Shown here piece by piece: positions 1 through 64,000 of a stretch of 64,000 nucleotides of DNA. This DNA comes from Hyphomicrobiales bacterium (GTDB taxonomy: Bacteria; Pseudomonadota; Alphaproteobacteria; Rhizobiales; Rhizobiaceae). The number at the start of each line of letters is the position of its first letter. Within the stretch, counting starts at the first letter, position 1. A program made the translations under genes and the position numbers. The notes under the pieces were generated by a model, which worked only from the letters and a program-made list of their open reading frames with translations, was not told the origin of the DNA and ran no database searches. The stretch covers positions 124,001 to 188,000 of the forward strand of contig JAJFHV010000021.1 in the NCBI GenBank assembly GCA_021775415.1. Direction: 5' to 3'.

Positions 1-1613
1 CCTTTCTCAAGGACAAGCAGTCCGAGCCGCCGGTTCTGGCAATTGCGGAAGATGGTTCCAGTGTTGTGCCATTGTTGGGTGGACATCACGGCGCGAATGA
101 TCTTGCGCGGGAAATTGCAGATGCAATTGAGGGTCATGCGGCGATAACTACGGCGGGTGACTTGAAATTCGGTATCGCACTTGATGCACCGCCATCGAGC
201 TGGGTGCTTGCCAATCCCGAAAGTGCAAAGCGGGTTATGGCCGAGTTGATTGGCGGTAAGGAAGTGAGATTGCAGGGCAACTGCCTCGAGCAGGCCGAGT
301 GGTTGACGGGCAGTGTCCTGCCGATTGACGATGATGGAGATGTGGTGTTGACCGCAACAGACCTGCCGCATGAGGTGGGTGCTTTGGAACTCGTCTACCA
401 TCCACAAAACCATGTGCTTGGTGTTGGTTGCGAGCGGGGGACGTCTTCGCAAGAAGTGCAGGAACTGGTTTCGCAAGCGATTGAGATGTCCGGTATCGCA
501 CGGGGTTCGATTGCAGGTGTTGTTTCAATCGACCTCAAGGCGGATGAAACAGCGATCCATTCGGTTGGTAAGATGCTCGGCAGACCCGTACGGTTTTTCG
601 ATGCAGCCACGCTCGAAAAAGAAACCGCAAGATTGATCAATCCATCTGATGTCGTTTTCACGGAGACTGGATGTCATGGCGTTTGCGAAGGGGCTGCACT
701 GGCAGCATCGGGAACGGATGGCGAGTTGATCCTGCCGAAAATAAAATCCAAGCGGGCTACTGTTGCAATTGCGCGTTCACCAAAACCGCTGGATATCACC
801 AGTTATGGTCAGGGCAGGGGCCGGTTGTTCGTCGTCGGCATCGGGCCGGGGCAGGAGGCGTGGCGCTCGCCCGAGGTGACGCGGATGATTGGTGTCGCAA
901 CCGATCTGGTTGGTTATACCCTGTATCTCGATCTGATCGCCGGAATCTCAACTGGCAAGACAAGGCATGATTTTGACCTGGGTCGTGAGGAAGACCGGGT
1001 ACGTCATGCGATGGAGCTTGCCGGTGAAGGTAAGGATGTGGCGCTTGTGTGCTCGGGCGATGCCGGAATTTATGCGATGGCAACGCTGGTGTTTGAACTG
1101 TTTGAAAATGGTGGCCTGTCGCCGGTTGCAATGCGGATTGCGGTTGAGTGTTCGCCGGGTATTTCTGCCCTGCAAGCAGCGGCTTCACGGGCTGGTGCAC
1201 CATTGGGGCATGATTTTTGCACCATATCCCTGTCTGACCTGCTTACCACCTGGGATGCGATCCAGATGCGGATCAAGGCTGCTGCGGAAGGTGACTTCGT
1301 CATCGCCTTTTATAATCCGGTGTCACGGCGAAGACGCACACAGCTGGCCCATGCGAAGGAAGTGCTGTTGCAGCACCGACCGGATGACACGCCGGTGATT
1401 CTTGCAACAAATCTTGGCCGGGAAGGGGAGTTGGTGCGGACCGTGCCACTTGCCAAGCTCGACATTGAAGAAGTCGACATGCTGACAGTTGTGATCGTCG
1501 GATCAACCGAGACACGCACGGTGCAAACCGGTGATGGCAAGAACTGGGTCTACACGCCACGAGGCTATGCCGCGAAAGAAGGCACGAAAATCAAAAGTGA
1601 GGCTGCGGAATGA
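1..1613 (+). CDS. cobJ: CbiG-CobJ fusion: cobalt-precorrin-5A hydrolase / precorrin-3B C17-methyltransferase (5' end outside window)
   Basis: Two cobalamin enzymes in one chain. The reading frame is open from base 3 without a stop, so the start lies left of the window. The first GTG at 66 falls inside a conserved CbiG stretch (PLLGGHHGAND) and is not the real start. The CbiG part continues to about 250 codons in, with GVGCERGTSS and TETGCHGVCEGAAL near its C-terminal CobE-like end. A SAM-dependent methyltransferase follows, starting at LFVVGIGPGQ and carrying CSGDAGIYAMA and AFYNPVSRRR. CbiG opens the delta-lactone ring and CobJ/CbiH methylates C17 and contracts the ring, so the fusion joins consecutive steps. 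It overlaps cobM by four bases (ATGA). Confidence 0.95.
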   Translation, partial: FLKDKQSEPPVLAIAEDGSSVVPLLGGHHGANDLAREIADAIEGHAAITTAGDLKFGIALDAPPSSWVLANPESAKRVMAELIGGKEVRLQGNCLEQAEWLTGSVLPIDDDGDVVLTATDLPHEVGALELVYHPQNHVLGVGCERGTSSQEVQELVSQAIEMSGIARGSIAGVVSIDLKADETAIHSVGKMLGRPVRFFDAATLEKETARLINPSDVVFTETGCHGVCEGAALAASGTDGELILPKIKSKRATVAIARSPKPLDITSYGQGRGRLFVVGIGPGQEAWRSPEVTRMIGVATDLVGYTLYLDLIAGISTGKTRHDFDLGREEDRVRHAMELAGEGKDVALVCSGDAGIYAMATLVFELFENGGLSPVAMRIAVECSPGISALQAAASRAGAPLGHDFCTISLSDLLTTWDAIQMRIKAAAEGDFVIAFYNPVSRRRRTQLAHAKEVLLQHRPDDTPVILATNLGREGELVRTVPLAKLDIEEVDMLTVVIVGSTETRTVQTGDGKNWVYTPRGYAAKEGTKIKSEAAE

Positions 1614-2386
1614 CTGTTTACTTCATTGGAGCGGGGCCGGGTGCTCCTGATCTCATTACCGTACGCGGTTTACGGCTGATTGAGCGGTGTCCAGTCTGTC
1701 TCTACGCTGGCTCACTGGTGCCGGAGGAAATCGTAGCTGCTGCGCCTTCCGATGCGCTGGTGCGCGATACGGCGCCGATGAACCTTGATGAGATCATGGT
1801 TGAAATCGAGTCAGCAGACAAAGCAGGGCAGGATGTGGCCAGGGTGCATTCCGGGGATCCATCCATCTATGGCGCAACGGCTGAGCAAATGCGGCGGTTG
1901 GACAAGCTTGGCATTGATTATGAAGTTGTTCCCGGCGTGCCTGCATTTGCTGGTGTTGCAGCGAAACTCAAAACCGAGCTTACGCTACCGGAAATCGCGC
2001 AAACGGTAATCATCACCCGGACGGGCATGAAAGCCTCGGCTATGCCGGATGGTGAGCAGTTGGAAGTTTTGGGCAAATCCGGCGCGACGCTGGCGATCCA
2101 CTTATCGATCCGCAATCTCGTCTATGTGCGTGAAGCGCTGGAACCCTATTACGGTGCGGATTGCCCGGTCGTGGTGGCCTACCGCGCTACGTGGCCGGAT
2201 GAACTTTATATCCGCACAACGCTTGCAGAAATGAAGGACGCAGTTCGAGCCGCCAAGATCACCCGCACGGCGCTGATCATGGTTGGGCCGGTATTGGGAG
2301 ATGTGCAGTTTCGGGATTCAGATTTGTACAATTCTGATTATTCCCATGTGCTGCGCAACCGCGGAAAGAAGAAAGTGAAGGCCTAG
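1610..2386 (+). CDS. cobM: precorrin-4 C11-methyltransferase
   Basis: SAM-dependent methyltransferase that adds the C11 methyl of the corrin ring, in the cytoplasm. The 258-residue length is normal for CobM/CbiF. The N-terminal glycine loop reads FIGAGPGAPDLITVRG, followed by YAGSLVPEE, the HSGDPSIYGA motif and the VPGVPAFAGVAA stretch typical of the family. The ATG lies inside the TGA of the upstream fusion gene, which implies translational coupling. Its TAG stop shares a CTAG tetramer with the stop of the convergent cobK gene, so there is no room between them for a terminator. Confidence 0.95.
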   Translation: MTVYFIGAGPGAPDLITVRGLRLIERCPVCLYAGSLVPEEIVAAAPSDALVRDTAPMNLDEIMVEIESADKAGQDVARVHSGDPSIYGATAEQMRRLDKLGIDYEVVPGVPAFAGVAAKLKTELTLPEIAQTVIITRTGMKASAMPDGEQLEVLGKSGATLAIHLSIRNLVYVREALEPYYGADCPVVVAYRATWPDELYIRTTLAEMKDAVRAAKITRTALIMVGPVLGDVQFRDSDLYNSDYSHVLRNRGKKKVKA

Positions 2387-3111
2387 GTGACCGCGTTCAC
2401 AAGAGCATCAATGGATTCAAACGTCTCTCCTTCAATCCTGGGTGGGCGGGAAATCATGATGACTGGTAGGGACAATTCCCTGGCTGCTTCGATTTTGGCA
2501 AAGCTGCCCTTGCCGCCGGAGTTGCGGCAAACCAGATGGGTGATGCCATGCTCTTTGAGTAAGGCTAATTCGTCAGAGATCGATGTCGAGGGCGTGCCTA
2601 TTACGACGGTACAGTTCTTGAAGGGTGGGAGCGTTTCTGGTGCGTCGACCATACGCAGGACGAACCGCAAATCATCACGCCCGGAGAAGGCTTCAAGATG
2701 CTGGCTTCCGAGTGCCAGGAAAACCGTTGCACCTTCCGGCAGTGTACGATTTGCTTCTGTGGTATCTTCAACGCAAGTCCAGTTGTCAGAAATTTCCGGG
2801 ACCCAAGCGGGTCGCGAAAAGGTCATTAGCGCTACGCCTGTCAGGTCACAAGCACGACGTGCGTTTTCTGAAATTTTGGAGGCGAATGGATGGGTTGCAT
2901 CGATTAACAGGTCGATGGATTCGTCTTTCAAATATTGCGCCAAACCGTTGACACCGCCAAATCCCCCAATTCGAATTTCGCCTTTTGGTAATGACGGATT
3001 TTTAGTTCGGCCAGCCAATGACGTGATGACGTGCTTACCCTTGGCGACCAGAATTGCTGTAAGGTCCGAAGCCTCTCGCGTGCCACCAAGAATGAGAATG
3101 GGGTCAGCCAT
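2383..3111 (-). CDS. cobK: precorrin-6A / cobalt-precorrin-6A reductase
   Basis: NAD(P)H-dependent reductase of the corrin macrocycle (CobK/CbiJ), 242 residues. It starts with the nucleotide-binding loop ILILGGTREAS, then DATHPFASKISENA and the C-terminal CRNSGGKGSFAKI found in this family. The frame is open 13 codons further up, but the ATG at 3111 directly precedes the conserved ILILGG and overlaps the end of cbiD by eight bases, so it is preferred. It is transcribed with cbiD, against cobM. The antisense frame across cobK and cbiD is long but has no family features. Confidence 0.93.
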   Translation of the reverse strand: MADPILILGGTREASDLTAILVAKGKHVITSLAGRTKNPSLPKGEIRIGGFGGVNGLAQYLKDESIDLLIDATHPFASKISENARRACDLTGVALMTFSRPAWVPEISDNWTCVEDTTEANRTLPEGATVFLALGSQHLEAFSGRDDLRFVLRMVDAPETLPPFKNCTVVIGTPSTSISDELALLKEHGITHLVCRNSGGKGSFAKIEAARELSLPVIMISRPPRIEGETFESIDALVNAVT

Positions 3112-4243
3112 TTGGACCCATCCAGTCGGTGCGTGCAAGCAGGGTTCCATCCCGCGCGTAGATCATCACCTCCACGTCAATAGGTGCTCCACGCAGGGTT
3201 GCAAGCGCTGTGTCTTGCGCTATCCGCGCAATATGAAGTGGTACATTAACTTGCAAATCTTGAGTCAATTCAAACACTTCCATTGCGGTGTTCGCGTGCT
3301 GAATCCGGGACTTAACGTTTTGATTCAGGGGATTGAGAGATTGATTCAAGTGGATTTTTTCGACCTCATCCGCCAACCAGTCAAAGTCAACCTGACTACG
3401 GCCAGAGTGCAAGTCCAGCGCACCATTGGCGAGCTTGGCGAATTTGCCAAAGCCGCCGGCCAAGGTGATTTTCGGGATCGGGTTCTTTCGCAAATATTTG
3501 AGCAGCCCGCCGACAAAGTCTCCCATATCGAGCATGGCGTGATCGGGAAAATCATACAGCTTGCAGGCAGCGGTTTCCGATGTCGAGCCGGTAGCGCCAA
3601 GGACATGGGTTTCGCCGGCAGCGCGGCTCACATCAATTCCACGATGGATCGAGTGGATCCAGGCCGAGCAGGAAAACGGGTGAACGATGCCCGTCGTACC
3701 GAGGATGGATATCCCACCAATAATTCCAAGTCTGGGGTTCCAGGTCCGCTCTGCAATCTTCTCGCCATCAGGGACCGAGATTATGATGTCGAGGTCGGCG
3801 GCGATGCCATGGGCGTTGGCCAGCTCGTTCACGACTCCTTCAATCATGGTTCTTGGAACCGGGTTGATTGCAGCTTCACCAACCCCGATTGGAAGACCGG
3901 TCTTTGTGACGGTTCCAACGCCTTCACCGGCAATGAACCGTATTCCGTTTCCAGTGTCGTTGCGAATAACGCGGGCGATGATTGTTGCGCCGTGGGTAAC
4001 ATCGGGATCGTCTCCAGCATCCTTGACGATCCCCGCTTCTGCGAAATCGGAACCAAGGGTTTCTCTCGCAAGCGGGAAGGCTGGCGTCTCGCCTTTCGGC
4101 AAAGTGATTGTAACCGGGTCCGGGAATTCTCCAGTCAGCAAAGCGGCGAGCGCAGCTTTAGTCGCCGCCGTCGCACATGCGCCAGTCGTCCATCCGCGAC
4201 GCAGGGTGCCTTCCGGCTTGTCAGTTCGTTCGACCTTGTTCAT
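3104..4243 (-). CDS. cbiD: cobalt-precorrin-5B C1-methyltransferase
   Basis: CbiD, 379 residues, methylates C1 of the cobalt corrin ring in the anaerobic-type pathway. The signature RRGWTTGACATAATKAAL is at residues 16-33, and the later segments GTTGIVHPFSCSAW and GNYGGF-like AGGFGKFAKLANG also fit. CbiD with CbiG argues for the early-cobalt route rather than the CobG/CobF oxygen-dependent one. It starts 50 bases from the divergent cobA, so a promoter region for both must lie between about 4244 and 4293. A Q/N-rich linker near residues 300-330 coincides with a cluster of GANTC sites. Confidence 0.94.
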   Translation of the reverse strand: MNKVERTDKPEGTLRRGWTTGACATAATKAALAALLTGEFPDPVTITLPKGETPAFPLARETLGSDFAEAGIVKDAGDDPDVTHGATIIARVIRNDTGNGIRFIAGEGVGTVTKTGLPIGVGEAAINPVPRTMIEGVVNELANAHGIAADLDIIISVPDGEKIAERTWNPRLGIIGGISILGTTGIVHPFSCSAWIHSIHRGIDVSRAAGETHVLGATGSTSETAACKLYDFPDHAMLDMGDFVGGLLKYLRKNPIPKITLAGGFGKFAKLANGALDLHSGRSQVDFDWLADEVEKIHLNQSLNPLNQNVKSRIQHANTAMEVFELTQDLQVNVPLHIARIAQDTALATLRGAPIDVEVMIYARDGTLLARTDWMGPNG

Positions 4244-4293
4244 CAGAAGTTTATACGGGATGCGCGAACACCACGGAAGGTGAATTCACTGGC

Positions 4294-5091
4294 ATGGAAC
4301 AGGAAAGTCGCATGAGTAGTTTTAATCCTGATCTTCCAGAATTTGAACCAGGGCATGTTTGGCTGGTAGGCGCAGGTCCCGGTGATCCGGGTCTTCTCAC
4401 CCTGCACGCGGCCAATGCAATCAAACAGGCGGATGTTATTGTTTATGATGCGTTGGTGAATGAAGAGATTTTGGGGCTCGCCAGCAGTGAGGTAGCTTTG
4501 CATTTTGCCGGGAAGCGTGGTGGCAAGCCTTCGCCGAAGCAAAAGGATATCTCGCTTACACTAGTTGAGATGGCCAAATCTGGAAAGCGGGTGCTACGCC
4601 TCAAGGGTGGCGATCCGTTTGTATTCGGGCGTGGCGGGGAAGAAGCACTCACATTGGTGGAAAATGGGGTGCCATTTCGCATTATTCCGGGAATTTCAGC
4701 TGGAATTGGCGGTTTGGCCTACGCGGGCATTCCGGTAACGCACCGTGACATCAATCATTCGGTGACGTTTTTGACTGGACATGATGCAAGCGGATTGGTG
4801 CCGGATGCGGTCAATTGGAAATGCATCGCCAAGGGTTCACCGGTGATCGTCATGTATATGGCGATGAAACACTGGGCGGTCATTCGCTCAAAATTGCTGG
4901 ATCATGGTCGTGATGAACACGAACCCGTTGCCTTTGTCTGTGACGCGACGACCGCCAAGCAGCGCGTGCTTGAAACTACCTTGTGGCAATCGCTTGCGGA
5001 TTTGGAAAGCAGCGACATCAACCCGCCTGCCATCGTGGTGGTGGGTAAGGCCGTAGGGATGCGGGAAAAACTCAACTGGCTGGGCACCTGA
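4294..5091 (+). CDS. cobA: uroporphyrinogen-III C-methyltransferase
   Basis: SAM-dependent SUMT that makes precorrin-2 from uroporphyrinogen III, the entry step to cobalamin (and sirohaem). The motifs are LVGAGPGDPGLLTLHA, YDALVNEEIL, the RLKGGDPFVFGRGGEE loop and IPGISAGIGGLAYAGIPVTHR. No CysG N-terminal dehydrogenase domain is present. The frame is open upstream to 4177, but that part lies antisense to cbiD. ATG 4294 and ATG 4312 are both possible; the latter has AGGAA seven bases upstream. The stop TGA shares one base with the cobB ATG. Confidence 0.94.
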   Translation: MEQESRMSSFNPDLPEFEPGHVWLVGAGPGDPGLLTLHAANAIKQADVIVYDALVNEEILGLASSEVALHFAGKRGGKPSPKQKDISLTLVEMAKSGKRVLRLKGGDPFVFGRGGEEALTLVENGVPFRIIPGISAGIGGLAYAGIPVTHRDINHSVTFLTGHDASGLVPDAVNWKCIAKGSPVIVMYMAMKHWAVIRSKLLDHGRDEHEPVAFVCDATTAKQRVLETTLWQSLADLESSDINPPAIVVVGKAVGMREKLNWLGT

Positions 5092-6392
5092 TGAGTGCAT
5101 TGCGGCAAAAGCCGGGCTTGATGCTGGCCGCACCAGGTTCCGGCAGTGGCAAGACGGTTTTGCAGCTTGCGCTGCTGCGGGCATTGAAGAATCGAGGCGT
5201 TGATATCGGTGCGGCAAAAGCCGGGCCGGACTTTATTGATCCGGGATTTCATGAGATTGCCTGCGGGAAACCCTCGGTTAATCTTGACCCATGGGCAATG
5301 AATGAGGCGCGCATCAAAGCATTGGCTATGGCGCAATTGGGCACTCACCTTCTTGTTGAGGCGATGATGGGGCTGTTTGATGGTGCAGCGGATGGGTCAG
5401 GTTCTGCTGCATATCTCGCCAAGATGCTTCAACTTCCGGTAGTTCTGGTAGTCGACGCGGCAAAACAATCGCATTCGATTGCGGCGCTGGTTCGCGGGTT
5501 TCGGGATCACGACATCGATTTGAATGTGTCCGGTGTGATCCTCAACAGGGTTGGCAGTCCGCGTCATGAGGCAATGCTGCGCTCTGCTTTGACAGATATC
5601 GATGTGCCGGTGTTTGGCGCTGTTCCACGCAGTGACTTGCTTGTTCTGCCGGAACGCCATCTTGGATTGGTGCAAGCAGGCGAAATGGGGGGAATCGAGG
5701 ATTTTGTTTCCAAGGCTTCTGAGTGTGTTGCGGAGTGCGTGGACCTTGATCAGTTACTGAACTTGTTTGGAAAATTGAATTTTTCTGCGGCAAACCGTAA
5801 CCCGCTTCCTCCGCTCGGCAGCCGAATTGCGATTGCGAAGGATGCCGCGTTTTCTTTCATCTATCCGCATTTGGTTGAGGATTGGCGGGAGCAGGGCGCG
5901 CATCTGTCCTTCTTTTCTCCAATGGAAAACCAACCGCCGTCGGTGGATTGCGATGCAGTGTATCTACCCGGCGGGTATCCGGAACTCCATGCAGAACGGA
6001 TTTCGAACGCGAATACATTTAGGACTGGAATGTTGGCTGCCCGGGATCGTGGGGCACTGATTTATGGCGAATGCGGTGGTTACATGGTGCTCGGAAAGAC
6101 ACTAACTGACGCGGCAGGCAAAACCCACGCGATGGCCGGACTGCTGGGACTTGAGACGAGTTTTGAGAAACGCAAGTTGCATTTGGGATACCGCAAGTTG
6201 ATGGTTACAGACTTTGCGTTTGGCACATCATTAGCCGCCCATGAATTCCACTATACCTCTGCGACAAGGGAAGAGGGCACTCCACTGTTTCAGGCTTCAG
6301 ATGCATTGGGACAATCGCTGGGAGAGGTCGGTTTGCGTGCTGGCAATGTGATGGGGTCCTACATGCATGTGATTGATAGGGCAGGTCGATGA
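5091..6392 (+). CDS. cobB: cobyrinic acid a,c-diamide synthase (cobyrinate/hydrogenobyrinate)
   Basis: ATP- and glutamine-dependent amidase acting on the a and c side chains, 433 residues (CobB/CbiA). The N-terminal P-loop APGSGSGKT is at residues 14-22, followed by AAKAGPDFIDPGFH. The C-terminal class-I glutamine amidotransferase domain carries YLPGGYPELHA and YGECGGYMVLG, with the presumed nucleophile Cys328. The C-terminal VMGSYMH matches the family end. The gene starts on the last base of the cobA stop and overlaps the next gene by four bases, placing it mid-operon. Confidence 0.95.
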   Translation: MSALRQKPGLMLAAPGSGSGKTVLQLALLRALKNRGVDIGAAKAGPDFIDPGFHEIACGKPSVNLDPWAMNEARIKALAMAQLGTHLLVEAMMGLFDGAADGSGSAAYLAKMLQLPVVLVVDAAKQSHSIAALVRGFRDHDIDLNVSGVILNRVGSPRHEAMLRSALTDIDVPVFGAVPRSDLLVLPERHLGLVQAGEMGGIEDFVSKASECVAECVDLDQLLNLFGKLNFSAANRNPLPPLGSRIAIAKDAAFSFIYPHLVEDWREQGAHLSFFSPMENQPPSVDCDAVYLPGGYPELHAERISNANTFRTGMLAARDRGALIYGECGGYMVLGKTLTDAAGKTHAMAGLLGLETSFEKRKLHLGYRKLMVTDFAFGTSLAAHEFHYTSATREEGTPLFQASDALGQSLGEVGLRAGNVMGSYMHVIDRAGR

Positions 6393-7393
6393 GTGAAATA
6401 GTTCACGGCGGCAGGCTGGATACAGCAATTGCGCAATATGGGGGCGAGCCGGATAACTGGCTGGATTTATCGACCGGCATAAATCCGCGATCATACCCTC
6501 TACCGGCGCTGGATGACGTCGTTTGGAAGCGATTGCCGGGCGAACAGGCTGAACTTGCATTGTATCAAACTGCCCGAAACTACTATCGGGTTTCTGACCG
6601 GAGCGGGGTTGTTGGCGCCAATGGCACGCAGGCGATCATTCAGGTGTTGCCGCATATTCTGGATCGTAAGTCGGTCTCGATTGTTTCTCCGACCTATGGT
6701 GAACATTTCCATTGCTGGAAAGGTGTCGGCGGCGATGTTGTTGAAGCTTCTACGCTGAATGAAGCCGTTTCCAGTGGTGGGGTAGTTGTTGTGGGAAACC
6801 CGAACAATCCGGATTGCCGAAGCTATCAACCCGATGTTTTGGTTGAAGCTGCGAGTGTGTTGGCAAAAAGCAAAGGCATCCTGATGGTTGATGAGGCGTT
6901 TTGCGATGTGGAACCGGAGTTGAGCGTTGTTCCGCAATTGCCTGAGAATGTCATTGTACTGCGTTCTTTTGGAAAGTTTTTTGGCCTTGCGGGCATGCGG
7001 CTTGGGTTTGCCATTTGTAACGCTGATCTGGCATCACGAATTTTCAGGATGGTCGGCCCCTGGGCTGTGTCAGGCCCGGCGCTCGAAATTGGCAGGATTG
7101 CAATGTCGGATGTGGACTGGATTTCAAATGCTTGCAAATGGGTCAAGGAAGCTAGTCAGCAACAGCAAGAAGTGTTGGATCGAAGTGGAATGGAGATCAC
7201 CGGCAATGCGGGTTTGTTTCTCGAAGCCAAACATCCGAACACAGCCTATATTTGTGAGCAGCTGATGCGGGTCCATGTATTGGTACGCCCGTTCGAGGTG
7301 CGACCGGATCGGTTGCGATTTGGTTTGTGTGCAGATGAAAATTCACTCGCGCGACTTGAGACTGAACTGACCCGTGTGATCGGAGAGCTCTGA
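6389..7393 (+). CDS. cobD: threonine-phosphate decarboxylase-like aminotransferase
   Basis: PLP-dependent fold-type I enzyme, 334 residues, the CobC of Pseudomonas denitrificans or CobD of Salmonella. It supplies (R)-1-amino-2-propanol phosphate for the nucleotide loop. Visible motifs are HGGRLD near the N-terminus, LDLSTGINPRSYP, VGNPNNPD, VDEAFCD and RSFGKFFGLAGMRLG, in which Lys196 should form the Schiff base. It overlaps cobB by four bases and abuts cbiB with no gap, as expected for enzymes acting in successive steps. Confidence 0.9.
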   Translation: MSEIVHGGRLDTAIAQYGGEPDNWLDLSTGINPRSYPLPALDDVVWKRLPGEQAELALYQTARNYYRVSDRSGVVGANGTQAIIQVLPHILDRKSVSIVSPTYGEHFHCWKGVGGDVVEASTLNEAVSSGGVVVVGNPNNPDCRSYQPDVLVEAASVLAKSKGILMVDEAFCDVEPELSVVPQLPENVIVLRSFGKFFGLAGMRLGFAICNADLASRIFRMVGPWAVSGPALEIGRIAMSDVDWISNACKWVKEASQQQQEVLDRSGMEITGNAGLFLEAKHPNTAYICEQLMRVHVLVRPFEVRPDRLRFGLCADENSLARLETELTRVIGEL

Positions 7394-8365
7394 ATGTCAG
7401 AAGCAACTTTCCTGATTTTGTTAGCAGCGCTTGTGCTTGACTGGTTCGTTGGTGAACCGAAAGCACTTTGGGAACGGGTGCCGCATCCGGTGGTGTTGTT
7501 CGGCAAGCTGGTGGAATTCGCTGATCACAAATTGAACAAATCTGTTGACCTGGATGAACGCCGTTTCAAGTCCGGGTGCGTCGCGATTTCAGCTCTGATC
7601 CTTGGAGCGCTGATCGCCGCGCTGGTAATCCAGTTTATTCTGGGCTTACTCGGGTTTCCTGGCGCTGTCCTGGAGACTCTCATCGTCTTTGTGTTCATTG
7701 CGCAAAAGAGTCTGGCCGATCATGTGGATGCGGTTTCACGTGCGTTGCGTGAAGAGGGTGTCGATGGTGCGCGGAAGGCGGTATCGCAGATAGTTGGGCG
7801 CGATCCAGAATATCTGGATCGTAGCGGGGTTTGCAGGGCGGCGATTGAAAGCCTTGCGGAAAACTTTTCTGATGGGGTTGTCGCGCCAGCATTTTGGTAT
7901 GCCGTATTCGGCCTGCCGGGATTGTTCGTCTACAAGATGATCAACACTGCTGATTCAATGATCGGCCATCGCTCCGACAAATATTTACATTTCGGCCGTG
8001 CTGCGGCTCGAATTGATGATTTGGCCAACTGGTTGCCAGCCCGGATGTCAGTATTTCTGATTGCCATGGGCTCTGCTTTTTCAAATGGGGTATTGAGAGG
8101 AAAGCAGTCACTTGGCACGGCGTTTCGAGATGCGGGCCTGCACCGCTCTCCAAATGCCGGTTGGCCTGAAGCGGCAATGGCGGGGGGAGCAGACATTGCG
8201 CTTGGAGGGCCACGAATTTATCAGGGTGAAACCGTCGAGCAGGCCTACCTGAATTCCTCTGGCAGGCACGATCTGGATGCGAGCGATATCGATGTTACCT
8301 TGGCGATATTTGCGCGAAGCTGCTTCCTGGGTTGGGCAGTTGTGGCGCTGGTTGCGCTGGTTTGA
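7394..8365 (+). CDS. cbiB: adenosylcobinamide-phosphate synthase
   Basis: Integral membrane enzyme (CbiB, the CobD of P. denitrificans), 323 residues. It joins aminopropanol phosphate to adenosylcobyric acid. The N-terminus LLAALVLDWFVGEP with PHPVVLFGKLVEF is characteristic, as are RDPEYLDRSGVCRAAIESLAENFSDGVVAPAFW and MINTADSMIGHRSDKYLHFGRAAARIDD. Several hydrophobic segments are spread along the chain. The ATG directly follows the upstream stop. This ends the plus-strand cobalamin transcription unit; the next gene is on the opposite strand. Confidence 0.94.
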   Translation: MSEATFLILLAALVLDWFVGEPKALWERVPHPVVLFGKLVEFADHKLNKSVDLDERRFKSGCVAISALILGALIAALVIQFILGLLGFPGAVLETLIVFVFIAQKSLADHVDAVSRALREEGVDGARKAVSQIVGRDPEYLDRSGVCRAAIESLAENFSDGVVAPAFWYAVFGLPGLFVYKMINTADSMIGHRSDKYLHFGRAAARIDDLANWLPARMSVFLIAMGSAFSNGVLRGKQSLGTAFRDAGLHRSPNAGWPEAAMAGGADIALGGPRIYQGETVEQAYLNSSGRHDLDASDIDVTLAIFARSCFLGWAVVALVALV

Positions 8366-8394
8366 TGTTGTATGCGTTTTGAAAAGGGGAGTGG

Positions 8395-8772
8395 TCAGAT
8401 ACCAAATCCCCTGTCTGATCTGAGAGCGCAACGGTTGCCATCCGGATCAGCAAACTCCGCTGTCATTCCCCATTCATGACGGTGAACCTCCAGGTTTACA
8501 CCCTTGTTTTTCAAGTCCTTACAAGCGGCATCAATGTTGGAAACGTTGAAACGAAACTTGGTTGGGCACTGCTCAATTGGCTTAACACCAGGGTATGAGT
8601 TGCCGCCAGTCTCGACCATTAAATAGCAGTTTCCCAGTTCAAAACACGTTAGCTGCTCACCCGGGCGGTCTATCTCGTGAAGGATTTTCAAGCCCAACAT
8701 GTTTTTGTAGAAGTTAGTACATTCCCGATATTTTTGAGTGTTGAGAATGATCCCTGCTTTTGAATAATTCAT
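8395..8772 (-). CDS. VOC-family (glyoxalase/bleomycin-resistance fold) protein
   Basis: Small one-domain vicinal-oxygen-chelate protein of about 125 residues. The pattern fits the fold: YRECTNFYKNMLGLKIL in the first half and HEWGMTAEFADPDGNRCALR at the end, where EFADPDGN is the usual metal-site strand. The substrate is unknown. Two starts are possible: ATG 8772, just before the first strand, or GTG 8814, which has GAGG five bases upstream. It sits between two cobalamin operons in the minus orientation, but nothing in the sequence ties it to that pathway. Confidence 0.8.
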   Translation of the reverse strand: MNYSKAGIILNTQKYRECTNFYKNMLGLKILHEIDRPGEQLTCFELGNCYLMVETGGNSYPGVKPIEQCPTKFRFNVSNIDAACKDLKNKGVNLEVHRHEWGMTAEFADPDGNRCALRSDRGFGI

Positions 8773-8867
8773 GGATTTATCCGTTCGCTCATCAACGTTG
8801 GTTGCAAATTCCACTCTACCTCTACAAGCTCAACCAAGGTTCAGGTCAAGGGAAAAAGGTGGCACGC

Positions 8868-9392
8868 TTATGCTGCCTGAGGCGGCCAGATGCGGACCGC
8901 TTCCGCATAGGGTGGCGTTTGCGCAAAGACCTCTTCGAAGCTCAATCCCAGCCAGGCCATCTGGGTGGCACGAATGGGGCCCGCGTGACATATAATGACG
9001 GTTTCGACATCAGCATGTTGCAGTGCCTCCAACACCCGGACCTGAACATCCTTGAAACTCTCACCACCAGGTGTGGGAATGTTGAAGGGATCTTTCAGCC
9101 AGGCGTCGCTCTTTTGCCGGTTGATGTCCTTCCACGGTTTGCCTTCCCAGTCGCCCATATGCATTTCCCAAAGCCGCTCGTCAAAAGCAAGATCAATGCC
9201 ATGTTGCTCGGCCAGCGCTTCAGCCAGTTTTCGGCATCGAAGCGCTGGGCTTGCGATGATGTTTTTGATCGGTGGCGTTGTATCCAGCGCCTCCTGGATT
9301 TGCTCATGACCAATCTCGGCAATGTCGAGATCCAGCCTGCCATAGCAAACGCCCGGTTCCACATCCGGCATCGGATGACGCAGGAAGATCAT
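8868..9392 (-). CDS. histidine phosphatase, probable alpha-ribazole phosphatase
   Basis: Histidine (phosphoglycerate-mutase-like) phosphatase of 174 residues. The catalytic motif is FLRHPMPD (RHP rather than the usual RHG), followed by GVCYGRLDLDI, the second-site ASPALRCRKLAE, DERLWEMHMGDWEGK and a late catalytic CHAGPIR. The GxCYGRxDL motif and the place directly downstream of cobS support dephosphorylation of alpha-ribazole or adenosylcobalamin phosphate. The ATG at 9392 overlaps the cobS stop by four bases, so the longer frame to 9494 is not used. Confidence 0.85.
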   Translation of the reverse strand: MIFLRHPMPDVEPGVCYGRLDLDIAEIGHEQIQEALDTTPPIKNIIASPALRCRKLAEALAEQHGIDLAFDERLWEMHMGDWEGKPWKDINRQKSDAWLKDPFNIPTPGGESFKDVQVRVLEALQHADVETVIICHAGPIRATQMAWLGLSFEEVFAQTPPYAEAVRIWPPQAA

Positions 9393-10159
9393 GCCCAGAA
9401 ACCAACTAGTAAAATCAATATGGAAATTTCTGCAACCTGTTGCATGGCGCCAAGGCCATCGCCGGTGTAGCCACCCAGGCGATGCTGGAGCCACAGCAAG
9501 ACCAGAGATGCGGATGCAAATCCTGCAGCAAGGGCAATCAGGCCCCAGATGCTTCCCAACAATACTGCAATGACTGCCGCAAATGCAGATGTGATCACCA
9601 GGCCAAATTTAGGCAGGCCTTCCTCGACAGAGTTTCCAAGACCTCGTGGTCTGGCGTAAGTGGAAAACTGCAATGCGATGGCGATCGCTGCCCGGGCACC
9701 GCTGTGGCAAATGAATAAGGCCAACACGCCGGCCAATGGTCCAAGACTTGCAAGTGCCACCCAGCGCAGGCCAACACTTATCATCAAGGCAAGTGAGCCA
9801 AATGCGCCAATGCGGCTATCGCGCATGATTTCGAGAGATTTTGTGCGGTCTCTGGAACCCCCCAGTCCATCGGCGCAATCTGCAAGGCCATCTTCATGCA
9901 GCGCGCCGGTAATGAACAAGCCAAATGCAATTGCCAAACCTGCAGCGACAAGAGCGGGTAGAAACTGGATGGCAGAAAACCATATGAGGGCAGGGCCTGC
10001 TGCAATCATCAACCCAACAATCGGGAACATGATTACTGAACTTGCCAGGGTTTCGTCTGTGTCGATATGTGCGGCAATCTTTTCAGGGATAGATATACGG
10101 GTGAAAAAACTAACCGTCAGTGCGAGTTGTTCGGGCAGGCTTTTCAAATATGTGTCCAA
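9389..10159 (-). CDS. cobS: adenosylcobinamide-GDP ribazoletransferase (cobalamin synthase)
   Basis: Membrane enzyme (CobS/CobV), 256 residues, that joins adenosylcobinamide-GDP with alpha-ribazole. The family signature GALHEDGLADCADGLGG, then DRTKSLEIMRDSRIGAFG, is clear, with several hydrophobic helices around it. The N-terminus SLPEQLALTVSFFTRI is typical. It lies two bases downstream of cobT and overlaps the phosphatase, so the three genes form a nucleotide-loop assembly operon on the minus strand. Confidence 0.94.
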   Translation of the reverse strand: MDTYLKSLPEQLALTVSFFTRISIPEKIAAHIDTDETLASSVIMFPIVGLMIAAGPALIWFSAIQFLPALVAAGLAIAFGLFITGALHEDGLADCADGLGGSRDRTKSLEIMRDSRIGAFGSLALMISVGLRWVALASLGPLAGVLALFICHSGARAAIAIALQFSTYARPRGLGNSVEEGLPKFGLVITSAFAAVIAVLLGSIWGLIALAAGFASASLVLLWLQHRLGGYTGDGLGAMQQVAEISILILLVGFWA

Positions 10160-10161
10160 TA

Positions 10162-11208
10162 CTAATCTCCGCTTTTGCCAGTAACCCCCGCACTTTCAAA
10201 TGTCGCCATTTCATTTAGCATCGCACAGGCGTTTCGGAGCAAGGGAAAAGCGAGCAATGCGCCGGAACCTTCTCCCAATCTCAGGTCAAGGTCAATCAGC
10301 GGATCACATTTGAGGGCTTGCATCATCAATCGATGGCCGGGTTCTTTCGAGCGATGGGCAAAGACTGCATAAGGCATGGCTTCCGGACGGGCGCGAATTG
10401 CCACAAGCGCTGCCGCCGATGCAATGAAGCCATCGACCAGCACAACCCCGCCCTGTGCAGCTGCACCAATCAAGGCCCCAACCATCATGGTGATCTCAAG
10501 CCCGCCAAACGCGGCCAGCGCTTCAAGCGGCGAGAGCTTGCCGGGTCGTCTGGCAGCAATTTTTTTGAGAATTTCGATTTTGCGGGAAACCCCGTCAGAA
10601 TCGAGACCGGCACCGGGGCCGGTGAGGGTATCAATTGGCAACCCTTCAACAGCGTGAGCCAGAAGTGTGGCACTTGATGTATTGCCGATACCCATTTCAC
10701 CAAGGGCTACCACTTTAGTGCCGCCTTTAACCGCGTCTGATGCCAGTGTTGCGCCAAACTCCAGTGCGGCAGTTACTTCTTCAGCTGTGAGCGCATCCTC
10801 AACCATGGCATTTCTGGTGCCTTTGCGGATGTTTGCGCGCATCAGCTTTGGATGATCTGGTAGGTCACCCACAACGCCCGCATCCACGATGGTAATTTCG
10901 ATGTCATTGGTTTTTGCAAACACATTGGCTGCTGCGCCTCCGGCCAAAAAATTGCCAACCATCTGGGCGGTTACTTCACTTGGCCATGCCGATACGCCCT
11001 CGGCTACCAAGCCGTGATCGCCCGCAAACAGTAACAATCTTGCAGGATCTGCCATCGGGGTTTCGCTATTCTGGGCACCAGCCATTTGCAAGGCCAGTGC
11101 TTCAATGCGACCAAGAGAACCGGGAGGTTTCGTTTTGATATCGATATGGCTTTGAACGAGATCCAGCAGCGCGGTTTCGACCGGTTCAATGATATGGTTC
11201 TCAAGCAT
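10162..11208 (-). CDS. cobT: nicotinate-nucleotide--dimethylbenzimidazole phosphoribosyltransferase
   Basis: CobT/CobU, 348 residues, activates the lower ligand as alpha-ribazole phosphate. Motifs are TKPPGSLGRIEALA near the N-terminus, FAGDHGLVAEGVSAWPSEVT, GEMGIGNTSSATLL and the C-terminal LRLGEGSGALLAFPLL, whose Glu is the catalytic base of the family. The ATG at 11208 has GAGG upstream at good spacing. In-frame starts at 11235 and 11280 are possible but unlikely. It is the first gene of the cobT-cobS-phosphatase operon. No cobalamin riboswitch could be recognised in the short leader. Confidence 0.94.
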   Translation of the reverse strand: MLENHIIEPVETALLDLVQSHIDIKTKPPGSLGRIEALALQMAGAQNSETPMADPARLLLFAGDHGLVAEGVSAWPSEVTAQMVGNFLAGGAAANVFAKTNDIEITIVDAGVVGDLPDHPKLMRANIRKGTRNAMVEDALTAEEVTAALEFGATLASDAVKGGTKVVALGEMGIGNTSSATLLAHAVEGLPIDTLTGPGAGLDSDGVSRKIEILKKIAARRPGKLSPLEALAAFGGLEITMMVGALIGAAAQGGVVLVDGFIASAAALVAIRARPEAMPYAVFAHRSKEPGHRLMMQALKCDPLIDLDLRLGEGSGALLAFPLLRNACAMLNEMATFESAGVTGKSGD

Positions 11209-11387
11209 TGGAGCCTCGGAAATTATATTTAGCATTAGGTATCTTATTGGACGACATTGCGGGTCTTTCCAATGCGGCATTTAGATGACATAGAACGCTG
11301 TCACACCTGTATCGGTGTGTCTATTTGATTGATTTCAATTTCCGGGATAGCAGTATTTTGCCCGTCACTTCACGCTCGTCCAATTTG

Positions 11388-12254
11388 ATGATCCGTTCTG
11401 CACCATTGATCTTTGTAGTGCTGTGGTCGACCGGGTTTATTGGCGCAAAATACGGAACCAATCATGCAGAGCCATTTACATTTTTGGCGCTTCGGTTCGG
11501 GCTGACGTTGGCCATTCTGCTGCCTGCTATCTTTATTTTCCTGAAACCAGATGTGCGTGGACGACAATTCCTGCATTCAATGGTTTCCGGCTTTCTGGTG
11601 CATGGTCTTTATCTGGGTGCGGTATTTTTTGCGATCGACCGTGGAATGCCCGCTGGGATTTCCGCTCTTATTGTTTCGTTGCAACCTTTTGTCACCGCTT
11701 TGATCGCATGGTTCATGTTGGGAGAACGCATCTCATTGTTGAAGATCGTCTGTTTTCTGGTCGCCTTGTTTGGTGTTTTCCTGGTGCTGTTTCCCGACCT
11801 GGATTTGGGCGCGGCAATTCCGGGAGTAAACCAGGTCACGCTGGTTGCATCGTTTGTCGCCGTGATAGGTATCAGTCTGGGAGCGGTTTACCAAAAACGG
11901 TATGTAACCAGTCTTGATCTTGCTGTTTCAACTACCGGTCAATTCATCGGTGCGGTTATCCCTCTTTTGGTACTCGCCTGGGTTTTGGAGACCGGCGAGA
12001 TCAACTGGAATGGCGAGTTGATCTTCGCGATGTTGTGGTTGGTGCTGGTTTTGTCGATCGGTACGGTTGCGCTTTTGATGTACCTGATCAGAAGCGGCAG
12101 TGCGGCTGCTACGGCATCGCTTTTTTTTCTGGTCCCGGTATCTGCAGCATTGTTTGCCTGGGTGTTGTTTGATGAACAACTGGGGCCGGTTCAAATCGCT
12201 GGAGGATTGCTTGCGGTCCTGGCAGTTGGTTTGGCATCCCGGTTACGGGATTAA
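11388..12254 (+). CDS. EamA/DMT-family transporter
   Basis: Inner-membrane carrier of about 288 residues with ten hydrophobic segments arranged as two EamA repeats. The first helix carries VVLWSTGFIGAKYG and the second repeat ends with LFFLVPVSAALFAWVLFDEQ. The cargo is unknown. The frame is open from TTG 11325, but the first ATG at 11388 directly precedes the first membrane helix. It is divergent from cobT, and a bidirectional terminator separates it from the convergent tadG-like gene. Its location beside cobalamin genes may be incidental. Confidence 0.85.
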   Translation: MIRSAPLIFVVLWSTGFIGAKYGTNHAEPFTFLALRFGLTLAILLPAIFIFLKPDVRGRQFLHSMVSGFLVHGLYLGAVFFAIDRGMPAGISALIVSLQPFVTALIAWFMLGERISLLKIVCFLVALFGVFLVLFPDLDLGAAIPGVNQVTLVASFVAVIGISLGAVYQKRYVTSLDLAVSTTGQFIGAVIPLLVLAWVLETGEINWNGELIFAMLWLVLVLSIGTVALLMYLIRSGSAAATASLFFLVPVSAALFAWVLFDEQLGPVQIAGGLLAVLAVGLASRLRD

Positions 12255-12290
12255 AAAAAAGGCCCGCTTTAACAGCGAGCCTTTTCAAAA
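12253..12290. terminator. bidirectional rho-independent terminator
   Basis: A twelve-base stem (12257-12268 with 12274-12285, one mismatch) around a five-base loop, flanked by an A-run on the left and T-rich sequence on the right. It lies between the convergent transporter and tadG-like genes and can serve both strands. Confidence 0.85.
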
Positions 12291-12306
12291 TTTGTACTTT
12301 CAGGTT

Positions 12307-14250
12307 TTACTGAACGATACGCATGTCAGCAATCTGGTTGGCAATATTTTCCATTGCCTGCTCCAGCTCACCGCCGTCCACATCGTAGTAAAAGGTGCCG
12401 CCGGCAATGATTTCACTGCCGTTCTTGATGCCTGAGCCGGAACACTCATTCAACAAGTACTTGACTGACGAACCATCCGAAACATCAAACGCAATCGTGA
12501 AGATGGAAATTCCATCATTCTTCACGTTGTTGCACGACTGGTTAGTGTGAGCGTTCATGATCAGTTCGAAATCACTTGAACTTTCAGGCGTCAAGTCGAA
12601 CGACGTTCCCGAGTAGATCGTGTCCGTCAGATCAGATGGATCCAGACCATCAATCCAGCGGTTTTGAGCAACCTGCAATCCTTGTTCTTCGAAGAGCGGA
12701 TTGTACGGTTCCCCGGTGCGGGCATAACCCCAGGCACCGTATGATGTCTGGTTTGGTGTGCTGTCACCATCGGTGCTGTAGTAGTTGTTACCATCGGTCA
12801 ACAGGACGATATATTTTATGTTCTGATTATCATCATCCTCACGACCGGTAGTGAACGGTTCATTATCGCTCAATGTACGCCAACCCCAGGTCAGACCCTG
12901 TTGAATGTTGGTGATGCCGTTGGAATCCATGGCGTTGATCGCATCATCGATGTCATTCTGGACTGTAGTAAGCTCAGTGATCGGATCAATGGTACAACCA
13001 TAGTTTGGTCCTTCCCATTCATCCATGTCACTCACATCGATCTCACCACTTTGATATTTAAACATCCAGTTGGTGCGGTTGATCTGGTCGTCCCAGTCCT
13101 TCTGGTCGTAGGGATCTACCGGTTCAGGAGCGTATTCATGAACATTTGCCCAAATCCTGCTACCATCCGCGATCTTCCAATCGTAGATGTAGTCATTTCT
13201 GTAGCTATCGTCATCGGTATAATGGTACGTGGAACTACCACTCTTCCATGCGTATCTGCGATCTGGTTCGTCAGGCGCGAAGTAGTGAACAAAGAGGCCA
13301 TCGGCGCCATCATTGATTCCGTCTCCGTCCGCATCTGCAGAGGCCATAACATTGGCAAAACTCTGGTTGGCAAACACAACTTCATCTGTCGTGTTGTATG
13401 GCCATGGCCGCATTTCTACGCAGCCACCCCATTCAACACCCATCATGTCAAACACGTCAACGCGTGTTAGCCAGTCCCAACTGCCGCTGATTTTTTCCTG
13501 AAACCCATCGTGCTTGAAGCGTGTTTCATTGCTGGTTTCATATGTATTCCAGTCAAAATTTTCATGGGCAATGGAAGACCAGCCTTTGCGATCCATGTAT
13601 TTTCTGTTCCAGTTACTCGTACCGATATTGACAGTACCTGCAAACGGAACGACAGAGAACTTAACCGGATCTGGCAGGTCGGTCAGGGTGGACGCATTAA
13701 AGATTGTCTCTACCAATGCCAACGTTTCCGTCTTCATGGTTTGAAGACGGTTGTTGGAGCCCATTGAGCCGGAATTATCCATTACCAGGGCAATTTCCAC
13801 AGTTCGGTTTCCGAGGGCAATTTGAGACGTTACTTCGTTGACAAATTCGTCTTCTCCCAAGATCATTCCACCGCCAAACAAGGTATCATAAGTCAGAGTG
13901 GCATCGAGCGTGATGCTCGTTGGAATTGCAGGTTCAACACTTGAGTCCCCCTGCTCCAACGCGAAATCAAACGTGATGTCTTCGTCTTTGATACCATCGT
14001 CAAGATTTGCCTTGAAGAATGCTTCCGCATAAACTTCGAGTTCTGATTCAGATGCGCCAGTGTTCATGTGCCGCCCGGCTGCAAGGCCGGCAGCATCCAG
14101 TGCTTGTTGCACTGAATTTTTCTGATCCACATAAATTGTATAGTCCACAGCCGCGCCAAGTGATGCCATGACTGGAACTACTAATATGGCACCTGTTACC
14201 GCGAAATTACCGCTAGAACTCTCAAAAAAATTCCTAAGCTTCTTCAACAT
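12307..14250 (-). CDS. tadG: TadG-like pilus-assembly protein with von Willebrand A domain
   Basis: About 647 residues. The N-terminus has the TadE/TadG form: a short cytoplasmic stretch, GNFAVTGAILVVPVMASLGAAVDYT (one membrane helix, residues about 14-38), then VDQKNSVQQALDAAGLAAG. A vWA domain follows with a MIDAS motif DNSGS at residues 158-162, and there is a long insertion rich in W, D and Y. The C-terminal part has IVLLTDGNN. The protein should be anchored in the inner membrane and face the periplasm. Start ATG 14250 has AGGG upstream; ATG 14283 is an alternative. It is separated from the main tad operon by about 4.5 kb. Confidence 0.85.
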   Translation of the reverse strand: MLKKLRNFFESSSGNFAVTGAILVVPVMASLGAAVDYTIYVDQKNSVQQALDAAGLAAGRHMNTGASESELEVYAEAFFKANLDDGIKDEDITFDFALEQGDSSVEPAIPTSITLDATLTYDTLFGGGMILGEDEFVNEVTSQIALGNRTVEIALVMDNSGSMGSNNRLQTMKTETLALVETIFNASTLTDLPDPVKFSVVPFAGTVNIGTSNWNRKYMDRKGWSSIAHENFDWNTYETSNETRFKHDGFQEKISGSWDWLTRVDVFDMMGVEWGGCVEMRPWPYNTTDEVVFANQSFANVMASADADGDGINDGADGLFVHYFAPDEPDRRYAWKSGSSTYHYTDDDSYRNDYIYDWKIADGSRIWANVHEYAPEPVDPYDQKDWDDQINRTNWMFKYQSGEIDVSDMDEWEGPNYGCTIDPITELTTVQNDIDDAINAMDSNGITNIQQGLTWGWRTLSDNEPFTTGREDDDNQNIKYIVLLTDGNNYYSTDGDSTPNQTSYGAWGYARTGEPYNPLFEEQGLQVAQNRWIDGLDPSDLTDTIYSGTSFDLTPESSSDFELIMNAHTNQSCNNVKNDGISIFTIAFDVSDGSSVKYLLNECSGSGIKNGSEIIAGGTFYYDVDGGELEQAMENIANQIADMRIVQ

Positions 14251-14551
14251 TTGAACTACCCTGCTAGTTTGGTTTTGATACATAAACCCGGTTTTGAGTT
14301 TCAACTGGAGACAGGATACCAAAATGAACTCAAGCAACTGTTAAGTTGGTGTTTGCAATTGTTCCGGGAAATTTAATGGTCTGTTTACGCTACGAGGCGA
14401 CAATGGAACCGCGAAATGTCTTCAATTGGCTGAGCCGCTAAATGGATGGCAATCTGGCTGGAATACAGTCGGTGGGTGTGGGCGTGAATGCTGCTGTCGG
14501 TAACGGGGGGCTGCTGTAATCCAAAATCTGGTAGGCAGTGTAAAAACCGAA
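14251..14551. other. 301-base gene-free divergent intergenic region
   Basis: Must hold promoters for the minus-strand tadG-like gene and the plus-strand lipoprotein. No palindrome, repeat, RNA gene or convincing small reading frame was seen. A 69-codon frame on the minus strand has no ribosome-binding site and an unprotein-like composition. Confidence 0.4.
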
Positions 14552-15352
14552 ATGTTTCAGAAAAACACTGCGCTACTGGCGTGTTTTCTTGCATTGGCAG
14601 CTTGTCAAAGCAGTAGTGTAAAACTTGCTGACAAGAATGGCGGACAACGCTCCGGAATGGAAGCAGGGCAGGCCGATCCGTTTACCAGCGAAATTGCTAA
14701 TGCAGCAGCTCAAGATCAACTGGATAGCGCCGGTGTGGACAACACCGTTGTGGGGTCAATAACAAAGAATACCGGTGGCGGAAAAATTGTTATCAGCAAG
14801 TACCGCCCACCAAAGGTTGGCACGACTTTTTATTGGAAAAACAACTGGAATTCCTTGCCGCCACGGCTGGTGCACAAGGTGACATCCCATAGCGCAATAT
14901 TTGAAGGCAAGACAGCCATTCAGATGGACGCGATTGATGACACGGGTAACGGCACCAAAACCTTTTATGACGTGACAAGTTCAAATCTTCTGGGTCACCA
15001 GGACAAGAACGGGAACCCGGTTGTGGTGTTTCCTCAAGTTGAAGAACGCCTACGTTTTCCGATGAGGCCGGGTGACCAGTGGATGACCACGTGGAAGTCG
15101 GTCGATCGCAGCACGCAGAAAACCACAAAAGGTGGTGGCGTGGTAAAGGTTATTGGCGCGGAGAAATTGGTCGTTGCCAACAAACATCTCAAAACGATGA
15201 AAATTCGATTGCCATTACCCGCAAAACTGGGTCGTGGAATGAAGCACTTTATCTGGTATTCACCTAAGCTGGGTGTGGTCGTGCGTGAGCAGATATCAAA
15301 CGGCACATTTGTTTGGGTGAAGGAACTCGAGAAAATTAAGCTTCCAAGCTGA
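14552..15352 (+). CDS. putative lipoprotein of unknown function
   Basis: 266 residues. The N-terminus TALLACFLALAACQSSS is a clear lipoprotein signal, with Cys18 expected to be lipidated. The mature part has a low-complexity stretch to about residue 75 and then a compact domain with YRPPKVGTTFYWKNNW, LRFPMRPGDQWMTTWKS and IWYSPKLGVVVREQ, which looks like a beta-rich sheet. The family is not recognised. It is the only plus-strand gene in the 12.3-17.9 kb stretch, enclosed by tadG and the pilin-like operon, so a role in surface-fibre assembly is possible but is inference. Confidence 0.7.
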   Translation: MFQKNTALLACFLALAACQSSSVKLADKNGGQRSGMEAGQADPFTSEIANAAAQDQLDSAGVDNTVVGSITKNTGGGKIVISKYRPPKVGTTFYWKNNWNSLPPRLVHKVTSHSAIFEGKTAIQMDAIDDTGNGTKTFYDVTSSNLLGHQDKNGNPVVVFPQVEERLRFPMRPGDQWMTTWKSVDRSTQKTTKGGGVVKVIGAEKLVVANKHLKTMKIRLPLPAKLGRGMKHFIWYSPKLGVVVREQISNGTFVWVKELEKIKLPS

Positions 15353-15369
15353 ACGTGTGGCTAACTCAA

Positions 15370-15936
15370 TTACTCACAACGCAATGTTGCGTAGGAAGTG
15401 TAGTTGCCTGTCGAATATGGACCTGTATTGTCTGCGATCAGGTCGGCCGTAATTTCTGTGATGCTGAAACCGCGCCTTAACCGCCGGGGATTGGTTCCTG
15501 GCCGGTCGGTGAAATTTCGACCGCGAAAGATACTTGTTCCAGAAAAGAGTGTTGAGAATGCCACCCCACTGCCGTCAAAACCCGGTGGTGAGGAAAGAAA
15601 AAACGCCGGTGCATCCAACCAAATCCTATAGTTGGTAAACGAGATTACCCGAGCAATACCACCCACACCGCCTGGGTTCTTGGAACTCAACTGGGTTCCT
15701 GTTGGATTCGGTGCCAGTGTACCATCACTCAGGACGATAATGATGCATGCATTGGGTGCCGGGATGTTGCCGTTAAAATTAACTGTCTGGGCGGAAGCCC
15801 CTGGTGAGAAGGGGATGGCCGCAAAGACGCAGGCAGCGGTGATCCGCGCCAGAAGACCTGTGATTGATTTGCGGATTTTGTCCGGACTGCCGCCTTGGAC
15901 AGTTTTCAAACCGGATGATTTATAAGAATTTTTCAT
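15370..15936 (-). CDS. secreted pilin-like subunit, paralogue 3
   Basis: About 188 residues, with a signal peptide ending GASAQ and then a mature domain starting VNFNGNIPAPNAC and ending YTSYATLRCE. Aligned by eye with the products at 15959 and 17411 it shares an early Cys (CIIIV), GTLA, a GGVGGIARV segment, LDAP, VAFSTLFSGT, PGTNP and the C-terminal LRCE. The paired terminal cysteines recall spore-coat-U or fimbrial-subunit domains. Start ATG 15936 is chosen; GTG 15966 overlaps the previous gene. Last gene of the five-gene operon. Confidence 0.7.
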   Translation of the reverse strand: MKNSYKSSGLKTVQGGSPDKIRKSITGLLARITAACVFAAIPFSPGASAQTVNFNGNIPAPNACIIIVLSDGTLAPNPTGTQLSSKNPGGVGGIARVISFTNYRIWLDAPAFFLSSPPGFDGSGVAFSTLFSGTSIFRGRNFTDRPGTNPRRLRRGFSITEITADLIADNTGPYSTGNYTSYATLRCE

Positions 15937-15958
15937 TATCGCCCACACAACAATTTTC

Positions 15959-16486
15959 CTATTCACATCGCAGCGTAACTTGAGCGCTGTAAAAGCCGGC
16001 AGGAAACGCGTTGGAGTTTTTCTTCGCCGACATGTTTACTGCAATTCTGGAATCACCCTTTTTCAGTTTTACCGGAATGGTGCCCGGGGTCTCAGAAAAA
16101 TTTGTGGCTCCGGTTCCGGAATAACCCGTCGAAAACGTCACACCGGTATCGCCGTTCGGGGGCATTTGGATAAATCCATATGGTCCATCCAGTGCAATTC
16201 TGAATGAACTGTTGCTTACCGATACATTGGCATAGGCTGGTTGTCCGCCTGCCTCTGTTGATCCCATAGCGCTGCTATCATAGCGGACACCTATCATGCC
16301 CGGTTGTGTCACCAGGATCTGGCAGAAGTGCTTGTTCATTGCATTAGCTGTTGCAGTGATTCCAATCGACAATAGAACGCCCAAAAGGCCGCACACACTT
16401 GTGTATGCAACCCTTTGTGAAACTCTGTTGATTGGGCCCCTGTACAATTTACTGTTGCTTTCCTTCTGTGGTCCAGCCTTCATCAT
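15959..16486 (-). CDS. secreted pilin-like subunit, paralogue 2
   Basis: About 175 residues, with a long N-terminus carrying a hydrophobic segment (VCGLLGVLLSIGITATANA) that fits a signal peptide. The mature part begins MNKHFCQILV and ends YSAQVTLRCE. It shares with paralogue 3 the sequence order Cys-I-V, GG-x-A-V, FRIALDGP, VTFSTGYSGT, PGT-x-PVKLKKG and LRCE, so the two are homologous although diverged. The start is uncertain: ATG 16486, ATG 16483 or GTG 16495. Both ends overlap neighbouring genes, so it is translated from a compact operon. Confidence 0.7.
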   Translation of the reverse strand: MMKAGPQKESNSKLYRGPINRVSQRVAYTSVCGLLGVLLSIGITATANAMNKHFCQILVTQPGMIGVRYDSSAMGSTEAGGQPAYANVSVSNSSFRIALDGPYGFIQMPPNGDTGVTFSTGYSGTGATNFSETPGTIPVKLKKGDSRIAVNMSAKKNSNAFPAGFYSAQVTLRCE

Positions 16487-17009
16487 CCCAGTCACCGCTG
16501 GTAGCTGACGCTGTTTTTATTAGATCCTGTGGATCTCCATCCTGTCCGTTTTCACTCACCGCTTCGACATCGGCTTCAAGTTCGCCGGCAACTGCGGTGC
16601 CGCTAGGCGGTGTAACACCTCTACCCAGTCCCATTTGCATGAGACGAAGTTCCATCTGAAGTCTTTGAACTTCAAGGTCGTAAAGCCGCGAACAATCGAG
16701 CCTTTTGGACTGTCGTCCAAGTGGAATGACAATTCTCCCGTAATGAGAAATGTCAGAGGCCGTCGACTGATCCGGATTGCCGATGATACCGACATCAAGA
16801 TATGCGCCACTGCCGGAGACGGCAGATCTGCAAGTTGTTCCATCAGCGGCACGCACTTCGTCGTGTCCGGTTGGCAGTTGAACGCCAGGCAGATTAAACC
16901 CTGACAAATTCTGGGTGATGGTCTGTGCACTTGCAGTGCCTGTAGCCAGTGCAAGCATAATTCCAGCCAACCCTATTGCTGCAACCTCGTTCCTAAATAT
17001 TTTCCACAT
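16449..17009 (-). CDS. secreted protein of unknown family, fourth in pilin-like operon order
   Basis: 186 residues with a signal peptide (AAIGLAGIMLALATGTASAQ). The mature core holds GFNLPGVQLPTG, EVRAADGTTCRS, GSGAYLDVGIIG, YGRIVIPLG and RLDCSRLYDLEVQRLQMELRLM, the last forming a predicted amphipathic helix. Two cysteines could pair. The tail (residues 140-186) is acidic and low in complexity. The ATG has AAGG seven bases upstream and lies inside the end of the previous gene. I do not recognise the family. Conservation of its position between chaperone-like and subunit genes would be the test of a shared role. Confidence 0.65.
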   Translation of the reverse strand: MWKIFRNEVAAIGLAGIMLALATGTASAQTITQNLSGFNLPGVQLPTGHDEVRAADGTTCRSAVSGSGAYLDVGIIGNPDQSTASDISHYGRIVIPLGRQSKRLDCSRLYDLEVQRLQMELRLMQMGLGRGVTPPSGTAVAGELEADVEAVSENGQDGDPQDLIKTASATSGDWDDEGWTTEGKQQ

Positions 17010-17383
17010 ATCTGAGCCTTTATTGTTGATTTTTGTCCCGGAAACGGGATGGCTTCAGTGCATATGCGCACCTTCCTGTTTTCCCCCCCCGCGAATGGCA
17101 CCACTACGGTGACGGGCCGCGAGAAGCTTGCGCCGAGCGTAAACTCGGCAGGTGACACCACGGCCGATATCGGCCTGAAGTCCTTGTCGTATACTTTTAC
17201 CTCAACACGAATTCTGTGCTGGTAAGGATTTGCCGGGAATACGCGCACGGCAAATGAATCTGTAAAACTGTCAATCTTTGCCTTCATTGGAGACATCGAT
17301 TGAGCTGCTGCCACGGATGGCAGCAGCGTGAGTGAAAGCGAGCCGGCAATAGCTGCGAATATAATTTTATTATTTAGTTTCAT
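16973..17383 (-). CDS. secreted single-domain protein resembling a pilus-chaperone N-terminal domain
   Basis: 136 residues, signal peptide ending VAAAQ. The mature part has the strand pattern of the first Ig-like domain of PapD-type chaperones: FAVRVFPANPYQHRIRVEVKVYD, then VVSPAEFTLGASFSRPVTVVVPF and RKVRICTEAIP. A second chaperone domain is absent. This similarity is judged by eye and is only suggestive. It follows the first subunit gene by 27 bases and overlaps the next gene by 37. A chaperone or structural role in the same fibre is the simplest reading. Confidence 0.6.
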   Translation of the reverse strand: MKLNNKIIFAAIAGSLSLTLLPSVAAAQSMSPMKAKIDSFTDSFAVRVFPANPYQHRIRVEVKVYDKDFRPISAVVSPAEFTLGASFSRPVTVVVPFAGGENRKVRICTEAIPFPGQKSTIKAQICGKYLGTRLQQ

Positions 17384-17410
17384 AGTTTTACCGACTCCTT
17401 GATTGCGGTG

Positions 17411-17857
17411 TTACTCAGAACAGGTCAGCGTGGCCTGCGAAGTGTATGCGCCGGTTGTAAAACCAGCAGCTGAAGTAGCGAAGTAATCAACATCGACGTC
17501 GTTTGAACCAGCATTGGTCAGTGCAAGCGTGGTTACGCCTGTGCCGCTGTTTGGTCCTGCGGTTACATCAAATGTGGCTGATGTAGCGTCTGCAGCTGAT
17601 GGTCCAGCCCAAGCAGTTGCAGCAACGCTCAGATCGAAATCTGGACCAGTGCTTACAACAGTAGCTGTACCGGCAGAACCGCCGCCTTGAGTTGAATCGA
17701 GATTGTTGTTGCCTGCATCAGATGCAAGCGTACCACCGGTGTTTACAGTGATAGTGCAAGTGTTTGCGACAGCGCCGCCAAAGTTAACGACCTGTGCTTG
17801 TGCAGCCAATGGTGCCATTGCCAAAGCAACAACAGCCAATTTTATGAGATTCCTCAT
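17411..17857 (-). CDS. secreted pilin-like subunit, paralogue 1 (first gene of operon)
   Basis: 148 residues with signal peptide LAVVALAMAPLAAQAQ. The mature domain begins VVNFGGAVANTCTITV and ends YTSQATLTCSE. It is very rich in Ala, Gly, Ser, Thr and Asp with few charged side chains, as in exported fibre subunits. It is shorter than the two paralogues but shares their N- and C-terminal cysteine blocks, GTLAS, GGSAGTA and the late G-x-Y-T-S. AGGAG lies eight bases before the ATG. As the first gene it is likely the most expressed and so the candidate major subunit (inference). Confidence 0.72.
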   Translation of the reverse strand: MRNLIKLAVVALAMAPLAAQAQVVNFGGAVANTCTITVNTGGTLASDAGNNNLDSTQGGGSAGTATVVSTGPDFDLSVAATAWAGPSAADATSATFDVTAGPNSGTGVTTLALTNAGSNDVDVDYFATSAAGFTTGAYTSQATLTCSE

Positions 17858-18217
17858 GCCCTATACTCCTAGTGTTTGAGCCTTTTTTCCTGTCAGACTA
17901 TTAGGAGCTATTTTTTGTCGGCGATTGATTAGATCGCCATGCCCCCTACTAAGTCTGCCGCAAGTTATACGGATCAAGTTTTAGAATTTCGTTTATTTGC
18001 CTGGTAAACGGGGAGTAAAGAAATAGATCCACCACAGTGGCGATATCAGTCCAAAAACAACGCTGGAATGGCTGTATTCTGCGCTTATTCCGTTACGTTA
18101 CCGTGGAGCAGAATAGCGAATAATTTCTGAATCATGTCTCAGACTGATGCAAAAAAGGTGGCACGGAAGTTGCTTTGTCTTGTTCACAAGCCATGAAAAC
18201 AGAACAGGCAAGACAGT
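17858..18217. promoter_or_regulatory. 360-base divergent control region of the pilin-like genes
   Basis: No gene is seen here. It must contain the promoter of the minus-strand subunit operon and of the plus-strand 137-residue gene. Two inverted repeats stand out: GGCGAT (17920-17925) with ATCGCC (17933-17938), and TATTCTGC (18075-18082) with GCAGAATA (18108-18115). Either could be a regulator site; neither is assigned. Confidence 0.4.
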
Positions 18218-18631
18218 ATGCAATGTGTTTTAAAAATCTACATTCTTATGGTGACGTTTATATTCGGGTTGCTTGGCAGTTTAAACAATGTCTACGCCGG
18301 TCAGGTTGTTTTTAGTGGGCAAGTTTTAGCGAAGCAGGGCTCGTCAGTGCCGATGATGGGCACTGTCACTAGTTTCGGTGATGTGGCCGCAATCCAGTTG
18401 AATGTATTGTCTGAAGAGTTGCGGGAAGGTTTAGCGGTCGTACGTGTGAATGATGCGCGAGGACATCTGGTTTCGAGTAAAGTCATCATGGGGCAGGGCA
18501 CGGCTTCCCAGTCGTTTATCATGTTCAAGCTCAACGAAATGAAACAACAGGATGTGACCCTGTGCGTTGAGCGAAATGCGGTTGGAAAATCTGATGTTTG
18601 TGTTCGCTACCGGGTGCAGCGCGCTGGCTAA
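18218..18631 (+). CDS. small secreted protein, possible partner of the pilin-like operon
   Basis: 137 residues with a hydrophobic N-terminus (IYILMVTFIFGLLGSLNNVYAG) typical of a signal peptide. The mature part has GQVVFSGQVLAKQG, an Ig-like strand pattern and VTLCVERNAVGKSDVCVRY near the end, so two cysteines close to the C-terminus. This end weakly resembles that of the chaperone-like product at 16973 (VRICTE, then QICGKY). It is divergent from the subunit operon across a 360-base control region and convergent with tadD. Family not recognised. Confidence 0.6.
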   Translation: MQCVLKIYILMVTFIFGLLGSLNNVYAGQVVFSGQVLAKQGSSVPMMGTVTSFGDVAAIQLNVLSEELREGLAVVRVNDARGHLVSSKVIMGQGTASQSFIMFKLNEMKQQDVTLCVERNAVGKSDVCVRYRVQRAG

Positions 18632-18666
18632 TTTGAGAATTTGTGCGGTATTGCCGGTGTAATGAA

Positions 18667-18700
18667 AAACGCCACCTACAGGTTTGTGTAAGTGGCGTTT
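18667..18700. terminator. bidirectional terminator hairpin
   Basis: A fourteen-base stem (18667-18680 with 18687-18700, one mismatch) with a six-base loop, A-run on the left and T-run on the right. It lies between the convergent 137-residue gene and tadD. Confidence 0.85.
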
Positions 18701-18724
18701 GTCAAATTTTGAAATTTGGCTGGA

Positions 18725-19273
18725 TTAGCTACCCATCACCTTTTCGAGAAGATGGATATTTCCTTCAATTTCTTCCAGTGAAGGATCAATCACCTGGGCG
18801 CGGTTCAGGTAGTTGCGGGATTTTTGGTAGTTGCCTCGCAGCAGATGTGAATAACCGATATTGTTCAATACCCGTGCATTACCCTGTTTAAGTTCGGCCA
18901 GTTGCTTGTAGGCGCGATCAGAAAATTCAAAGCGGCCGAGTTGATCAAGTGATGCAGCCAATCCAAGCCAGGCTGTTGCATTGTCAGACTGGGCTTCAAC
19001 CGCTTTGCGGAATTGTTTTTCCGCCAGACCGAAGTTCTGGTCACGGAAATGATCTTGTCCTGCAACAACAAATTTTTCCGCCTGGCCACTTTTGCGGCTC
19101 ACGTGATCTGAGCGTGGAACGCGTCTGTAGCCTCGTTCCGTCTCATAGTGTGCCGTCAGGGCCCCACCATGATCAATTGTGTTGTTGTGGGTAGATGTCG
19201 CGCTGGTGCTGCATCCTGCAATTGGCGAGGCAGCCATCAAAACAAGCGCGATGATTTTCAATCCGGATTTCAT
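18725..19273 (-). CDS. tadD: TadD-like TPR lipoprotein
   Basis: 182 residues. The lipoprotein signal ends SPIAGCSTS. Then come TPR repeats: DHFRDQNFGLAEKQFRKAVEAQ, ATAWLGLAASLDQLGRFEFSDRAYKQ and ARVLNNIGYSHLLRGNYQKSRNYLNRAQ. TadD is thought to help place the secretin or assemble the Tad apparatus in the periplasm. It follows tadC by 145 bases on the same strand and ends at a bidirectional terminator, so it closes the main tad transcription unit, perhaps with its own promoter. Confidence 0.88.
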   Translation of the reverse strand: MKSGLKIIALVLMAASPIAGCSTSATSTHNNTIDHGGALTAHYETERGYRRVPRSDHVSRKSGQAEKFVVAGQDHFRDQNFGLAEKQFRKAVEAQSDNATAWLGLAASLDQLGRFEFSDRAYKQLAELKQGNARVLNNIGYSHLLRGNYQKSRNYLNRAQVIDPSLEEIEGNIHLLEKVMGS

Positions 19274-19418
19274 AGTGTGCCCCCAAGAGCTTTTGCTTTT
19301 ATTGTTATGGGGGGAGCATAACCCAAGGGCGTTAAAACAAGCCTCAGGAGATTGGTTAAAATTTCAATATACGTAAATCACTGGTTTACCATTCGGCGTG
19401 TCGAACCTGGTGAGAAGC

Positions 19419-20375
19419 CTAGTAATCTCCGATCGAGATCCGAACAATGGTCGGGATGATGGCGATGCCAATAACAATGGGCAATATGAAAACAGTTACC
19501 GGGACTGACATTTTTGCGGGCAGGGCATAAGCCTTTTCCTCGGCTTTCATCATGCGTTTATGGCGCATTTCATCTGAGTAAACGCGCAGCGCATCGGAAA
19601 TGCTGGTTCCCAGTTCCTTGGATTGCTGGATCATTGTTGAAAAGCCTTGAACCTCTTCGAGACGAAGCCGCTCGCCAAAGGCGCGCAGGGCTTGATCAAT
19701 GGGTCTGCCAGCCCTTATTTCCAACGAAGCCATATTCAGTTGCGTGCTTAGATTTGGATAGGTCAATTCCAACTCTTTGGAAATGCGCTCGATCGAAGCT
19801 TCCATGGTAAGACCGGCTTCTGAAGATACGACCATCAAGTCCATAACATCAGGAAAGCCCTGCCTGTTCTCCATCTCAATTTTGGCAGTGCGGCGCTTCA
19901 GGTAGAAAGTCGGCAGGAAATATCCCTGGCAGCCCATCAGCAACACAACCAATAATTTATTTGCAGTAGGCAGGTCGACATAGACAAACAGTATCAGCAG
20001 GCAGCCAATGCCAGCGGACAACACGCCCAGGATTGCCCGTGCCGCCAGAAATTTTCCGACTGCGCCTGGATTCATGAACCCCGCCTGGATAAGTGCCAAT
20101 TGCAACTTGCGAAGCGATTTGGGATCAGAATTGGCGTAGAAATCATTGGCCTTTTTGGCAACTTTGTTGGTGAGCTTCTTGCCACCACGTTCTGTACCGG
20201 GCGTATCAGAAATCGAGAGGCGCTGCTTCTTGATAGAAAGCCGTTTTTTAACTTCTGAGCGAGATTTTGTGTCTGCAAACGACTGGTAAGCGTAATAAAT
20301 CAAAGCGAACAGGATCAAGCTGCCGATGGAACTCAGCATCAGCAAGGGATTTAATGCGGTAAACAGATTTTCCAT
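19419..20375 (-). CDS. tadC: TadC, type II/IV secretion inner-membrane (GspF-fold) protein
   Basis: 318 codons with an N-terminal membrane helix, a basic cytoplasmic stretch, two central helices and the GspF domain (FPDVMDLMVVSSEAGLTMEASIERISKELE, IQQSKELGTSISDALRVYSDEMR), ending in a last helix pair. TadB and TadC form the inner-membrane platform of the Tad pilus machine. ATG 20375 follows the tadB stop by 20 bases. The frame is open to 20450, inside tadB, and that longer start is rejected. Confidence 0.92.
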   Translation of the reverse strand: MENLFTALNPLLMLSSIGSLILFALIYYAYQSFADTKSRSEVKKRLSIKKQRLSISDTPGTERGGKKLTNKVAKKANDFYANSDPKSLRKLQLALIQAGFMNPGAVGKFLAARAILGVLSAGIGCLLILFVYVDLPTANKLLVVLLMGCQGYFLPTFYLKRRTAKIEMENRQGFPDVMDLMVVSSEAGLTMEASIERISKELELTYPNLSTQLNMASLEIRAGRPIDQALRAFGERLRLEEVQGFSTMIQQSKELGTSISDALRVYSDEMRHKRMMKAEEKAYALPAKMSVPVTVFILPIVIGIAIIPTIVRISIGDY

Positions 20376-20395
20376 GAGACTACTGTGTCCTGACC

Positions 20396-21382
20396 CTAAA
20401 ACTTGAACTTGACCATTTTGAAAATCATGAGATTGCCCAATACCAGCCAAACGCCCAGGCCACCCATCAGGTAATAACTCAAGTTCTCATTCCAGATACC
20501 TGAGTAATAACCCGGAGCGATGAAAAACAGGGCGATGAACAATAGCACTGGCATTGCGCTCAACATCATTGCGGACATGCGGCCTTCCGCAGAAATTGCA
20601 TGGATTTTGCGCTGCATTTTCATGCGATCACGGATCACTGTTGAAAGGCCTTCAAGGATCTCACGTAAATTGCCGCCGGTTGTGCTTTGAATGGAAACAG
20701 ATGAGACCAACAAGGGTAATTCTGTGTTGCCGACGCGCTCATACAGATTGTTGAGCGCCGTGACGAGATCAGAGCCGTAGGTTACTTCGTCTGTTACCAT
20801 GCCAAACTCTGTACCAATCGGGTCTTGCATTTCACGGGCGACCATGGAAATTGCGACCGGGACCGGGTGACCGGCCTTGAGACTGCGGGTGATAAGGTCG
20901 ATTGCTTCAGGAAGCTGCGATCCGAACTTGGCCATTTTTTTGTTCCGTCGCCGCTTCAGCCACATGATTGGAATTATGATAGCTGTTAAGGGAAGGGCAC
21001 CCAGCGCAATCAGGAGTGTGCCGGTCATAAAAAGAATGCTGAGGCTTGAGAATACCAAATACAAAAGATAGCAGACTGCAAGCCTGCCCAGACCAATTGT
21101 AAGGCCTGATTGAACAATCATACGGTTAAGCCAAATGACGGGTAACAGGAATTTGCCATCCTGATCCAATCCACGTTCCTTGCGAAGTTGAACGAGGATA
21201 CCTTTTTGACTCATCTTGTTTTTGTTGTCCGCAGATTTCATCCGGCGATTAATGCGTTTTTTGCCGGAATCTCCGGGCGCAAAAATTGCATAACCAAGCT
21301 CGACCAGGATCGCTGCAAAAAAAACAGACGAAATCAGTAGCGCGTGGATCGGTGAAAATCCGTAGTTAAACAGAATGCTCAT
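20396..21382 (-). CDS. tadB: TadB, type II/IV secretion inner-membrane (GspF-fold) protein
   Basis: 328 residues with hydrophobic segments at both ends and a GspF domain in between (LPEAIDLITRSLKAGHPVPVAISMVAREMQDPIGTEFG, VSIQSTTGGNLREILEGLSTVIRDR). It forms the platform with TadC that the CpaF motor drives. It starts at ATG 21382, overlapping the cpaF stop by four bases, so the two are translationally coupled. Confidence 0.93.
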   Translation of the reverse strand: MSILFNYGFSPIHALLISSVFFAAILVELGYAIFAPGDSGKKRINRRMKSADNKNKMSQKGILVQLRKERGLDQDGKFLLPVIWLNRMIVQSGLTIGLGRLAVCYLLYLVFSSLSILFMTGTLLIALGALPLTAIIIPIMWLKRRRNKKMAKFGSQLPEAIDLITRSLKAGHPVPVAISMVAREMQDPIGTEFGMVTDEVTYGSDLVTALNNLYERVGNTELPLLVSSVSIQSTTGGNLREILEGLSTVIRDRMKMQRKIHAISAEGRMSAMMLSAMPVLLFIALFFIAPGYYSGIWNENLSYYLMGGLGVWLVLGNLMIFKMVKFKF

Positions 21383-22818
21383 TCGAGTGCGATTCCCGGT
21401 TCGAAGTAGTCTCCGGGAACGCTAATTCCCATGGAGACGAGATCTTCAAGAAATCTCGGGCGAACGCCGGTCGCCTCGAAGTGCCCGACAATCTTGCCTT
21501 CATCGGTAAGTCCGGTCCGTTTGTACTGGAAGATTTCCTGCATCTGGATGATGTCACCCTCCATGCCCGTAATCTCAGCAATGCTGGTCACCTTGCGCTG
21601 ACCGTCGGCAAGACGGGTTAACTGGACCACCAAATGGATCGCACCGGAAATCTGACTACGGATTGATTGTACCGTCATTGGCATGCCGGTCATGCCAAGC
21701 ATCTGCTCGAGTCGGGAAATCGCGTCGCGTGGTGTATTTGCGTGGATGGTTGCCATCGAGCCTTCATGGCCCGTATTCATCGCCTGAAGCATATCGAAAG
21801 CCTCTTCGCCGCGAACCTCACCCAGGATAACCCGGTCAGGACGCATGCGCAGGGCGTTTTTGACCAGATCACGCTGCTTTATCTCGCCATTGCCCTCATT
21901 GTTGGGTGGCCGTGTTTCCATCCGCCCGACATGGGGAATCTGGAGTACAAGTTCGGCAGCATCTTCAATGGTAAGTACGCGTTCTTTCGGTGAAATAAAG
22001 GCTGAAAGCGCGTTGAGCATGGTGGTTTTACCGGTACCGGTACCGCCTGAAATAATGGTGGTCATGCGGGCAGCAACGGCTTTTTCCATGACCTCAGCCA
22101 TTTGGGGTGCGATGGCGCGAAATTCGACCAGCTTTTCAAGACTGAGTTTGTCTTCGGAGAATTTCCGGATCGAAACCAGAGGTCCGTCAATCGAAACAGG
22201 CCGGATTGCTGCGTTGAAGCGTGAGCCATCCGCCATGCGGGCGTCACACATTGGGTTGGATTCATCAATTCGTCGGCCAACATTAGCGACAATTTTTTGA
22301 ACAATCCTGGTCAGGTGCGCTTCATCCTTGAACGGGATTACGATGGGTTGAAGAACCCCTTTGATCTCGGCAAAACAGTTTTCATGACCATTGATCAGGA
22401 TATCGTTGATATCCGGATCGCGCATGAGGGGTTCAAGCGGACCAAGACCGGTCATTTCATCAACGATGGTGCCAACGAATTCCTCCAGCTCCGCATTGTT
22501 AAGTGCAAGCCGTTCCTGGTTGACGTAATCGGAGACGAATTTGTGTATCTCCTTGACCAACTGATCGCGTGGAAGCTGCTCGAGCGCTACCAGATTGAAT
22601 TCTTCAAGCATTTTGCGATGGAGCTTCACCTTCGCATCAAGAATTTTCTGCCGGGAAGGGGAGACGTCCGGTGCGGAACTTGGGCGTGCGGGTGCTACCG
22701 GTTCTGGTTTTTCCGGAACCGCCGGTTGATTGGAGTTTTCAGATTCTGGTGCAGACGAATTGTCAAGAAAATCCAGCTCTTCGTCAGGCGCTTGTATCGC
22801 AGAAAATCGGTTACTCAT
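21379..22818 (-). CDS. cpaF: CpaF/TadA pilus-assembly ATPase
   Basis: 479 residues. A Pro-rich, poorly ordered N-terminus (residues 30-55) precedes the secretion ATPase. Walker A is GGTGTGKTT at residues 258-266, and the Walker B/His box region reads LGEVRGEEAFDMLQAMNTGHEGSMATIHAN. Earlier there is LGPLEPLMRDPDINDILING and RIDESNPMCDARMADGSRFN. The enzyme powers pilin extrusion from the cytoplasmic face. It lies 17 bases downstream of cpaE and overlaps tadB. Confidence 0.96.
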   Translation of the reverse strand: MSNRFSAIQAPDEELDFLDNSSAPESENSNQPAVPEKPEPVAPARPSSAPDVSPSRQKILDAKVKLHRKMLEEFNLVALEQLPRDQLVKEIHKFVSDYVNQERLALNNAELEEFVGTIVDEMTGLGPLEPLMRDPDINDILINGHENCFAEIKGVLQPIVIPFKDEAHLTRIVQKIVANVGRRIDESNPMCDARMADGSRFNAAIRPVSIDGPLVSIRKFSEDKLSLEKLVEFRAIAPQMAEVMEKAVAARMTTIISGGTGTGKTTMLNALSAFISPKERVLTIEDAAELVLQIPHVGRMETRPPNNEGNGEIKQRDLVKNALRMRPDRVILGEVRGEEAFDMLQAMNTGHEGSMATIHANTPRDAISRLEQMLGMTGMPMTVQSIRSQISGAIHLVVQLTRLADGQRKVTSIAEITGMEGDIIQMQEIFQYKRTGLTDEGKIVGHFEATGVRPRFLEDLVSMGISVPGDYFEPGIALE

Positions 22819-22835
22819 TGTTGTGACTTCCTGTT

Positions 22836-24068
22836 CTAACCGGCTTTGCGTGTGAAGAGTTGCTTGCCATACGACAGAATTTTGCCGGCTTTTCCTGTGG
22901 CCACCTCATCAACGGCCTCTGATGCCAGAATAATCCGGGACAGGCTGTTTGTGACATTGTTACTCGGTTCAATCTCCTGCAACGGCACACCGCGATCGAC
23001 AGCGTCTCGCACAAGGCTGTAGTTGTTTGGAATGCCGCCTGCGTAACTCTCGCCAAGGGCTTCTTCAATATCACTAGCATTGAGGCCCGCAGAGTTGTTT
23101 CTCATGTCCATCCGGTTGACGATGATCTTGGGTGCGGATTGCTTGCCTACTTTTTCCTCGATCGCCTCAATCAATCGCTTGGAATGGCGAATGGAAGGAA
23201 CTGTCATGTCGGCGACCACAAATATGCGATCAGACCCGGCAATCACGGTTTCTGTCCATGGAAACCAGATTCTGGGCAAGTCTATGACAACATTGTCGAA
23301 ATAAGCTGACACCAGGTCGAGCAATCGAACGACCAGAGCCGGTTTGAAGGTACGCATTTCTGTTGGCTGATTGGGCGCCGAAATTACGGACAAGCCGCTT
23401 TCATGTTTTGAAAGCATTACATCGAGAAGCTGGCGGTCAAGTCGCTCTGGTGCATTTTCGATTTCTGAAATGTGAAAACGCGGCTCGATGTCGAGATATT
23501 CAGCACATGAACCGTGTTGGAAATTAAGATCCACCACACAAGTTGAGCGGCCGAGTTTATGACCATGCTTATTGAGAATTGAGGCAGTTTCCAATGCAAC
23601 AGCGGTTGTTCCAACGCCACCGGACGCCGGCATGAAGCATAAAAATTGCGGCTCTACCTGGCTTTCTTCACCAGTCAGTTTCAGCGCGTTGTTGCATGCC
23701 CTTACAAGATCGGAAGTTTGAACCGGCTTTACCAGAAAGTCGGCAACCTTGAGTTGGATGAGGATGCGCGCAGCTGCCGGGCTGAAATGCTCTGAGATCA
23801 CAATGATTGCGGTATTTTTTCCGGCCAGGCGATTGATTGTTTGAAGATGCTCAAATTCTCCAACACTGGATGTGTCCATGTCGAGAATAATTGCTTCTGC
23901 CTCCAGATCGCGAATTTCAGCACCAATTTCACCAATCGGTTTTTGGATTGTATGGAATGACTGCTGGTCATTGTTCGGAATGGCGCTCTTTGCCAATGCA
24001 AGCAGTTCCTGGTCTGTGGAGACCATCGCCAGTTTCCTGCCACCTTGTTCTGCCCGTCGGTCCGTCAT
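22836..24068 (-). CDS. cpaE: CpaE/TadZ pilus localisation ATPase-like protein
   Basis: 410 residues. The first 130 form a receiver-like domain (LAMVSTDQELLALA, AIILDMDTSSVGEF, ADFLVKPVQTSDLV), followed by a MinD/ParA-type ATPase domain. Its P-loop is ASGGVGTTAVAL near residues 148-158. The usual signature lysines are missing, as in many TadZ proteins, so ATP use may be weak. Later motifs are VVDLNFQHGSCAEYLDIEP and DNVVIDLPRIWFPWTE. The protein is thought to set the position of the pilus machine. Confidence 0.92.
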   Translation of the reverse strand: MTDRRAEQGGRKLAMVSTDQELLALAKSAIPNNDQQSFHTIQKPIGEIGAEIRDLEAEAIILDMDTSSVGEFEHLQTINRLAGKNTAIIVISEHFSPAAARILIQLKVADFLVKPVQTSDLVRACNNALKLTGEESQVEPQFLCFMPASGGVGTTAVALETASILNKHGHKLGRSTCVVDLNFQHGSCAEYLDIEPRFHISEIENAPERLDRQLLDVMLSKHESGLSVISAPNQPTEMRTFKPALVVRLLDLVSAYFDNVVIDLPRIWFPWTETVIAGSDRIFVVADMTVPSIRHSKRLIEAIEEKVGKQSAPKIIVNRMDMRNNSAGLNASDIEEALGESYAGGIPNNYSLVRDAVDRGVPLQEIEPSNNVTNSLSRIILASEAVDEVATGKAGKILSYGKQLFTRKAG

Positions 24069-24143
24069 GATCTTAGCCTGTCAAGTTTGCTGAATACGAT
24101 TTGATTGTTTTTGAGCCCGTAAATGGAGCCTGTGAATGCGATG

Positions 24144-24437
24144 TTAATTCTGGGGCCCAAGAAAAATGTCGACATCACCGGTATCGGCCTGTGCATCAGG
24201 CGCGTGAGCATTCTTGTATTTGTCGATTGTATTGGCCATACGCTGGCCATCTGCCGGAATGTCGGTGTTTTCGACATTTCTGGGCCAAGGATCGACAACC
24301 ATTTTTGCTTCATTGGCGGCTTGGGAATTGCCGGCAAAACTTGTCACTCCCTCGTTGCGATCAAGATATTGCTGGCATCCGGACATAGCCAATGCAGCAA
24401 ATACTGAAACACACTTCAACACATTGAATTTATTCAT
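24144..24437 (-). CDS. short lipoprotein in the CpaD position
   Basis: 97 residues. The signal ends LAMSGCQQY, so Cys21 should be lipidated. The mature part has EGVTSFAGNSQAANEAKMVVDPWPRNVENTDIPADGQRMANTIDKYKNA. It lies between cpaC and cpaE, where many alphaproteobacteria have CpaD of about 220 residues. Only the conserved GVTSFAGNAxxxN and VDPWP segment is present here, so this is either a compact CpaD-like protein or a different small lipoprotein that has kept the slot. No frameshift remnant was seen in the 75 bases before cpaE. Confidence 0.78.
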   Translation of the reverse strand: MNKFNVLKCVSVFAALAMSGCQQYLDRNEGVTSFAGNSQAANEAKMVVDPWPRNVENTDIPADGQRMANTIDKYKNAHAPDAQADTGDVDIFLGPQN

Positions 24438-24448
24438 TTTAATCTACC

Positions 24449-25858
24449 TTACTCCAGCTCAATAATGTGGCCGGATTTGATAACATCGGTGCGCATTTCA
24501 GCCAATTTGCGCAAGTGTGCCCGGCTTATCTCCATCTCACCATTGGCAAACAGATCTGCATCATTTGCCGGAGCGGTGGAATCAAGCGGAGTTGAAGCTT
24601 CCATTCCGGGAGCCATAGGTTTGACCAGATGGGGAGTGACGATGATGACCAGGTCGGTCTCGTTCTTGCGGTAAGCCGCGCTGCGGAACAGAGCACCGAG
24701 GATCGGGATATCGCCCAACCACGGCAGTTGCGACTTGTCATAGTTTGAATTTGATTGAAGCAGACCGGCTAGCACAAAGCTCTGACCGTCGCGCAATTCG
24801 ATCGTGGTTTCGGCACGTCGCACAACAATTGCAGGAATTTGACCGGTACCGAAATCAATCGAGTTTGTATTGTCGATCTGGCTGACTTCGGGTTTGATTT
24901 TCAGGTTGATCAAACCGTTTTCCAGAACGGTTGGTGTAAATTCAAGACCCACACCAAACGGTTTGAATTCGATTTCAATGTCACCATTGCCAGCAGATAC
25001 GGGGATCGGGAATTCTCCACCCGCCAGAAAGCTTGCTGTATCGCCCGAAAGTGCAACCAGGTTTGGTTCCGCCAGACGGCGGGCCACGCCTTTTTGTTCA
25101 AGGGCTCGCACAAGCGCATCTACCTGGACGCCGTTTTGAATATGGCTTGCAACAAAGTTGCCGAACGGTTGACCTGGTGAAATCAGGCTAAGAGCCGGAA
25201 TCGAGGCTTTTGTTATACCGTTTACAGCGGCGTTCCAGCCGATGCCCAACTCTTTACCCTTGCTGCGCTGCGCTTCGATGAAGCGAACTTCGAGCTTAAC
25301 CTGTTGAGAGCCTTCCACGCGGACGGTGTCGATGACTTCTTCGTCGTATTTTTGTGCAATCGCGCGAGCGGTTGCGGCAGCAACTGAACTCTTTGCCTTT
25401 CCGCTCAGGACGACACGGCCATTTGTTGAAGTGGCCTTCACATTTGAAGAGGGTAGGGCGGACTTCAAGGTCGAATTAAGCTGGTGTGTATTGGTGCCAA
25501 CTTCGACATCAAGCATTCCAACCAATTCATTTTTCTCATTATAAAGTGCGATTCCGGTGGTGCCGGGCTGTGAACCGACAATATAAAATGAGCGGTCAGT
25601 CAGCGGACTGACGACTGCAATTTCTGGATCACCAACCACAATCTCGCTGAAGGAGACATCAGTCCGGATCGTTTTGGGCTTGGCTTTCGAAACCTTCACC
25701 GTTTTTGTGTTTGTCGTTGCAGACAGATGGACAATACCACTTTCAGCATAGGCTGATGGGGCGGTTACCATTTGCAGGGTAAAGCCTGCCGTTAAAACTC
25801 CGGCGGCGACGCACAAGGCGCGCGCGGTGCTGTAGATTTTTGTGTCGATATTTTTCAT
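24449..25858 (-). CDS. cpaC: CpaC/RcpA outer-membrane secretin
   Basis: 469 residues with a signal peptide ending APSAYA. An N-terminal pilus-type domain (SEIVVGDPEIAVVSPLTDRSFYIVGSQPGTTGIALYN) is followed by a BON-like stretch and the secretin core: VKLEVRFIEAQRSKGKELGI, ARRLAEPNLVALSGDTASFLAGGEFPIPV, QSFVLAGLLQSN and VIIVTPHLVKPM. It forms the outer-membrane channel for the pilus. ATG 25858 has GGGGA just upstream; the GTG at 25870 is part of that site and is rejected. CpaB starts 36 bases upstream. Confidence 0.94.
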   Translation of the reverse strand: MKNIDTKIYSTARALCVAAGVLTAGFTLQMVTAPSAYAESGIVHLSATTNTKTVKVSKAKPKTIRTDVSFSEIVVGDPEIAVVSPLTDRSFYIVGSQPGTTGIALYNEKNELVGMLDVEVGTNTHQLNSTLKSALPSSNVKATSTNGRVVLSGKAKSSVAAATARAIAQKYDEEVIDTVRVEGSQQVKLEVRFIEAQRSKGKELGIGWNAAVNGITKASIPALSLISPGQPFGNFVASHIQNGVQVDALVRALEQKGVARRLAEPNLVALSGDTASFLAGGEFPIPVSAGNGDIEIEFKPFGVGLEFTPTVLENGLINLKIKPEVSQIDNTNSIDFGTGQIPAIVVRRAETTIELRDGQSFVLAGLLQSNSNYDKSQLPWLGDIPILGALFRSAAYRKNETDLVIIVTPHLVKPMAPGMEASTPLDSTAPANDADLFANGEMEISRAHLRKLAEMRTDVIKSGHIIELE

Positions 25859-25894
25859 AATTATCCCCACGTTGCCAAGTGCTAACCGGCTGTA

Positions 25895-26770
25895 TTAGTT
25901 GATGTTTTTGTTATTTTTGATTGTCTGTTTCTCGATTGGAACTGTTACGCTTATGACGTTTTCGCCAGCAACCACACGCACTGAGGTTTCGGTCTTTTCC
26001 TTGGGAGCAAACATTGACAGCAACCCGCCCTTGTTTTCCTCAATCTCCTCAATGTTGCTGGATGACAGACTTGTGGAATTTGCTGCGGCTTCATCGCCTG
26101 CACTACGAAGGAGCAGGGACAAGCGACCAATGTTGTTTGCCAGCGCCAATCTCTGGGCGCCGCGCGCATCGGATTCAAGTGTTACGGATTTCGCGACCTT
26201 GGCAGTATTGCCTCTGGTGTTTGCATCCTGATCCACGGAAAGAACCTTGACGTTTTCCATGATGATCTTGGCAACGGTTTCTTCGTCTTCTTCATTTTGT
26301 CTGGTGAGAATGATATCGACGCGGTCACCGGGCTGAACAAATCCACCAACACCGTTGACCATATCAACAGGAATAGTAACTGCGCGCATGCCATCGCCGA
26401 TAATTCCGGCGAGCCCGGCACGACCGTTTTCCCCGGTCAACTTGGTTGCCAGTACGGGTTCGCCCGGCTCCATTGTCGTGATGATACGGCGCTCAGATTT
26501 ACCAATCATTTCCTCGATGGTGGTGTAGCTGCCCTCTGGCTTTGCATTTTCTGGCCAGTCAATTTCCTTGAGCATCTCTGCTTTCAGCGTTTCACCAAAT
26601 CGCAATTGCTCTTTGGCAACCACAACTGTTGCAAGCTTTATTGACTTTTCATTAGCCATCGCATTGCGATGCGCTTGCGCCTGGCTATCCAGATAGCTGT
26701 TGCCGGCGTAGTAGCTGGTTCCACCAAATACGATGGCCAGTCCTGCCATTATGACGAGTTTACCGCTCAC
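25895..26770 (-). CDS. cpaB: CpaB/RcpC pilus-assembly protein
   Basis: 291 residues. An N-terminal membrane helix (LVIMAGLAIVFGGTSYYAG) is followed by a SAF domain (VVVAKEQLRFGETLKAEMLKEIDWPE, GEPVLATKLTGE) and the RcpC domain (MRAVTIPVDMVNGVGGFVQPGDRVDIIL). It works in the periplasm with the secretin. It is the first gene of the visible tad operon. Directly upstream is a divergent terC gene, so the pilin gene flp and the prepilin peptidase cpaA that usually precede cpaB are absent here. Confidence 0.92.
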   Translation of the reverse strand: MSGKLVIMAGLAIVFGGTSYYAGNSYLDSQAQAHRNAMANEKSIKLATVVVAKEQLRFGETLKAEMLKEIDWPENAKPEGSYTTIEEMIGKSERRIITTMEPGEPVLATKLTGENGRAGLAGIIGDGMRAVTIPVDMVNGVGGFVQPGDRVDIILTRQNEEDEETVAKIIMENVKVLSVDQDANTRGNTAKVAKSVTLESDARGAQRLALANNIGRLSLLLRSAGDEAAANSTSLSSSNIEEIEENKGGLLSMFAPKEKTETSVRVVAGENVISVTVPIEKQTIKNNKNIN

Positions 26771-27012
26771 GAAATACCCCCTGAAACCTATCTGCTAATT
26801 TGTGGACACCATATGTGTGGGGTTTAATGATCTCGTTAACTGATGGGTGAGAATTGCCTGAAAGTCGCCGAATCTGTGCCAAAACGGCCAGTTTTGAAAA
26901 GTGTGGTAAACAAAAGATTTCGGGTTTCCGGGTTTTGAGAACCTCCGTAAACTGATTGCTAACCATTACCTTGCGGAAGGGTGGTAACCGGAACCTCCAG
27001 AGAGATTTTGCT

Positions 27013-27795
27013 ATGGCCGAGCTAATAACCTTCGACAATTTGCTGACCCTGTTGATGCTGATCCTTCTGCAGGCGGTGCTGGGTTTCGACAATCTGCTTT
27101 ATGTGGCGATTGAATCGAAGCGCGCGCCGGAAGCCAATCAGAAACGGGTTCGGCAAATCGGGATTGGATTGGCAATCTTCCTCAGGATATTGCTGCTGTT
27201 TGTGGTGACCCAGGCAATTGAGTTCTTTCAGGACTCGCTGTTTGTTATCGGTATTCCGGGATTGGCGGAAGGCGATTTCAATGGCCATTCACTGATTGTC
27301 CTGTTTGGGGGCGGGTTCATCATCTACACCGCCTTGAAGGAAATCATGCACATGCTTTCATTGCACGACATTGAAGCCGGTGGCGAAACTTCAAAGCGTT
27401 CGGTTGCAAGTGTAATCGTGGCAATCGTGCTGATGAATTTGGTATTTTCGTTTGATTCCATCTTGTCGGCAATCGCACTAACCGATGTGTTTATGGTCAT
27501 GGCGGTGGCGATTGTGTTTTCTGGCATCCTGATGCTGGTGATGGCAGACCATGTGTCGGAGTTTTTGAAAAAGAACCGGATGTATGAGGTGTTGGGTCTG
27601 TTTGTGCTGTTTATCGTCGGCATTCTTCTGGTGTCGGAAGGTGGGCATCTGGCACATATCAAACTTGCCGGATACCCGGTCGAGGCGATGTCCAAATCAA
27701 CTTTCTACTTTGTACTGATCGTGTTGATCGTCGTTGAAGTGGTGCAAAGCCGCTATCAAAAACGCTTGATGGCAATGAAAGAGCAAGGAGTGTAG
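27013..27795 (+). CDS. TerC-family integral membrane protein
   Basis: 260 residues with about seven hydrophobic segments. The family motifs AVLGFDNLLYVAIESKR and NLVFSFDSILSAIALTDV hold the conserved membrane Asp residues. TerC/Alx-type proteins have been linked to metal (notably Mn) export and to tellurite resistance; the substrate here is unknown. The upstream part of the frame (from 26956) has no support, and ATG 27013 begins the domain. It is divergent from cpaB and unconnected to other ter genes. Confidence 0.88.
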   Translation: MAELITFDNLLTLLMLILLQAVLGFDNLLYVAIESKRAPEANQKRVRQIGIGLAIFLRILLLFVVTQAIEFFQDSLFVIGIPGLAEGDFNGHSLIVLFGGGFIIYTALKEIMHMLSLHDIEAGGETSKRSVASVIVAIVLMNLVFSFDSILSAIALTDVFMVMAVAIVFSGILMLVMADHVSEFLKKNRMYEVLGLFVLFIVGILLVSEGGHLAHIKLAGYPVEAMSKSTFYFVLIVLIVVEVVQSRYQKRLMAMKEQGV

Positions 27796-27832
27796 GCAGG
27801 GCACCGGATCACAACGCCATGTACAGAGGAAA

Positions 27833-27914
27833 ATACGCCCGCTTTCGGGGGCAAGGCAAACATCATAAGCAAGTAAGCTTACGTCCCTAATTGACTGCCA
27901 CCCAAAGTGGACAT
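27833..27914. repeat. degenerate copy of the double-hairpin intergenic repeat (copy 4)
   Basis: Matches the reverse complement of copy 3 (57979-58052) over its length: CCGCTTTCGGGGG near 27839-27851, CATCATAAG in the spacer and CCCAAAGTGGACATT at the right end. The hairpin arms no longer pair well. It fills the gap between convergent terC and the metallo-hydrolase gene. Confidence 0.65.
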
Positions 27915-27924
27915 TCGGACAATC

Positions 27925-28836
27925 TCACTTTAGGTTTTTGAAAACCTCATACCCGCCTGAATAATCCAGCTCTACAAATTCCGCGCTGGTATTGGCGGTG
28001 ACGTTTAAAGCAAGTTCTTCAGACCCAAATGGTCGAGAAAAACCGGGAAGGTAGTTATCATGATGGCAAGGGATAAACCTGCGCGCATTCAAGAAATTGC
28101 ACTCTGTAACAACAAACTCTGCCAACGATCCTTGATGCGTTGATCCGTCAATATGTGGACGGCCGCTCACGCCTAGAACGGCGACATCCGCGGTAATGTT
28201 TTTCATGATTCCTGACCAGTGACCCGGAGTGTCTTTGAAGAAAAGCGATCCTTCAGGCGTTTCAATTAAGTAGGCAAAGGTACCGCCATCTCCACCGTCC
28301 GCATTGATACTTTCTGAAAGATGCTGGTCGGCGTGTTTGCTTAATCCCCGCATGGCTTCCGCCATGTTCTCTGTCATCAGTTCTGCCCTAACAAAATAAT
28401 CGAGCTCTTCAGCTCCAAAGCACGGAGAGTTGGGATGTTCATCATCGTATGGAGCCCACCAGCAGGAATGAAGCGCTGGAAAAACATGAGCAACAATGCC
28501 GTCGCCCAAGGGAATATGCTCTCCACCCGATATGGGAATCAATTGGACTTCTGGAACGCCAGCCTCCCGCATGTATCGGATTGTTTCGTAGGATCCGATG
28601 ATCGTCGCACCAGTGTTGATGGCAATCGTTTCAGCGCCCCAAATATGATCAAAGTGGCTGTGGCCTACCAGTATCCAGTTGGCGCTTGCAACACCGGCGG
28701 CAGTTGCGCCCGGCGGACCATCCGCACCTGGAACCCGGTCAATATAGGCATCCAGAAATATAACAGTATCGTCCACGCATAGACGAAAGGTAGTACATCC
28801 AAACCAGTCTAAAGTCGTCGTCAAATCAAACCTCAA
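27925..28836 (-). CDS. metallo-beta-lactamase-fold hydrolase
   Basis: 303 residues. The metal-binding HSHFDH motif stands in the first third (LVGHSHFDHIWGAE), with further candidates ALHSCW, KDTPGH and ARRFIPCHHDNY for the remaining ligands. The N-terminus DWFGCTTFRLCVDDTVIFLDAY is typical of the UlaG/L-ascorbate-lactonase-like branch. The substrate is unknown. The start is a TTG: either 28836, or 28824, which has GAGG six bases upstream. No signal peptide is seen. It is not obviously linked to its neighbours. Confidence 0.82.
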   Translation of the reverse strand: MRFDLTTTLDWFGCTTFRLCVDDTVIFLDAYIDRVPGADGPPGATAAGVASANWILVGHSHFDHIWGAETIAINTGATIIGSYETIRYMREAGVPEVQLIPISGGEHIPLGDGIVAHVFPALHSCWWAPYDDEHPNSPCFGAEELDYFVRAELMTENMAEAMRGLSKHADQHLSESINADGGDGGTFAYLIETPEGSLFFKDTPGHWSGIMKNITADVAVLGVSGRPHIDGSTHQGSLAEFVVTECNFLNARRFIPCHHDNYLPGFSRPFGSEELALNVTANTSAEFVELDYSGGYEVFKNLK

Positions 28837-28892
28837 ATGTCCTCTTCAGGCATCGACGGTTAGCACAGGTTTGAGGTTTTCGATACCAAACC

Positions 28893-29012
28893 TCATGTGG
28901 CGCAGTGCCAGTGGTGATACATCAGTTCATCCACCGCTGTTTTCAGGTCGGGCTTCAGTTCGAATTGATCATCCCCGGGATAAAGTACTGCCTCATCGTA
29001 TCGATCAGACGA
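28893..29012 (-). pseudogene. possible 3' remnant of a lost gene
   Basis: A 39-codon open stretch with no plausible start codon reads as protein-like sequence (YDEAVLYPGDDQFELKP, then VDELMYHHWHCAT) before a TGA. It lies between phzF and the metallo-hydrolase on their strand. It may be the end of a deleted gene or chance; only a homology search could decide. Confidence 0.2.
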
Positions 29013-29063
29013 TCAATAGACAACATTGGTCTCAGCTCATCAGCTTGTATGATGCGAACCAAC

Positions 29064-29948
29064 TCAGCCCCCAACTGCCGGTAGAACGTCCAACTCGCCA
29101 CGACCTACCATTGATACGGTGCCGGCGACGCGCACGCTTTTAATATCACTTCGGGTCCCGGTAACCGTAACATCAAGCTGGCTAGGCCTGCCGATGAAGT
29201 GACCTTGCCGAAGCGCGATTGGTTCGTTCAGATTAGCCAAGCCATGCATGACGGAATAAACCCCAACCGGCCCAGCCGCACTGCCTGTTGCGATGTCTTC
29301 AACTACACCATCGTTATTCCAGTGGCGGCCTTCAAATGTCTTGGGATCAAAGAGATAAACATAGTCCGCGCCAAGCCTGTCCAGACGCTCTTCCAGGTCA
29401 GGGATGGTGATCCTGGCGTTTGCGAGGTTGGACGCGACGGGGATCACCAGATAGCGCAACCCTGTGGAAATGACCTGAGGGCAGTAGTCAGCAATGTCTG
29501 TGCGAGAAAGATTGAACGCCACAGCATATTCACCTATCTGCTCATCGCCAAGTTTTTCCAGATACACAGGTCGGCCCTGGTCCAATGACCCTTCAAAGCC
29601 TGAACCACCTGCCTGCACATCAACTGCAACAGTACGATCTCCTTGCAGCCTTACCGTCCATGTCTTTGCCACGGAACTATCCGTACTGCGGGCCTGCATT
29701 GTGCAGGCTGCACCAAGGATTGGATGGCCCGCGAAAGGTAGCTCTTCGAGCAGGTCGAAAACACGTGCGCGGAATGTATGCGTACCCTGTTGCGACCAAA
29801 CAAATATCGACTCAAAATGGCGCAATTCCTGAGTGATTGCGAGCATCTGTTCAAATGTCAGTTCTGGAGGGTCAACAAAAACCGCCAAACTGTTTCCCGT
29901 GTAGGGTGAACGTGCAAAGACATCGCAGTGAACATATTCTAGGGACAT
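29064..29948 (-). CDS. PhzF-family isomerase/epimerase
   Basis: 294 residues of the diaminopimelate-epimerase-like PhzF fold. The N-terminus VHCDVFARSPYTGNSLAVFVD and RHFESIFVW (with the catalytic Glu) are diagnostic, as are ELPFAGHPILGAA and GSAAGPVGVYSVMHGL for the second half. PhzF proteins act on small acidic metabolites; most are not phenazine enzymes, and there are no phenazine genes here. An ArsR regulator is divergent 75 bases away and is the likely regulator. Confidence 0.88.
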   Translation of the reverse strand: MSLEYVHCDVFARSPYTGNSLAVFVDPPELTFEQMLAITQELRHFESIFVWSQQGTHTFRARVFDLLEELPFAGHPILGAACTMQARSTDSSVAKTWTVRLQGDRTVAVDVQAGGSGFEGSLDQGRPVYLEKLGDEQIGEYAVAFNLSRTDIADYCPQVISTGLRYLVIPVASNLANARITIPDLEERLDRLGADYVYLFDPKTFEGRHWNNDGVVEDIATGSAAGPVGVYSVMHGLANLNEPIALRQGHFIGRPSQLDVTVTGTRSDIKSVRVAGTVSMVGRGELDVLPAVGG

Positions 29949-30023
29949 TGTTGCTCCCGGCCTAAAAGTTGTTTAGTAAGTGAATGGCGACATAGTCGAT
30001 ACGCTATATAGGATAGTGACAAT

Positions 30024-30344
30024 ATGGATAAATTGTCAATGGCCAAAGTGTTGCGCGCTCTGGCGAACGAAAACCGCATGCAGATCCTGGAATGGATACT
30101 TGATCCGGTACCGAACTTTCCGCCTCAACAGGATGGAGATTTGGTGGATGATGGTGTGTGCGTTGGATTCATCACGGAGAAAATCGGATTGAGCCAGCCA
30201 ACTGTTACCAACCACATGCGCCAACTCGCCGACGCCGGTCTTGTCACGCACAAGCAGTTGAAGAACTGGGTGTTTTACAAGCCGAACAGGGAAGCTCTCG
30301 ACTGTGCGCTTAACGGCTTAACAGATCGTCTGTCGTTACCTTAA
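30024..30344 (+). CDS. ArsR-family transcriptional regulator
   Basis: 106 residues, winged helix-turn-helix: VLRALANENRMQILEWIL, the recognition part ITEKIGLSQPTVTNHMRQLADAGLV and the wing THKQLKNWVFYKPN. No cysteine-pair metal site (ELCVCDL type) is present, so sensing of something other than a thiophilic metal is likely. The 75-base gap to divergent phzF holds a TATATA-like box and a short inverted repeat (ATAG, CTAT) near 29993-30008, fitting control of phzF and itself. Confidence 0.85.
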   Translation: MDKLSMAKVLRALANENRMQILEWILDPVPNFPPQQDGDLVDDGVCVGFITEKIGLSQPTVTNHMRQLADAGLVTHKQLKNWVFYKPNREALDCALNGLTDRLSLP

Positions 30345-30349
30345 CCAGT

Positions 30350-31282
30350 TTACCTAAACCGCGCATCGAGCCAATCTGCAAAATCCGCCATCGTTTCATT
30401 GCGATTTAATTCGTTGAGGCATTCGTGACGGGTGTCTGGCAGGATGGCCGTGGTGATGTCCTTCATGCCAACCGCTTCGAGCCTGTTAGCAAGCTGCGTT
30501 GCGGCCTTGCCATGGGAGGAACACGGGTCTGCCGCACCTGCGAGGATGTGAACTGGCAGGTTCCTGGGTAAAGCAGCGATTTTACCTTTGTCAGACAAAG
30601 CCTGAAGTCCACCCAACAGGTCCAGCCACATCCCGTTGGAGCAGGAAAAACCACAGAGCGGATCCGCAATATATTTGTCGACTTCTGCTTCATCGCGCGA
30701 CAACCAGTCAGACCCGGTGCGGTTCGGTTTGAATGTTTTGTTCCATGCCTCGAAGGTCAGTGTGCTGGCGAGCTGGCTTGGTACGTCAGAACCCTTGAAC
30801 ATGCGCTCAAAATTGAGAAGCAATGTCAAAAGCCCGGGTAACAATCCGGTTCGTGAGCCATTCCATATTGCAGCACCATCAATCGTTTCTGGATGGTGCA
30901 ACATGTAACTTGCAGCGATGGTTGAGCCCATCGAATGACCAAAGCAAATGGCGGGCAGGCCATGCGTGGTTTCGTGAATGTGCTGGTTCACGCAGCGCAC
31001 GTCTTCCAGTACCTTTTGCCAACCGCCGCTCCTGGCGAATACGCCTTGCGGCGCATCCGGGGCGATGGTCTCCCCATGCCCCCGATGATCATGAACGAAT
31101 GAGTGATAACCGCGTGCGGCCAAAAACTGGGCGAACCGTTGATAGCGCCAGGCGTGTTCGGCCATGCCGTGATTGATCTGGATTACGGCCTTTGGTTTGG
31201 CTGCCATGCAAATGAACAGCCGCAAGCCGGCTCCAGAACTGCTCTTGATCCGGTGAGCTTTCCAGTTGCTGTTTTTGGTCAT
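30350..31282 (-). CDS. alpha/beta hydrolase, monoacylglycerol-lipase-like
   Basis: 310 residues. The nucleophile elbow GHSMGS, the oxyanion-side INHGMAEHAWRYQRFAQFLA and the late LAGAADPCSSHGK and LPDTRHECLNE (Asp and His of the triad) place it with serine aminopeptidase S33/lysophospholipase-type lipases (PldB-like). No signal peptide. It begins three bases after the TerB-like gene, with which it is probably co-transcribed. It probably hydrolyses acylglycerols or lysophospholipids in the cytoplasm. Confidence 0.87.
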   Translation of the reverse strand: MTKNSNWKAHRIKSSSGAGLRLFICMAAKPKAVIQINHGMAEHAWRYQRFAQFLAARGYHSFVHDHRGHGETIAPDAPQGVFARSGGWQKVLEDVRCVNQHIHETTHGLPAICFGHSMGSTIAASYMLHHPETIDGAAIWNGSRTGLLPGLLTLLLNFERMFKGSDVPSQLASTLTFEAWNKTFKPNRTGSDWLSRDEAEVDKYIADPLCGFSCSNGMWLDLLGGLQALSDKGKIAALPRNLPVHILAGAADPCSSHGKAATQLANRLEAVGMKDITTAILPDTRHECLNELNRNETMADFADWLDARFR

Positions 31283-31285
31283 CGC

Positions 31286-31867
31286 TCAGGTGCTGACGGT
31301 CGCAATAATCGCGTCGATGTCTTCTTTTGAGTATCCGAGTGCTTCGCCAATTTCGTGGACCTTGCTGATTTCCGAAGGCGGCACTTCCAGATCGCTCACC
31401 ATCACTCGTTGGCAGGATTCCAAAATCATGTGTTTCATTGCGGGGCTGATCTGGCTGCGATCCCGCTCGATGCGTTTGGTGATGTCAAAATCTGCGCCAA
31501 AATCGGAAAGGATTTCGCGTATTTCGCCATCGCTAATTTTTAATCCAAGCACCTGTTCGTGAATGTCTGCGATGGCTGCGATCTCGCGCTGCCTGACCTT
31601 GCCATCTGCAACTGCCACCACACCCATTGACTGGATAAGGGCGCGAATTTCTGTTTGACCCTGTTCGCGTTTGCTACTGGAGGGTGGGGTCATGAAATTG
31701 CCAATCCGGTTACCTATGCCACCAAGCAGTGACAGTGCGCCGATAAGAATGGCACCCCAGGAGACAATTGCATATCCGGTGTTTGAGCCCTCATAGGCGT
31801 TATAGAGGCCATATGCGCCAGCCGCTATCAGCCACATTCCGGCAATGATAAAGAAGGTTCCACGCAT
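31286..31867 (-). CDS. membrane protein with TerB-like domain
   Basis: 193 residues. Two N-terminal hydrophobic helices (TFFIIAGMWLIAAGAYGLYNA, GYAIVSWGAILIGALSLLGGIG) are followed by a cytoplasmic all-helical TerB-like domain from about residue 75 (LIQSMGVVAVADGKVRQREIAAIADIHEQ, VMVSDLEVPPSEISKVHEIGEALGYS) with its acidic repeat. The function of such lone TerB proteins is not known. ATG 31867 has GAGG nine bases upstream; the longer frame to 31969 overlaps the leader of ettA. Confidence 0.8.
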   Translation of the reverse strand: MRGTFFIIAGMWLIAAGAYGLYNAYEGSNTGYAIVSWGAILIGALSLLGGIGNRIGNFMTPPSSSKREQGQTEIRALIQSMGVVAVADGKVRQREIAAIADIHEQVLGLKISDGEIREILSDFGADFDITKRIERDRSQISPAMKHMILESCQRVMVSDLEVPPSEISKVHEIGEALGYSKEDIDAIIATVST

Positions 31868-32016
31868 TGTTGCCGCCTCAGGTTTTAGTCCAGATGACAT
31901 CTGGCCGATTGAATGCGCGTTTGTCCAGTCTCTCGTCGTAAGGCCGGCGCTTGTGTTCGTCTGCATCAACCGTTACATCGACCGGCAATTCACTCATTCA
32001 AAAAGAGCAATCATCA

Positions 32017-33666
32017 ATGGCGCGGCAATTCATCTATCATATGTCAGGACTATCCAAAGCCTACGGAACCAAAAAGGTTCTGGAGGACGTTCACCTGTCA
32101 TTTTACCCCGATGCAAAAATCGGCATCCTCGGACCCAATGGTGCGGGTAAGTCTACCATTTTGAGGATCATGGCCGGGCTCGACAAAGAGTTTAATGGTG
32201 AAGCATGGTTGGCCGAGGGCGCGACGTGCGGGTACCTGCCACAGGAGCCACAGCTGGATGAGTCCAAGACTGTGATGGAAAACGTCATGATTGGTGTTGC
32301 CGACAAGCAGGCCATCCTCGATCGCTACAATGAACTGATGATGAATTATTCCGATGAAACCGCGGATGAGGGTGCAGCACTTCAGGACAAGATCGATGCG
32401 CAAAATTTGTGGGATCTGGAATCGCAGGTCGAGATGGCAATGGAGGCACTTCGATGCCCACCGAGTGACTCGGAAGTAACCAATCTCTCCGGTGGTGAAC
32501 GCCGCCGGGTAGCGCTTTGCCAGTTGCTGTTGTCGAAGCCAGACCTGTTGTTGCTCGACGAACCGACCAACCATCTGGATGCTGAAACCATCGCCTGGCT
32601 CGAAAAGCATTTGCGCGAGTACACGGGCTCCGTGTTGATGATTACCCACGATCGCTACTTCCTTGACAATGTAACCGGATGGATCCTGGAACTCGACCGG
32701 GGCAGGGGCATTCCATACGAGGGCAACTACACCGCTTATCTGGATGCCAAGGCCAAGCGCCTTAAACAGGAAGGCCGTGAGGAAGCTGCCCGCCAACGCG
32801 CGATTGCCAGCGAAGCAGGCTGGATTGCGTCCTCACCCAAGGCGCGGCAGGCAAAGTCAAAAGCACGTATCCGGGCTTATGATGAACTCGTTAAGGCCGC
32901 CAATGACCGTACACCGCAAAACGCCCAGATCATTATTCCAGTCGGTGAGCGATTGGGTGACGTGGTGATTGAAGCGGAAGGGCTTTCCAAGGGCTATGAC
33001 CAAATGCTGTTGATTGATGATCTTTCCTTCAAACTGCCGCCGGGTGGTATTGTTGGTGTAATTGGTCCCAACGGTGCGGGTAAAACGACCCTGTTCCGGA
33101 TGATTACCGAACAGGAAACACCGGATGGTGGATCGATCCGGGTCGGCGATACGGTCAATCTCGGGTACGTGGATCAAAGTCGTGACTCGCTGGAAGGCAA
33201 CAAGACCGTCTGGGAAGAAATTTCCGAGGGTAATGACATTATCAAGCTTGGGCCGCATGAGGTGAATTCCAGGGCCTATTGCTCTTCGTTCAATTTCAAG
33301 GGTGGGGACCAGCAGCAAAAAGTTGGCACGCTTTCAGGTGGACAACGCAACCGGGTACATCTGGCAAAGATGTTGAAGGCTGGTGGCAATGTGCTGCTGC
33401 TCGATGAACCGACCAACGACCTCGACACGGAGACACTCGGGGCGCTGGAAGAGGCGCTTGAAAACTTCGCTGGTTGCGCGGTGATTATCTCGCATGACCG
33501 GATGTTCCTCGACCGCTTGGCCACACATATCCTTTCCTTTGAAGGCGATAGCCACGTGGAATGGTTTGAGGGTAACTTCGAAGAATATGAGCAGGACAAA
33601 ATCCGCCGCCTTGGACCAGACAGCGTTAATCCGAAACGGGTGACGTATAAACGGCTGACTCGGTGA
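32017..33666 (+). CDS. ettA: energy-dependent translational throttle protein EttA (ABC-F)
   Basis: 549 residues with two ABC cassettes and no membrane helices. Walker A motifs are GPNGAGKST and GPNGAGKTT, signatures LSGGERRR and LSGGQRNR, and Walker B LLLLDEPTNHLDAET and LLLDEPTNDLDTET. The N-terminus ARQFIYHMSGLSKAYG and the P-site-tRNA-interacting linker region between cassettes fit EttA. It binds the ribosomal E site and gates the first peptide bond according to ATP/ADP. The frame upstream of 32017 is excluded by domain start. Confidence 0.95.
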   Translation: MARQFIYHMSGLSKAYGTKKVLEDVHLSFYPDAKIGILGPNGAGKSTILRIMAGLDKEFNGEAWLAEGATCGYLPQEPQLDESKTVMENVMIGVADKQAILDRYNELMMNYSDETADEGAALQDKIDAQNLWDLESQVEMAMEALRCPPSDSEVTNLSGGERRRVALCQLLLSKPDLLLLDEPTNHLDAETIAWLEKHLREYTGSVLMITHDRYFLDNVTGWILELDRGRGIPYEGNYTAYLDAKAKRLKQEGREEAARQRAIASEAGWIASSPKARQAKSKARIRAYDELVKAANDRTPQNAQIIIPVGERLGDVVIEAEGLSKGYDQMLLIDDLSFKLPPGGIVGVIGPNGAGKTTLFRMITEQETPDGGSIRVGDTVNLGYVDQSRDSLEGNKTVWEEISEGNDIIKLGPHEVNSRAYCSSFNFKGGDQQQKVGTLSGGQRNRVHLAKMLKAGGNVLLLDEPTNDLDTETLGALEEALENFAGCAVIISHDRMFLDRLATHILSFEGDSHVEWFEGNFEEYEQDKIRRLGPDSVNPKRVTYKRLTR

Positions 33667-33673
33667 GGTAATC

Positions 33674-33714
33674 ATGACCACAATTCTCATCACAGGAGCA
33701 GGGCGCGGGATTGG
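33674..33714 (+). repeat. 41-base left direct repeat: duplicated start of the downstream SDR gene
   Basis: Matches 34284-34324 at 39 of 41 positions. It begins with an ATG and encodes TTILITGAGRGIG, the Rossmann start of the SDR gene, then runs into foreign sequence and a stop. Together the two copies flank the toxin-antitoxin cassette. Confidence 0.95.
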
Positions 33715-33744
33715 CTGGGTTAATAAAAGTTGAAAATTTTCCCG

Positions 33745-33768
33745 CTTTGCTATACATGTATAGCAAAG
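33745..33768. promoter_or_regulatory. 24-base perfect palindrome, likely toxin-antitoxin operator
   Basis: Perfectly symmetrical around TACATGTA, and it overlaps the likely -10 element (TATACA at 33751). A -35-like TTGAAA lies at 33730-33735. AAAGGAG at 33765-33771 is the ribosome-binding site for the antitoxin. Binding by the ribbon-helix-helix antitoxin would give autoregulation. Confidence 0.8.
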
Positions 33769-33778
33769 GAGAATTACC

Positions 33779-34021
33779 ATGCTTGCGTTGCGCTTGCCCA
33801 AGGATATTGAAGACCGTTTGACCGCGCTTGCCAAGAAGACCGGTCGGACAAAAAGCTTCTATGCGCGTGAAGCGATTTTGGAGCATCTTGAGGATTTGGA
33901 AGACCTCGCAGTCGCAGAAGAGCGTATAAGAGAGGGGCTGGGTGAAACACTTTCACTCGAAAAGGCTATGGCGGAACTGGAAGCCGATGAACGCTCGGCT
34001 GCGCAGTCAACTGCTGAGTGA
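33779..34021 (+). CDS. RelB/CopG-type ribbon-helix-helix antitoxin
   Basis: 80 residues. The N-terminal LALRLPKDIEDRLTALAKKTGRTKSFYAREAILEHL is a ribbon-helix-helix DNA-binding domain (one strand, two helices). The acidic C-terminal tail (LSLEKAMAELEADERS) should wrap the toxin. The ATG has AAAGGAG seven bases upstream, and the promoter carries a palindromic operator. Its TGA overlaps the toxin GTG (GTGA), the usual coupling in type II modules. Confidence 0.9.
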   Translation: MLALRLPKDIEDRLTALAKKTGRTKSFYAREAILEHLEDLEDLAVAEERIREGLGETLSLEKAMAELEADERSAAQSTAE

Positions 34022-34287
34022 GTTGGTCTCTTGAAATTACCAAACGTGCGCACAAAGATTTAAAGCGCCTGGGAATACCGGCGCGGCGAAGAATTCTTGA
34101 ATATTTCGAACACCGGATTCTTACTTCAGAGAATCCCAAATCGCGTGCCAAACGAATTGTTGGAATTTCCGAGGAGGTTTGGAGATATCGTGTTGGCACA
34201 TATCGTGTGCTGGTTAAATTTGAGGATGAAAAAATGATCATATTTGTCATTGAGGCTGGTGTGAGAGGGCAAATTTACAAGAGATGA
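34018..34287 (+). CDS. RelE/ParE-superfamily toxin
   Basis: 89 residues: WSLEITKRAHKDLKRLGIPARRRILEYFEHRIL, then VWRYRVGTYRVLVKFEDEKMIIFVIEAGVRGQIYKR, the C-terminal strands with R-x-G-x-YR-x-L and the basic end typical of RelE mRNA interferases. The GTG start overlaps the antitoxin stop. The stop TGA is formed by the ATGA at the start of the SDR gene, so toxin and SDR are coupled. Whether it cleaves mRNA (RelE) or acts on gyrase (ParE) cannot be read from sequence, though the YR/K residues favour RelE. Confidence 0.9.
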   Translation: MSWSLEITKRAHKDLKRLGIPARRRILEYFEHRILTSENPKSRAKRIVGISEEVWRYRVGTYRVLVKFEDEKMIIFVIEAGVRGQIYKR

Positions 34288-34324
34288 CAACAATTCTCAT
34301 CACAGGAGCAGGGCGAGGGATTGG
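34284..34324 (+). repeat. 41-base right direct repeat at the intact SDR start
   Basis: Second copy of the repeat at 33674-33714 (two mismatches). It supplies the toxin stop codon and the SDR start codon at the same place, within ATGA. Confidence 0.95.
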
Positions 34325-34961
34325 TCTGGAACTGACGCGGCAGGCGCTGGCCAAGGGCTGGACTGTGATCGGGTCAGTGCGTAGCGAACAGGCGGCAGCA
34401 CAATTGGCCAAGGAACTGCCCGACGTGAAAGTTTTGCAGTTTGACGTATCAGACCATGACGCGGTTTCCGCTGCTGCTGCATCTCTCGACACGCCCTTGG
34501 ATATTCTCATCAACAATGCCGGGATCTACGGCCCGAATGAAGGCGCGATTTCGGCAACGGATTTTGAGGGTTTTGCAGAAACGCTGGCGGTAAACACGAT
34601 TGCCCCACTGAAGATCGCGCAGGCGTTTTCGCCTCATCTTCGTCGTGGCACAAATCCACGCCTCATCAACATCTCCTCCAATATGGGGCGGATGGTGCAC
34701 GCGAAATCGAACTGTATTGCTTATCGAACTTCTAAAGCGGCGCTCAACAAGGTGGTTCAGGGATTGGCAACCGATCTCAAGCCGGATGGCATTTGTTGTA
34801 TCGCCATGCATCCAGGCTGGGTTCGCACGGACATGGGTGGTTCCTCGGCCGATATCAGCGTTGAGGAAAGTGCTCTTGGCATTCTTGACGTGGTGAGCAA
34901 TCTAGCGCTTGACGACACCTGCCAGTTCATTGATTGGGACGGCACAAAGCAGCCTTGGTAA
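34284..34961 (+). CDS. short-chain dehydrogenase/reductase
   Basis: 225 residues, NAD(P)-dependent, Rossmann motif GAGRGIGLE, NNAGIYGP and the active-site YRTSKAA with Ser upstream (INISSNMG). It resembles the C-factor-like/YbbO group of small SDRs. The substrate is not known. The gene is intact although a toxin-antitoxin cassette sits directly before it; originally it probably followed ettA by a few bases, as the remnant start at 33674 shows. Confidence 0.9.
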   Translation: MTTILITGAGRGIGLELTRQALAKGWTVIGSVRSEQAAAQLAKELPDVKVLQFDVSDHDAVSAAAASLDTPLDILINNAGIYGPNEGAISATDFEGFAETLAVNTIAPLKIAQAFSPHLRRGTNPRLINISSNMGRMVHAKSNCIAYRTSKAALNKVVQGLATDLKPDGICCIAMHPGWVRTDMGGSSADISVEESALGILDVVSNLALDDTCQFIDWDGTKQPW

Positions 34962-35061
34962 CCATTGAATTTTCACTGGACCAATTCGATTGACACTTGC
35001 AAGCAATGAACATTGCCGCCAAAAGCAAGTAACCCGATCCCAAGAGTGAGCGACCTTAGCC

Positions 35062-36159
35062 ATGAGCATGGAAGATACACCCGCCGCACCGGCGGATCAG
35101 ACCGCATTACCTTTTTCCTTTACCGGAACTGCTTCTGAATACTTTGGCATATGGATTGTCAATTTGCTTTTGAGCATTATTACCTTGGGTATCTACACGG
35201 CTTGGGCAAAGGTGCGGCGGTTGCGCTATTTCTACGGAAACACGCATCTCGATGGGCACAATTTTGAGTATCATGCAAAGCCCAAGCAGATATTGATCGG
35301 GCGGATTATCGTTCTTGGCGTGCTGATTTTGTTCAACGTTTTGACCAGTATCACACCCTTTGCACTGATTTTGCTGATCCCTTATTTTGCTGCAATACCC
35401 TGGGTGATCAACAAGGCGATCCGCTTTAATGCCCGCATGACGAGCTATCGCAACATCCGCTTCGGATTTGAAGGTAAGTTCTGGAGTGCGTTTGGCATAT
35501 TTGTGGCGATGCCGTTTGCGGTGATCCTTTCTTTCGGCCTGCTTGCGCCGGTTGGATCCCGGCTGGTGAGCAATTACATCGGCGATGGAATGAGTTATGG
35601 AACTACGGAGTTTGAAACGGACGCGCCACTTGGCAAGCTTTACCGGAATTTTGGGGCAACCATCCTGTTTGTGCTTGGCGTGTCAGCAATTGCAGCACTG
35701 ATTGGTGGTCTGGCCGTCACAATATTTTCATCCGAAGGACTGCTTGGTCTGGTTGAAGGTGCAATTCCCAAAGGTGTGGGTGATACGCTTACGTATGCAG
35801 CCGTTATGACGGCGGTGATTGTGTTTTATGCAGTGACGCTGTTTTCCTATCTGTTTTATCGGGCTGGTGTTCGTAATATCGCTTATAACGCAACAACTCT
35901 TGATGGGGTCCACGGATTTCAATCCGACCTTTCGCGCCTGCGTTATTTCTGGATCATCCTTTCGAATTTCATACTGACAATCTGCACCATTGGTTTGATG
36001 CGCCCCTGGGCAGCAATCCGGACATGGCGCTATCAGGCGAATAAAACTACATTGCTGGCTGCCGGACCGCTGGATGCATTTGTTGAAAGCAGCCAGATGG
36101 AGGGCAATGTTGCCGCGGCCGAATTCCTGGATATCGAAGGCATAGACTTCGGCTTGTGA
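35062..36159 (+). CDS. DUF898 (YjgN-family) membrane protein
   Basis: 365 residues with six or more hydrophobic segments in two similar halves, each with the DUF898 hallmarks: FTGTASEYFGIWIVNLLLSIITLGIYTAWAKVRRLRYFYGNT in the first, and LRYFWIILSNFILTICTIGLMRPWAAIRTWRY in the second. Function unknown; probably in the inner membrane. It is followed after 36 bases by an M48 protease gene, a pairing that suggests they work together. Confidence 0.88.
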   Translation: MSMEDTPAAPADQTALPFSFTGTASEYFGIWIVNLLLSIITLGIYTAWAKVRRLRYFYGNTHLDGHNFEYHAKPKQILIGRIIVLGVLILFNVLTSITPFALILLIPYFAAIPWVINKAIRFNARMTSYRNIRFGFEGKFWSAFGIFVAMPFAVILSFGLLAPVGSRLVSNYIGDGMSYGTTEFETDAPLGKLYRNFGATILFVLGVSAIAALIGGLAVTIFSSEGLLGLVEGAIPKGVGDTLTYAAVMTAVIVFYAVTLFSYLFYRAGVRNIAYNATTLDGVHGFQSDLSRLRYFWIILSNFILTICTIGLMRPWAAIRTWRYQANKTTLLAAGPLDAFVESSQMEGNVAAAEFLDIEGIDFGL

Positions 36160-36195
36160 TACAATGGTCTCGAAACAATCAATGAAGAGGTTTAG

Positions 36196-37254
36196 TTGAC
36201 CAGACCTGCGAGCCTTGAGGGGCGGTATTTTCCACGTTCTTCCTCCGGCAGTGTGGATGCGTATCTTTCCGGAACACCTGACAGTCTGGAAATCACGCTT
36301 GCCGATGATGAAGCTGCACAACCGGTGTTGTTTCAATCCGTTACGGATCGGTTGGGTAATGTTGCTCGCAAAATTTCGTTTCAGGACGGAAGCGTTTTCG
36401 AGTGCAGCGACAATGATGCAGTTGATGCATTCTTTGATCACGGCTCCAGTTTCTTCGGCCGACTTACGCGCGCCGAGAGTTCGTGGAAGTTTGTTGGTTT
36501 TGCAGCCATTGCAACGGTTGCGGTGTTAATTGGCATCTACCGCTACGGCCTGCCTGCGATGGCCAGTGCCGCGGCATCTGTCACACCGGCGTCGATTTCC
36601 AAACTGATTGATGCCGGCGCCCTGGATACGGTGGATCGGGTGTTGTTTTCTGAAAGTAGTCTTGAAGAGGACCGCAAGGCGGAACTCACTACTTTGTTTG
36701 GGAAGCTGGTCAAAACCTCCGGTGAGTCCAGCCCTCCATTGAGATTGTTGTTTCGGAATGGTGGGCGAATTGGTGCAAATGCCATTGCACTTCCCGGCGG
36801 TACGATCATCTTGACCGACCAACTTGTGGCGCTGGCGGAAAAGGATGATGAGATTGCCGGTGTCCTTGCGCATGAAATTGGCCATGTGAGTGGCCGCCAT
36901 TCGCTCAAACAAATTTACCGCGTTCTGGGAATAGGCTTCATGGTCACTATAATCGGAGGTGATTCCGGACAAATTGTTGAGGATGTGATTGCACAGGCAG
37001 TCGCGATTGAAAGCCTTTCATATTCGCGAAAATTCGAAAGCGAAGCTGATCGTCACAGTGTCTCGGTAATGCTTGAAGCGGATCGTGACCCGTATGCATT
37101 TGTCGATTTGCTTGACCGTGTGGTTGGCGCTGCCACCAAGGATGCCAAGGAAACGGCAACTGATGATACGGGCTGGCTATCAACCCATCCTGGCAATGCC
37201 GATCGACGCCGGGATGTGGCCGCCCATGTGGAAGCTATCAAGGGCAAAGAGTGA
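36196..37254 (+). CDS. M48-family metallopeptidase, membrane anchored
   Basis: 352 residues. The N-terminal domain (about 1-95) begins RPASLEGRYFPRSSSGSVDAYLS; one membrane helix follows (FVGFAAIATVAVLIGIYRYGL), then the peptidase with the zinc motif AHEIGH and a downstream ESEADRHSV supplying the third ligand Glu. The start is TTG 36196 with GAAGAGG upstream; there is no ATG before the helix. Immediately downstream of the DUF898 gene. Likely membrane-protein quality control. Confidence 0.87.
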   Translation: MTRPASLEGRYFPRSSSGSVDAYLSGTPDSLEITLADDEAAQPVLFQSVTDRLGNVARKISFQDGSVFECSDNDAVDAFFDHGSSFFGRLTRAESSWKFVGFAAIATVAVLIGIYRYGLPAMASAAASVTPASISKLIDAGALDTVDRVLFSESSLEEDRKAELTTLFGKLVKTSGESSPPLRLLFRNGGRIGANAIALPGGTIILTDQLVALAEKDDEIAGVLAHEIGHVSGRHSLKQIYRVLGIGFMVTIIGGDSGQIVEDVIAQAVAIESLSYSRKFESEADRHSVSVMLEADRDPYAFVDLLDRVVGAATKDAKETATDDTGWLSTHPGNADRRRDVAAHVEAIKGKE

Positions 37255-37435
37255 TTGGCTGCCTGTTGTTACTGACATAGCAGTTGAACCATTTCCCGTT
37301 GTGTTTTCCTAATTTCGCACCGAATCAGCTAAATACAGAGCATTCCAACTGGAATTTGCGATGGGATTGGCATTTTACAAATGGCTGGTGCCCCGAATAG
37401 CCTTGGATACCGGGGGAACTGTGTACGCTTTGAGA

Positions 37436-39937
37436 ATGAAAGCTGTTTTCCGTTTCATAGGGACGGCGGCGGTGTTTTTGATAGTGTTGCTGGCGTTTGG
37501 TGCGCCGGTAAATGCTCAGATTACCAATGGTGATTTCAGTGGTGGCGCCACAGGCTGGACATCAACGGCACCGACAAACAGTACGCTAAATTATGGTGGC
37601 GGAAATCTTGTTGCTACCAGTGATGATGACGGCAGCGGATTTACCAGAACCTACGCCTCTCAGGCAATTACGCTTACCGAGGCAGGTTTCGTCGATTTTA
37701 CGCTGGTCAGCTACACTTCGACTGATACGGGTAATTTTGATTACCCCAGTGTGCTGTTAAACGGGACTTTCTTTCAGATTCAGTCAACCGGCGTACTTAC
37801 CATTGATGGGGGCGGTGGGGTTAACAACAGCAACCCCGCAACCAATGTTACCGGTGCAACGGGTCTGGCTTCCGGCGCGCACACGATTGGATTTGGTGTA
37901 ACCTCGACCGATGCAATCTTTGGCCCTGGTATTGCCACCTGGGATAATATTCAATTCCAGGAACTGACCCAGTCTCCCGGTGCGCAGTCGACGAACGAAG
38001 ATATTGATCTTGTCATGTCTGGCGCTAACGCGCCCCAGGTTGCCACCAATTCAGGCCTGAGTTCCATGACGGTTACCGTGTCGGTAACCAATGGAGATTT
38101 GGCTCTGGCTACTCTTACTGGCATCACGATCACCGGTGGTGCCAACAATTCGCCCACCATTACCTTCAACGGAACGCCGGCAGCTATTAATACTGCGCTG
38201 AATGGACTGACATACACCCCGACACCCGACTACAACGGATCTTCAACGCTTACGTTTACTGCCACAGCAGGTGCCGTGTCGGATACTGATACGATCGCAA
38301 TTACCGTTATTTCGGTACCTGATTATTCGTTCACCATCACCAAAGTAGCTGATCGTTCAACGGTCACTGCAGCCGGTCAGGTAATCACCTACACCATCAC
38401 TGTCGACAACACAGGCGATTCAAACCTCACTGGAACAAGCATCAGTGATACACTTGTGCAAAACGGAACTCCGACGGTTTTGACGGTGACTGGCCCAACG
38501 GGGGACGGTGGGACAATCGGGGAATTGGAACCTACCGAAACCTGGGTCTACACCGCGACCCATACGGTAACCATTGCACAGCTCAATGATGAAAACGATC
38601 TGGTCAACACGGCGACGTTCGATGCCACCGAGGTAACCGCCGATTCAGACAGCGCAACAACAACCATCCCTCTGCCAATATTGACGCTGGTGAAAACCGT
38701 CATCAACGGCCCGGCCAACGACACAGACTGGGACCTTACCTTCAGCGGGCCGGCGAATGGTACCGGGGCAGAAGGTGCAGCTGCCATAACCAGTGTTACG
38801 GTTCCGATTGGCACGTATACCTTGTCGGAAACCAACATTAGTGCAGCAGCGAATTACATGCTGGGACTATTGTCCTGTGCAGGTTCTGCGGACACTTCAA
38901 CAACGCCGCTTAGCCCGACGGTTACATTGACCTATGGTGAGACGGTTACTTGCACCTTTTCAAATCGCCGCGGTCGCACCATCACGCTGTTAAAAGATAC
39001 AATTGGTGGTTTGGCTGTGGATACAGACTGGACGCTGAGTGCTGTAAGCACGCTTATCAACAAGTCCGGTGTAGAGGGTGATAATTCCATCACCAGTACC
39101 GGAGCGAGAAATGCGCAGATTACGCTGTCAGAGACCGGGCCTGCGGGATACATCCTTACCGGCCTGAGCTGTGTGGGTACGGCTGATACAGGCACCACCG
39201 TTGCCAACCCGCTGATTTCAGTTGCCAATGGCGAGCATGCCTTTTGTATTTTCACCAATACGTTTGATGGTTCTTTCACGATTCAAAAGGACGTGGTTCC
39301 CACCAACACTTCGGCTTTGAGTACGCTGACCTACACGGTCACGGTTACGAATACGGGAACCGCAGACCTGACAGTCCCCTCCCTATTGGACACAATTCAA
39401 CAAAATGGTGGTGCGCTTACGCTTACTACCGGCCCAACTTTGAACTCCGGCGATACAGACACTGATGGTATTTTAGATGTAGGTGAAACATGGATTTATG
39501 GGGCGACCTATGATGCGACCCAGGTAAATCTGGATGACGGCAATGACGTTGTGAACGATGCGTCGTTTTCAACCGCTGAATTGTCTGCCCAATCCGATGA
39601 TGCGACTACGACAATTACAACGAACCCGTCAATTTCAGTGACGAAGACAGCTGATGACACCACGGATGTCACCCTGGGTCAGATTATCACCTACAGCTAT
39701 GTGGTTACCAATGACGGCAACCAGACCATTTCCAACATCGATATGGCCGACGTGCACGGCGGCTCTGGTCCGACACCTACTCCTGGAAGTGAGGTTTTAA
39801 GCAATGATGTGGCACCGTTGCTCGATTCTACCGATGCTTCAACCAATGGTGTCTGGGACAATCTTGCCCCCGGTGACAGTATCACCTTCACCGGAACCTA
39901 TACCGTCACCCAAAACGACATCGATACCAAGCAGTAG
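37436..39937 (+). CDS. large secreted repeat protein (DUF11-type domains), 3' truncated
   Basis: 834 residues. A signal peptide ends APVNAQ; a beta-sandwich domain follows, then a cadherin-like repeat (ITITGGANNSPTITFNG), a DUF11 repeat (TKVADRSTVTAAGQVITYTITVDNTGDSNL), two prealbumin/SpaA-like repeats (LVKTVINGPANDTDW, LLKDTIGGLAVDTDW) and two more DUF11 repeats. The last stops abruptly at TGTYTVTQNDIDTKQ, inside a repeat, five bases before the convergent gene. No C-terminal sorting or secretion signal is left, so the 3' part was probably deleted. Ser, Thr, Asn and Asp dominate, as in adhesins. Confidence 0.75.
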   Translation: MKAVFRFIGTAAVFLIVLLAFGAPVNAQITNGDFSGGATGWTSTAPTNSTLNYGGGNLVATSDDDGSGFTRTYASQAITLTEAGFVDFTLVSYTSTDTGNFDYPSVLLNGTFFQIQSTGVLTIDGGGGVNNSNPATNVTGATGLASGAHTIGFGVTSTDAIFGPGIATWDNIQFQELTQSPGAQSTNEDIDLVMSGANAPQVATNSGLSSMTVTVSVTNGDLALATLTGITITGGANNSPTITFNGTPAAINTALNGLTYTPTPDYNGSSTLTFTATAGAVSDTDTIAITVISVPDYSFTITKVADRSTVTAAGQVITYTITVDNTGDSNLTGTSISDTLVQNGTPTVLTVTGPTGDGGTIGELEPTETWVYTATHTVTIAQLNDENDLVNTATFDATEVTADSDSATTTIPLPILTLVKTVINGPANDTDWDLTFSGPANGTGAEGAAAITSVTVPIGTYTLSETNISAAANYMLGLLSCAGSADTSTTPLSPTVTLTYGETVTCTFSNRRGRTITLLKDTIGGLAVDTDWTLSAVSTLINKSGVEGDNSITSTGARNAQITLSETGPAGYILTGLSCVGTADTGTTVANPLISVANGEHAFCIFTNTFDGSFTIQKDVVPTNTSALSTLTYTVTVTNTGTADLTVPSLLDTIQQNGGALTLTTGPTLNSGDTDTDGILDVGETWIYGATYDATQVNLDDGNDVVNDASFSTAELSAQSDDATTTITTNPSISVTKTADDTTDVTLGQIITYSYVVTNDGNQTISNIDMADVHGGSGPTPTPGSEVLSNDVAPLLDSTDASTNGVWDNLAPGDSITFTGTYTVTQNDIDTKQ

Positions 39938-39942
39938 GCAAT

Positions 39943-40515
39943 CTATCGCGCCATGGAATGATACTCATCATTGGGCTGTTTGTCGGTAGCTGCACTCATC
40001 CGGTTTGACATGTTGAAAAAGGCTGCAACGGCAGCAATGTCCCATATTTCCCGGTCGCTCCAACCTGCATCACGCAGTTTCTGCCGGTCTGGTTCATCGA
40101 TAGACTCCGGCTCTTTTGTAAGCCTCCAGGAAAAATCGAGCATGGCACGTTGCTTGGGTTCAAGTTCCGCGGTGCGATAATTCATCACCATCTCCTCACC
40201 GAGCTTGGGATCGCCGGACAGTTTTCGCACCGCCGCGCCGTGGGCGGTGAGGCAATAATAGCAATGGTTGGCGGAGGAAACGACGACCGCAATCATCTCG
40301 CGTTCAAGTTTGGAAAGGCCGGAATCGCCGAGCATCAGATCATTGTACATGGTTGTGAATGCCTCGAACTTGGTGGAGTGCCAGGCATAGGCAGTCAGAA
40401 CATTTGGCACGAAACCCAGCTTTTCCTGACACACATCGAGATAAGCTTTTTGGCGGTCCGTCAGGGCTTCCTCTTCGCTGGGCATATCCAGTGCGACGAT
40501 TGGTTTTACGGTCAT
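39943..40515 (-). CDS. carboxymuconolactone-decarboxylase/AhpD-like peroxidase-related protein
   Basis: 190 residues. The CxxC motif is in SANHCYYCLTAHGAAVRKL, characteristic of AhpD-like alkylhydroperoxidases of the peroxidase-related subgroup, which also share the EKLGFVPNVLTAYAWHSTKFEAF start and GWSDREIWDIAAVAAFFNMSNRM end. Likely a thiol-based peroxidase or a reductase partner. AGGAG lies six bases upstream of the ATG. Its stop lies five bases from the end of the truncated repeat protein. Confidence 0.88.
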   Translation of the reverse strand: MTVKPIVALDMPSEEEALTDRQKAYLDVCQEKLGFVPNVLTAYAWHSTKFEAFTTMYNDLMLGDSGLSKLEREMIAVVVSSANHCYYCLTAHGAAVRKLSGDPKLGEEMVMNYRTAELEPKQRAMLDFSWRLTKEPESIDEPDRQKLRDAGWSDREIWDIAAVAAFFNMSNRMSAATDKQPNDEYHSMAR

Positions 40516-40629
40516 GTTTGTCTCCTGAATGTCGCTTAATTGTTGTTACAACTATGACACAAAAATTCATCCAGGTACCCTTATTGTGTTAGAGAAATCG
40601 CATAGGGTCATTCACGTAACGGGGACTCC

Positions 40630-41220
40630 ATGAAAACCGAACCACCAAAGAAACTAACCGGAAAAGTGTCGCGCGTGCTGCACGCTACCGGAGATCACTA
40701 TGTGTCCCAGTCTGTTGATAGTCTTGAACTCACATATGAGGGAATCGTTGGTGATTATCACGCAGGCCTGACACGCAATTCCGGTGCCCGCGAACCGTGG
40801 TATCCGCGCGGTACTGAAATGCGCAATGAACGACATGTCTCCATTTTGAGTGAGGAAGAGCTTGTCGAAATTGCCAAGTCCATGGATCTGGAAAACGTGG
40901 ATCCCGGTTGGATCGGTGCCAGTATGGTGTTTGAAGGCATTCCAAACATGAGCTATCTGCCGCCAAGGACGCTGCTGTTTTTTGAGGGCGGCGTGACGCT
41001 ACGCGTTGACGGCTATAATGCACCCTGCAGGGATGCGGGTGGATCGATTGCAAAACATGTCGGGATAGAAGCCGAAGATCATCAAAGGACCGACATGGCA
41101 CTTGCCTTCAAAGATGCCGCCCACATGAAGCGCGGGCTTGTTGCCTGGGTTGAACGCGAAGGGGTGGTCAAGCCCGGCGAAGGCTTTACTGCCCGAATTT
41201 GGGAGCAGTGGATTTATTAA
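40630..41220 (+). CDS. MOSC-domain protein
   Basis: 196 residues with a single MOSC (molybdenum cofactor sulfurase C-terminal) domain. The conserved Cys is in YNAPCRDAGGSIA, preceded by MRNERHVSILSEEEL and GASMVFEGIPNMSYLPPRTLLFF. MOSC proteins handle sulfur bound to molybdenum cofactor or N-hydroxylated compounds; which applies here is unknown. Divergent from the AhpD-like gene and convergent with an SDR gene two bases away. Confidence 0.87.
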   Translation: MKTEPPKKLTGKVSRVLHATGDHYVSQSVDSLELTYEGIVGDYHAGLTRNSGAREPWYPRGTEMRNERHVSILSEEELVEIAKSMDLENVDPGWIGASMVFEGIPNMSYLPPRTLLFFEGGVTLRVDGYNAPCRDAGGSIAKHVGIEAEDHQRTDMALAFKDAAHMKRGLVAWVEREGVVKPGEGFTARIWEQWIY

Positions 41221-41222
41221 CC

Positions 41223-41972
41223 TCAGCCACGACCAATATATGGCATTTTGTTCGCCATAATGGTCATGAACGGTACGTTCGCCTCCAAGGGCAGCATTGC
41301 CATGTTGTAGACAGCTTCTGCTACCAATTTGGGGTCGATGACAGGTTCTGGAGCAACACTGCCATCTGCCTGGGGAACGCCCTTCGGCATATTTTCGGTG
41401 ATTGCGGTTGCAGCATTTCCGATATCAATCTGGCCACAGGCAATGTCGAAAGGTCGACCATCCAAAGAGATCGATTTGGTAAGCCCGGTGATTGCATGTT
41501 TTGTGGCTGTGTAAGCGGTGGAGCCAGGCCTGGGTACCTGAGCAGAAATTGAACCATTGTTGATGATGCGGCCTCCCCTAGGAGATTGGTTGCGCATCAG
41601 TTTGAAGGCTTCTCGGGCGCACAGGAACGCGCCGGTGAGGTTTGTGTCGACAACAGGTTTCCACTCTTCAAGGGTAATTTCATCAATCAGCTTGTAGAGC
41701 AATGCAGTACCGGCATTGTTAAACAGAACATCCAGTCGACCAAATTCCTTGTTGATTGCATCAAAGGTGTCGATGACTGATTTTTCCTTTGTTACATCAC
41801 ACAATAAAATTCGAGCTGTGCCGTGGCCTGCAAGATTGGCCGTTTCCTCGAGCAGTTTGGTTTGCCTGCCAGCCAGGGCTACGGTATGTCCATGCGCCAG
41901 AAATTGCAGGGCAGTGGCTCGTCCAATGCCTGAACCTGCACCGGTGATTAAAACGATCTTTGGGTCAGACAT
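41223..41972 (-). CDS. short-chain dehydrogenase/reductase
   Basis: 249 residues. The nucleotide loop is GAGSGIGRA, followed by [41 protein letters not shown] with the Tyr-x3-Lys active site, and a classical C-terminal extension. NADP(H) preference is suggested by AGRQTK after the second strand. Substrate unknown. It lies 15 bases downstream of a MAPEG gene and next to a glutathione transferase, which together make a plausible small detoxification operon. Confidence 0.9.
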
Positions 41973-41987
41973 CTGGAGTCCCGGTTT

Positions 41988-42386
41988 CTACACTATCTTC
42001 AGAATTAGCGTTATCAGATTAAGAGCAACCAATGCGAACATGCTGTAAATTGTCAACTGCATGCCACGAACACGCGGTGTCATGTGATTGTTATCATTCG
42101 AGAATGCATAGGCGTGCATTGCCCGCCCGGTAAGGAACGCCGCAGCTAAAACTCCCAAAACCCAAATGTTGGCAGCCTGTAGCTCAGCGCCAAGGATCAA
42201 CAGGACACCGAGTGGGCCATATTCACATAAATTGGCCTGCCCACGCATCGCCTTTATGAGTTCTTCATTTTTACCATCGCCAAAGGCTATTTTGTGCCCC
42301 CGGCGCAGTTTAACAACATTAAGTCCCAGTTTGATGAGCAGTCCAACAAGCACACAAATGGAAATCACTGTTACAGGAATGAACAT
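41988..42386 (-). CDS. MAPEG-family membrane protein
   Basis: 132 residues with four hydrophobic helices. The MAPEG pattern is KLGLNVVKLRRGHKIAFGDG, MRGQANLCEYGPLGVLLILGAELQAANIWVLGVL and TGRAMHAYAFS, with R-x-x-x-N-x-x-E in helix 2 as in microsomal glutathione transferases. Bacterial members are poorly known. AAGG lies upstream of the ATG. Between the SDR and GST genes on the same strand; sharing glutathione chemistry with the GST is likely. Confidence 0.87.
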   Translation of the reverse strand: MFIPVTVISICVLVGLLIKLGLNVVKLRRGHKIAFGDGKNEELIKAMRGQANLCEYGPLGVLLILGAELQAANIWVLGVLAAAFLTGRAMHAYAFSNDNNHMTPRVRGMQLTIYSMFALVALNLITLILKIV

Positions 42387-42395
42387 GACTTAGCC

Positions 42396-43100
42396 TTAGT
42401 CTCGAGCGGGAATGTTGATTGCCTTTAGGGACGCCGACCGGTTTTGGCATTTGTCCAACCAGGCATTTATGGCAGGGTATTTGTGCATCTCAATGTCTTC
42501 GGCTGCATCGTAAAAACCGCTGATTGTGCGCACCCATGGCCAAGAAGCAATATCGGCAATCGTGTATTCATCACCGATGATGTAATCGCCATTTTGAAGT
42601 TGGCCTTCCAGTACCTTCATCAAGCGTTTGCTTTCATCGCGATAGCGTTCAAAGGGGCGTCGGTCTTCAAATTCGCTACCGGCAAATTTATGGAAGAAAC
42701 CGACCTGGCCGATCATCGGGCCAAGCCCGCCCATTTGAAACATCAGCCATTGAAGGGTCTGATATCGTGCCGCCGGATCTTTTGGAAAAAACTTTTCGGA
42801 CTTGTTGGCGAGATAAATCAGAATTGCGCCTGATTCCCAGAGCCCCAGTGGTTTTCCATCTGGCCCATTCGGGTCAATCATTGCTGGAATCTTGTTGTTG
42901 GGATTGAGGGAAATGAACTCAGGGGTTAGTTGATCATCGGATGAAAAGTTCACCAGATGCGGTTCATAGGCCAGCCCGGTTTCTTCAAGCATTGCAGACA
43001 CTTTTACACCGTTTGGCGTTGGCAGAGAATAAAGCTGGATGCGATCAGGATGTTCAGCCGGCCATTTTTTGGTGATTTTAAAATCTGAAAGTGTGTTCAC
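42396..43100 (-). CDS. glutathione S-transferase, YfcG/nu-class-like
   Basis: 234 residues. The thioredoxin-like N-domain has IQLYSLPTPNGVKVSAMLEETGL, NPNNKIPAMIDPNGPDGKPLGLWESGAILIYLA; the helical C-domain has LQWLMFQMGGLGPMIGQVGFF. The TPNG and cis-Pro/ESGA motifs match the YfcG disulfide-reductase group. The start is GTG 43100, which has GAGG five bases upstream; the longer frame to 43187 begins with unrelated sequence. First gene of the GST-MAPEG-SDR set. Confidence 0.9.
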   Translation of the reverse strand: MNTLSDFKITKKWPAEHPDRIQLYSLPTPNGVKVSAMLEETGLAYEPHLVNFSSDDQLTPEFISLNPNNKIPAMIDPNGPDGKPLGLWESGAILIYLANKSEKFFPKDPAARYQTLQWLMFQMGGLGPMIGQVGFFHKFAGSEFEDRRPFERYRDESKRLMKVLEGQLQNGDYIIGDEYTIADIASWPWVRTISGFYDAAEDIEMHKYPAINAWLDKCQNRSASLKAINIPARD

Positions 43101-43192
43101 AATTGCCTCGAGGGTTTGATTTTTAAGAACCGGATATATGGGGCTTTGAAACAGATTTACCACACAAATCGTTGTCAACTCCAACAATCGGT

Positions 43193-43504
43193 TTAATGCT
43201 GCTTATCGGTATCGCTGACTTGTTGAGAGCAGCCCCACTCAGTGAGTTTTTCATTCAATGCATCAAGCACAAAATGACGGGCAGAATCTTGATCGTAACC
43301 TTCCGCAAGCAATGCATCGTATTCTGTGTGGGCATGGCGCGCCCGGGCGGTGACTGCTTGCCATGCTGCAATTGAAGGCGGCAGATGGCGCAAATGGCCG
43401 GCAAGCGCAAGCGTCTGGATTGCATTAAAGTCGCTGAGCGGTGCCGACGGAATGAGTGCGCGAAGCCGCCTCGTAATTTCCCGCTTACCGGTTGTTTTTT
43501 TCAT
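43193..43504 (-). CDS. DUF2293-domain protein
   Basis: 103 residues, starting KKTTGKREITRRLRALIPSAPL; the conserved part is RHAHTEYDALLAEGYDQDSARHFVLDALNEKLTEWG, which matches DUF2293, a small helical domain of unknown function. ATG 43504 has GGAAG just upstream; the open frame to 43738 runs antisense into the next gene and is discarded. Divergent from the DUF3095 gene across 83 bases. Confidence 0.82.
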   Translation of the reverse strand: MKKTTGKREITRRLRALIPSAPLSDFNAIQTLALAGHLRHLPPSIAAWQAVTARARHAHTEYDALLAEGYDQDSARHFVLDALNEKLTEWGCSQQVSDTDKQH

Positions 43505-43587
43505 TGTGCTTCCATCGAGTTGAAACAATTCTAAAAGCAACGATATAAGACTACTGTTTAGTTTTGAACTGCAACGCTTCAAGGTCA

Positions 43588-44733
43588 ATGTCCCCAGATT
43601 CAGACGATACTGCAACCTATGTAAAATCACTTCCGGTGTGGGAGGAATTTGCTGATGTGCTGCCCACAAAAAATTACCAATCACTCCCGGGTGACTGGCT
43701 GATTGCAGTAACCGATGTGGTGCAATCACGGCAGGCAATCAAGCAAGGGCGTTTCAAACCGGTCAATATGGCGGGTGTCGCAATGATCAGTGCGATCATG
43801 AATGCACTTGGACATCAGGACATTCCCTACATATTTGGTGGTGACGGTGCTGCTCTTGCCTGCGCGCCAGCAGAAAAGGAACTGGTTGAAAATGCGTTGG
43901 CCAAAACCATTGCGTGGGTGGCTGATGAATTGTCACTGGAGTTACGCGCAGCACTGGTTCCTTTATCCGAAATCCGCAAGGCAGGGTTCGAGGTGCTTGT
44001 ATCTGCAGTTCAGGTTTCTTCCGCAGTTGTGAATTTCGCTTTTATCGGCGGCGGTATCGCGAAAGCCGAGAAATTGATGAAGGAGGGAGAATTCCGGATT
44101 GAGCGCGCCGCGGGAGCGGATTATCCCGATCTCAATGGACTTTCCTGTCGCTGGACGCCGATTAAGAAAAAAGGAAGCCGGATAATCTCGTTGATCGTCG
44201 AGCCTCCAGAGGGGCACTCACACGTTTCTGCGCCCGTCATGCATCAAATTTTGAAATTAGTACAAGGCGATGTCAGTGATGGGCATCCAATTTCCACAGA
44301 TGGTCCAATTCCTCAGTGGCCACCCGCAGGTCTTGATCTTGAAGCACGAGCGCGCCGGGAGGGGGGCAGCATGATTGTTACCAAGCTTGCCCTGTATTTT
44401 TACTCCTTGTTTGCCTGGATGCTGTTCAAGACAGGATTGAAGTTTGGTGAGTTCGATCCGGTTCGCTACCGCAAGTTCACCGGACTCAACACGGATTATC
44501 GCAAAATTCAGGATGGCATTCGCATGACTGTTTGTCTTGATGACAGCGCTGTTGAAAGGCTTCGTCAGTATCTGGAGGAGCAACATGTGGCGGGAACGTT
44601 GCACTATGGCATGAGCGAACAGGATCAGGCGGTGCTGACGTGTTATGTGCCTTCAATTGGTACGGATGCGCACTACCACTTTCTGGATGGTGCCGGGGGC
44701 GGTTATGCGGCGGCGGCGGATGCAATTAAATAA
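43588..44733 (+). CDS. DUF3095 protein, nucleotidyl-cyclase-like
   Basis: 381 residues, cytoplasmic. The N-terminal half has WLIAVTDVVQSRQAIKQGRFKPVNMAGVAMISAIMNAL and PYIFGGDGAALACAP. The paired Asp (TDVV and GGDG) and the GGDG hairpin recall class III cyclases and GGDEF domains, to which DUF3095 is thought to be related. The C-terminal half has LFAWMLFKTGLKFGEFDPVRYRKFTGLNTDYRKIQDGIRM and AHYHFLDGAGGGYAAAA. The function is not established. AAGG precedes the ATG at 43588; the frame opens earlier at 43564. Confidence 0.85.
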   Translation: MSPDSDDTATYVKSLPVWEEFADVLPTKNYQSLPGDWLIAVTDVVQSRQAIKQGRFKPVNMAGVAMISAIMNALGHQDIPYIFGGDGAALACAPAEKELVENALAKTIAWVADELSLELRAALVPLSEIRKAGFEVLVSAVQVSSAVVNFAFIGGGIAKAEKLMKEGEFRIERAAGADYPDLNGLSCRWTPIKKKGSRIISLIVEPPEGHSHVSAPVMHQILKLVQGDVSDGHPISTDGPIPQWPPAGLDLEARARREGGSMIVTKLALYFYSLFAWMLFKTGLKFGEFDPVRYRKFTGLNTDYRKIQDGIRMTVCLDDSAVERLRQYLEEQHVAGTLHYGMSEQDQAVLTCYVPSIGTDAHYHFLDGAGGGYAAAADAIK

Positions 44734-44906
44734 TTGTCAGAAAACGCCCAAATACCGCATTTTTGCTGCCGAAATGGCCATTGTTGCACAAATGTAACAG
44801 ATTAACCTCAAATGTGCATGACGCAGATAATGCGTTGCGAACATCTTAACAAATTGTTAACTTCCCGACGTGTTGGGGCGAGCAAGGTATTTGCCGAGGT
44901 TAGTAA

Positions 44907-45755
44907 ATGCACAAATTCACACCACTTGCAGGCGGCTTGGCCTATGCGGTACTGCTCACAATGCCCGTTTATGCTGCTGATCTGGATCTTGCACAAGAAG
45001 TTGCGGCCTGCGCGGTTTCCGGCCCGAATGGCAAGATTGAGGGCGCTGGCGGCTCAATTCACGCCAATGACGACCCAATAAACAATTTCTTTGATAACGA
45101 TCAAGGCAGCCGCTATCACGCTGCAGGGTCCATTTCGGTGCCGTTTGACTGTGACTTTGGTTTACAGATTGATGGCCTTGTTGGGCATTTGGCTGACGAA
45201 TCAACCTGGGGTGTTGGGGGGCACTTATTTACGAGGGATCCAGCTAACCACCTTTTCGGGGTTTATGGCGAGTACTCCGAAATTGGAAACAACTCCATCA
45301 CTCGATTGGCGGTTGAAGGTGAGTTGTATCTGGATCAAATCACCTGGTCTGGCATAGCGGGTGTTGAGGATAGTGATCTGACGAACAGCGAATTCTTCGG
45401 TGCTGCCCAACTTGGATTTTATGCCACCGACAATTTGCAACTCAGTGTTGGTGTGACCCATTTTCTGGAATCAACAGCGGCAACTGTTGGTGCCGAGTGG
45501 CAGCAAGAGGGATCGAATGTATCCCTGTTTGCTCAGGCGGCTTTTGGCGATGGTGACTATTCAACGGTTTATGGTGGAGTTCGCGTCTACTTTGGAGGTG
45601 AACAGAAAAGCCTGATCCGGCGGCATCGCGAAGATGATCCGATAAACTGGATTGCGCTGCTTCAGACGTTGGCTCCGGTTGTTTGTCCACCAGGGACCAC
45701 ATTTAATCCCACTGAAGGATGCGTGGGCGCTGTGATGATGTTGGTGGCAGAATAA
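44907..45755 (+). CDS. outer-membrane beta-barrel-like protein
   Basis: 282 residues, signal peptide ending MPVYAAD. The mature protein alternates hydrophobic and polar residues in short strands with G/D/N turns (FGLQIDGLVGHLAD, WGVGGHLFTRDPANHLFGVYGEYSEIG, AQLGFYATDNLQLSVGVTHF, STVYGGVRVYFGG), as expected of a barrel. A short C-terminal extension with two Cys (VVCPPGTTFNPTEGCVG) is unusual. GAGG lies seven bases before the ATG. Family not firmly recognised. Confidence 0.72.
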   Translation: MHKFTPLAGGLAYAVLLTMPVYAADLDLAQEVAACAVSGPNGKIEGAGGSIHANDDPINNFFDNDQGSRYHAAGSISVPFDCDFGLQIDGLVGHLADESTWGVGGHLFTRDPANHLFGVYGEYSEIGNNSITRLAVEGELYLDQITWSGIAGVEDSDLTNSEFFGAAQLGFYATDNLQLSVGVTHFLESTAATVGAEWQQEGSNVSLFAQAAFGDGDYSTVYGGVRVYFGGEQKSLIRRHREDDPINWIALLQTLAPVVCPPGTTFNPTEGCVGAVMMLVAE

Positions 45756-45760
45756 CTAAA

Positions 45761-47110
45761 TTAGTTTTCTGCTTCTGGTAGTTCGCAGACATACTCAAAA
45801 AATTTACCCGAGGGCTGAGGTGGGATCACGCCCATTTGCTTAAACACGTATTTCAGTTCCCGCTGGAAGCGTTTGTTTGCTGCAGTTGCAAAGGCCTCAC
45901 GATCTTGTTGATCCTCCGGTGCGTCTGAAACAAACCGTATTTCGATTACTTCATCTCCAATTTGTGCTGCCTGCCATTTTCTCGCGTGGAGATATTCCAC
46001 AAAGATGCGGGTAGCCAAACCCGGCATAATGGTTTCTCCACCAGGAAACCGGAACAGTTGCCGCCGTCTGCCTGCAATATTGGTTAAAGACGTTAACCCA
46101 CGACCACAGGGGCAGGGCGGTCCCGATGTCGCCAAATCACCCAGCTTGTAGCGGATTAACGGCATTGCATAATTGTAGAAAGACGTAATGACGACCGAAC
46201 CGGTTTCGCCGGGTTCACATGGTTCTCCGGATTCTTCGTCAATCACTTCCAGTAGAAATAACTCATCCGCCACATGAAGATTTGTACCGTCAGGACATTG
46301 CCATCCAATGGAACCAAACTCTTCAGTCGAATATGAATCATGAATCTCACAGTCAAGCGTTTCGCGGACGAGGTCGCGCAATTCATTTGAAACAATCTCG
46401 CCAAGTGTCAGCATGCCTGCCACCTCTGGCTTCATGTCTGGATTTTCCGAGGCAAGCCCTGCCAATTCTCTGACGTTGCTGGGCATGGTGTTGAGATAGC
46501 ATCGACCGCGATGGCTGAGCCAATCCAACTGTTGTTTGTGGGATGTCGTGTGGTCCAGCTGATGCCAGTCGCCGCTTGCCGTATCTTCAATCCAGAAAGG
46601 TGCCCAGGATGCATCAATCTTCACCCCTGGATAGGGAGCAACGCCATCACTCATGGGAATGATTTGCGCCTGGTTGAGGCTATAATCAATGTGTGCCCAA
46701 GCCATGCCTCGCTTGCTAGCCACTGCAGAAGCAACACTGGCAAACTGGGTGGTTAATACCTTGACCGGTTCTGCGGTCGATCCGGATGACTTGGCCTCGA
46801 TAATTTGTCCGTGTGCTTCTGGGCATGCATTACTTTTCAGGGTGTCAAAATTGTCCTGGATATCGCGACGGGTAAGGAACGGTACCTTGGACCAGTTTGC
46901 TAACCTGATGCTCCCATCCCAGTCGATCAGCGACGCAATCCTGTCGCGATAGAACGGCACGGTATTCCAGGCATGCAAAATGATGTTGGAGAGCGCTTCG
47001 TTCTGCAGTCGTTTCAACTCAGCCGGTTCCAGCCATTGGCACTGATCCAACATGCCCTGAAATGTTTTGGCTGCCGCATACTGTTCTGGCGAATTTGAAC
47101 TATCTGTCAT
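45761..47110 (-). CDS. PaaK/CapK-like acyl-CoA ligase (adenylate-forming)
   Basis: 449 residues of the phenylacetate-CoA-ligase/CapK group. Motifs are NIILHAWNTVPFYRDRI near the start, VPFLTRRDIQDNF, the ATP loop SSGSTAEPVKV, CEIHDSYSTEEFGSIGWQCPDG and ETGSVVITSFYNYAMPLIRYKLGDLA, plus a Cys cluster CPCGRGL. It probably activates a carboxylic acid with ATP; the substrate is unknown. No operon partners: convergent to the barrel gene and divergent from the ArsR-methyltransferase gene. Confidence 0.86.
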   Translation of the reverse strand: MTDSSNSPEQYAAAKTFQGMLDQCQWLEPAELKRLQNEALSNIILHAWNTVPFYRDRIASLIDWDGSIRLANWSKVPFLTRRDIQDNFDTLKSNACPEAHGQIIEAKSSGSTAEPVKVLTTQFASVASAVASKRGMAWAHIDYSLNQAQIIPMSDGVAPYPGVKIDASWAPFWIEDTASGDWHQLDHTTSHKQQLDWLSHRGRCYLNTMPSNVRELAGLASENPDMKPEVAGMLTLGEIVSNELRDLVRETLDCEIHDSYSTEEFGSIGWQCPDGTNLHVADELFLLEVIDEESGEPCEPGETGSVVITSFYNYAMPLIRYKLGDLATSGPPCPCGRGLTSLTNIAGRRRQLFRFPGGETIMPGLATRIFVEYLHARKWQAAQIGDEVIEIRFVSDAPEDQQDREAFATAANKRFQRELKYVFKQMGVIPPQPSGKFFEYVCELPEAEN

Positions 47111-47229
47111 GGTGATGAATTAACGCAACTGCGGGCACAATAGAAGACAGGGTACAACGAATGCCAGCTTGCCAATCTATAATGTCGTATATAAGCATGT
47201 CTTTATGCCAATTTCGCCATGGAAAAGAC

Positions 47230-48204
47230 TTGTCGCAATTTCTTTCACTTGATCAGACTGTAAACCTGCTTCGTGCGGCGGGCGAGCCGACCAGACTGCG
47301 GATGCTTGCCTTGCTTGCAGAAGGTGATCTCACGGTTTCTGACCTCATTGACATTCTCGGACAGTCGCAACCCCGAATTTCGCGGCATCTTAAGTTGCTA
47401 AGTGAAGCCGGCCTGCTTGAACGCTACCAGGAGGGTGCCTGGGCGTATTTCAGGCTTACCGAGCACGGTCAGCGCGAAGGGTTGATCAATTCATTCTTTC
47501 AACAGTTTGACATGAATGACCCCCAGATCCAGAGGGATCGCGAGCGACTTGAAGCAGTGCGCCTTCGTCGTGCGCAGCGCGCTGCCGATTATTTTTCGCA
47601 AAATGCTACCGGATGGGACAAGATTCGTTCGCTGCATGTGGATGAAAAACAAGTTGAAGCCGCGATGCTGGAGCTGGTTGGTGATGACAAAATTGGCTCG
47701 ATGCTTGATCTTGGAACCGGCACAGGTCGAATACTGGAGTTGTTTTCGCCGATCTTTGAGCGGGGTACAGGCATAGACGCAAGTCGTGACATGCTTTCGC
47801 TGGCACGTTCACGGTTGGATGACGCGCGGCTTTCACGGGTGCAGACCCGTCAGGGTGATTTGTATATCTTACCTACCCAGGCAAATTCCTTCGATCTGGT
47901 TAGTATCCACCAGGTTCTGCATTATCTGGAAGATCCGGCAAGTGCGATCCGTGAAGCGGCAAAGGCGCTTGCCCCAGGCGGTCGAATGTTGATCGCAGAT
48001 TTTGCACCGCATGAACTGGAATTCCTGCGTCAGGACCATGCGCATCTGCGGCTTGGTTTTTCGGATGAGCAGATGCGTGAATGGTTGAAGGCTGCAGGCT
48101 TGCAGGTTGTAAAATCGCTTGATCTGCAACCGGACAACCCATCCAAAGATAAACTAACGGTCAGTTTATGGCTTGCGGAGAAAAGTGTGCCCATCAAGCA
48201 ATAA
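47230..48204 (+). CDS. ArsR-type regulator fused to SAM-dependent methyltransferase
   Basis: 324 residues. N-terminal winged helix (LLRAAGEPTRLRMLALLAEGDLTVSDLIDILGQSQPRISRHLKLL), then a class I methyltransferase domain (GSMLDLGTGTGRILELF, SFDLVSIHQVLHYLEDPASAIREAAKALAPGGRMLIADF). This layout is known for SahR-type regulators of the S-adenosylhomocysteine/methionine cycle, which bind SAH. TTG 47230 has GGAA five bases upstream and gives the expected N-terminus; ATGs at 47161, 47182 and 47197 are alternatives and lie over a TATAAT box (47178-47183). No met genes follow. Confidence 0.85.
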   Translation: MSQFLSLDQTVNLLRAAGEPTRLRMLALLAEGDLTVSDLIDILGQSQPRISRHLKLLSEAGLLERYQEGAWAYFRLTEHGQREGLINSFFQQFDMNDPQIQRDRERLEAVRLRRAQRAADYFSQNATGWDKIRSLHVDEKQVEAAMLELVGDDKIGSMLDLGTGTGRILELFSPIFERGTGIDASRDMLSLARSRLDDARLSRVQTRQGDLYILPTQANSFDLVSIHQVLHYLEDPASAIREAAKALAPGGRMLIADFAPHELEFLRQDHAHLRLGFSDEQMREWLKAAGLQVVKSLDLQPDNPSKDKLTVSLWLAEKSVPIKQ

Positions 48205-48263
48205 CCCCGACCGCAAGGGCCGAGGCTATGGTTTGTTGGTGGGTGTTTCAGCTCTTGTTATAT

Positions 48264-48350
48264 TTAGCCAATCCATCCCATTACTATTGCCGCTACGAAG
48301 ACAAATGCGACACATGCTATAGCCAGATTGGCTGTGCGTACGATTTGCAT
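48264..48350 (-). CDS. 28-residue single-pass membrane microprotein
   Basis: Reads QIVRTANLAIACVAFVFV, then AAIVMGWIG after the initial Met: a short basic N-terminus and one hydrophobic helix. The ribosome-binding site is near perfect (AGAAGGAGG, five to six bases before the ATG), which is strong for so short a frame. It stands alone between the ArsR-methyltransferase gene and a convergent-strand transporter. No family recognised. Confidence 0.65.
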   Translation of the reverse strand: MQIVRTANLAIACVAFVFVAAIVMGWIG

Positions 48351-48543
48351 GTCTGCCTCCTTCTGCATTGCACTAAAGTCTATAGGAGAATTTGGATGCG
48401 GCAAGATTTTATCGCCTCAGATCGGTGGATATCTTCGAAGTGGTTGCCACATTGTTCCAGATATTGGACAAATCCCACATAAATTGGGGGTGAGCTTAAG
48501 TGAAATAATTTTCTAAAGCGGCGTAATGTGCTGATTTTCGGGG

Positions 48544-49470
48544 TCAGAAACTGGCAAATCGGGCATGAATGTGGCGAAACAGGCGTCCATCCACCAGTGC
48601 GAGTCCTGCCGCGATAAATCCCATTCCGATGAAGTTGGAAGTTGTTAGAACTTCGCCTAAAAACACGGTTCCCAGCAAAATTGCGGTAACCGGAACCAGA
48701 AAAGTGACCAAGGACAGGTTCGTTGCACCAGCGCTCGCAAGTATGCGAAAAAACAGAACATACGCTACCGACGTACACAACAAGGCAAGGCCAAGGATCG
48801 AGCCAATTATCACCGGCCCCGGCATTGAGAGGGACAAAGGGTTTTCCACAATCAGAGCGATTGGCAAAATTATTACGCTTGAAGCAATCAACTGGCCAGT
48901 CGAAACAATGATTGGATCACGCTCCTTGAACCGTTTTCCGTAGACGCCGGCAAATCCATAACTCACCGTGGCGCCCAACACCGCAGCTTGAGCGAAGACC
49001 GAAGCTGTCAAACCTGCGCTGATGTCGGCACCCATCAAAATCGCGACGCCGGTGAACCCAAATACAATTCCAAACACCTTGTTGGTTGTCAGCTTTTCAT
49101 CAGTGGTCCAGTAGTTTGCAATGATGAGTGTCCAGATTGGGGTCATTGCATTGACAATGGAGGCGAGGCTGGAACCGAGTTCCTGTTGTCCAATCAAAAT
49201 CAACGAAAACGGAATGACGTTGTTGAGAATACCCATCACCGCAATCGCGCCAATGAATTTTCCTTCAAGCGGAAAGCTCCGCCCGGTTGCGACGAGATAA
49301 ATCCCGAGTGCTACTGCGGCGAGGAATACCCTCAAAAACACCACGGTAAACGGTGGCCACTCCAGCATCAGGATGCGGCCAAAGAGAAATGAGCCGCCCC
49401 AAATCGCTGCGAGAACCGCGATAAGTATCCAGTCTTTGACTGTCATGTTTGGTTGATTTTGAGGGTTCAT
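48544..49470 (-). CDS. EamA/DMT-family transporter
   Basis: 308 residues with ten hydrophobic helices in two EamA repeats: LIAVLAAIWGGSFLFGRIL in helix 1, NNVIPFSLILIGQQELGSSLASIVNAMTPIWTLIIAN in the first repeat, and ASAGATNLSLVTFLVPVTAILLGTVFLGE in the second. Cargo unknown. It may start at ATG 49470 or 49446. It is not closely related in sequence to the other DMT transporter at 11388. Confidence 0.88.
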   Translation of the reverse strand: MNPQNQPNMTVKDWILIAVLAAIWGGSFLFGRILMLEWPPFTVVFLRVFLAAVALGIYLVATGRSFPLEGKFIGAIAVMGILNNVIPFSLILIGQQELGSSLASIVNAMTPIWTLIIANYWTTDEKLTTNKVFGIVFGFTGVAILMGADISAGLTASVFAQAAVLGATVSYGFAGVYGKRFKERDPIIVSTGQLIASSVIILPIALIVENPLSLSMPGPVIIGSILGLALLCTSVAYVLFFRILASAGATNLSLVTFLVPVTAILLGTVFLGEVLTTSNFIGMGFIAAGLALVDGRLFRHIHARFASF

Positions 49471-49683
49471 GAATTGCCATTCGTTTTGTTAGTTGGCTAT
49501 CCATACAGCGTCTTTAGAAGCTTTTGCCACCCGATTCGTGCCAATTTGGTCCTTTTCAACGCTTCGTAAACCCTTTGCAAACCATAATGCCGCTTCACGG
49601 GTGTGGAAATTCTTGTTTGGTTTTGCCCCGTAGGAGCATTTGAAGCGGCGTTTTAGTCGATCCGCACAGACCAAGAGGGTATC

Positions 49684-50628
49684 ATGTATCGCGTCATCCT
49701 TCCGATTGCAGCAGGAATTACCGCTGTCGCACTATCTATTCAACCCGTTCAAGCCGTTGAAGTATATCTGTTTAAGGGTGCCGGCGATTTTTCGTTTGTC
49801 AACGAGAACCTGCACTTCTCGCGCGGCCTGCAGCGCATTGCGGAAACGCTCAACAGCGAAGGTATTCATTCTGAGGTGCGGCGCTTTAGTGCAGTCGGAG
49901 ATGCGCTTGCGACGATCCGCAGTCGCAGGCCTGAAAGTGTCGCTTTTATCGGTCACTCAATGGGTGCACTTGCCTCTCTTTCGATGGCAAGGCAAATGCG
50001 CGAAGAGGGCATTCGCGTCGCCTATATTGGTCTGATTGATATTCCAGGTCCGGTGGGGGTTGCAGGTGACAATGTCGAATGGGCGGAAAACTACTACAGC
50101 ATCTATCCAGTCTATGGCCGTTTGACCAATGCGGATACGCATTCCAATGCGCATAATATTCATGTGTTTGGTCAAATTCACACGACGATGGACGATTCAA
50201 GAAAAGTGCGTAACGGGATGCTTTCAGCGCTTCGCCAAATTCAGGCCGATGAACTAAATTCCGCGCCGCAACCGGGTGTTTTGATGGTGGATAATATTCC
50301 TGTCCAGCCTCAACCGAACGGCACTGTTGGATTGCCACCCATCGATGCGAACCCTCAGTACACTCAACAAGTAGTCAATCAACCATTGGTGTATGACCAG
50401 ACAACCGATTTACAGCCGATAGCATTGCCATCGGTCGGTGGGCAGGCTGGTGTTGTTAGTCAGCCGATTCCTTTGGAGCAGGATCCGGGGATAGATCGAA
50501 CCACAACCGCTTCGGTGGTGGTTGGCAAGGTTGTAGACAAGGGCAGGAGCCTGATTGGTAAAGTACGCGGATATCTTGCAAGGCTTAATCAATCGCGTAT
50601 GGAGAGAGCCCAATCCTACGAGCAGTAG
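49684..50628 (+). CDS. secreted protein with serine-hydrolase-like domain
   Basis: 314 residues with a signal peptide (LPIAAGITAVALSIQPVQAV). The next 160 residues have an alpha/beta-hydrolase elbow, VAFIGHSMGALASLSMARQM, and a DIPGPVG segment after it; a late His (NIHVFGQIHTT) could complete a triad. After about residue 205 the chain is Pro/Gln-rich and unstructured, ending in a basic helix. Enzyme activity is possible but unproven. GAGGGTATC lies directly upstream of the ATG. Confidence 0.7.
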   Translation: MYRVILPIAAGITAVALSIQPVQAVEVYLFKGAGDFSFVNENLHFSRGLQRIAETLNSEGIHSEVRRFSAVGDALATIRSRRPESVAFIGHSMGALASLSMARQMREEGIRVAYIGLIDIPGPVGVAGDNVEWAENYYSIYPVYGRLTNADTHSNAHNIHVFGQIHTTMDDSRKVRNGMLSALRQIQADELNSAPQPGVLMVDNIPVQPQPNGTVGLPPIDANPQYTQQVVNQPLVYDQTTDLQPIALPSVGGQAGVVSQPIPLEQDPGIDRTTTASVVVGKVVDKGRSLIGKVRGYLARLNQSRMERAQSYEQ

Positions 50629-50742
50629 CGTGATGAGCGGGCTTGATGGGCTGCGACATCTGCTCGCAAAAACTTTATTGTCACGCGAATTTACAGCATG
50701 CTAGTTCGAGGCTCCAGCTAACATCAATTTGTAAGAGTGATC

Positions 50743-51195
50743 ATGTTTGCCAAATTTGTTCTGACATTTGCCCTGGCCTTGTTCCTGGCCGCGTGTTCGC
50801 AGTCTGAGGAGCCCAAGACCAGCAACATTGTAATCGAACAGCCGGTGATACGGGCAACTGCCCCCGGCGCTCCGGTGTCCGGTGGATATGTCACCATTCG
50901 CAATACCGGTGAAGGGAGCGACCGCTTGATAAGCGCTGCCGTCGATTTTGCCGGTAAAGTGCAAATTCACACCATGTCGATGGTCGATGATGTGATGCAA
51001 ATGCGCCCGGTTGATGGGGGCGTTGAAATTGAGCCGGGGGGTGAGGTCAAACTTGCCCGCGGAGGCATGCATTTGATGTTTATGGAGCTTTCAAATTCGC
51101 TCACTGAGGGTGAGGTTCACAAGGTTCGTCTGGTCTTTGAAAAGGCCGGTGAAATCGAAGTGGACTTTAGGGTCGGCGACCTTTTGGGGAACTGA
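50743..51195 (+). CDS. PCu(A)C-type periplasmic copper chaperone
   Basis: 150 residues. Lipoprotein-like signal (FALALFLAACSQSEE). The domain has IRATAPGAPVSGGYVTIRNTGEGSDRLISA, then VQIHTMSMVDDVMQMRPV and RGGMHLMFMELSN, whose His and Met residues fit the H-x-M...H-x-M copper(I) site. These proteins pass copper to cytochrome oxidase. ATG 50743 is preferred over the GTG at 50737. No SCO or oxidase gene is adjacent. Confidence 0.9.
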   Translation: MFAKFVLTFALALFLAACSQSEEPKTSNIVIEQPVIRATAPGAPVSGGYVTIRNTGEGSDRLISAAVDFAGKVQIHTMSMVDDVMQMRPVDGGVEIEPGGEVKLARGGMHLMFMELSNSLTEGEVHKVRLVFEKAGEIEVDFRVGDLLGN

Positions 51196-51617
51196 ATCAC
51201 GTCTAAATCAACCGTTCCTGACGCTGGGTAGCTTCCAGTTTTGAACTGGTCAATATTGGCAAGCCCAAAATTTAATACTTGCAAATTCGCGGTCGGAGGC
51301 GCATTTAATATGTGTTCGGGCACATTGCGAACATGAAGAAGACTGGAAGACCAAGAAAATAAACTGCTTGTTATATCATGATTTTCCTTCGGGTTAGCGG
51401 ATTAACACGCAGTAAAATAAGCGCACCGGGCGCGCCAACCAAAGTCCGGGTGAAACACCGTCCATGCATCGGATTGGCCATGCATCAAACAGCGGGAAAC
51501 ACGGGTTTCAACCTTTCCTCGACATTCTGCACTGCCTGTATTCGGTCAATTATTTGGCCAGCTATTGGCGTATTTCCAGGTATGGAGAGCGCTTCGGATC
51601 GATGAAAGGACCCGAAA
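51196..51617. other. 422-base gene-free region upstream of the cold-shock gene
   Basis: No supported gene. It must contain the promoter of the cold-shock gene, and part is probably a long untranslated leader, which is common for csp mRNAs. A plus-strand frame (51378-51605) has no usable ribosome-binding site. No clear terminator after the copper chaperone gene was found. Confidence 0.45.
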
Positions 51618-51833
51618 ATGTCACAAACAGGTGTCGTAAAATTTTTCAATGCAGATAAAGGCTTCGGCTTTATCACTCCAGATGATGGCAGCAAGGATGT
51701 GTTCGTCCACATTTCCGCTGTGCAGGCATCTGGTCTTGAAACATTGAGCGAAAACCAGAAGATTTCTTTTGAAACCGAGCCGGATAACCGCGGCAAAGGC
51801 CCAAAAGCAATCAACATCGCCTCTGCTGAGTAA
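51618..51833 (+). CDS. cold-shock-domain protein (CspA family)
   Basis: 71 residues, one OB fold. RNP1 is KGFGFI and RNP2 is VFVHI within [32 protein letters not shown]. It binds single-stranded RNA/DNA in the cytoplasm. AAGGA precedes the ATG, and a strong terminator follows 31 bases after the stop. Slightly divergent at the C-terminus ([17 protein letters not shown]). Whether it is cold-induced cannot be told from sequence. Confidence 0.95.
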
Positions 51834-51864
51834 TTTAACTAATTCAGCCCCATTTAAAAATTTG

Positions 51865-51892
51865 AACCGGCTGCTTGCGTGGCCGGTTTTTT
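51865..51892 (+). terminator. rho-independent terminator of the cold-shock gene
   Basis: Stem AACCGGC (51865-51871) with GCCGGTT (51882-51888), a ten-base loop, and a run of T after it. Confidence 0.88.
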
Positions 51893-52270
51893 GTTGGAAT
51901 GGGTTTGAGGCAGGCTTCGTTATTCACTCACTCCCTTCGAAGTAGCGTCTTGAGTATCAGGAGGCACAAATACGGGACTCGGAAACCAGAGAAAAAGCCC
52001 GTGTGTGCTGGGCTACCGAGCCCCGCGCGGAGATTTGATGTCAGGGTTGGACTCTTCAGCACACCGTTCCAACCAAGCCTCTTGGGCCGTTTCTTGCCCG
52101 TAAGCCGCCCACGTTTCGCCACCCTGAAAGTCAAAGACCCTCGCCGGATGATAGTCGTGGCCACGAGCCGCTCCGCATCTGTCATTCCACCTTCAGTTGG
52201 TGACGCGTCCGATGTTTGTGCAGAACGACAGTGCGAGGGATTATCATTCATGTTTCGAGGGCGGGGATAG
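51893..52270. other. GC-rich structured segment, open on both strands, unassigned
   Basis: About 380 bases with composition unlike the neighbours. Both strands are open: 131 codons on plus from 51875 and 107 codons on minus, 51928-52251. Neither translation looks like a folded protein. Several arms can pair, such as GGTTGGA near 52044 with TCCAACC near 52069, and TCAGGGT near 52040 with ACCCTGA near 52121. It could be a structured RNA, a remnant of a mobile element, or one of the two frames. No function is claimed. Confidence 0.35.
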
Positions 52271-52282
52271 ATTTTTTTGAGG

Positions 52283-52358
52283 AATGTCCGCTTTAGCCCC
52301 GAAAGCGGACATTACAGATTACGTTATCAATGTCTGCTTTGTGCCAATAGCGGACATT
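52283..52358. repeat. double-hairpin intergenic repeat, copy 1
   Basis: First hairpin AATGTCCGCTTT (52283-52294) with AAAGCGGACATT (52302-52313), perfect; then a fifteen-base spacer and a second hairpin opening AATGTCTGCTTT and closing AGCGGACATT at 52358. Same layout as copies 2 and 3. Confidence 0.9.
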
Positions 52359-52393
52359 GATTGAGACATCCAAATGTCAACTCCAAGCACAAT

Positions 52394-52588
52394 TCATGCA
52401 AACATGTAACCAAGAATTCCAATCGTGCTAAGGAGCGCCAATACATAGAATACCCGCAGTGGGAACTGCTTGTCACGCACAGTTGATTGAGGTTCAGACA
52501 CTACATACCCCGTGAAGTTGGGCGGTACGATAAAGGCTTCGCCTGCGTTATTTGGTGCCGTACTCAGCGATTCTCGTGTCGATTGCAT
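52394..52588 (-). CDS. small single-pass membrane protein
   Basis: 64 residues, starting QSTRESLSTAPNNAGEAFIV. A polar N-terminus of about 40 residues is followed by one hydrophobic helix (VFYVLALLSTIGILGYMFA) at the end, so it is probably tail-anchored. ATG 52588 has GGAGG five bases upstream. No family recognised, and no obvious link to the repeat or the next gene. Confidence 0.65.
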   Translation of the reverse strand: MQSTRESLSTAPNNAGEAFIVPPNFTGYVVSEPQSTVRDKQFPLRVFYVLALLSTIGILGYMFA

Positions 52589-52684
52589 AAAGACCTCCAT
52601 TCAGCAAAAACTCTTTGCGATCTAGTGAATTCATGCAAGATTTGTGCCAAGAGTGGGCCTAGTTCCGATCTGGAAACTCCCAGA

Positions 52685-53335
52685 TTATCTCAATCTCCCA
52701 ATGAAACGATAGTTACTGCCTGGCCCAGAGATATCCAACGTCCAGTTGGAAAACTGGTGGGAGTTGGTACAATTGTTGCCCCGACCATGAAAGATTAACC
52801 GGGCAATCGTTGGGCCTGAAAGATCCACATCAAATATCCCGGTGCCCGAAACGGGACCGGAAATTTCCCACTCTTTGTAGAGATCGACAGAGACATAGCC
52901 TCCAGATTTTTGTCGTTCAGGCTTCGTGTCGACTGCAAACCGTCGTAGCCGATCAGCTGCTGTTACGGACAGTGTTCCCTGATTTTCTTCGTCGTCGTGG
53001 AAGGAAAACAGCCAAAGCGCGCCAGTTTTCTGCGCCTGCAAGCGATAGAAAAAAGATTTCGCTGGGTTGTTTACTCCAATGATGCTGTCCCAGCCACCAA
53101 CTGTCTCATGCAAGGATGCGTCACCTGCAAACTGCATACCGATGAGTACCTCTTTATCAAACTTATCAATTGGTCCAATTCTTTCGAGACGATCACCGGG
53201 ATCAGAGCAGCAGGCACAGGCCCAAGCTGGAACTGGCGTGGAACTCAATGCTGTGCCTAAAATGACGACAGCAACAGTGTGTCTTGCGACGTTCAAATAT
53301 TGGGATTGCGGGATCGAGTGCATTGATTGCTTCAA
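52685..53335 (-). CDS. secreted protein with N-terminal Cys cluster, unknown function
   Basis: 216 residues. A signal peptide (VAVVILGTALSSTPVPAWA) is followed at once by CACCSDPGDR, three cysteines within four residues, which might bind metal or be lipidated. The rest is beta-rich, with GWDSIIGVNNPAKSFFYRL, GALWLFSFHDDEENQGTLSV and ARLIFHGRGNNCTNSHQFSNWTLDISGPGSNYRFIGRL. I do not recognise a family by name. It lies in the same direction as the next two genes but 29 bases apart. Confidence 0.7.
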   Translation of the reverse strand: MKQSMHSIPQSQYLNVARHTVAVVILGTALSSTPVPAWACACCSDPGDRLERIGPIDKFDKEVLIGMQFAGDASLHETVGGWDSIIGVNNPAKSFFYRLQAQKTGALWLFSFHDDEENQGTLSVTAADRLRRFAVDTKPERQKSGGYVSVDLYKEWEISGPVSGTGIFDVDLSGPTIARLIFHGRGNNCTNSHQFSNWTLDISGPGSNYRFIGRLR

Positions 53336-53364
53336 CGAATTAACACCCTATGTCGGTCTGGTTA

Positions 53365-54006
53365 TCATTTGAGCCGGAGAAGTCCATCGGTGCGCTGATC
53401 ACTGTTCATGTGTGCCGCCATATTTCTTGCAAAGTGGAGGATTCTTGTTGTATTTCCATGGAGTGTGAGGCCAATGCCACTTATTGCAAAGTCTTTATTC
53501 TGAGTAAGATATGCAGCGATTTGTTTGGTTGCTTGGCGTTTGTCACCAAATAGCGGCATTTTGACAATCGCAAAGTCCAGGTCTTTTAGCAGTGGGTCGG
53601 TCACATCTTCATCCATATCAAAATATGATATTCCGCTCTCATCAATCGATGCGATAATTATAATGTATTTGCCATCCTCCTGTATCTGCATCACGTAAAT
53701 ATCTTCATTTATATGGTCAAATATCGCTGGGGTTTCGACGGTTTCACCGTCTTCATTCCACGCCAATGTGTATTCATTTGGGTGCGACCTGCTCTCTCGC
53801 ACGGTTATAATCCGTCGATCCTCTTCCTTTTTGCTGACCACCTGAAATTTGCCAATTCCACCCGGCAATGGGTCTCCGTCCAAATGCGAAAGAATTGGGC
53901 TGGTTACATAAAAACAACCCGTAAGTGATGTGAGCAGGGCCAAGACGAATATTCCACGCTTCACCGGCTTCAGCACGCTAAACATCCCATGTGCGCAATG
54001 ATCCAT
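53365..54006 (-). CDS. putative lipoprotein, unknown function
   Basis: 213 residues. The lipoprotein signal is GIFVLALLTSLTGCFYV. The mature part is mixed alpha/beta, with IGKFQVVSKKEEDRRIITVRES, EYTLAWNEDGETVETPAIF, IYVMQIQEDGKYIIIIASID and a C-terminal helix pair. ATG 54006 has AAGG five bases upstream and overlaps the end of the preceding membrane-protein gene, so the two are one operon. Family unknown. Confidence 0.68.
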   Translation of the reverse strand: MDHCAHGMFSVLKPVKRGIFVLALLTSLTGCFYVTSPILSHLDGDPLPGGIGKFQVVSKKEEDRRIITVRESRSHPNEYTLAWNEDGETVETPAIFDHINEDIYVMQIQEDGKYIIIIASIDESGISYFDMDEDVTDPLLKDLDFAIVKMPLFGDKRQATKQIAAYLTQNKDFAISGIGLTLHGNTTRILHFARNMAAHMNSDQRTDGLLRLK

Positions 54007-54013
54007 ATTGGCC

Positions 54014-54289
54014 TTAGCCCTGCAGAGAGATTTGAAACGCACCATAGGCAATCCCACAAACAACTGCGATCAGGAACCAGAGAATTGCCTTTATCAAACG
54101 ACGGTAATGCGGAATACCTGGAGGATCGATAAATTGATCTATTTTTTGTGGATTCCACCATCCCATTTGGAACAACAGTTTGATCCAGTTTCCACTCCGA
54201 ACATGCCTCAGCATATTGAAAAATGAATACGCTGCGATCACCCAAATCATCAGCGCTATTGCGATTATTGCGATAAACGGAAAAACCAT
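54014..54289 (-). CDS. small two-helix membrane protein
   Basis: 91 residues with two hydrophobic helices (FPFIAIIAIALMIWVIAAYSFF at the start and LIKAILWFLIAVVCGIAYGAF near the end) around a soluble loop (HVRSGNWIKLLFQMGWWNPQKIDQFIDPPG). It precedes the lipoprotein gene by seven bases, suggesting joint translation. No known family. Confidence 0.62.
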   Translation of the reverse strand: MVFPFIAIIAIALMIWVIAAYSFFNMLRHVRSGNWIKLLFQMGWWNPQKIDQFIDPPGIPHYRRLIKAILWFLIAVVCGIAYGAFQISLQG

Positions 54290-54393
54290 AAAGTTCCCAG
54301 TTTGCCTTTCGAAGGGCGATTTGTTGAACCTGCCATTGACGCTACCCTAAAACTGGCGAATTCCAAACTGGAGCGGTTGTGTTGTCATCTGAG

Positions 54394-54468
54394 ATGTCTG
54401 TTTTACTCCCGAAAGCGGATGTTCTAGCTCAAACCGTCAATGTCTGCATTGTGCCACAAGCGGACATT
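54394..54468. repeat. double-hairpin intergenic repeat, copy 2
   Basis: Same layout as copy 1: hairpin opening ATGTCTG and closing CGGATGTT, a fifteen-base spacer, then AATGTCTGCATT ... AAGCGGACATT ending at 54468. A few arm mismatches. Lies between the small membrane protein and the two-barrel gene. Confidence 0.85.
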
Positions 54469-54538
54469 GCCAAGACTAGGATTTACTGAAAGCCTGTCGT
54501 GTTTTGCAAAGATTTGGCTTCGCGGCACGCATTACCGC

Positions 54539-55852
54539 TTAATTCGGCGTGTGCCAGTTGATGCCCATGCGGAAGACGAACCCGTCATCAATGGAGAGGT
54601 TGTCGCCAGGGTCGAAATCAGGAACTGCGCCGAGATTGGGGCTTTCATCAAAGGCCATGTACAGAGCTTCTGCTTTCACGGAGACGTTGTCCTGAACAAA
54701 TGTTTCAAGGCCAATGCCACCAACAAAACCGACAGCGTCTATTCCAACACTACCAGGGGTACTACCGATCTCAAACGTTGCGTCGGCATCAACTATTGCA
54801 ACGCCTGCTGTGCCGTAGAGCAGTGAATTACCATACACCATGCCAGCGCGCCCGCGAACAGTTGCAAAGTAGTTCATGTCGAATGTGTGGGTATCGCCCT
54901 CACCGTCAGGCCCTATACTTCCATCCCAGTCAGCAAAGCTGATATCGCCCTCAATGCCATAAACATAGTCGCCAGTTTGCACGTTCCAACCGACCTGCCC
55001 GCCACCGAGGAAACCATTGTCACTCAATCCTTCAAGATCTGCATTGGAGCCGGCATTGTCCCAGACTCCTGATGGACCAATCCCGCCAATGCCGACATTG
55101 GCACCCAGGTAGAGACCATTCCAGTCGTGAGGTAATTCATGGATAGACCCTGATTCAGACCCATGGGTAGATGTGCCGCTTGCATTAAGGTGCCAATTGA
55201 AGCCGATGCGTGCCAGAAAAGCATCGTCTATCGTCAAATTGTCACCCAGGGCACCATCTGGCAGTGGGTCAAGGTTGGTGCTGTCGCCGAAAATTCCCCA
55301 AAGACCTTCGATCTTTACGCTGAACTCTTCAGTCAATTTGGTTTCAATACCAGCGCCCAAGACTCCACCAACAGCTGTTATATCGATAAACCCTGGACCG
55401 GCCCCGCCCACATCAAACGTTCCTTCGCCTTCAAAAAAGGCAACGCCACCGGTAACAAAGATTAGGCTGTTATCATAAAGCCTGCCAAACCGCCCCCTCA
55501 CAGTTGCGAAGAGATTGGTATCCAAACTATGACTGTCGCCATCTTCGTCGACAAATCCTTTACCCCAATCAATGGCGGATAAATCGCCCTCAATCCCATA
55601 AACCCATATGCCATCCTGGAAATTCCAGCCAATTTGGCCGCCGCCGATAAAACCATTTTGTGTAATACCTTCCAACGGGGCAACTATACCATCAAAAGTT
55701 CCATTGGAGTTTGGTCCCCCAGCGCCGGCATGACCGCCTAAATATAGGCCTTCAAATGTGGTTTGCGCGTATGCAGTCCCGCTTGCCTGCAATAGCCCGG
55801 TTAACAAAACCCCGGTACCTATGCTTGCAGATTTGGCAAAATCGATATTCAT
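54539..55852 (-). CDS. outer-membrane protein with two tandem beta-barrel domains
   Basis: 437 residues, signal peptide ending SGTAYAQ. Two homologous domains of about 190 residues follow. Each opens with a W/F-x-GLYLG motif (FEGLYLGGHAG, DWNGLYLGANVG), has NGF(I/L)GGGQ(I/V)GWN and YGIEGD(L/I)S, then FATVRGR and a closing segment ending in R(I/M)G(F/I)NWH. Single-domain relatives are eight-stranded OMP/porin-like barrels in alphaproteobacteria. A Ser-rich linker (SGTSTHGSESGSIHEL) joins the two. ATG 55852 is chosen; the longer frame has no signal peptide in place. Confidence 0.82.
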   Translation of the reverse strand: MNIDFAKSASIGTGVLLTGLLQASGTAYAQTTFEGLYLGGHAGAGGPNSNGTFDGIVAPLEGITQNGFIGGGQIGWNFQDGIWVYGIEGDLSAIDWGKGFVDEDGDSHSLDTNLFATVRGRFGRLYDNSLIFVTGGVAFFEGEGTFDVGGAGPGFIDITAVGGVLGAGIETKLTEEFSVKIEGLWGIFGDSTNLDPLPDGALGDNLTIDDAFLARIGFNWHLNASGTSTHGSESGSIHELPHDWNGLYLGANVGIGGIGPSGVWDNAGSNADLEGLSDNGFLGGGQVGWNVQTGDYVYGIEGDISFADWDGSIGPDGEGDTHTFDMNYFATVRGRAGMVYGNSLLYGTAGVAIVDADATFEIGSTPGSVGIDAVGFVGGIGLETFVQDNVSVKAEALYMAFDESPNLGAVPDFDPGDNLSIDDGFVFRMGINWHTPN

Positions 55853-56049
55853 GTCAGGTTCCCTGTGGTTCCTTGCCAGATTAGTCTGGTCTGAACTCGC
55901 CCCGTCCGTATTCTGGTGAATATTTAGCTGGATTCTGAATTCGCCACAATCGAGAATTGGAATAAACGAATTGTTTTCTGTTAAACCATGCAAAAATGTC
56001 ACATAATTTGCCTTAATTGCCCACAATCTTGCAAATTCCCCGGGAAAAC

Positions 56050-57003
56050 ATGCCACAGGAAGTAATGCGAAACCTGATTCTTGTTTGGCAACCGCGATGG
56101 CAGATTGCCCAAGATTTTGAGGAAATTGCTTCAATCATCACTGCGTCGGCGCCCGACATTGAGGTCTTTGTGGTCAACAATGAGACGACAGCGTTCACGC
56201 AGTGCAAAAAGGCCGCTAAAAAACCAACGTTGATTGTGTCCCTTGCAGCTTTGTGGCGGCCCGTTCCACGGCGCGGCAAAATTTATCAGGGAAGTTTTGT
56301 TTCCAAAACCGATCAAAAATCGCGGCTTTCGGCGGTTGGCATTCCGGTTCCCAAAGGTATTGTTCTTGAGCCAAACCTTGAACTTGACCCGGATGAGTGG
56401 GGTGAGTTTGTTATCGTCAAACCACTGGATGCGATGAAGGCTCATTCTGGTCTGGGGGTGAATCTCGTTCGAACTGTGAAATTGCATTATCGCCCGCCTA
56501 AGGATTATCCAGAAGAACATCCGGGCCATCATGGCCCCATGCTGGCTGAACAGTTTATCGATACCGGCGAATGGCCAACTTATTATCGTGTGTTTACACT
56601 GTTTGGTGAACCCCTCCATGCCATTGAACACAGAACCTTAAATCGCAGGCCGCCCCTGGATTCCGCTGATGATGAAATTGCAAAGGCGGCTATTAATGTT
56701 AGTCAAGGTTTTATCGCGTTGAAATTTGTGGACGATACAGATCTGCTCGAACTGGCAAGAAACATCTATCCGGCAATGGCAGAAGTGCCGTTTCACGCTT
56801 GTGATATTGTTCGCGATATTCATACAAAAAAGCTCTACGTAATCGAACTCAACCCCGGTCAAAATGCCATGCGGATTTCATCAGAACACTGGAAGGAAAA
56901 ACGCAAGTTGCTGGGTGGCCGAGACGCAATGATTAAGCAATTTGGTGCTTGGGAAAAGGCTGCGAAAGTGCTCATCGAACGCACTCGCGCCGAAGCAGAA
57001 TAG
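56050..57003 (+). CDS. ATP-grasp-fold protein, tandem copy 1
   Basis: 317 residues, no signal peptide. The N-terminal alpha/beta part (LILVWQPRWQIAQDFEEIASIITASAPDIEVFVVN) is a nucleotide-grasp pre-domain. Then GEFVIVKPLDAMKAHSGLGV carries the ATP-binding Lys and the glycine loop, AEQFIDTGEWPTYYRVFTLFGEPLHA follows, and VRDIHTKKLYVIELNPGQNAM has the metal-binding E-x-N. A carboxylate-amine ligase is likely; the substrate is unknown. ATG 56050 has GGGAAAA upstream. A paralogue follows after 12 bases. Confidence 0.78.
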   Translation: MPQEVMRNLILVWQPRWQIAQDFEEIASIITASAPDIEVFVVNNETTAFTQCKKAAKKPTLIVSLAALWRPVPRRGKIYQGSFVSKTDQKSRLSAVGIPVPKGIVLEPNLELDPDEWGEFVIVKPLDAMKAHSGLGVNLVRTVKLHYRPPKDYPEEHPGHHGPMLAEQFIDTGEWPTYYRVFTLFGEPLHAIEHRTLNRRPPLDSADDEIAKAAINVSQGFIALKFVDDTDLLELARNIYPAMAEVPFHACDIVRDIHTKKLYVIELNPGQNAMRISSEHWKEKRKLLGGRDAMIKQFGAWEKAAKVLIERTRAEAE

Positions 57004-57015
57004 GTCCGGTAGTTT

Positions 57016-57969
57016 ATGCCTAGCACAGCAGAAAAAAATCTGATTTTGGTGCAGGAATACGGATGGCAGTCAATCAATGATTTTAATGCCATCGCCAAAC
57101 TCATTAGTGAAATTGCACCCGATATTGAAACCTTCATTGTCAACAACGCAATCAGCAATTCAGTGACCCGAAAACGAGCTGCAAAGCGTCCCACACTTGT
57201 GGTTTCGTTTGGTGCATTGCGGGGCTTTAACACCGCCAGAGGCAGGATTTGCCAAGGTGGATATATTCCCAAACCCGAACAGGTAAAACGCTTGGAGGCT
57301 GCCAATGTGGCCGTGCCAAAAAGTGCAATTTTGACGCCCGAATTGGTGCTTGATACGCGCGAATGGGGGAAGTTTGTTGTCCTGAAACCGCTTGCCCGCG
57401 GACATAGTTCCCATGGCGCGGGTGTCAATATTTTGCGAACAAGCGAGGTGGTTTACGTACAACCGGCAGATTATCCTGAAGGTCACCCTGGTCGCGATGG
57501 ATCAATGATGGTGCAACAGTTTATTAACTGTGGTGAACGCCTTAATGTCTACAGGGTTTTGACTTTGTTTGGTGTTCCTCTTTACGCGTTTTTGATCCTG
57601 TTGGACGAGCCTCGTCAATCATTGGATACGCCAGATATCGATCTACAGTCAGTGGTAATTGCCAGTAACAGCGGTGCTCGACAACGAACTATGGTTGATG
57701 ATGAGAATGTAATGGAATTGGCCCGCAATATTTCCAGTGCCTTTCCTGAAGTACCGTTGCAAGGTTGTGACATCATTCGCGATGCACACTCCGGTGCACT
57801 CTATGCGCTTGAAATCAATGCCGGTGGCAATACGTGGCAATTCTCATCTGACATTGCAAAACCTATGGTTGAGCAAATGGGGGGCGCGCATGTACTGATT
57901 GATCAATTTAGCGCATTTGACATTGCTGCGAGGGTCCTTGTAGAGCGGACAAGAGTTGAAGCTGAATAA
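57016..57969 (+). CDS. ATP-grasp-fold protein, tandem copy 2
   Basis: 317 residues, collinear with the preceding gene: LILVQEYGWQSINDFNAIAKLISEIAPDIETFIVNN, GKFVVLKPLARGHSSHGAGVNILRT, VQQFINCGERLNVYRVLTLFGVPLYAFL, IIRDAHSGALYALEINAGGNTW and the same ending VLVERTRVEAE. Identity is moderate, so the duplication is old. The E-x-N metal residues are kept in both. Two different acceptors, or a heteromeric enzyme, can be imagined; this is inference. Confidence 0.78.
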   Translation: MPSTAEKNLILVQEYGWQSINDFNAIAKLISEIAPDIETFIVNNAISNSVTRKRAAKRPTLVVSFGALRGFNTARGRICQGGYIPKPEQVKRLEAANVAVPKSAILTPELVLDTREWGKFVVLKPLARGHSSHGAGVNILRTSEVVYVQPADYPEGHPGRDGSMMVQQFINCGERLNVYRVLTLFGVPLYAFLILLDEPRQSLDTPDIDLQSVVIASNSGARQRTMVDDENVMELARNISSAFPEVPLQGCDIIRDAHSGALYALEINAGGNTWQFSSDIAKPMVEQMGGAHVLIDQFSAFDIAARVLVERTRVEAE

Positions 57970-57978
57970 ATTCCTGTG

Positions 57979-58052
57979 ATGTCCGCTTTGGGTCATTAGC
58001 AGACATAAGATCGCTGACTTATGATGTCCGCTTTACCCCCGAAAGCGGACAT
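57979..58052. repeat. double-hairpin intergenic repeat, copy 3 (inverted order)
   Basis: First hairpin opens ATGTCCGCTTT at 57979 and closes AGCAGACAT at 58006; the second, ATGTCCGCTTT (58024-58034) with AAAGCGGACAT (58042-58052), is perfect. Read on the minus strand it has the same hairpin order as copies 1 and 2. Confidence 0.9.
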
Positions 58053-58064
58053 TAGGAACGATTG

Positions 58065-61000
58065 CTACCCCTTTCCATACCCACCAGCGGCTGGTGTATT
58101 CACAATTACCGCGTCGCCTGCGACCACTGTAGTCTGGTCGCAGTGGCCGAGTTCTTCGATTGAGCCATCCAACCGGCGGATTTCGGTTTTCCCAACTTCG
58201 CCATCGCCGCCGCCATCAAGGCCCTTGGGTGCATGTTTGCGGGAACTAGAGAGGATCGCGCAGTCCATATCTTCCAGGAACCGCATTACCCGCCGCACGC
58301 CATCTCCACCGTTGAATTTTCCTTTCCCGCCAGAGCCTTTGCGGATTGAGAATTCTTCAAGCACAACCGGATAGCGCATTTCGAGGATTTCAGGGTCCGT
58401 CATTCTCGTGTTGGTCATGTGCACATGAACGGCACTTGGACCAGGATAACCGTGGCCATCGTTCATCCGGCCTGCCGGCGCTCCGCCACAGATTGTCTCA
58501 TAGTTCTGGTAGCGCGTGTTGCCGTAGGTCAGATTGTTCATTGTACCCGGTGCGTTGGCGAGTGCGCCCAGTGCCATTAACAGGCAGTTTGTAACGTGCT
58601 GGCTGGTTTCGGTGTTTCCTGCGATCACGGCGGCCGGGTAGACGGGTTTCAGCATGCATCCTTCCGGAATCACAATGTTAATGGGCTTCAGACATCCGGC
58701 ATTCATGGGAATGCCGGCTTCCACCATCAGGCGAAAGACATAAAGCACCGCCGCACGGGTAACGGGTTCGGGTGCGTTGAAATTATTCTTTGCGATTTTC
58801 GATGTGCCAGTGAAATCAACGGTCGCCTCGCGTTTGTCACGGTCGACCGTGATTTTTACCCGGATGGTTTGATCATTGTCGGTTTCATAGGCGTATTCGC
58901 AGTCCGATAGTGCGTCGATCAACCGGCGCACGCTTTCCTCGGCATTATCCTGCACATGCCCCATATAGGCTTTAACGACAGGCAGCGTGAAGTGATCGAC
59001 CATCTTGCGCAGCTCGGTGACACCCTTTTCATTTGATGCAATCTGGGCGCGGATGTCGGCCATGTTCTGGGCCGGGTTGCGGGCGGGCCACGGATGGTTG
59101 GTCATGATTTCGAGCATCGCCTCTTCCTGGATGATGCCTTTGTCGACGAGCTTGAAGTTATCGATCAGCACGCCTTCCTCATCGACGTGCGTGGCGCGAG
59201 GGGTGGCGCTTCCTGGTGCCATGCCGCCGACATCTGCGTGATGGCCGCGTGCTGCTGTGTAGAACAGGATTTCCCTTTCGGCCTCGTCATCTTTGATCCC
59301 TGTCGCACCTTCGGCGCTCCCCGCCTCTTGCTTGAACACCGGGGTCACCACGGTGATATCCGGCAAATGAGTGCCGCCATTATAGGGGGCATTCAAAATG
59401 AATACGTCACCCGGATTGATGTTGCCCTTGTTCAGTTCGATGATGGTTTTGACCGAGCGATCCATTGATCCCAAATGCACCGGCATGTGAGGCGCGTTCG
59501 CAACCAGTGATCCATCGGCTGCAAAAACCGCGCAGGAAAAATCCAGCCGCTCTTTTATGTTGACCGAGTAGGCGGTGTTTTGAAGCGTTACACCCATCTG
59601 CTCGGCGATTGACATGAAGAGGTTGTTGAAGACTTCAAGCATCACCGGATCAGCATCGGTTCCGATTGCGGCCTGTCGGGCCAGCACCTCGGAGCGGGTC
59701 AGTATGACATGGCCCAATGTGTTGATTTGAGCCTGCCAACCGGGTTCCACAATCAGCGTTTGATGGGGCTCGATTATGAGTGCTGGACCCTTCACCTGAT
59801 TGCCCGGATTGAGCGCTTTGCGTTGATGAATGCCCGCGTCATGCCAGGCACCATTTGAGAAGAACCGGGTTTGCTGTTCGGGTGTTGCCACTGCATCGAC
59901 AAGTGCTGCTTCCGGTTCGGAAATATCAGCACCTCCACCAACCGATTCAACCTCCACTGCTTCAACAATCAATTGCTTGTTTTCAAACACAAATCCGAAC
60001 TGCTTTCGATGTGAGGTTTCGAAGGCCTGGATCATTGTCGCAGTGTCTGACAACGGCACCGGAAGGGGTAAATCGGTGCCGTCGTAGCGAATGTGAATTC
60101 GGGTAAAAGATGTTATTTCAGAATGGGTTATGTCTTGATCTTGCAATTCTGATTCAGTCTCTACTTGAAGTTCTGATTCAACTTCTTCAAGTGTTGATTC
60201 AAGTTCTGGTGTGAGCTCTTGAATGAGCGCACGTGAGCGGTTTGCACGAACCTGCGCAAGGCCCATTCCATAGGCTGAAAGAATGCCTGAAAGCGGATGG
60301 ATTTGTACGGTCTCCATACCCAGTGCATCGGCCACCGCACATGCGTGTTGACCACCCGCGCCACCAAAACAATTGAGCGCGTATTCGGTGACATCATAGC
60401 CACGTTGAACAGAAATTTTCTTAATCGCATTGGCCATGTTTTCGACGGCGATTTTCAGGAAGCCATCGGCTACTTCTTCGGGCGTGGCCCCGCCAATTTC
60501 TCCGGCGAGGTTTTCGAATTTCTTGTGAACGGTTTGGGTGTCTAGCGTCTCGGTCTGGTCGGGCCCGAAGATTGCTGGGAAAAATTCTGGTTGCAGTTTG
60601 CCGGCCATCACATTTGCATCGGTGACGGTCAGTGGACCTCCGCGCCGATAGCATGCTGGACCTGGATTGGCACCGGCAGAATCCGGCCCTGCCTGAAACC
60701 GCCCATCCTTGTAAGTGAGGATTGAACCACCACCAGCAGCAACCGTGTGAATGCGCATCATCGGTGCGCGCATACGAACGCCAGCGACCTCGGTTTCAAA
60801 AGCGCGTTCCAGTTCGCCGTCGTAGTGGGAGACATCGGTTGAGGTGCCTCCCATGTCGAAGCCGATCATTTTTTCAAAGCCCGCAAGCCGGGATGTCTCA
60901 ACCGCACCGACAACGCCGCCAGCAGGGCCGGACAAAATTGCATCCTTGCCCTGGAACAGATCGGCTGCGGTCAAGCCACCGGATGACATCATGAACATCA

Positions 61001-61805
61001 ACTTCGGTGATGATTTGTCTGCACTCACGCGAGCAGCTTTGCTGCCGTTCCGTGAGGGCGACGCATTTGCGTCGGTCGCCTCTTCGGCTCCTGCTGGCGT
61101 GACACTTTCACTTATTCCCAATTCACCGGCGACCTGCTCGACATAGCGGCGCAGGATGGGAGAGAGATAAGCATCCACTACGGTGGTGTCGCCCCGGCCA
61201 ATCAGCTTGATGAGCGGGGAGACCTCATGGCTGATGGAGACTTGTGCAAATCCGAGTTCACGCACCAGCTTTCCAACAAGTGCCTCGTGTTCGGGATATT
61301 TCCAGGCATGGATAAATGCAATTGCGATACTGTTGATGCCATCAGCTTTAAGCGATTCCAGATTCAGCCGGATTTTGGCAATATCCGGTGCTGCTTCAAT
61401 GGATCCGTTTGCCAGTACGCGTTCATCCACCTCGACCACTTTTTCGTACAAGAGTTCCGGCAGGATGATCTCCTTGGCGAAGATGTCCGGCCGGGCCTGA
61501 TAACCAATGCGAAGCCCGTCACGGAAGCCCTTTGTGATCAAAAGTGCTGTACGCTCGCCTTTTCTTTCGAGCAGAGCGTTTGTTGCAACGGTTGTGCCCA
61601 TTTTGACGTTACCGACAAGGTGGGCGGGTATGGGGGCAGCTTTTTCAACGCCAAGCAGATCGCGAATACCCTGGATCGCAGAATCGCGATAAGCTTCCGG
61701 GTTTTCAGAAAGCAATTTGTGCGGGTGCAAGTTCCCCGCAGGGTCGCAGCCAACGATGTCCGTGAATGTGCCGCCGCGATCGATCCAGAAATCCCATTTT
61801 GCCAT
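58065..61805 (-). CDS. 5-oxoprolinase (ATP-hydrolysing), HyuA-HyuB fusion
   Basis: 1246 residues. The HyuA-like half (about 1-690) has [64 protein letters not shown] and [17 protein letters not shown]; the HyuB-like half (about 730-1240) has [47 protein letters not shown] and the end [34 protein letters not shown]. It hydrolyses 5-oxoproline to glutamate. Two extra low-complexity stretches are present: about 240-270 (Ala/Ser-rich) and an acidic Glu/Ser/Gln repeat near 525-560. A MarR-like gene is divergent. Confidence 0.93.
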
Positions 61806-61857
61806 CTGATTGCACGTCCTTTGCCGGATTGGGTATCAAGATTTGCATCATTCACAA

Positions 61858-61869
61858 TTTATCGATAAA
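61858..61869. promoter_or_regulatory. 12-base palindrome, candidate operator
   Basis: TTTATCGATAAA, perfectly symmetrical, in the 95-base gap between the divergent oxoprolinase and MarR-like genes. Position and symmetry suit binding of the regulator, but no other copy was found. Confidence 0.5.
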
Positions 61870-61900
61870 ATGTCAATATCAGGAATCAAGGAGTACTGCT

Positions 61901-62455
61901 GTGACTGAAAGCAAGAAAGTGGTGGGGCATGAAGTGGGATCGCCAAATCCTGGTATTGGTCCGGTTGTGTCAGCAGCGCATCTGGCCAGTGGCGCGATGC
62001 CAGAGCTTTCCGAGATGGAATATGCGTTGATTGTGGCCAGCAGTGGTATGCAGCGGTGGATTGTGCGTTGCACCAATGCCAGCGGCCTGGCCGGATTGAC
62101 CGCAATTGAGGTCCAGGTGCTGCACTCCGTCAATCATCGCGGACGGGAGAAAACTCTGGCTGATTTATGTCTGGTGCTCAATATCGAGGACACCCATCTG
62201 GTCAATTACGCCATCAAAAAACTTGCTGAACAAAAACTGGTGAAAACCGGCAAGCGGGGAAAAGAAAAAACCGTCGCAATTACCGATGCCGGTCGAAAGG
62301 CGTGTGAAGCCTATCACCAAACGCGTGAAGCATTGCTGGTTGAAAGTGTGCTGGCGCTTGGGCTCGATGCCAGCGAAGTGTCGAAGGCAGCTCGATTGTT
62401 GCGCGCCCTGTCCGGTCAATATGATCAGGCGGCTCGAAGTGCAGCGAGTTTGTGA
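61901..62455 (+). CDS. MarR-like winged-helix regulator
   Basis: 184 residues. A helix-turn-helix core: GLTAIEVQVLHSVNHRGREKTLADLCLVLNIEDTHLVNYAIKKLAEQKLVKTGKRGKEKTVAITDAGRKACEAY. The start is GTG 61901, which has AAGGAG seven bases upstream; the frame further up overlaps the oxoprolinase. Relatives with winged-helix domains often lie next to 5-oxoprolinase or hydantoinase genes and are presumed to regulate them. Its ligand is unknown. Confidence 0.85.
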   Translation: MTESKKVVGHEVGSPNPGIGPVVSAAHLASGAMPELSEMEYALIVASSGMQRWIVRCTNASGLAGLTAIEVQVLHSVNHRGREKTLADLCLVLNIEDTHLVNYAIKKLAEQKLVKTGKRGKEKTVAITDAGRKACEAYHQTREALLVESVLALGLDASEVSKAARLLRALSGQYDQAARSAASL

Positions 62456-62564
62456 TTGCAGAGTGTCATGAATGTTTGCCTGGTTTGAAACCGTGACATG
62501 ACAGAGCATCGCTCGTGGTTTAGGCTCGTCTTTTGCACGTAAACCAACTGGAAGCTCAAGAGCC

Positions 62565-63290
62565 ATGAGAATAATTCCTACAGCCATGATGTCCGTCGGT
62601 GTTGTACTGTCCGGCGCTGCCTATGCTTCGGCGGAAACGCAAGTGGCGCTGGAGCTTGTGCTTGCAGTAGATGCTTCCGCTAGTGTGAACGAAAAAGAGT
62701 ATGAGCTGCAGGTCTTCGGCTACGTTCACGCTTTCCAGGATCCGGAAGTAGTTGCCGCGATCAATGCTCTCGGCCCCGCCGGTATTGCCGTCACCTATGT
62801 GGAGTGGAGTTCACGGTTTGGGCAGGTCCAATCGGTTGGCTGGACGCATGTGTATGATGATGTGAGTGCCAATTTATTTGCCAGTTCCATTTTGCAAAAC
62901 ACGAAGAAACTACAGGCATCCGGCACCGCCATTGGTGAGGCAATACTGTATTCGGTCGATTTGTTTCCGGCCAACGGATTTTCAGGAGAGCGAAAGATCA
63001 TCGATGTCTCTGCGGATGATCGTTACAATGCGGGCTCCACCCCGTCTTATGCTCGCGGTATAGCGGTCAGGAACCAGATAACAGTCAATGGGTTAGCGGT
63101 TGATCCTACCGGAGTACTCACGACCTATTTTCGCGACAATGTTATCGGGGGAGTGGGCGCCTTTGTGCTCACCGCCAATTCGTTTGACGATTTTGCGGCT
63201 GCCATAAAAAGGAAGCTGTTACGTGAACTCGGCGGGCAGGGCGCTATAGCCCATATGCCCGCCGGTAATTTGGTTCAAGTTGCCAACTAG
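62565..63290 (+). CDS. DUF1194 von Willebrand-A-like secreted protein
   Basis: 241 residues, signal peptide ending AYASAE. The mature domain is vWA-like: VALELVLAVDASASVNEKEYELQ holds the MIDAS motif DASAS, then GIAVTYVEWSS, LQASGTAIGEAILYSVDLF and RKIIDVSADDRYNAG. DUF1194 is common in alphaproteobacteria and of unknown function. The C-terminus (FDDFAAAIKRKLLRELGG) is characteristic. It is not in an operon with the regulator upstream, from which it is 109 bases away. Confidence 0.88.
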   Translation: MRIIPTAMMSVGVVLSGAAYASAETQVALELVLAVDASASVNEKEYELQVFGYVHAFQDPEVVAAINALGPAGIAVTYVEWSSRFGQVQSVGWTHVYDDVSANLFASSILQNTKKLQASGTAIGEAILYSVDLFPANGFSGERKIIDVSADDRYNAGSTPSYARGIAVRNQITVNGLAVDPTGVLTTYFRDNVIGGVGAFVLTANSFDDFAAAIKRKLLRELGGQGAIAHMPAGNLVQVAN

Positions 63291-63308
63291 CAGGCAACCC
63301 ATACCTGA

Positions 63309-64000
63309 TTATGCAGCTCCAGCGCTTCTGCGATACATGCCCTGAGCGATCCGGTCGATAACCATTGCGCAGAACAGAATTGCCAGTCCGCCGAGCAGAC
63401 CTTGACCCTTGGCTGCATATTGCAGCGCTTCAAGGATTAGCGCTCCAAGACCTTCCGCACCGATCAACGATGCAATCACCACCATCGACAGGGACATCAG
63501 GATTGTCTGGTTGATTCCGGTCATGATGGACGGCATCGCCAGTGGGATTTCGACATTGCGCAGCAATTGCCATTTGGAACACCCAAAGGCGACAGCTGCT
63601 TCCTTCGTGGCTTCCGGTACGCCACGCATCCCCAGTGCAGTCAGCCGGATTACAGGCGGCATGGCGAAGATGATGGTCGCCAGAACGCCCGGCGGCTTGC
63701 CGGTACCGAAGAATGCAATAATCGGGATGAGGTAAACGAACGCTGGCATCGTCTGCATGAAGTCCAGGACCGGCTCCGCGAAAGCGTAGGCGCGTTTAGA
63801 TTTGCCAAACCATATGCCGAACGGAATGCCGAACAGAATGCACAAGAATGCGCCTGCTCCAATCAGAGCGACAGTGATCATGGAAATTTCCCAAAGCCCC
63901 ATAAATGCCAGATAAAGCAGGGAGGCGGCGGTGAATATTGCGACCCGGATGCCGGCCAATCTGAATGCCATCACAGTGATCACCACCATGACCACCGGCC
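63309..64000 (-). CDS. glycine betaine/proline/choline-type ABC transporter permease (5' end outside window)
   Basis: The open frame continues past the window edge, so only the C-terminal 230 residues or so are seen. There are several membrane helices, the substrate-translocation LTALGMRGVPEATKEAAVAFGCSKWQLLRNVEIPLAMPSIMTGINQTILMSLSMVVIASLIGAEGLG region (EAA loop) and LDFMQTMPAFVYLIPIIAFFGTG. These match ProW/ChoW-like permeases for quaternary amines. The ATPase and binding protein genes should lie to the right. Confidence 0.9.
   Translation of the reverse strand, partial: PVVMVVITVMAFRLAGIRVAIFTAASLLYLAFMGLWEISMITVALIGAGAFLCILFGIPFGIWFGKSKRAYAFAEPVLDFMQTMPAFVYLIPIIAFFGTGKPPGVLATIIFAMPPVIRLTALGMRGVPEATKEAAVAFGCSKWQLLRNVEIPLAMPSIMTGINQTILMSLSMVVIASLIGAEGLGALILEALQYAAKGQGLLGGLAILFCAMVIDRIAQGMYRRSAGAA

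What the first reader, a model, noticed from the sequence alone, without database searches (positions are those of the whole stretch)
15370..18631. Candidate new surface-fibre operon embedded in a Tad pilus locus
Seen: five overlapping or closely spaced minus-strand genes (15370-17857) all encoding exported proteins, plus a divergent sixth (18218-18631). Three products (15370, 15959, 17411) are diverged paralogues with the same order of motifs: early Cys-I-V, GG-x-A, (L/V)-x-x-P, a late G-x-Y and a C-terminal L-(R/T)-C. A fourth looks like the first Ig domain of a PapD-type chaperone with the second domain missing. A fifth has no recognised fold. Known: chaperone-usher fibres need a two-domain chaperone and an usher, neither of which is here. 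Inference: a fibre or coat made by a reduced chaperone without a usual usher, perhaps using or modifying the Tad machine that surrounds it.
Basis: partly seen in the sequence, partly recalled or inferred. Interest (0 to 1): 0.8.

Follow-up and report, generated by a model that had tools for sequence, protein, structure and literature searches.

The report
Usher-less pilin module shared with phages
A small block of exported-protein genes (pilus-like subunits, half of a known pilus chaperone, and a protein of unknown fold) recurs as a unit in soil and marine bacteria and, unexpectedly, in many viruses of Vibrio, without the outer-membrane pore that such pilus systems are known to need.

Summary
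The five minus-strand genes form a module: pilin-like subunit (SUB), one-domain chaperone (CH), unknown protein X, two more SUBs. CH folds as domain 1 of a PapD/Caf1M chaperone (pLDDT 89.7; all 50 PDB rows shown) and keeps its carboxylate-binding basic residues and an F1-G1 cysteine pair, but lacks domain 2. SUB resembles SCPU pilins by profile only; X has no confident fold. The sixth gene is a diverged CH.

SUB-CH-X-SUB recurs in 79 of 80 loci, mostly Mesorhizobium. The own genome has no usher; 28 of 34 module-bearing genomes tested and 16 of 16 phage, virus and plasmid records lack one. Tad linkage: 4 of those 80 loci, so the Tad idea is unsupported.

Unexpected: X in 181 of 50,697 phage records, all Vibrio phages; 10 of 11 inspected carry SUB-CH-X, as families of unknown function.

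Likely: chaperone-delivered Ig-fold subunits displayed at the surface through X instead of an usher. Function is untested.

The parts
17411..17857 (-). SUB-A: pilin-like exported subunit, first gene of the module
   Evidence: conserved Cys34, nearly invariant Tyr138 and Cys146; orthologues first in the module; hhalign of the family to SCPU pilins 43-83% by profile and setting
16973..17383 (-). CH: single-domain periplasmic chaperone (domain 1 of PapD/Caf1M only)
16449..17009 (-). X: small exported protein of unknown fold; gene overlaps CH by 37 bp; related to phrog_37374
   Evidence: conserved DEVRAxDGTTC, YGRxVxPxG and LDCxxLYxLE blocks; phrog_37374 matches 47 of 47 members; AF2 low confidence, beta hairpin plus helix
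15959..16495 (-). SUB-B: second pilin-like subunit (the GTG start listed may lie too far upstream)
15370..15966 (-). SUB-C: third pilin-like subunit (an internal ATG start is possible)
18218..18631 (+). D6: divergently transcribed, diverged paralogue of CH; also beside the module in the nearest relative
   Evidence: hhalign 95.7-96.7% to the CH family, CH profile E 6.2e-6 in the window; orthologue 34% identical in L010

Best explanation
The locus is a self-contained, usher-less relative of chaperone-usher systems, with the minimal unit SUB-CH-X. Shown here: the three genes form a widely conserved unit; CH is one Ig domain with the chaperone's subunit-binding features; in most carriers tested no usher accompanies the unit. 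Inferred: the Sec machinery exports all three proteins. CH grips the free C-terminus of SUB (usually ...Cys-Glu) with the basic residues at 34 and 128 and lends its G1 strand to an incomplete Ig fold of SUB. X, encoded next to CH, takes over from CH at the outer membrane and anchors or exports SUB. SUBs then form a short fibre or coat, possibly by donor-strand exchange through their N-terminal extension. In bacteria this gives a surface coat or adhesin. In phages, where the unit follows a large tail-region gene, it most likely changes the infected cell's surface, for example to stop further adsorption.
For: Conserved unit: 79 of 80 loci read SUB-CH-X-SUB, the other begins inside CH at the contig end; the same 7 of 61 genomes hold SUB-A, CH and X; tandem copies of the unit, two in G541 and three in G715, two in phage contig L204; a same-genus genome has SUB-CH-X alone (L015). 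CH fold. Position 34 is Arg/Lys in 40 of 41 and position 128 Lys/Arg in 41 of 41; Cys108 and Cys126 in 41 of 41. The VIA alignment of CH to CupB2 spans 34..135 on 36..148, which puts 34 on Arg36 and, if no gap lies in the last stretch, 128 on Lys141, the carboxylate-binding pair described in PMC3031594 (passages). SUB: hhalign to 11 SCPU pilins 70-83% over 134-135 columns with majority columns, cross-controls under 20%; 73 of 81 end in Cys-Glu; the profile's start matches a 179-aa PDB chain (10ss, E 0.0058) that reads GTITFNGKVTDKTCTI, which looks to me like a fimbrial pilin start although the record calls it an iron transporter. No usher in the own genome, in 6 of 7 module-bearing relatives, in 28 of 34 module-bearing genomes or in 16 of 16 phage, virus and plasmid records. 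Phages.
Confidence: 0.6

Rival explanations
1. Not a fibre: SUB is a secreted or periplasmic single-domain protein that CH folds and X retains, and it acts alone, for example by blocking an outer-membrane receptor as the T5 lipoprotein Llp does.
For: The unit can be as small as one SUB, one CH and one X (L015; L038). In pVp-1 and K251 g3 it lies between a large tail-region gene and a small lipoprotein-like gene, and T5 encodes its superinfection-exclusion lipoprotein Llp adjacent to and downstream of the receptor-binding protein pb5 (PMC9586334, passages). No usher in 16 of 16 phage, virus and plasmid records.
Against: At least two SUBs in 79 of 80 bacterial loci and a chaperone with subunit-capping features fit polymerisation better. 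Whether the phage tail-region gene binds receptors is unknown (no Pfam family above cut-off for three homologues; phrog_10818 of unknown function).
Confidence: 0.27
2. One reading: the operon makes an accessory that uses or modifies the Tad pilus machine.
For: In the window the module lies between a TPR gene (18725, TadD-like) and a TadG-like gene (12307, PF13400). Tad genes also flank it in L067 (the G009 contig), L071 and L074, and a TadG-like gene alone in L069.
Against: That is 4 of the 80 loci, or 5 of 88 loci examined with one contig counted twice (flanks of at most about 8-10 kb, some shorter; L070, a 5.7-kb contig, has only a TadD match). The module also occurs in phages.
Confidence: 0.05
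3. A degenerate ordinary chaperone-usher operon served by an unlinked usher elsewhere in the genome.
For: One of seven module-bearing relatives (G031) and 6 of 34 module-bearing genomes (G031 among them again) have an usher.
Against: No usher, PapD_N or SCPU match in the own genome, 97.3% complete. 28 of 34 module-bearing genomes lack an usher match (their completeness is not told). In G031 the usher sits with its own PapD and SCPU genes on another contig.
Confidence: 0.05

Closest known systems
FGL chaperones of the chaperone-usher pathway (Caf1M, DraB)
   Same: Domain 1 fold (top Foldseek and VIA rows); a Cys pair on the strands that correspond to F1 and G1, as in the disulfide conserved in FGL chaperones (PMC3706281, passages); basic residues at the carboxylate-binding places
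   Different: Domain 2 is missing; no usher; at least two SUBs per locus in 79 of 80 loci, whereas FGL systems have one subunit and an optional tip subunit (PMC3706281, passage)
Archaic (Csu-type) chaperone-usher pili with SCPU subunits
   Same: SUB aligns to SCPU over most of its length at 70-83% hhalign probability with majority columns
   Different: No SCPU Pfam hit in 81 SUBs, Cys-Glu at the C-terminus in 73 of 81, half chaperone, no usher; Csu-like loci exist separately in other relatives
PHROG families 25895, 25455 and 37374 (unknown function)
   Same: SUB, CH and X of a Vibrio phage contig match these at E 1e-96, 2e-88 and 1e-75; X of 47 of 47 bacterial members scanned matches phrog_37374
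   Different: They are listed as three separate unknowns; that they form a chaperone-pilin-like unit shared with bacteria is the addition here
T5 superinfection-exclusion lipoprotein Llp
   Same: Exported phage protein encoded beside a tail protein gene (PMC9586334, passages)
   Different: A single lipoprotein without a chaperone; no sequence relation was tested

Membership tests
Chaperone-usher pathway | Two-domain PapD-type periplasmic chaperone | tested here: not met
   CH is 136 aa; model residues 33-136 cover PapD 7-120 only; PapD_N: 0 matches in own genome
Chaperone-usher pathway | Outer-membrane usher | tested here: not met
   PF00577: 0 in own genome; found in 6 of 50 module-bearing genomes or records, 0 of the 16 phage, virus and plasmid records among them
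Chaperone-usher pathway | Invariant Arg and Lys that bind the subunit's C-terminal carboxylate | tested here: met
   Positions 34 and 128 basic in 40 and 41 of 41; placed by alignment ranges, not by a residue-level superposition; roles from PMC3031594 (passages). With phage members 41 and 43 of 46
Chaperone-usher pathway | Pilin subunits with an incomplete Ig fold | tested here: inconclusive
   hhalign to SCPU 43-83% by profile and setting; no Pfam pilin above cut-off; SUB fold not predicted
Chaperone-usher pathway | Donor-strand exchange polymer on the cell surface | not testable with these tools
   needs biochemistry or microscopy
FGL (Caf1M-like) chaperones | Disulfide joining strands F1 and G1 | tested here: met
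   Cys108 lies in strand 102-112 and Cys126 in strand 124-133 of the model; both in 46 of 46 rows; the bond itself is inferred
Tad pilus accessory | Conserved linkage to tad genes | tested here: not met
   4 of 80 loci
Known anti-phage defence proteins (PADLOC) | Match to a PADLOC model | tested here: not met
   0 families for 8 proteins, five of the window (D6 not included) and three of a phage contig

The most novel reading that the evidence does not exclude
A new way to build an Ig-subunit surface structure: a half chaperone hands pilin-like subunits to X, which oligomerises in the outer membrane as a small usher substitute. X's two predicted strands (low-confidence model) carry conserved residues on alternate positions (Y70, D72, G74 and Y90, R92, V94, P96), as a barrel-forming hairpin might. 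The unit is traded between bacteria and phages, which use it to coat the infected cell and shut out rival phages; bacteria that keep it have a domesticated surface shield or adhesin.
Probability: 0.2. Interest if true: 0.95.

Novelty: new variant of a known kind. Interest (0 to 1): 0.78.

Why it matters
Chaperone-usher assembly is held to need a two-domain chaperone and an usher. A conserved, mobile unit with half of the chaperone and no usher would show the smallest working form of that chemistry, or a new outer-membrane route. Its presence in many Vibrio phages, as three families all listed as unknown function, turns three phage orphan families into one testable system and suggests that phages can carry pilus-like surface structures.
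Full report
What is there. Searches confirm six ORFs at the stated coordinates. On the minus strand the order is SUB-A (17857-17411), CH (17383-16973), X (17009-16449), SUB-B (16495-15959), SUB-C (15966-15370), with overlaps of 37, 47 and 8 bp from CH onward. The sixth gene, D6 (18218-18631, plus strand), is divergent. All begin with signal-peptide-like stretches by my inspection. Neither Pfam nor NCBIfam names any of them. The flanking tad names are from my own reading, except the TadG-like gene 12307 (PF13400) and the TPR gene 18725.

Conservation. Among 61 genomes (the own one and 60 relatives) exactly the same seven hold CH, SUB-A and X. Their neighbourhoods show one order: SUB-CH-X, then none, one or two SUBs. 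X occurs in 50 of 394 genomes of the family and 20 of 109 genera, in 2 of 386 genomes drawn from the class and in 9 of 397 drawn from the phylum, the own genome counted in each. A scan of named genomes kept the best 80 of 110 loci, most of them Mesorhizobium, with Aminobacter, Aureimonas, Fulvimarina and Zhengella among the rest. In these, 79 of 80 read SUB-CH-X-SUB; the 80th, L114, begins inside CH at the contig end. Tandem units of SUB-CH-X, two in G541 and three in G715, and a lone SUB-CH-X in a same-genus genome (L015), show that SUB-CH-X is the unit.

SUB. The 81 SUBs of alignment A6 share Cys34, Gly42 and Gly136 in all, with the GG pair, Tyr138, Cys146 and Glu147 nearly invariant; 73 of 81 end in Cys-Glu. 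Profile comparison with 11 SCPU pilins from relatives gives 70.2% and 82.8% over 134-135 columns when columns are set by majority, and 43.3% (26 columns) and 74.8% when set by the first row; against PapD at most 6.8%. The only PDB sequence below E 0.01 is a 179-aa chain whose matched stretch includes GTITFNGKVTDKTCTI (10ss, E 0.0058); to my eye that is the start of a fimbrial pilin, although the record calls it an iron transporter. I therefore treat SUB as pilin-like, at moderate strength.

X. It carries two conserved Cys and the blocks DEVRAxDGTTC, YGRxVxPxG and LDCxxLYxLExxRL. AF2 gives a beta hairpin (69-77, 89-97) and a helix (106-125) at low confidence. Its gene lies next to CH, usually overlapping it, in every one of the 80 loci and in most other copies seen; VF16 has X alone, and in L218 the CH-like gene beside X is found only weakly.

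D6. hhalign puts D6 and its L010 orthologue in the CH family at 95.7-96.7%, though not near PapD (0.2%) from these two sequences. Another distant CH stands apart in G009 (L016: 6360-6824).

Usher and Tad. The own genome has no usher, PapD_N or SCPU match. Of the seven module-bearing relatives only G031 has these, together with each other on another contig. In one search I tested 50 module-bearing genomes and records: 34 of the 80 bacterial loci, 10 of the 11 phage records, 5 of the 14 viral loci and the Vibrio plasmid, picked by hand. Tad genes lie in the flanks of 5 of 88 loci examined, two of which are one contig, that is L067, L069 (TadG-like only), L071 and L074 of the 80 loci. The gene 14552-15352 travels with the module in that group and in three shorter contigs, L068, L070 and L072.

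Phages. tblastn of X hits 181 of 50,697 phage records, all Vibrio phages. I read the surroundings of 11: in 10 (pVp-1, PS14A.1, K251 g3, D93, Skimmer, K249, D60, vB_VhaS-tm, pVco-14, K437a) a large gene, SUB, CH and X follow one another; VF16 has X alone. PS14A.1 and K437a are near copies. Where taxonomy is given they are Demerecviridae (pVp-1) and Queuovirinae (tm, pVco-14); records are 59-127 kb. The large gene is homologous across the nine of the ten compared, and L196, at 23-81% identity apart from the near copies, and has no named family. L196 has this gene but no unit, so the unit is an accessory. In IMG/VR, 11 of 12 loci examined (L192-L202, L204; L203 and L205 were left out because X lies near the contig end) carry SUB-CH-X, two units in L204; L196 is the exception and L194 has the length and proteins of pVp-1. 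The phage SUB, CH and X tested belong to PHROGs 25895, 25455 and 37374, all of unknown function. Three phage SUBs align to the bacterial SUBs at 98.6%, but to SCPU only at 19.6%. Vibrio-phage CH alone is not found by the bacterial CH profile and aligns to it at 6.7%, to PapD at 0.3%. The link runs through L202 and L204, which the bacterial profile finds at 7.9e-9 and 3.2e-14; L202 also matches phrog_25455 at 0.0023. With such bridging rows in the profile, CH of phages that are not rows themselves scores 1e-16 or better in most cases.

Other carriers. A conjugative plasmid of Vibrio nigripulchritudo has a SUB-like gene, a 262-aa protein, CH, X, then an EAL-domain gene overlapping X. Three genomes told only as same phylum have X beside CH-like and SUB-like genes at weak scores (L218-L220), and one of the same class has the unit clearly (L217).

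How it probably works. Known for chaperone-usher systems: the chaperone binds the subunit's C-terminus and supplies a strand; an N-terminal extension of the next subunit replaces it (recalled, and PMC3031594 passages for the first step); [quoted passage not shown] Inferred here: CH does the first step, X the hand-over at the outer membrane, SUBs the polymer or coat. For phages, T5's Llp, which blocks receptor binding at FhuA and is encoded next to the receptor-binding protein (PMC9586334, passages), is a precedent for exported phage proteins that stop re-adsorption, although such proteins are often made early. I put 0.6 on the general model, less on any one role.

Novelty. It works like a chaperone-usher system in its first half but fails two defining tests, the two-domain chaperone and the usher, so it is not filed as a member. 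Five searches of an open-licence library listed no paper that describes it; that is weak evidence of absence.

Noticed in passing
L147:5544-7054 (Vibrio nigripulchritudo plasmid): A CH gene absent from the plasmid gene table lies before X, and an EAL-domain gene (PF00563) overlaps the end of X: a possible c-di-GMP link.
   Followed up: partly
L148:3493-5919 and 14630-15838 (Mesorhizobium plasmid pB2-1-8): EAL, GGDEF and PilZ domain genes lie about 1 to 7 kb from the module.
   Followed up: no
window:14552-15352: Lipoprotein-like gene convergent with the operon; homologues lie beside the module in L067, L068, L069, L070, L071, L072 and L074.
   Followed up: partly
L016:6360-6824: A lone distant CH relative in G009 near a 766-aa and a 1031-aa protein.
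   Followed up: no
L218:8381-13732: A 1783-aa lipoprotein-like gene beside a diverged module in a genome told only as same phylum.
   Followed up: no
L191:4734-5294 (Vibrio phage VF16): X without SUB or CH, joined to a different N-terminal stretch as annotated: a likely remnant.
   Followed up: no
L222:5010-10099: Three SUB-CH-X units in a row in G715.
   Followed up: no
PDB entry 10ss: A 179-aa chain labelled ferrous iron transporter B starts like a fimbrial pilin; the label may be wrong.
   Followed up: no
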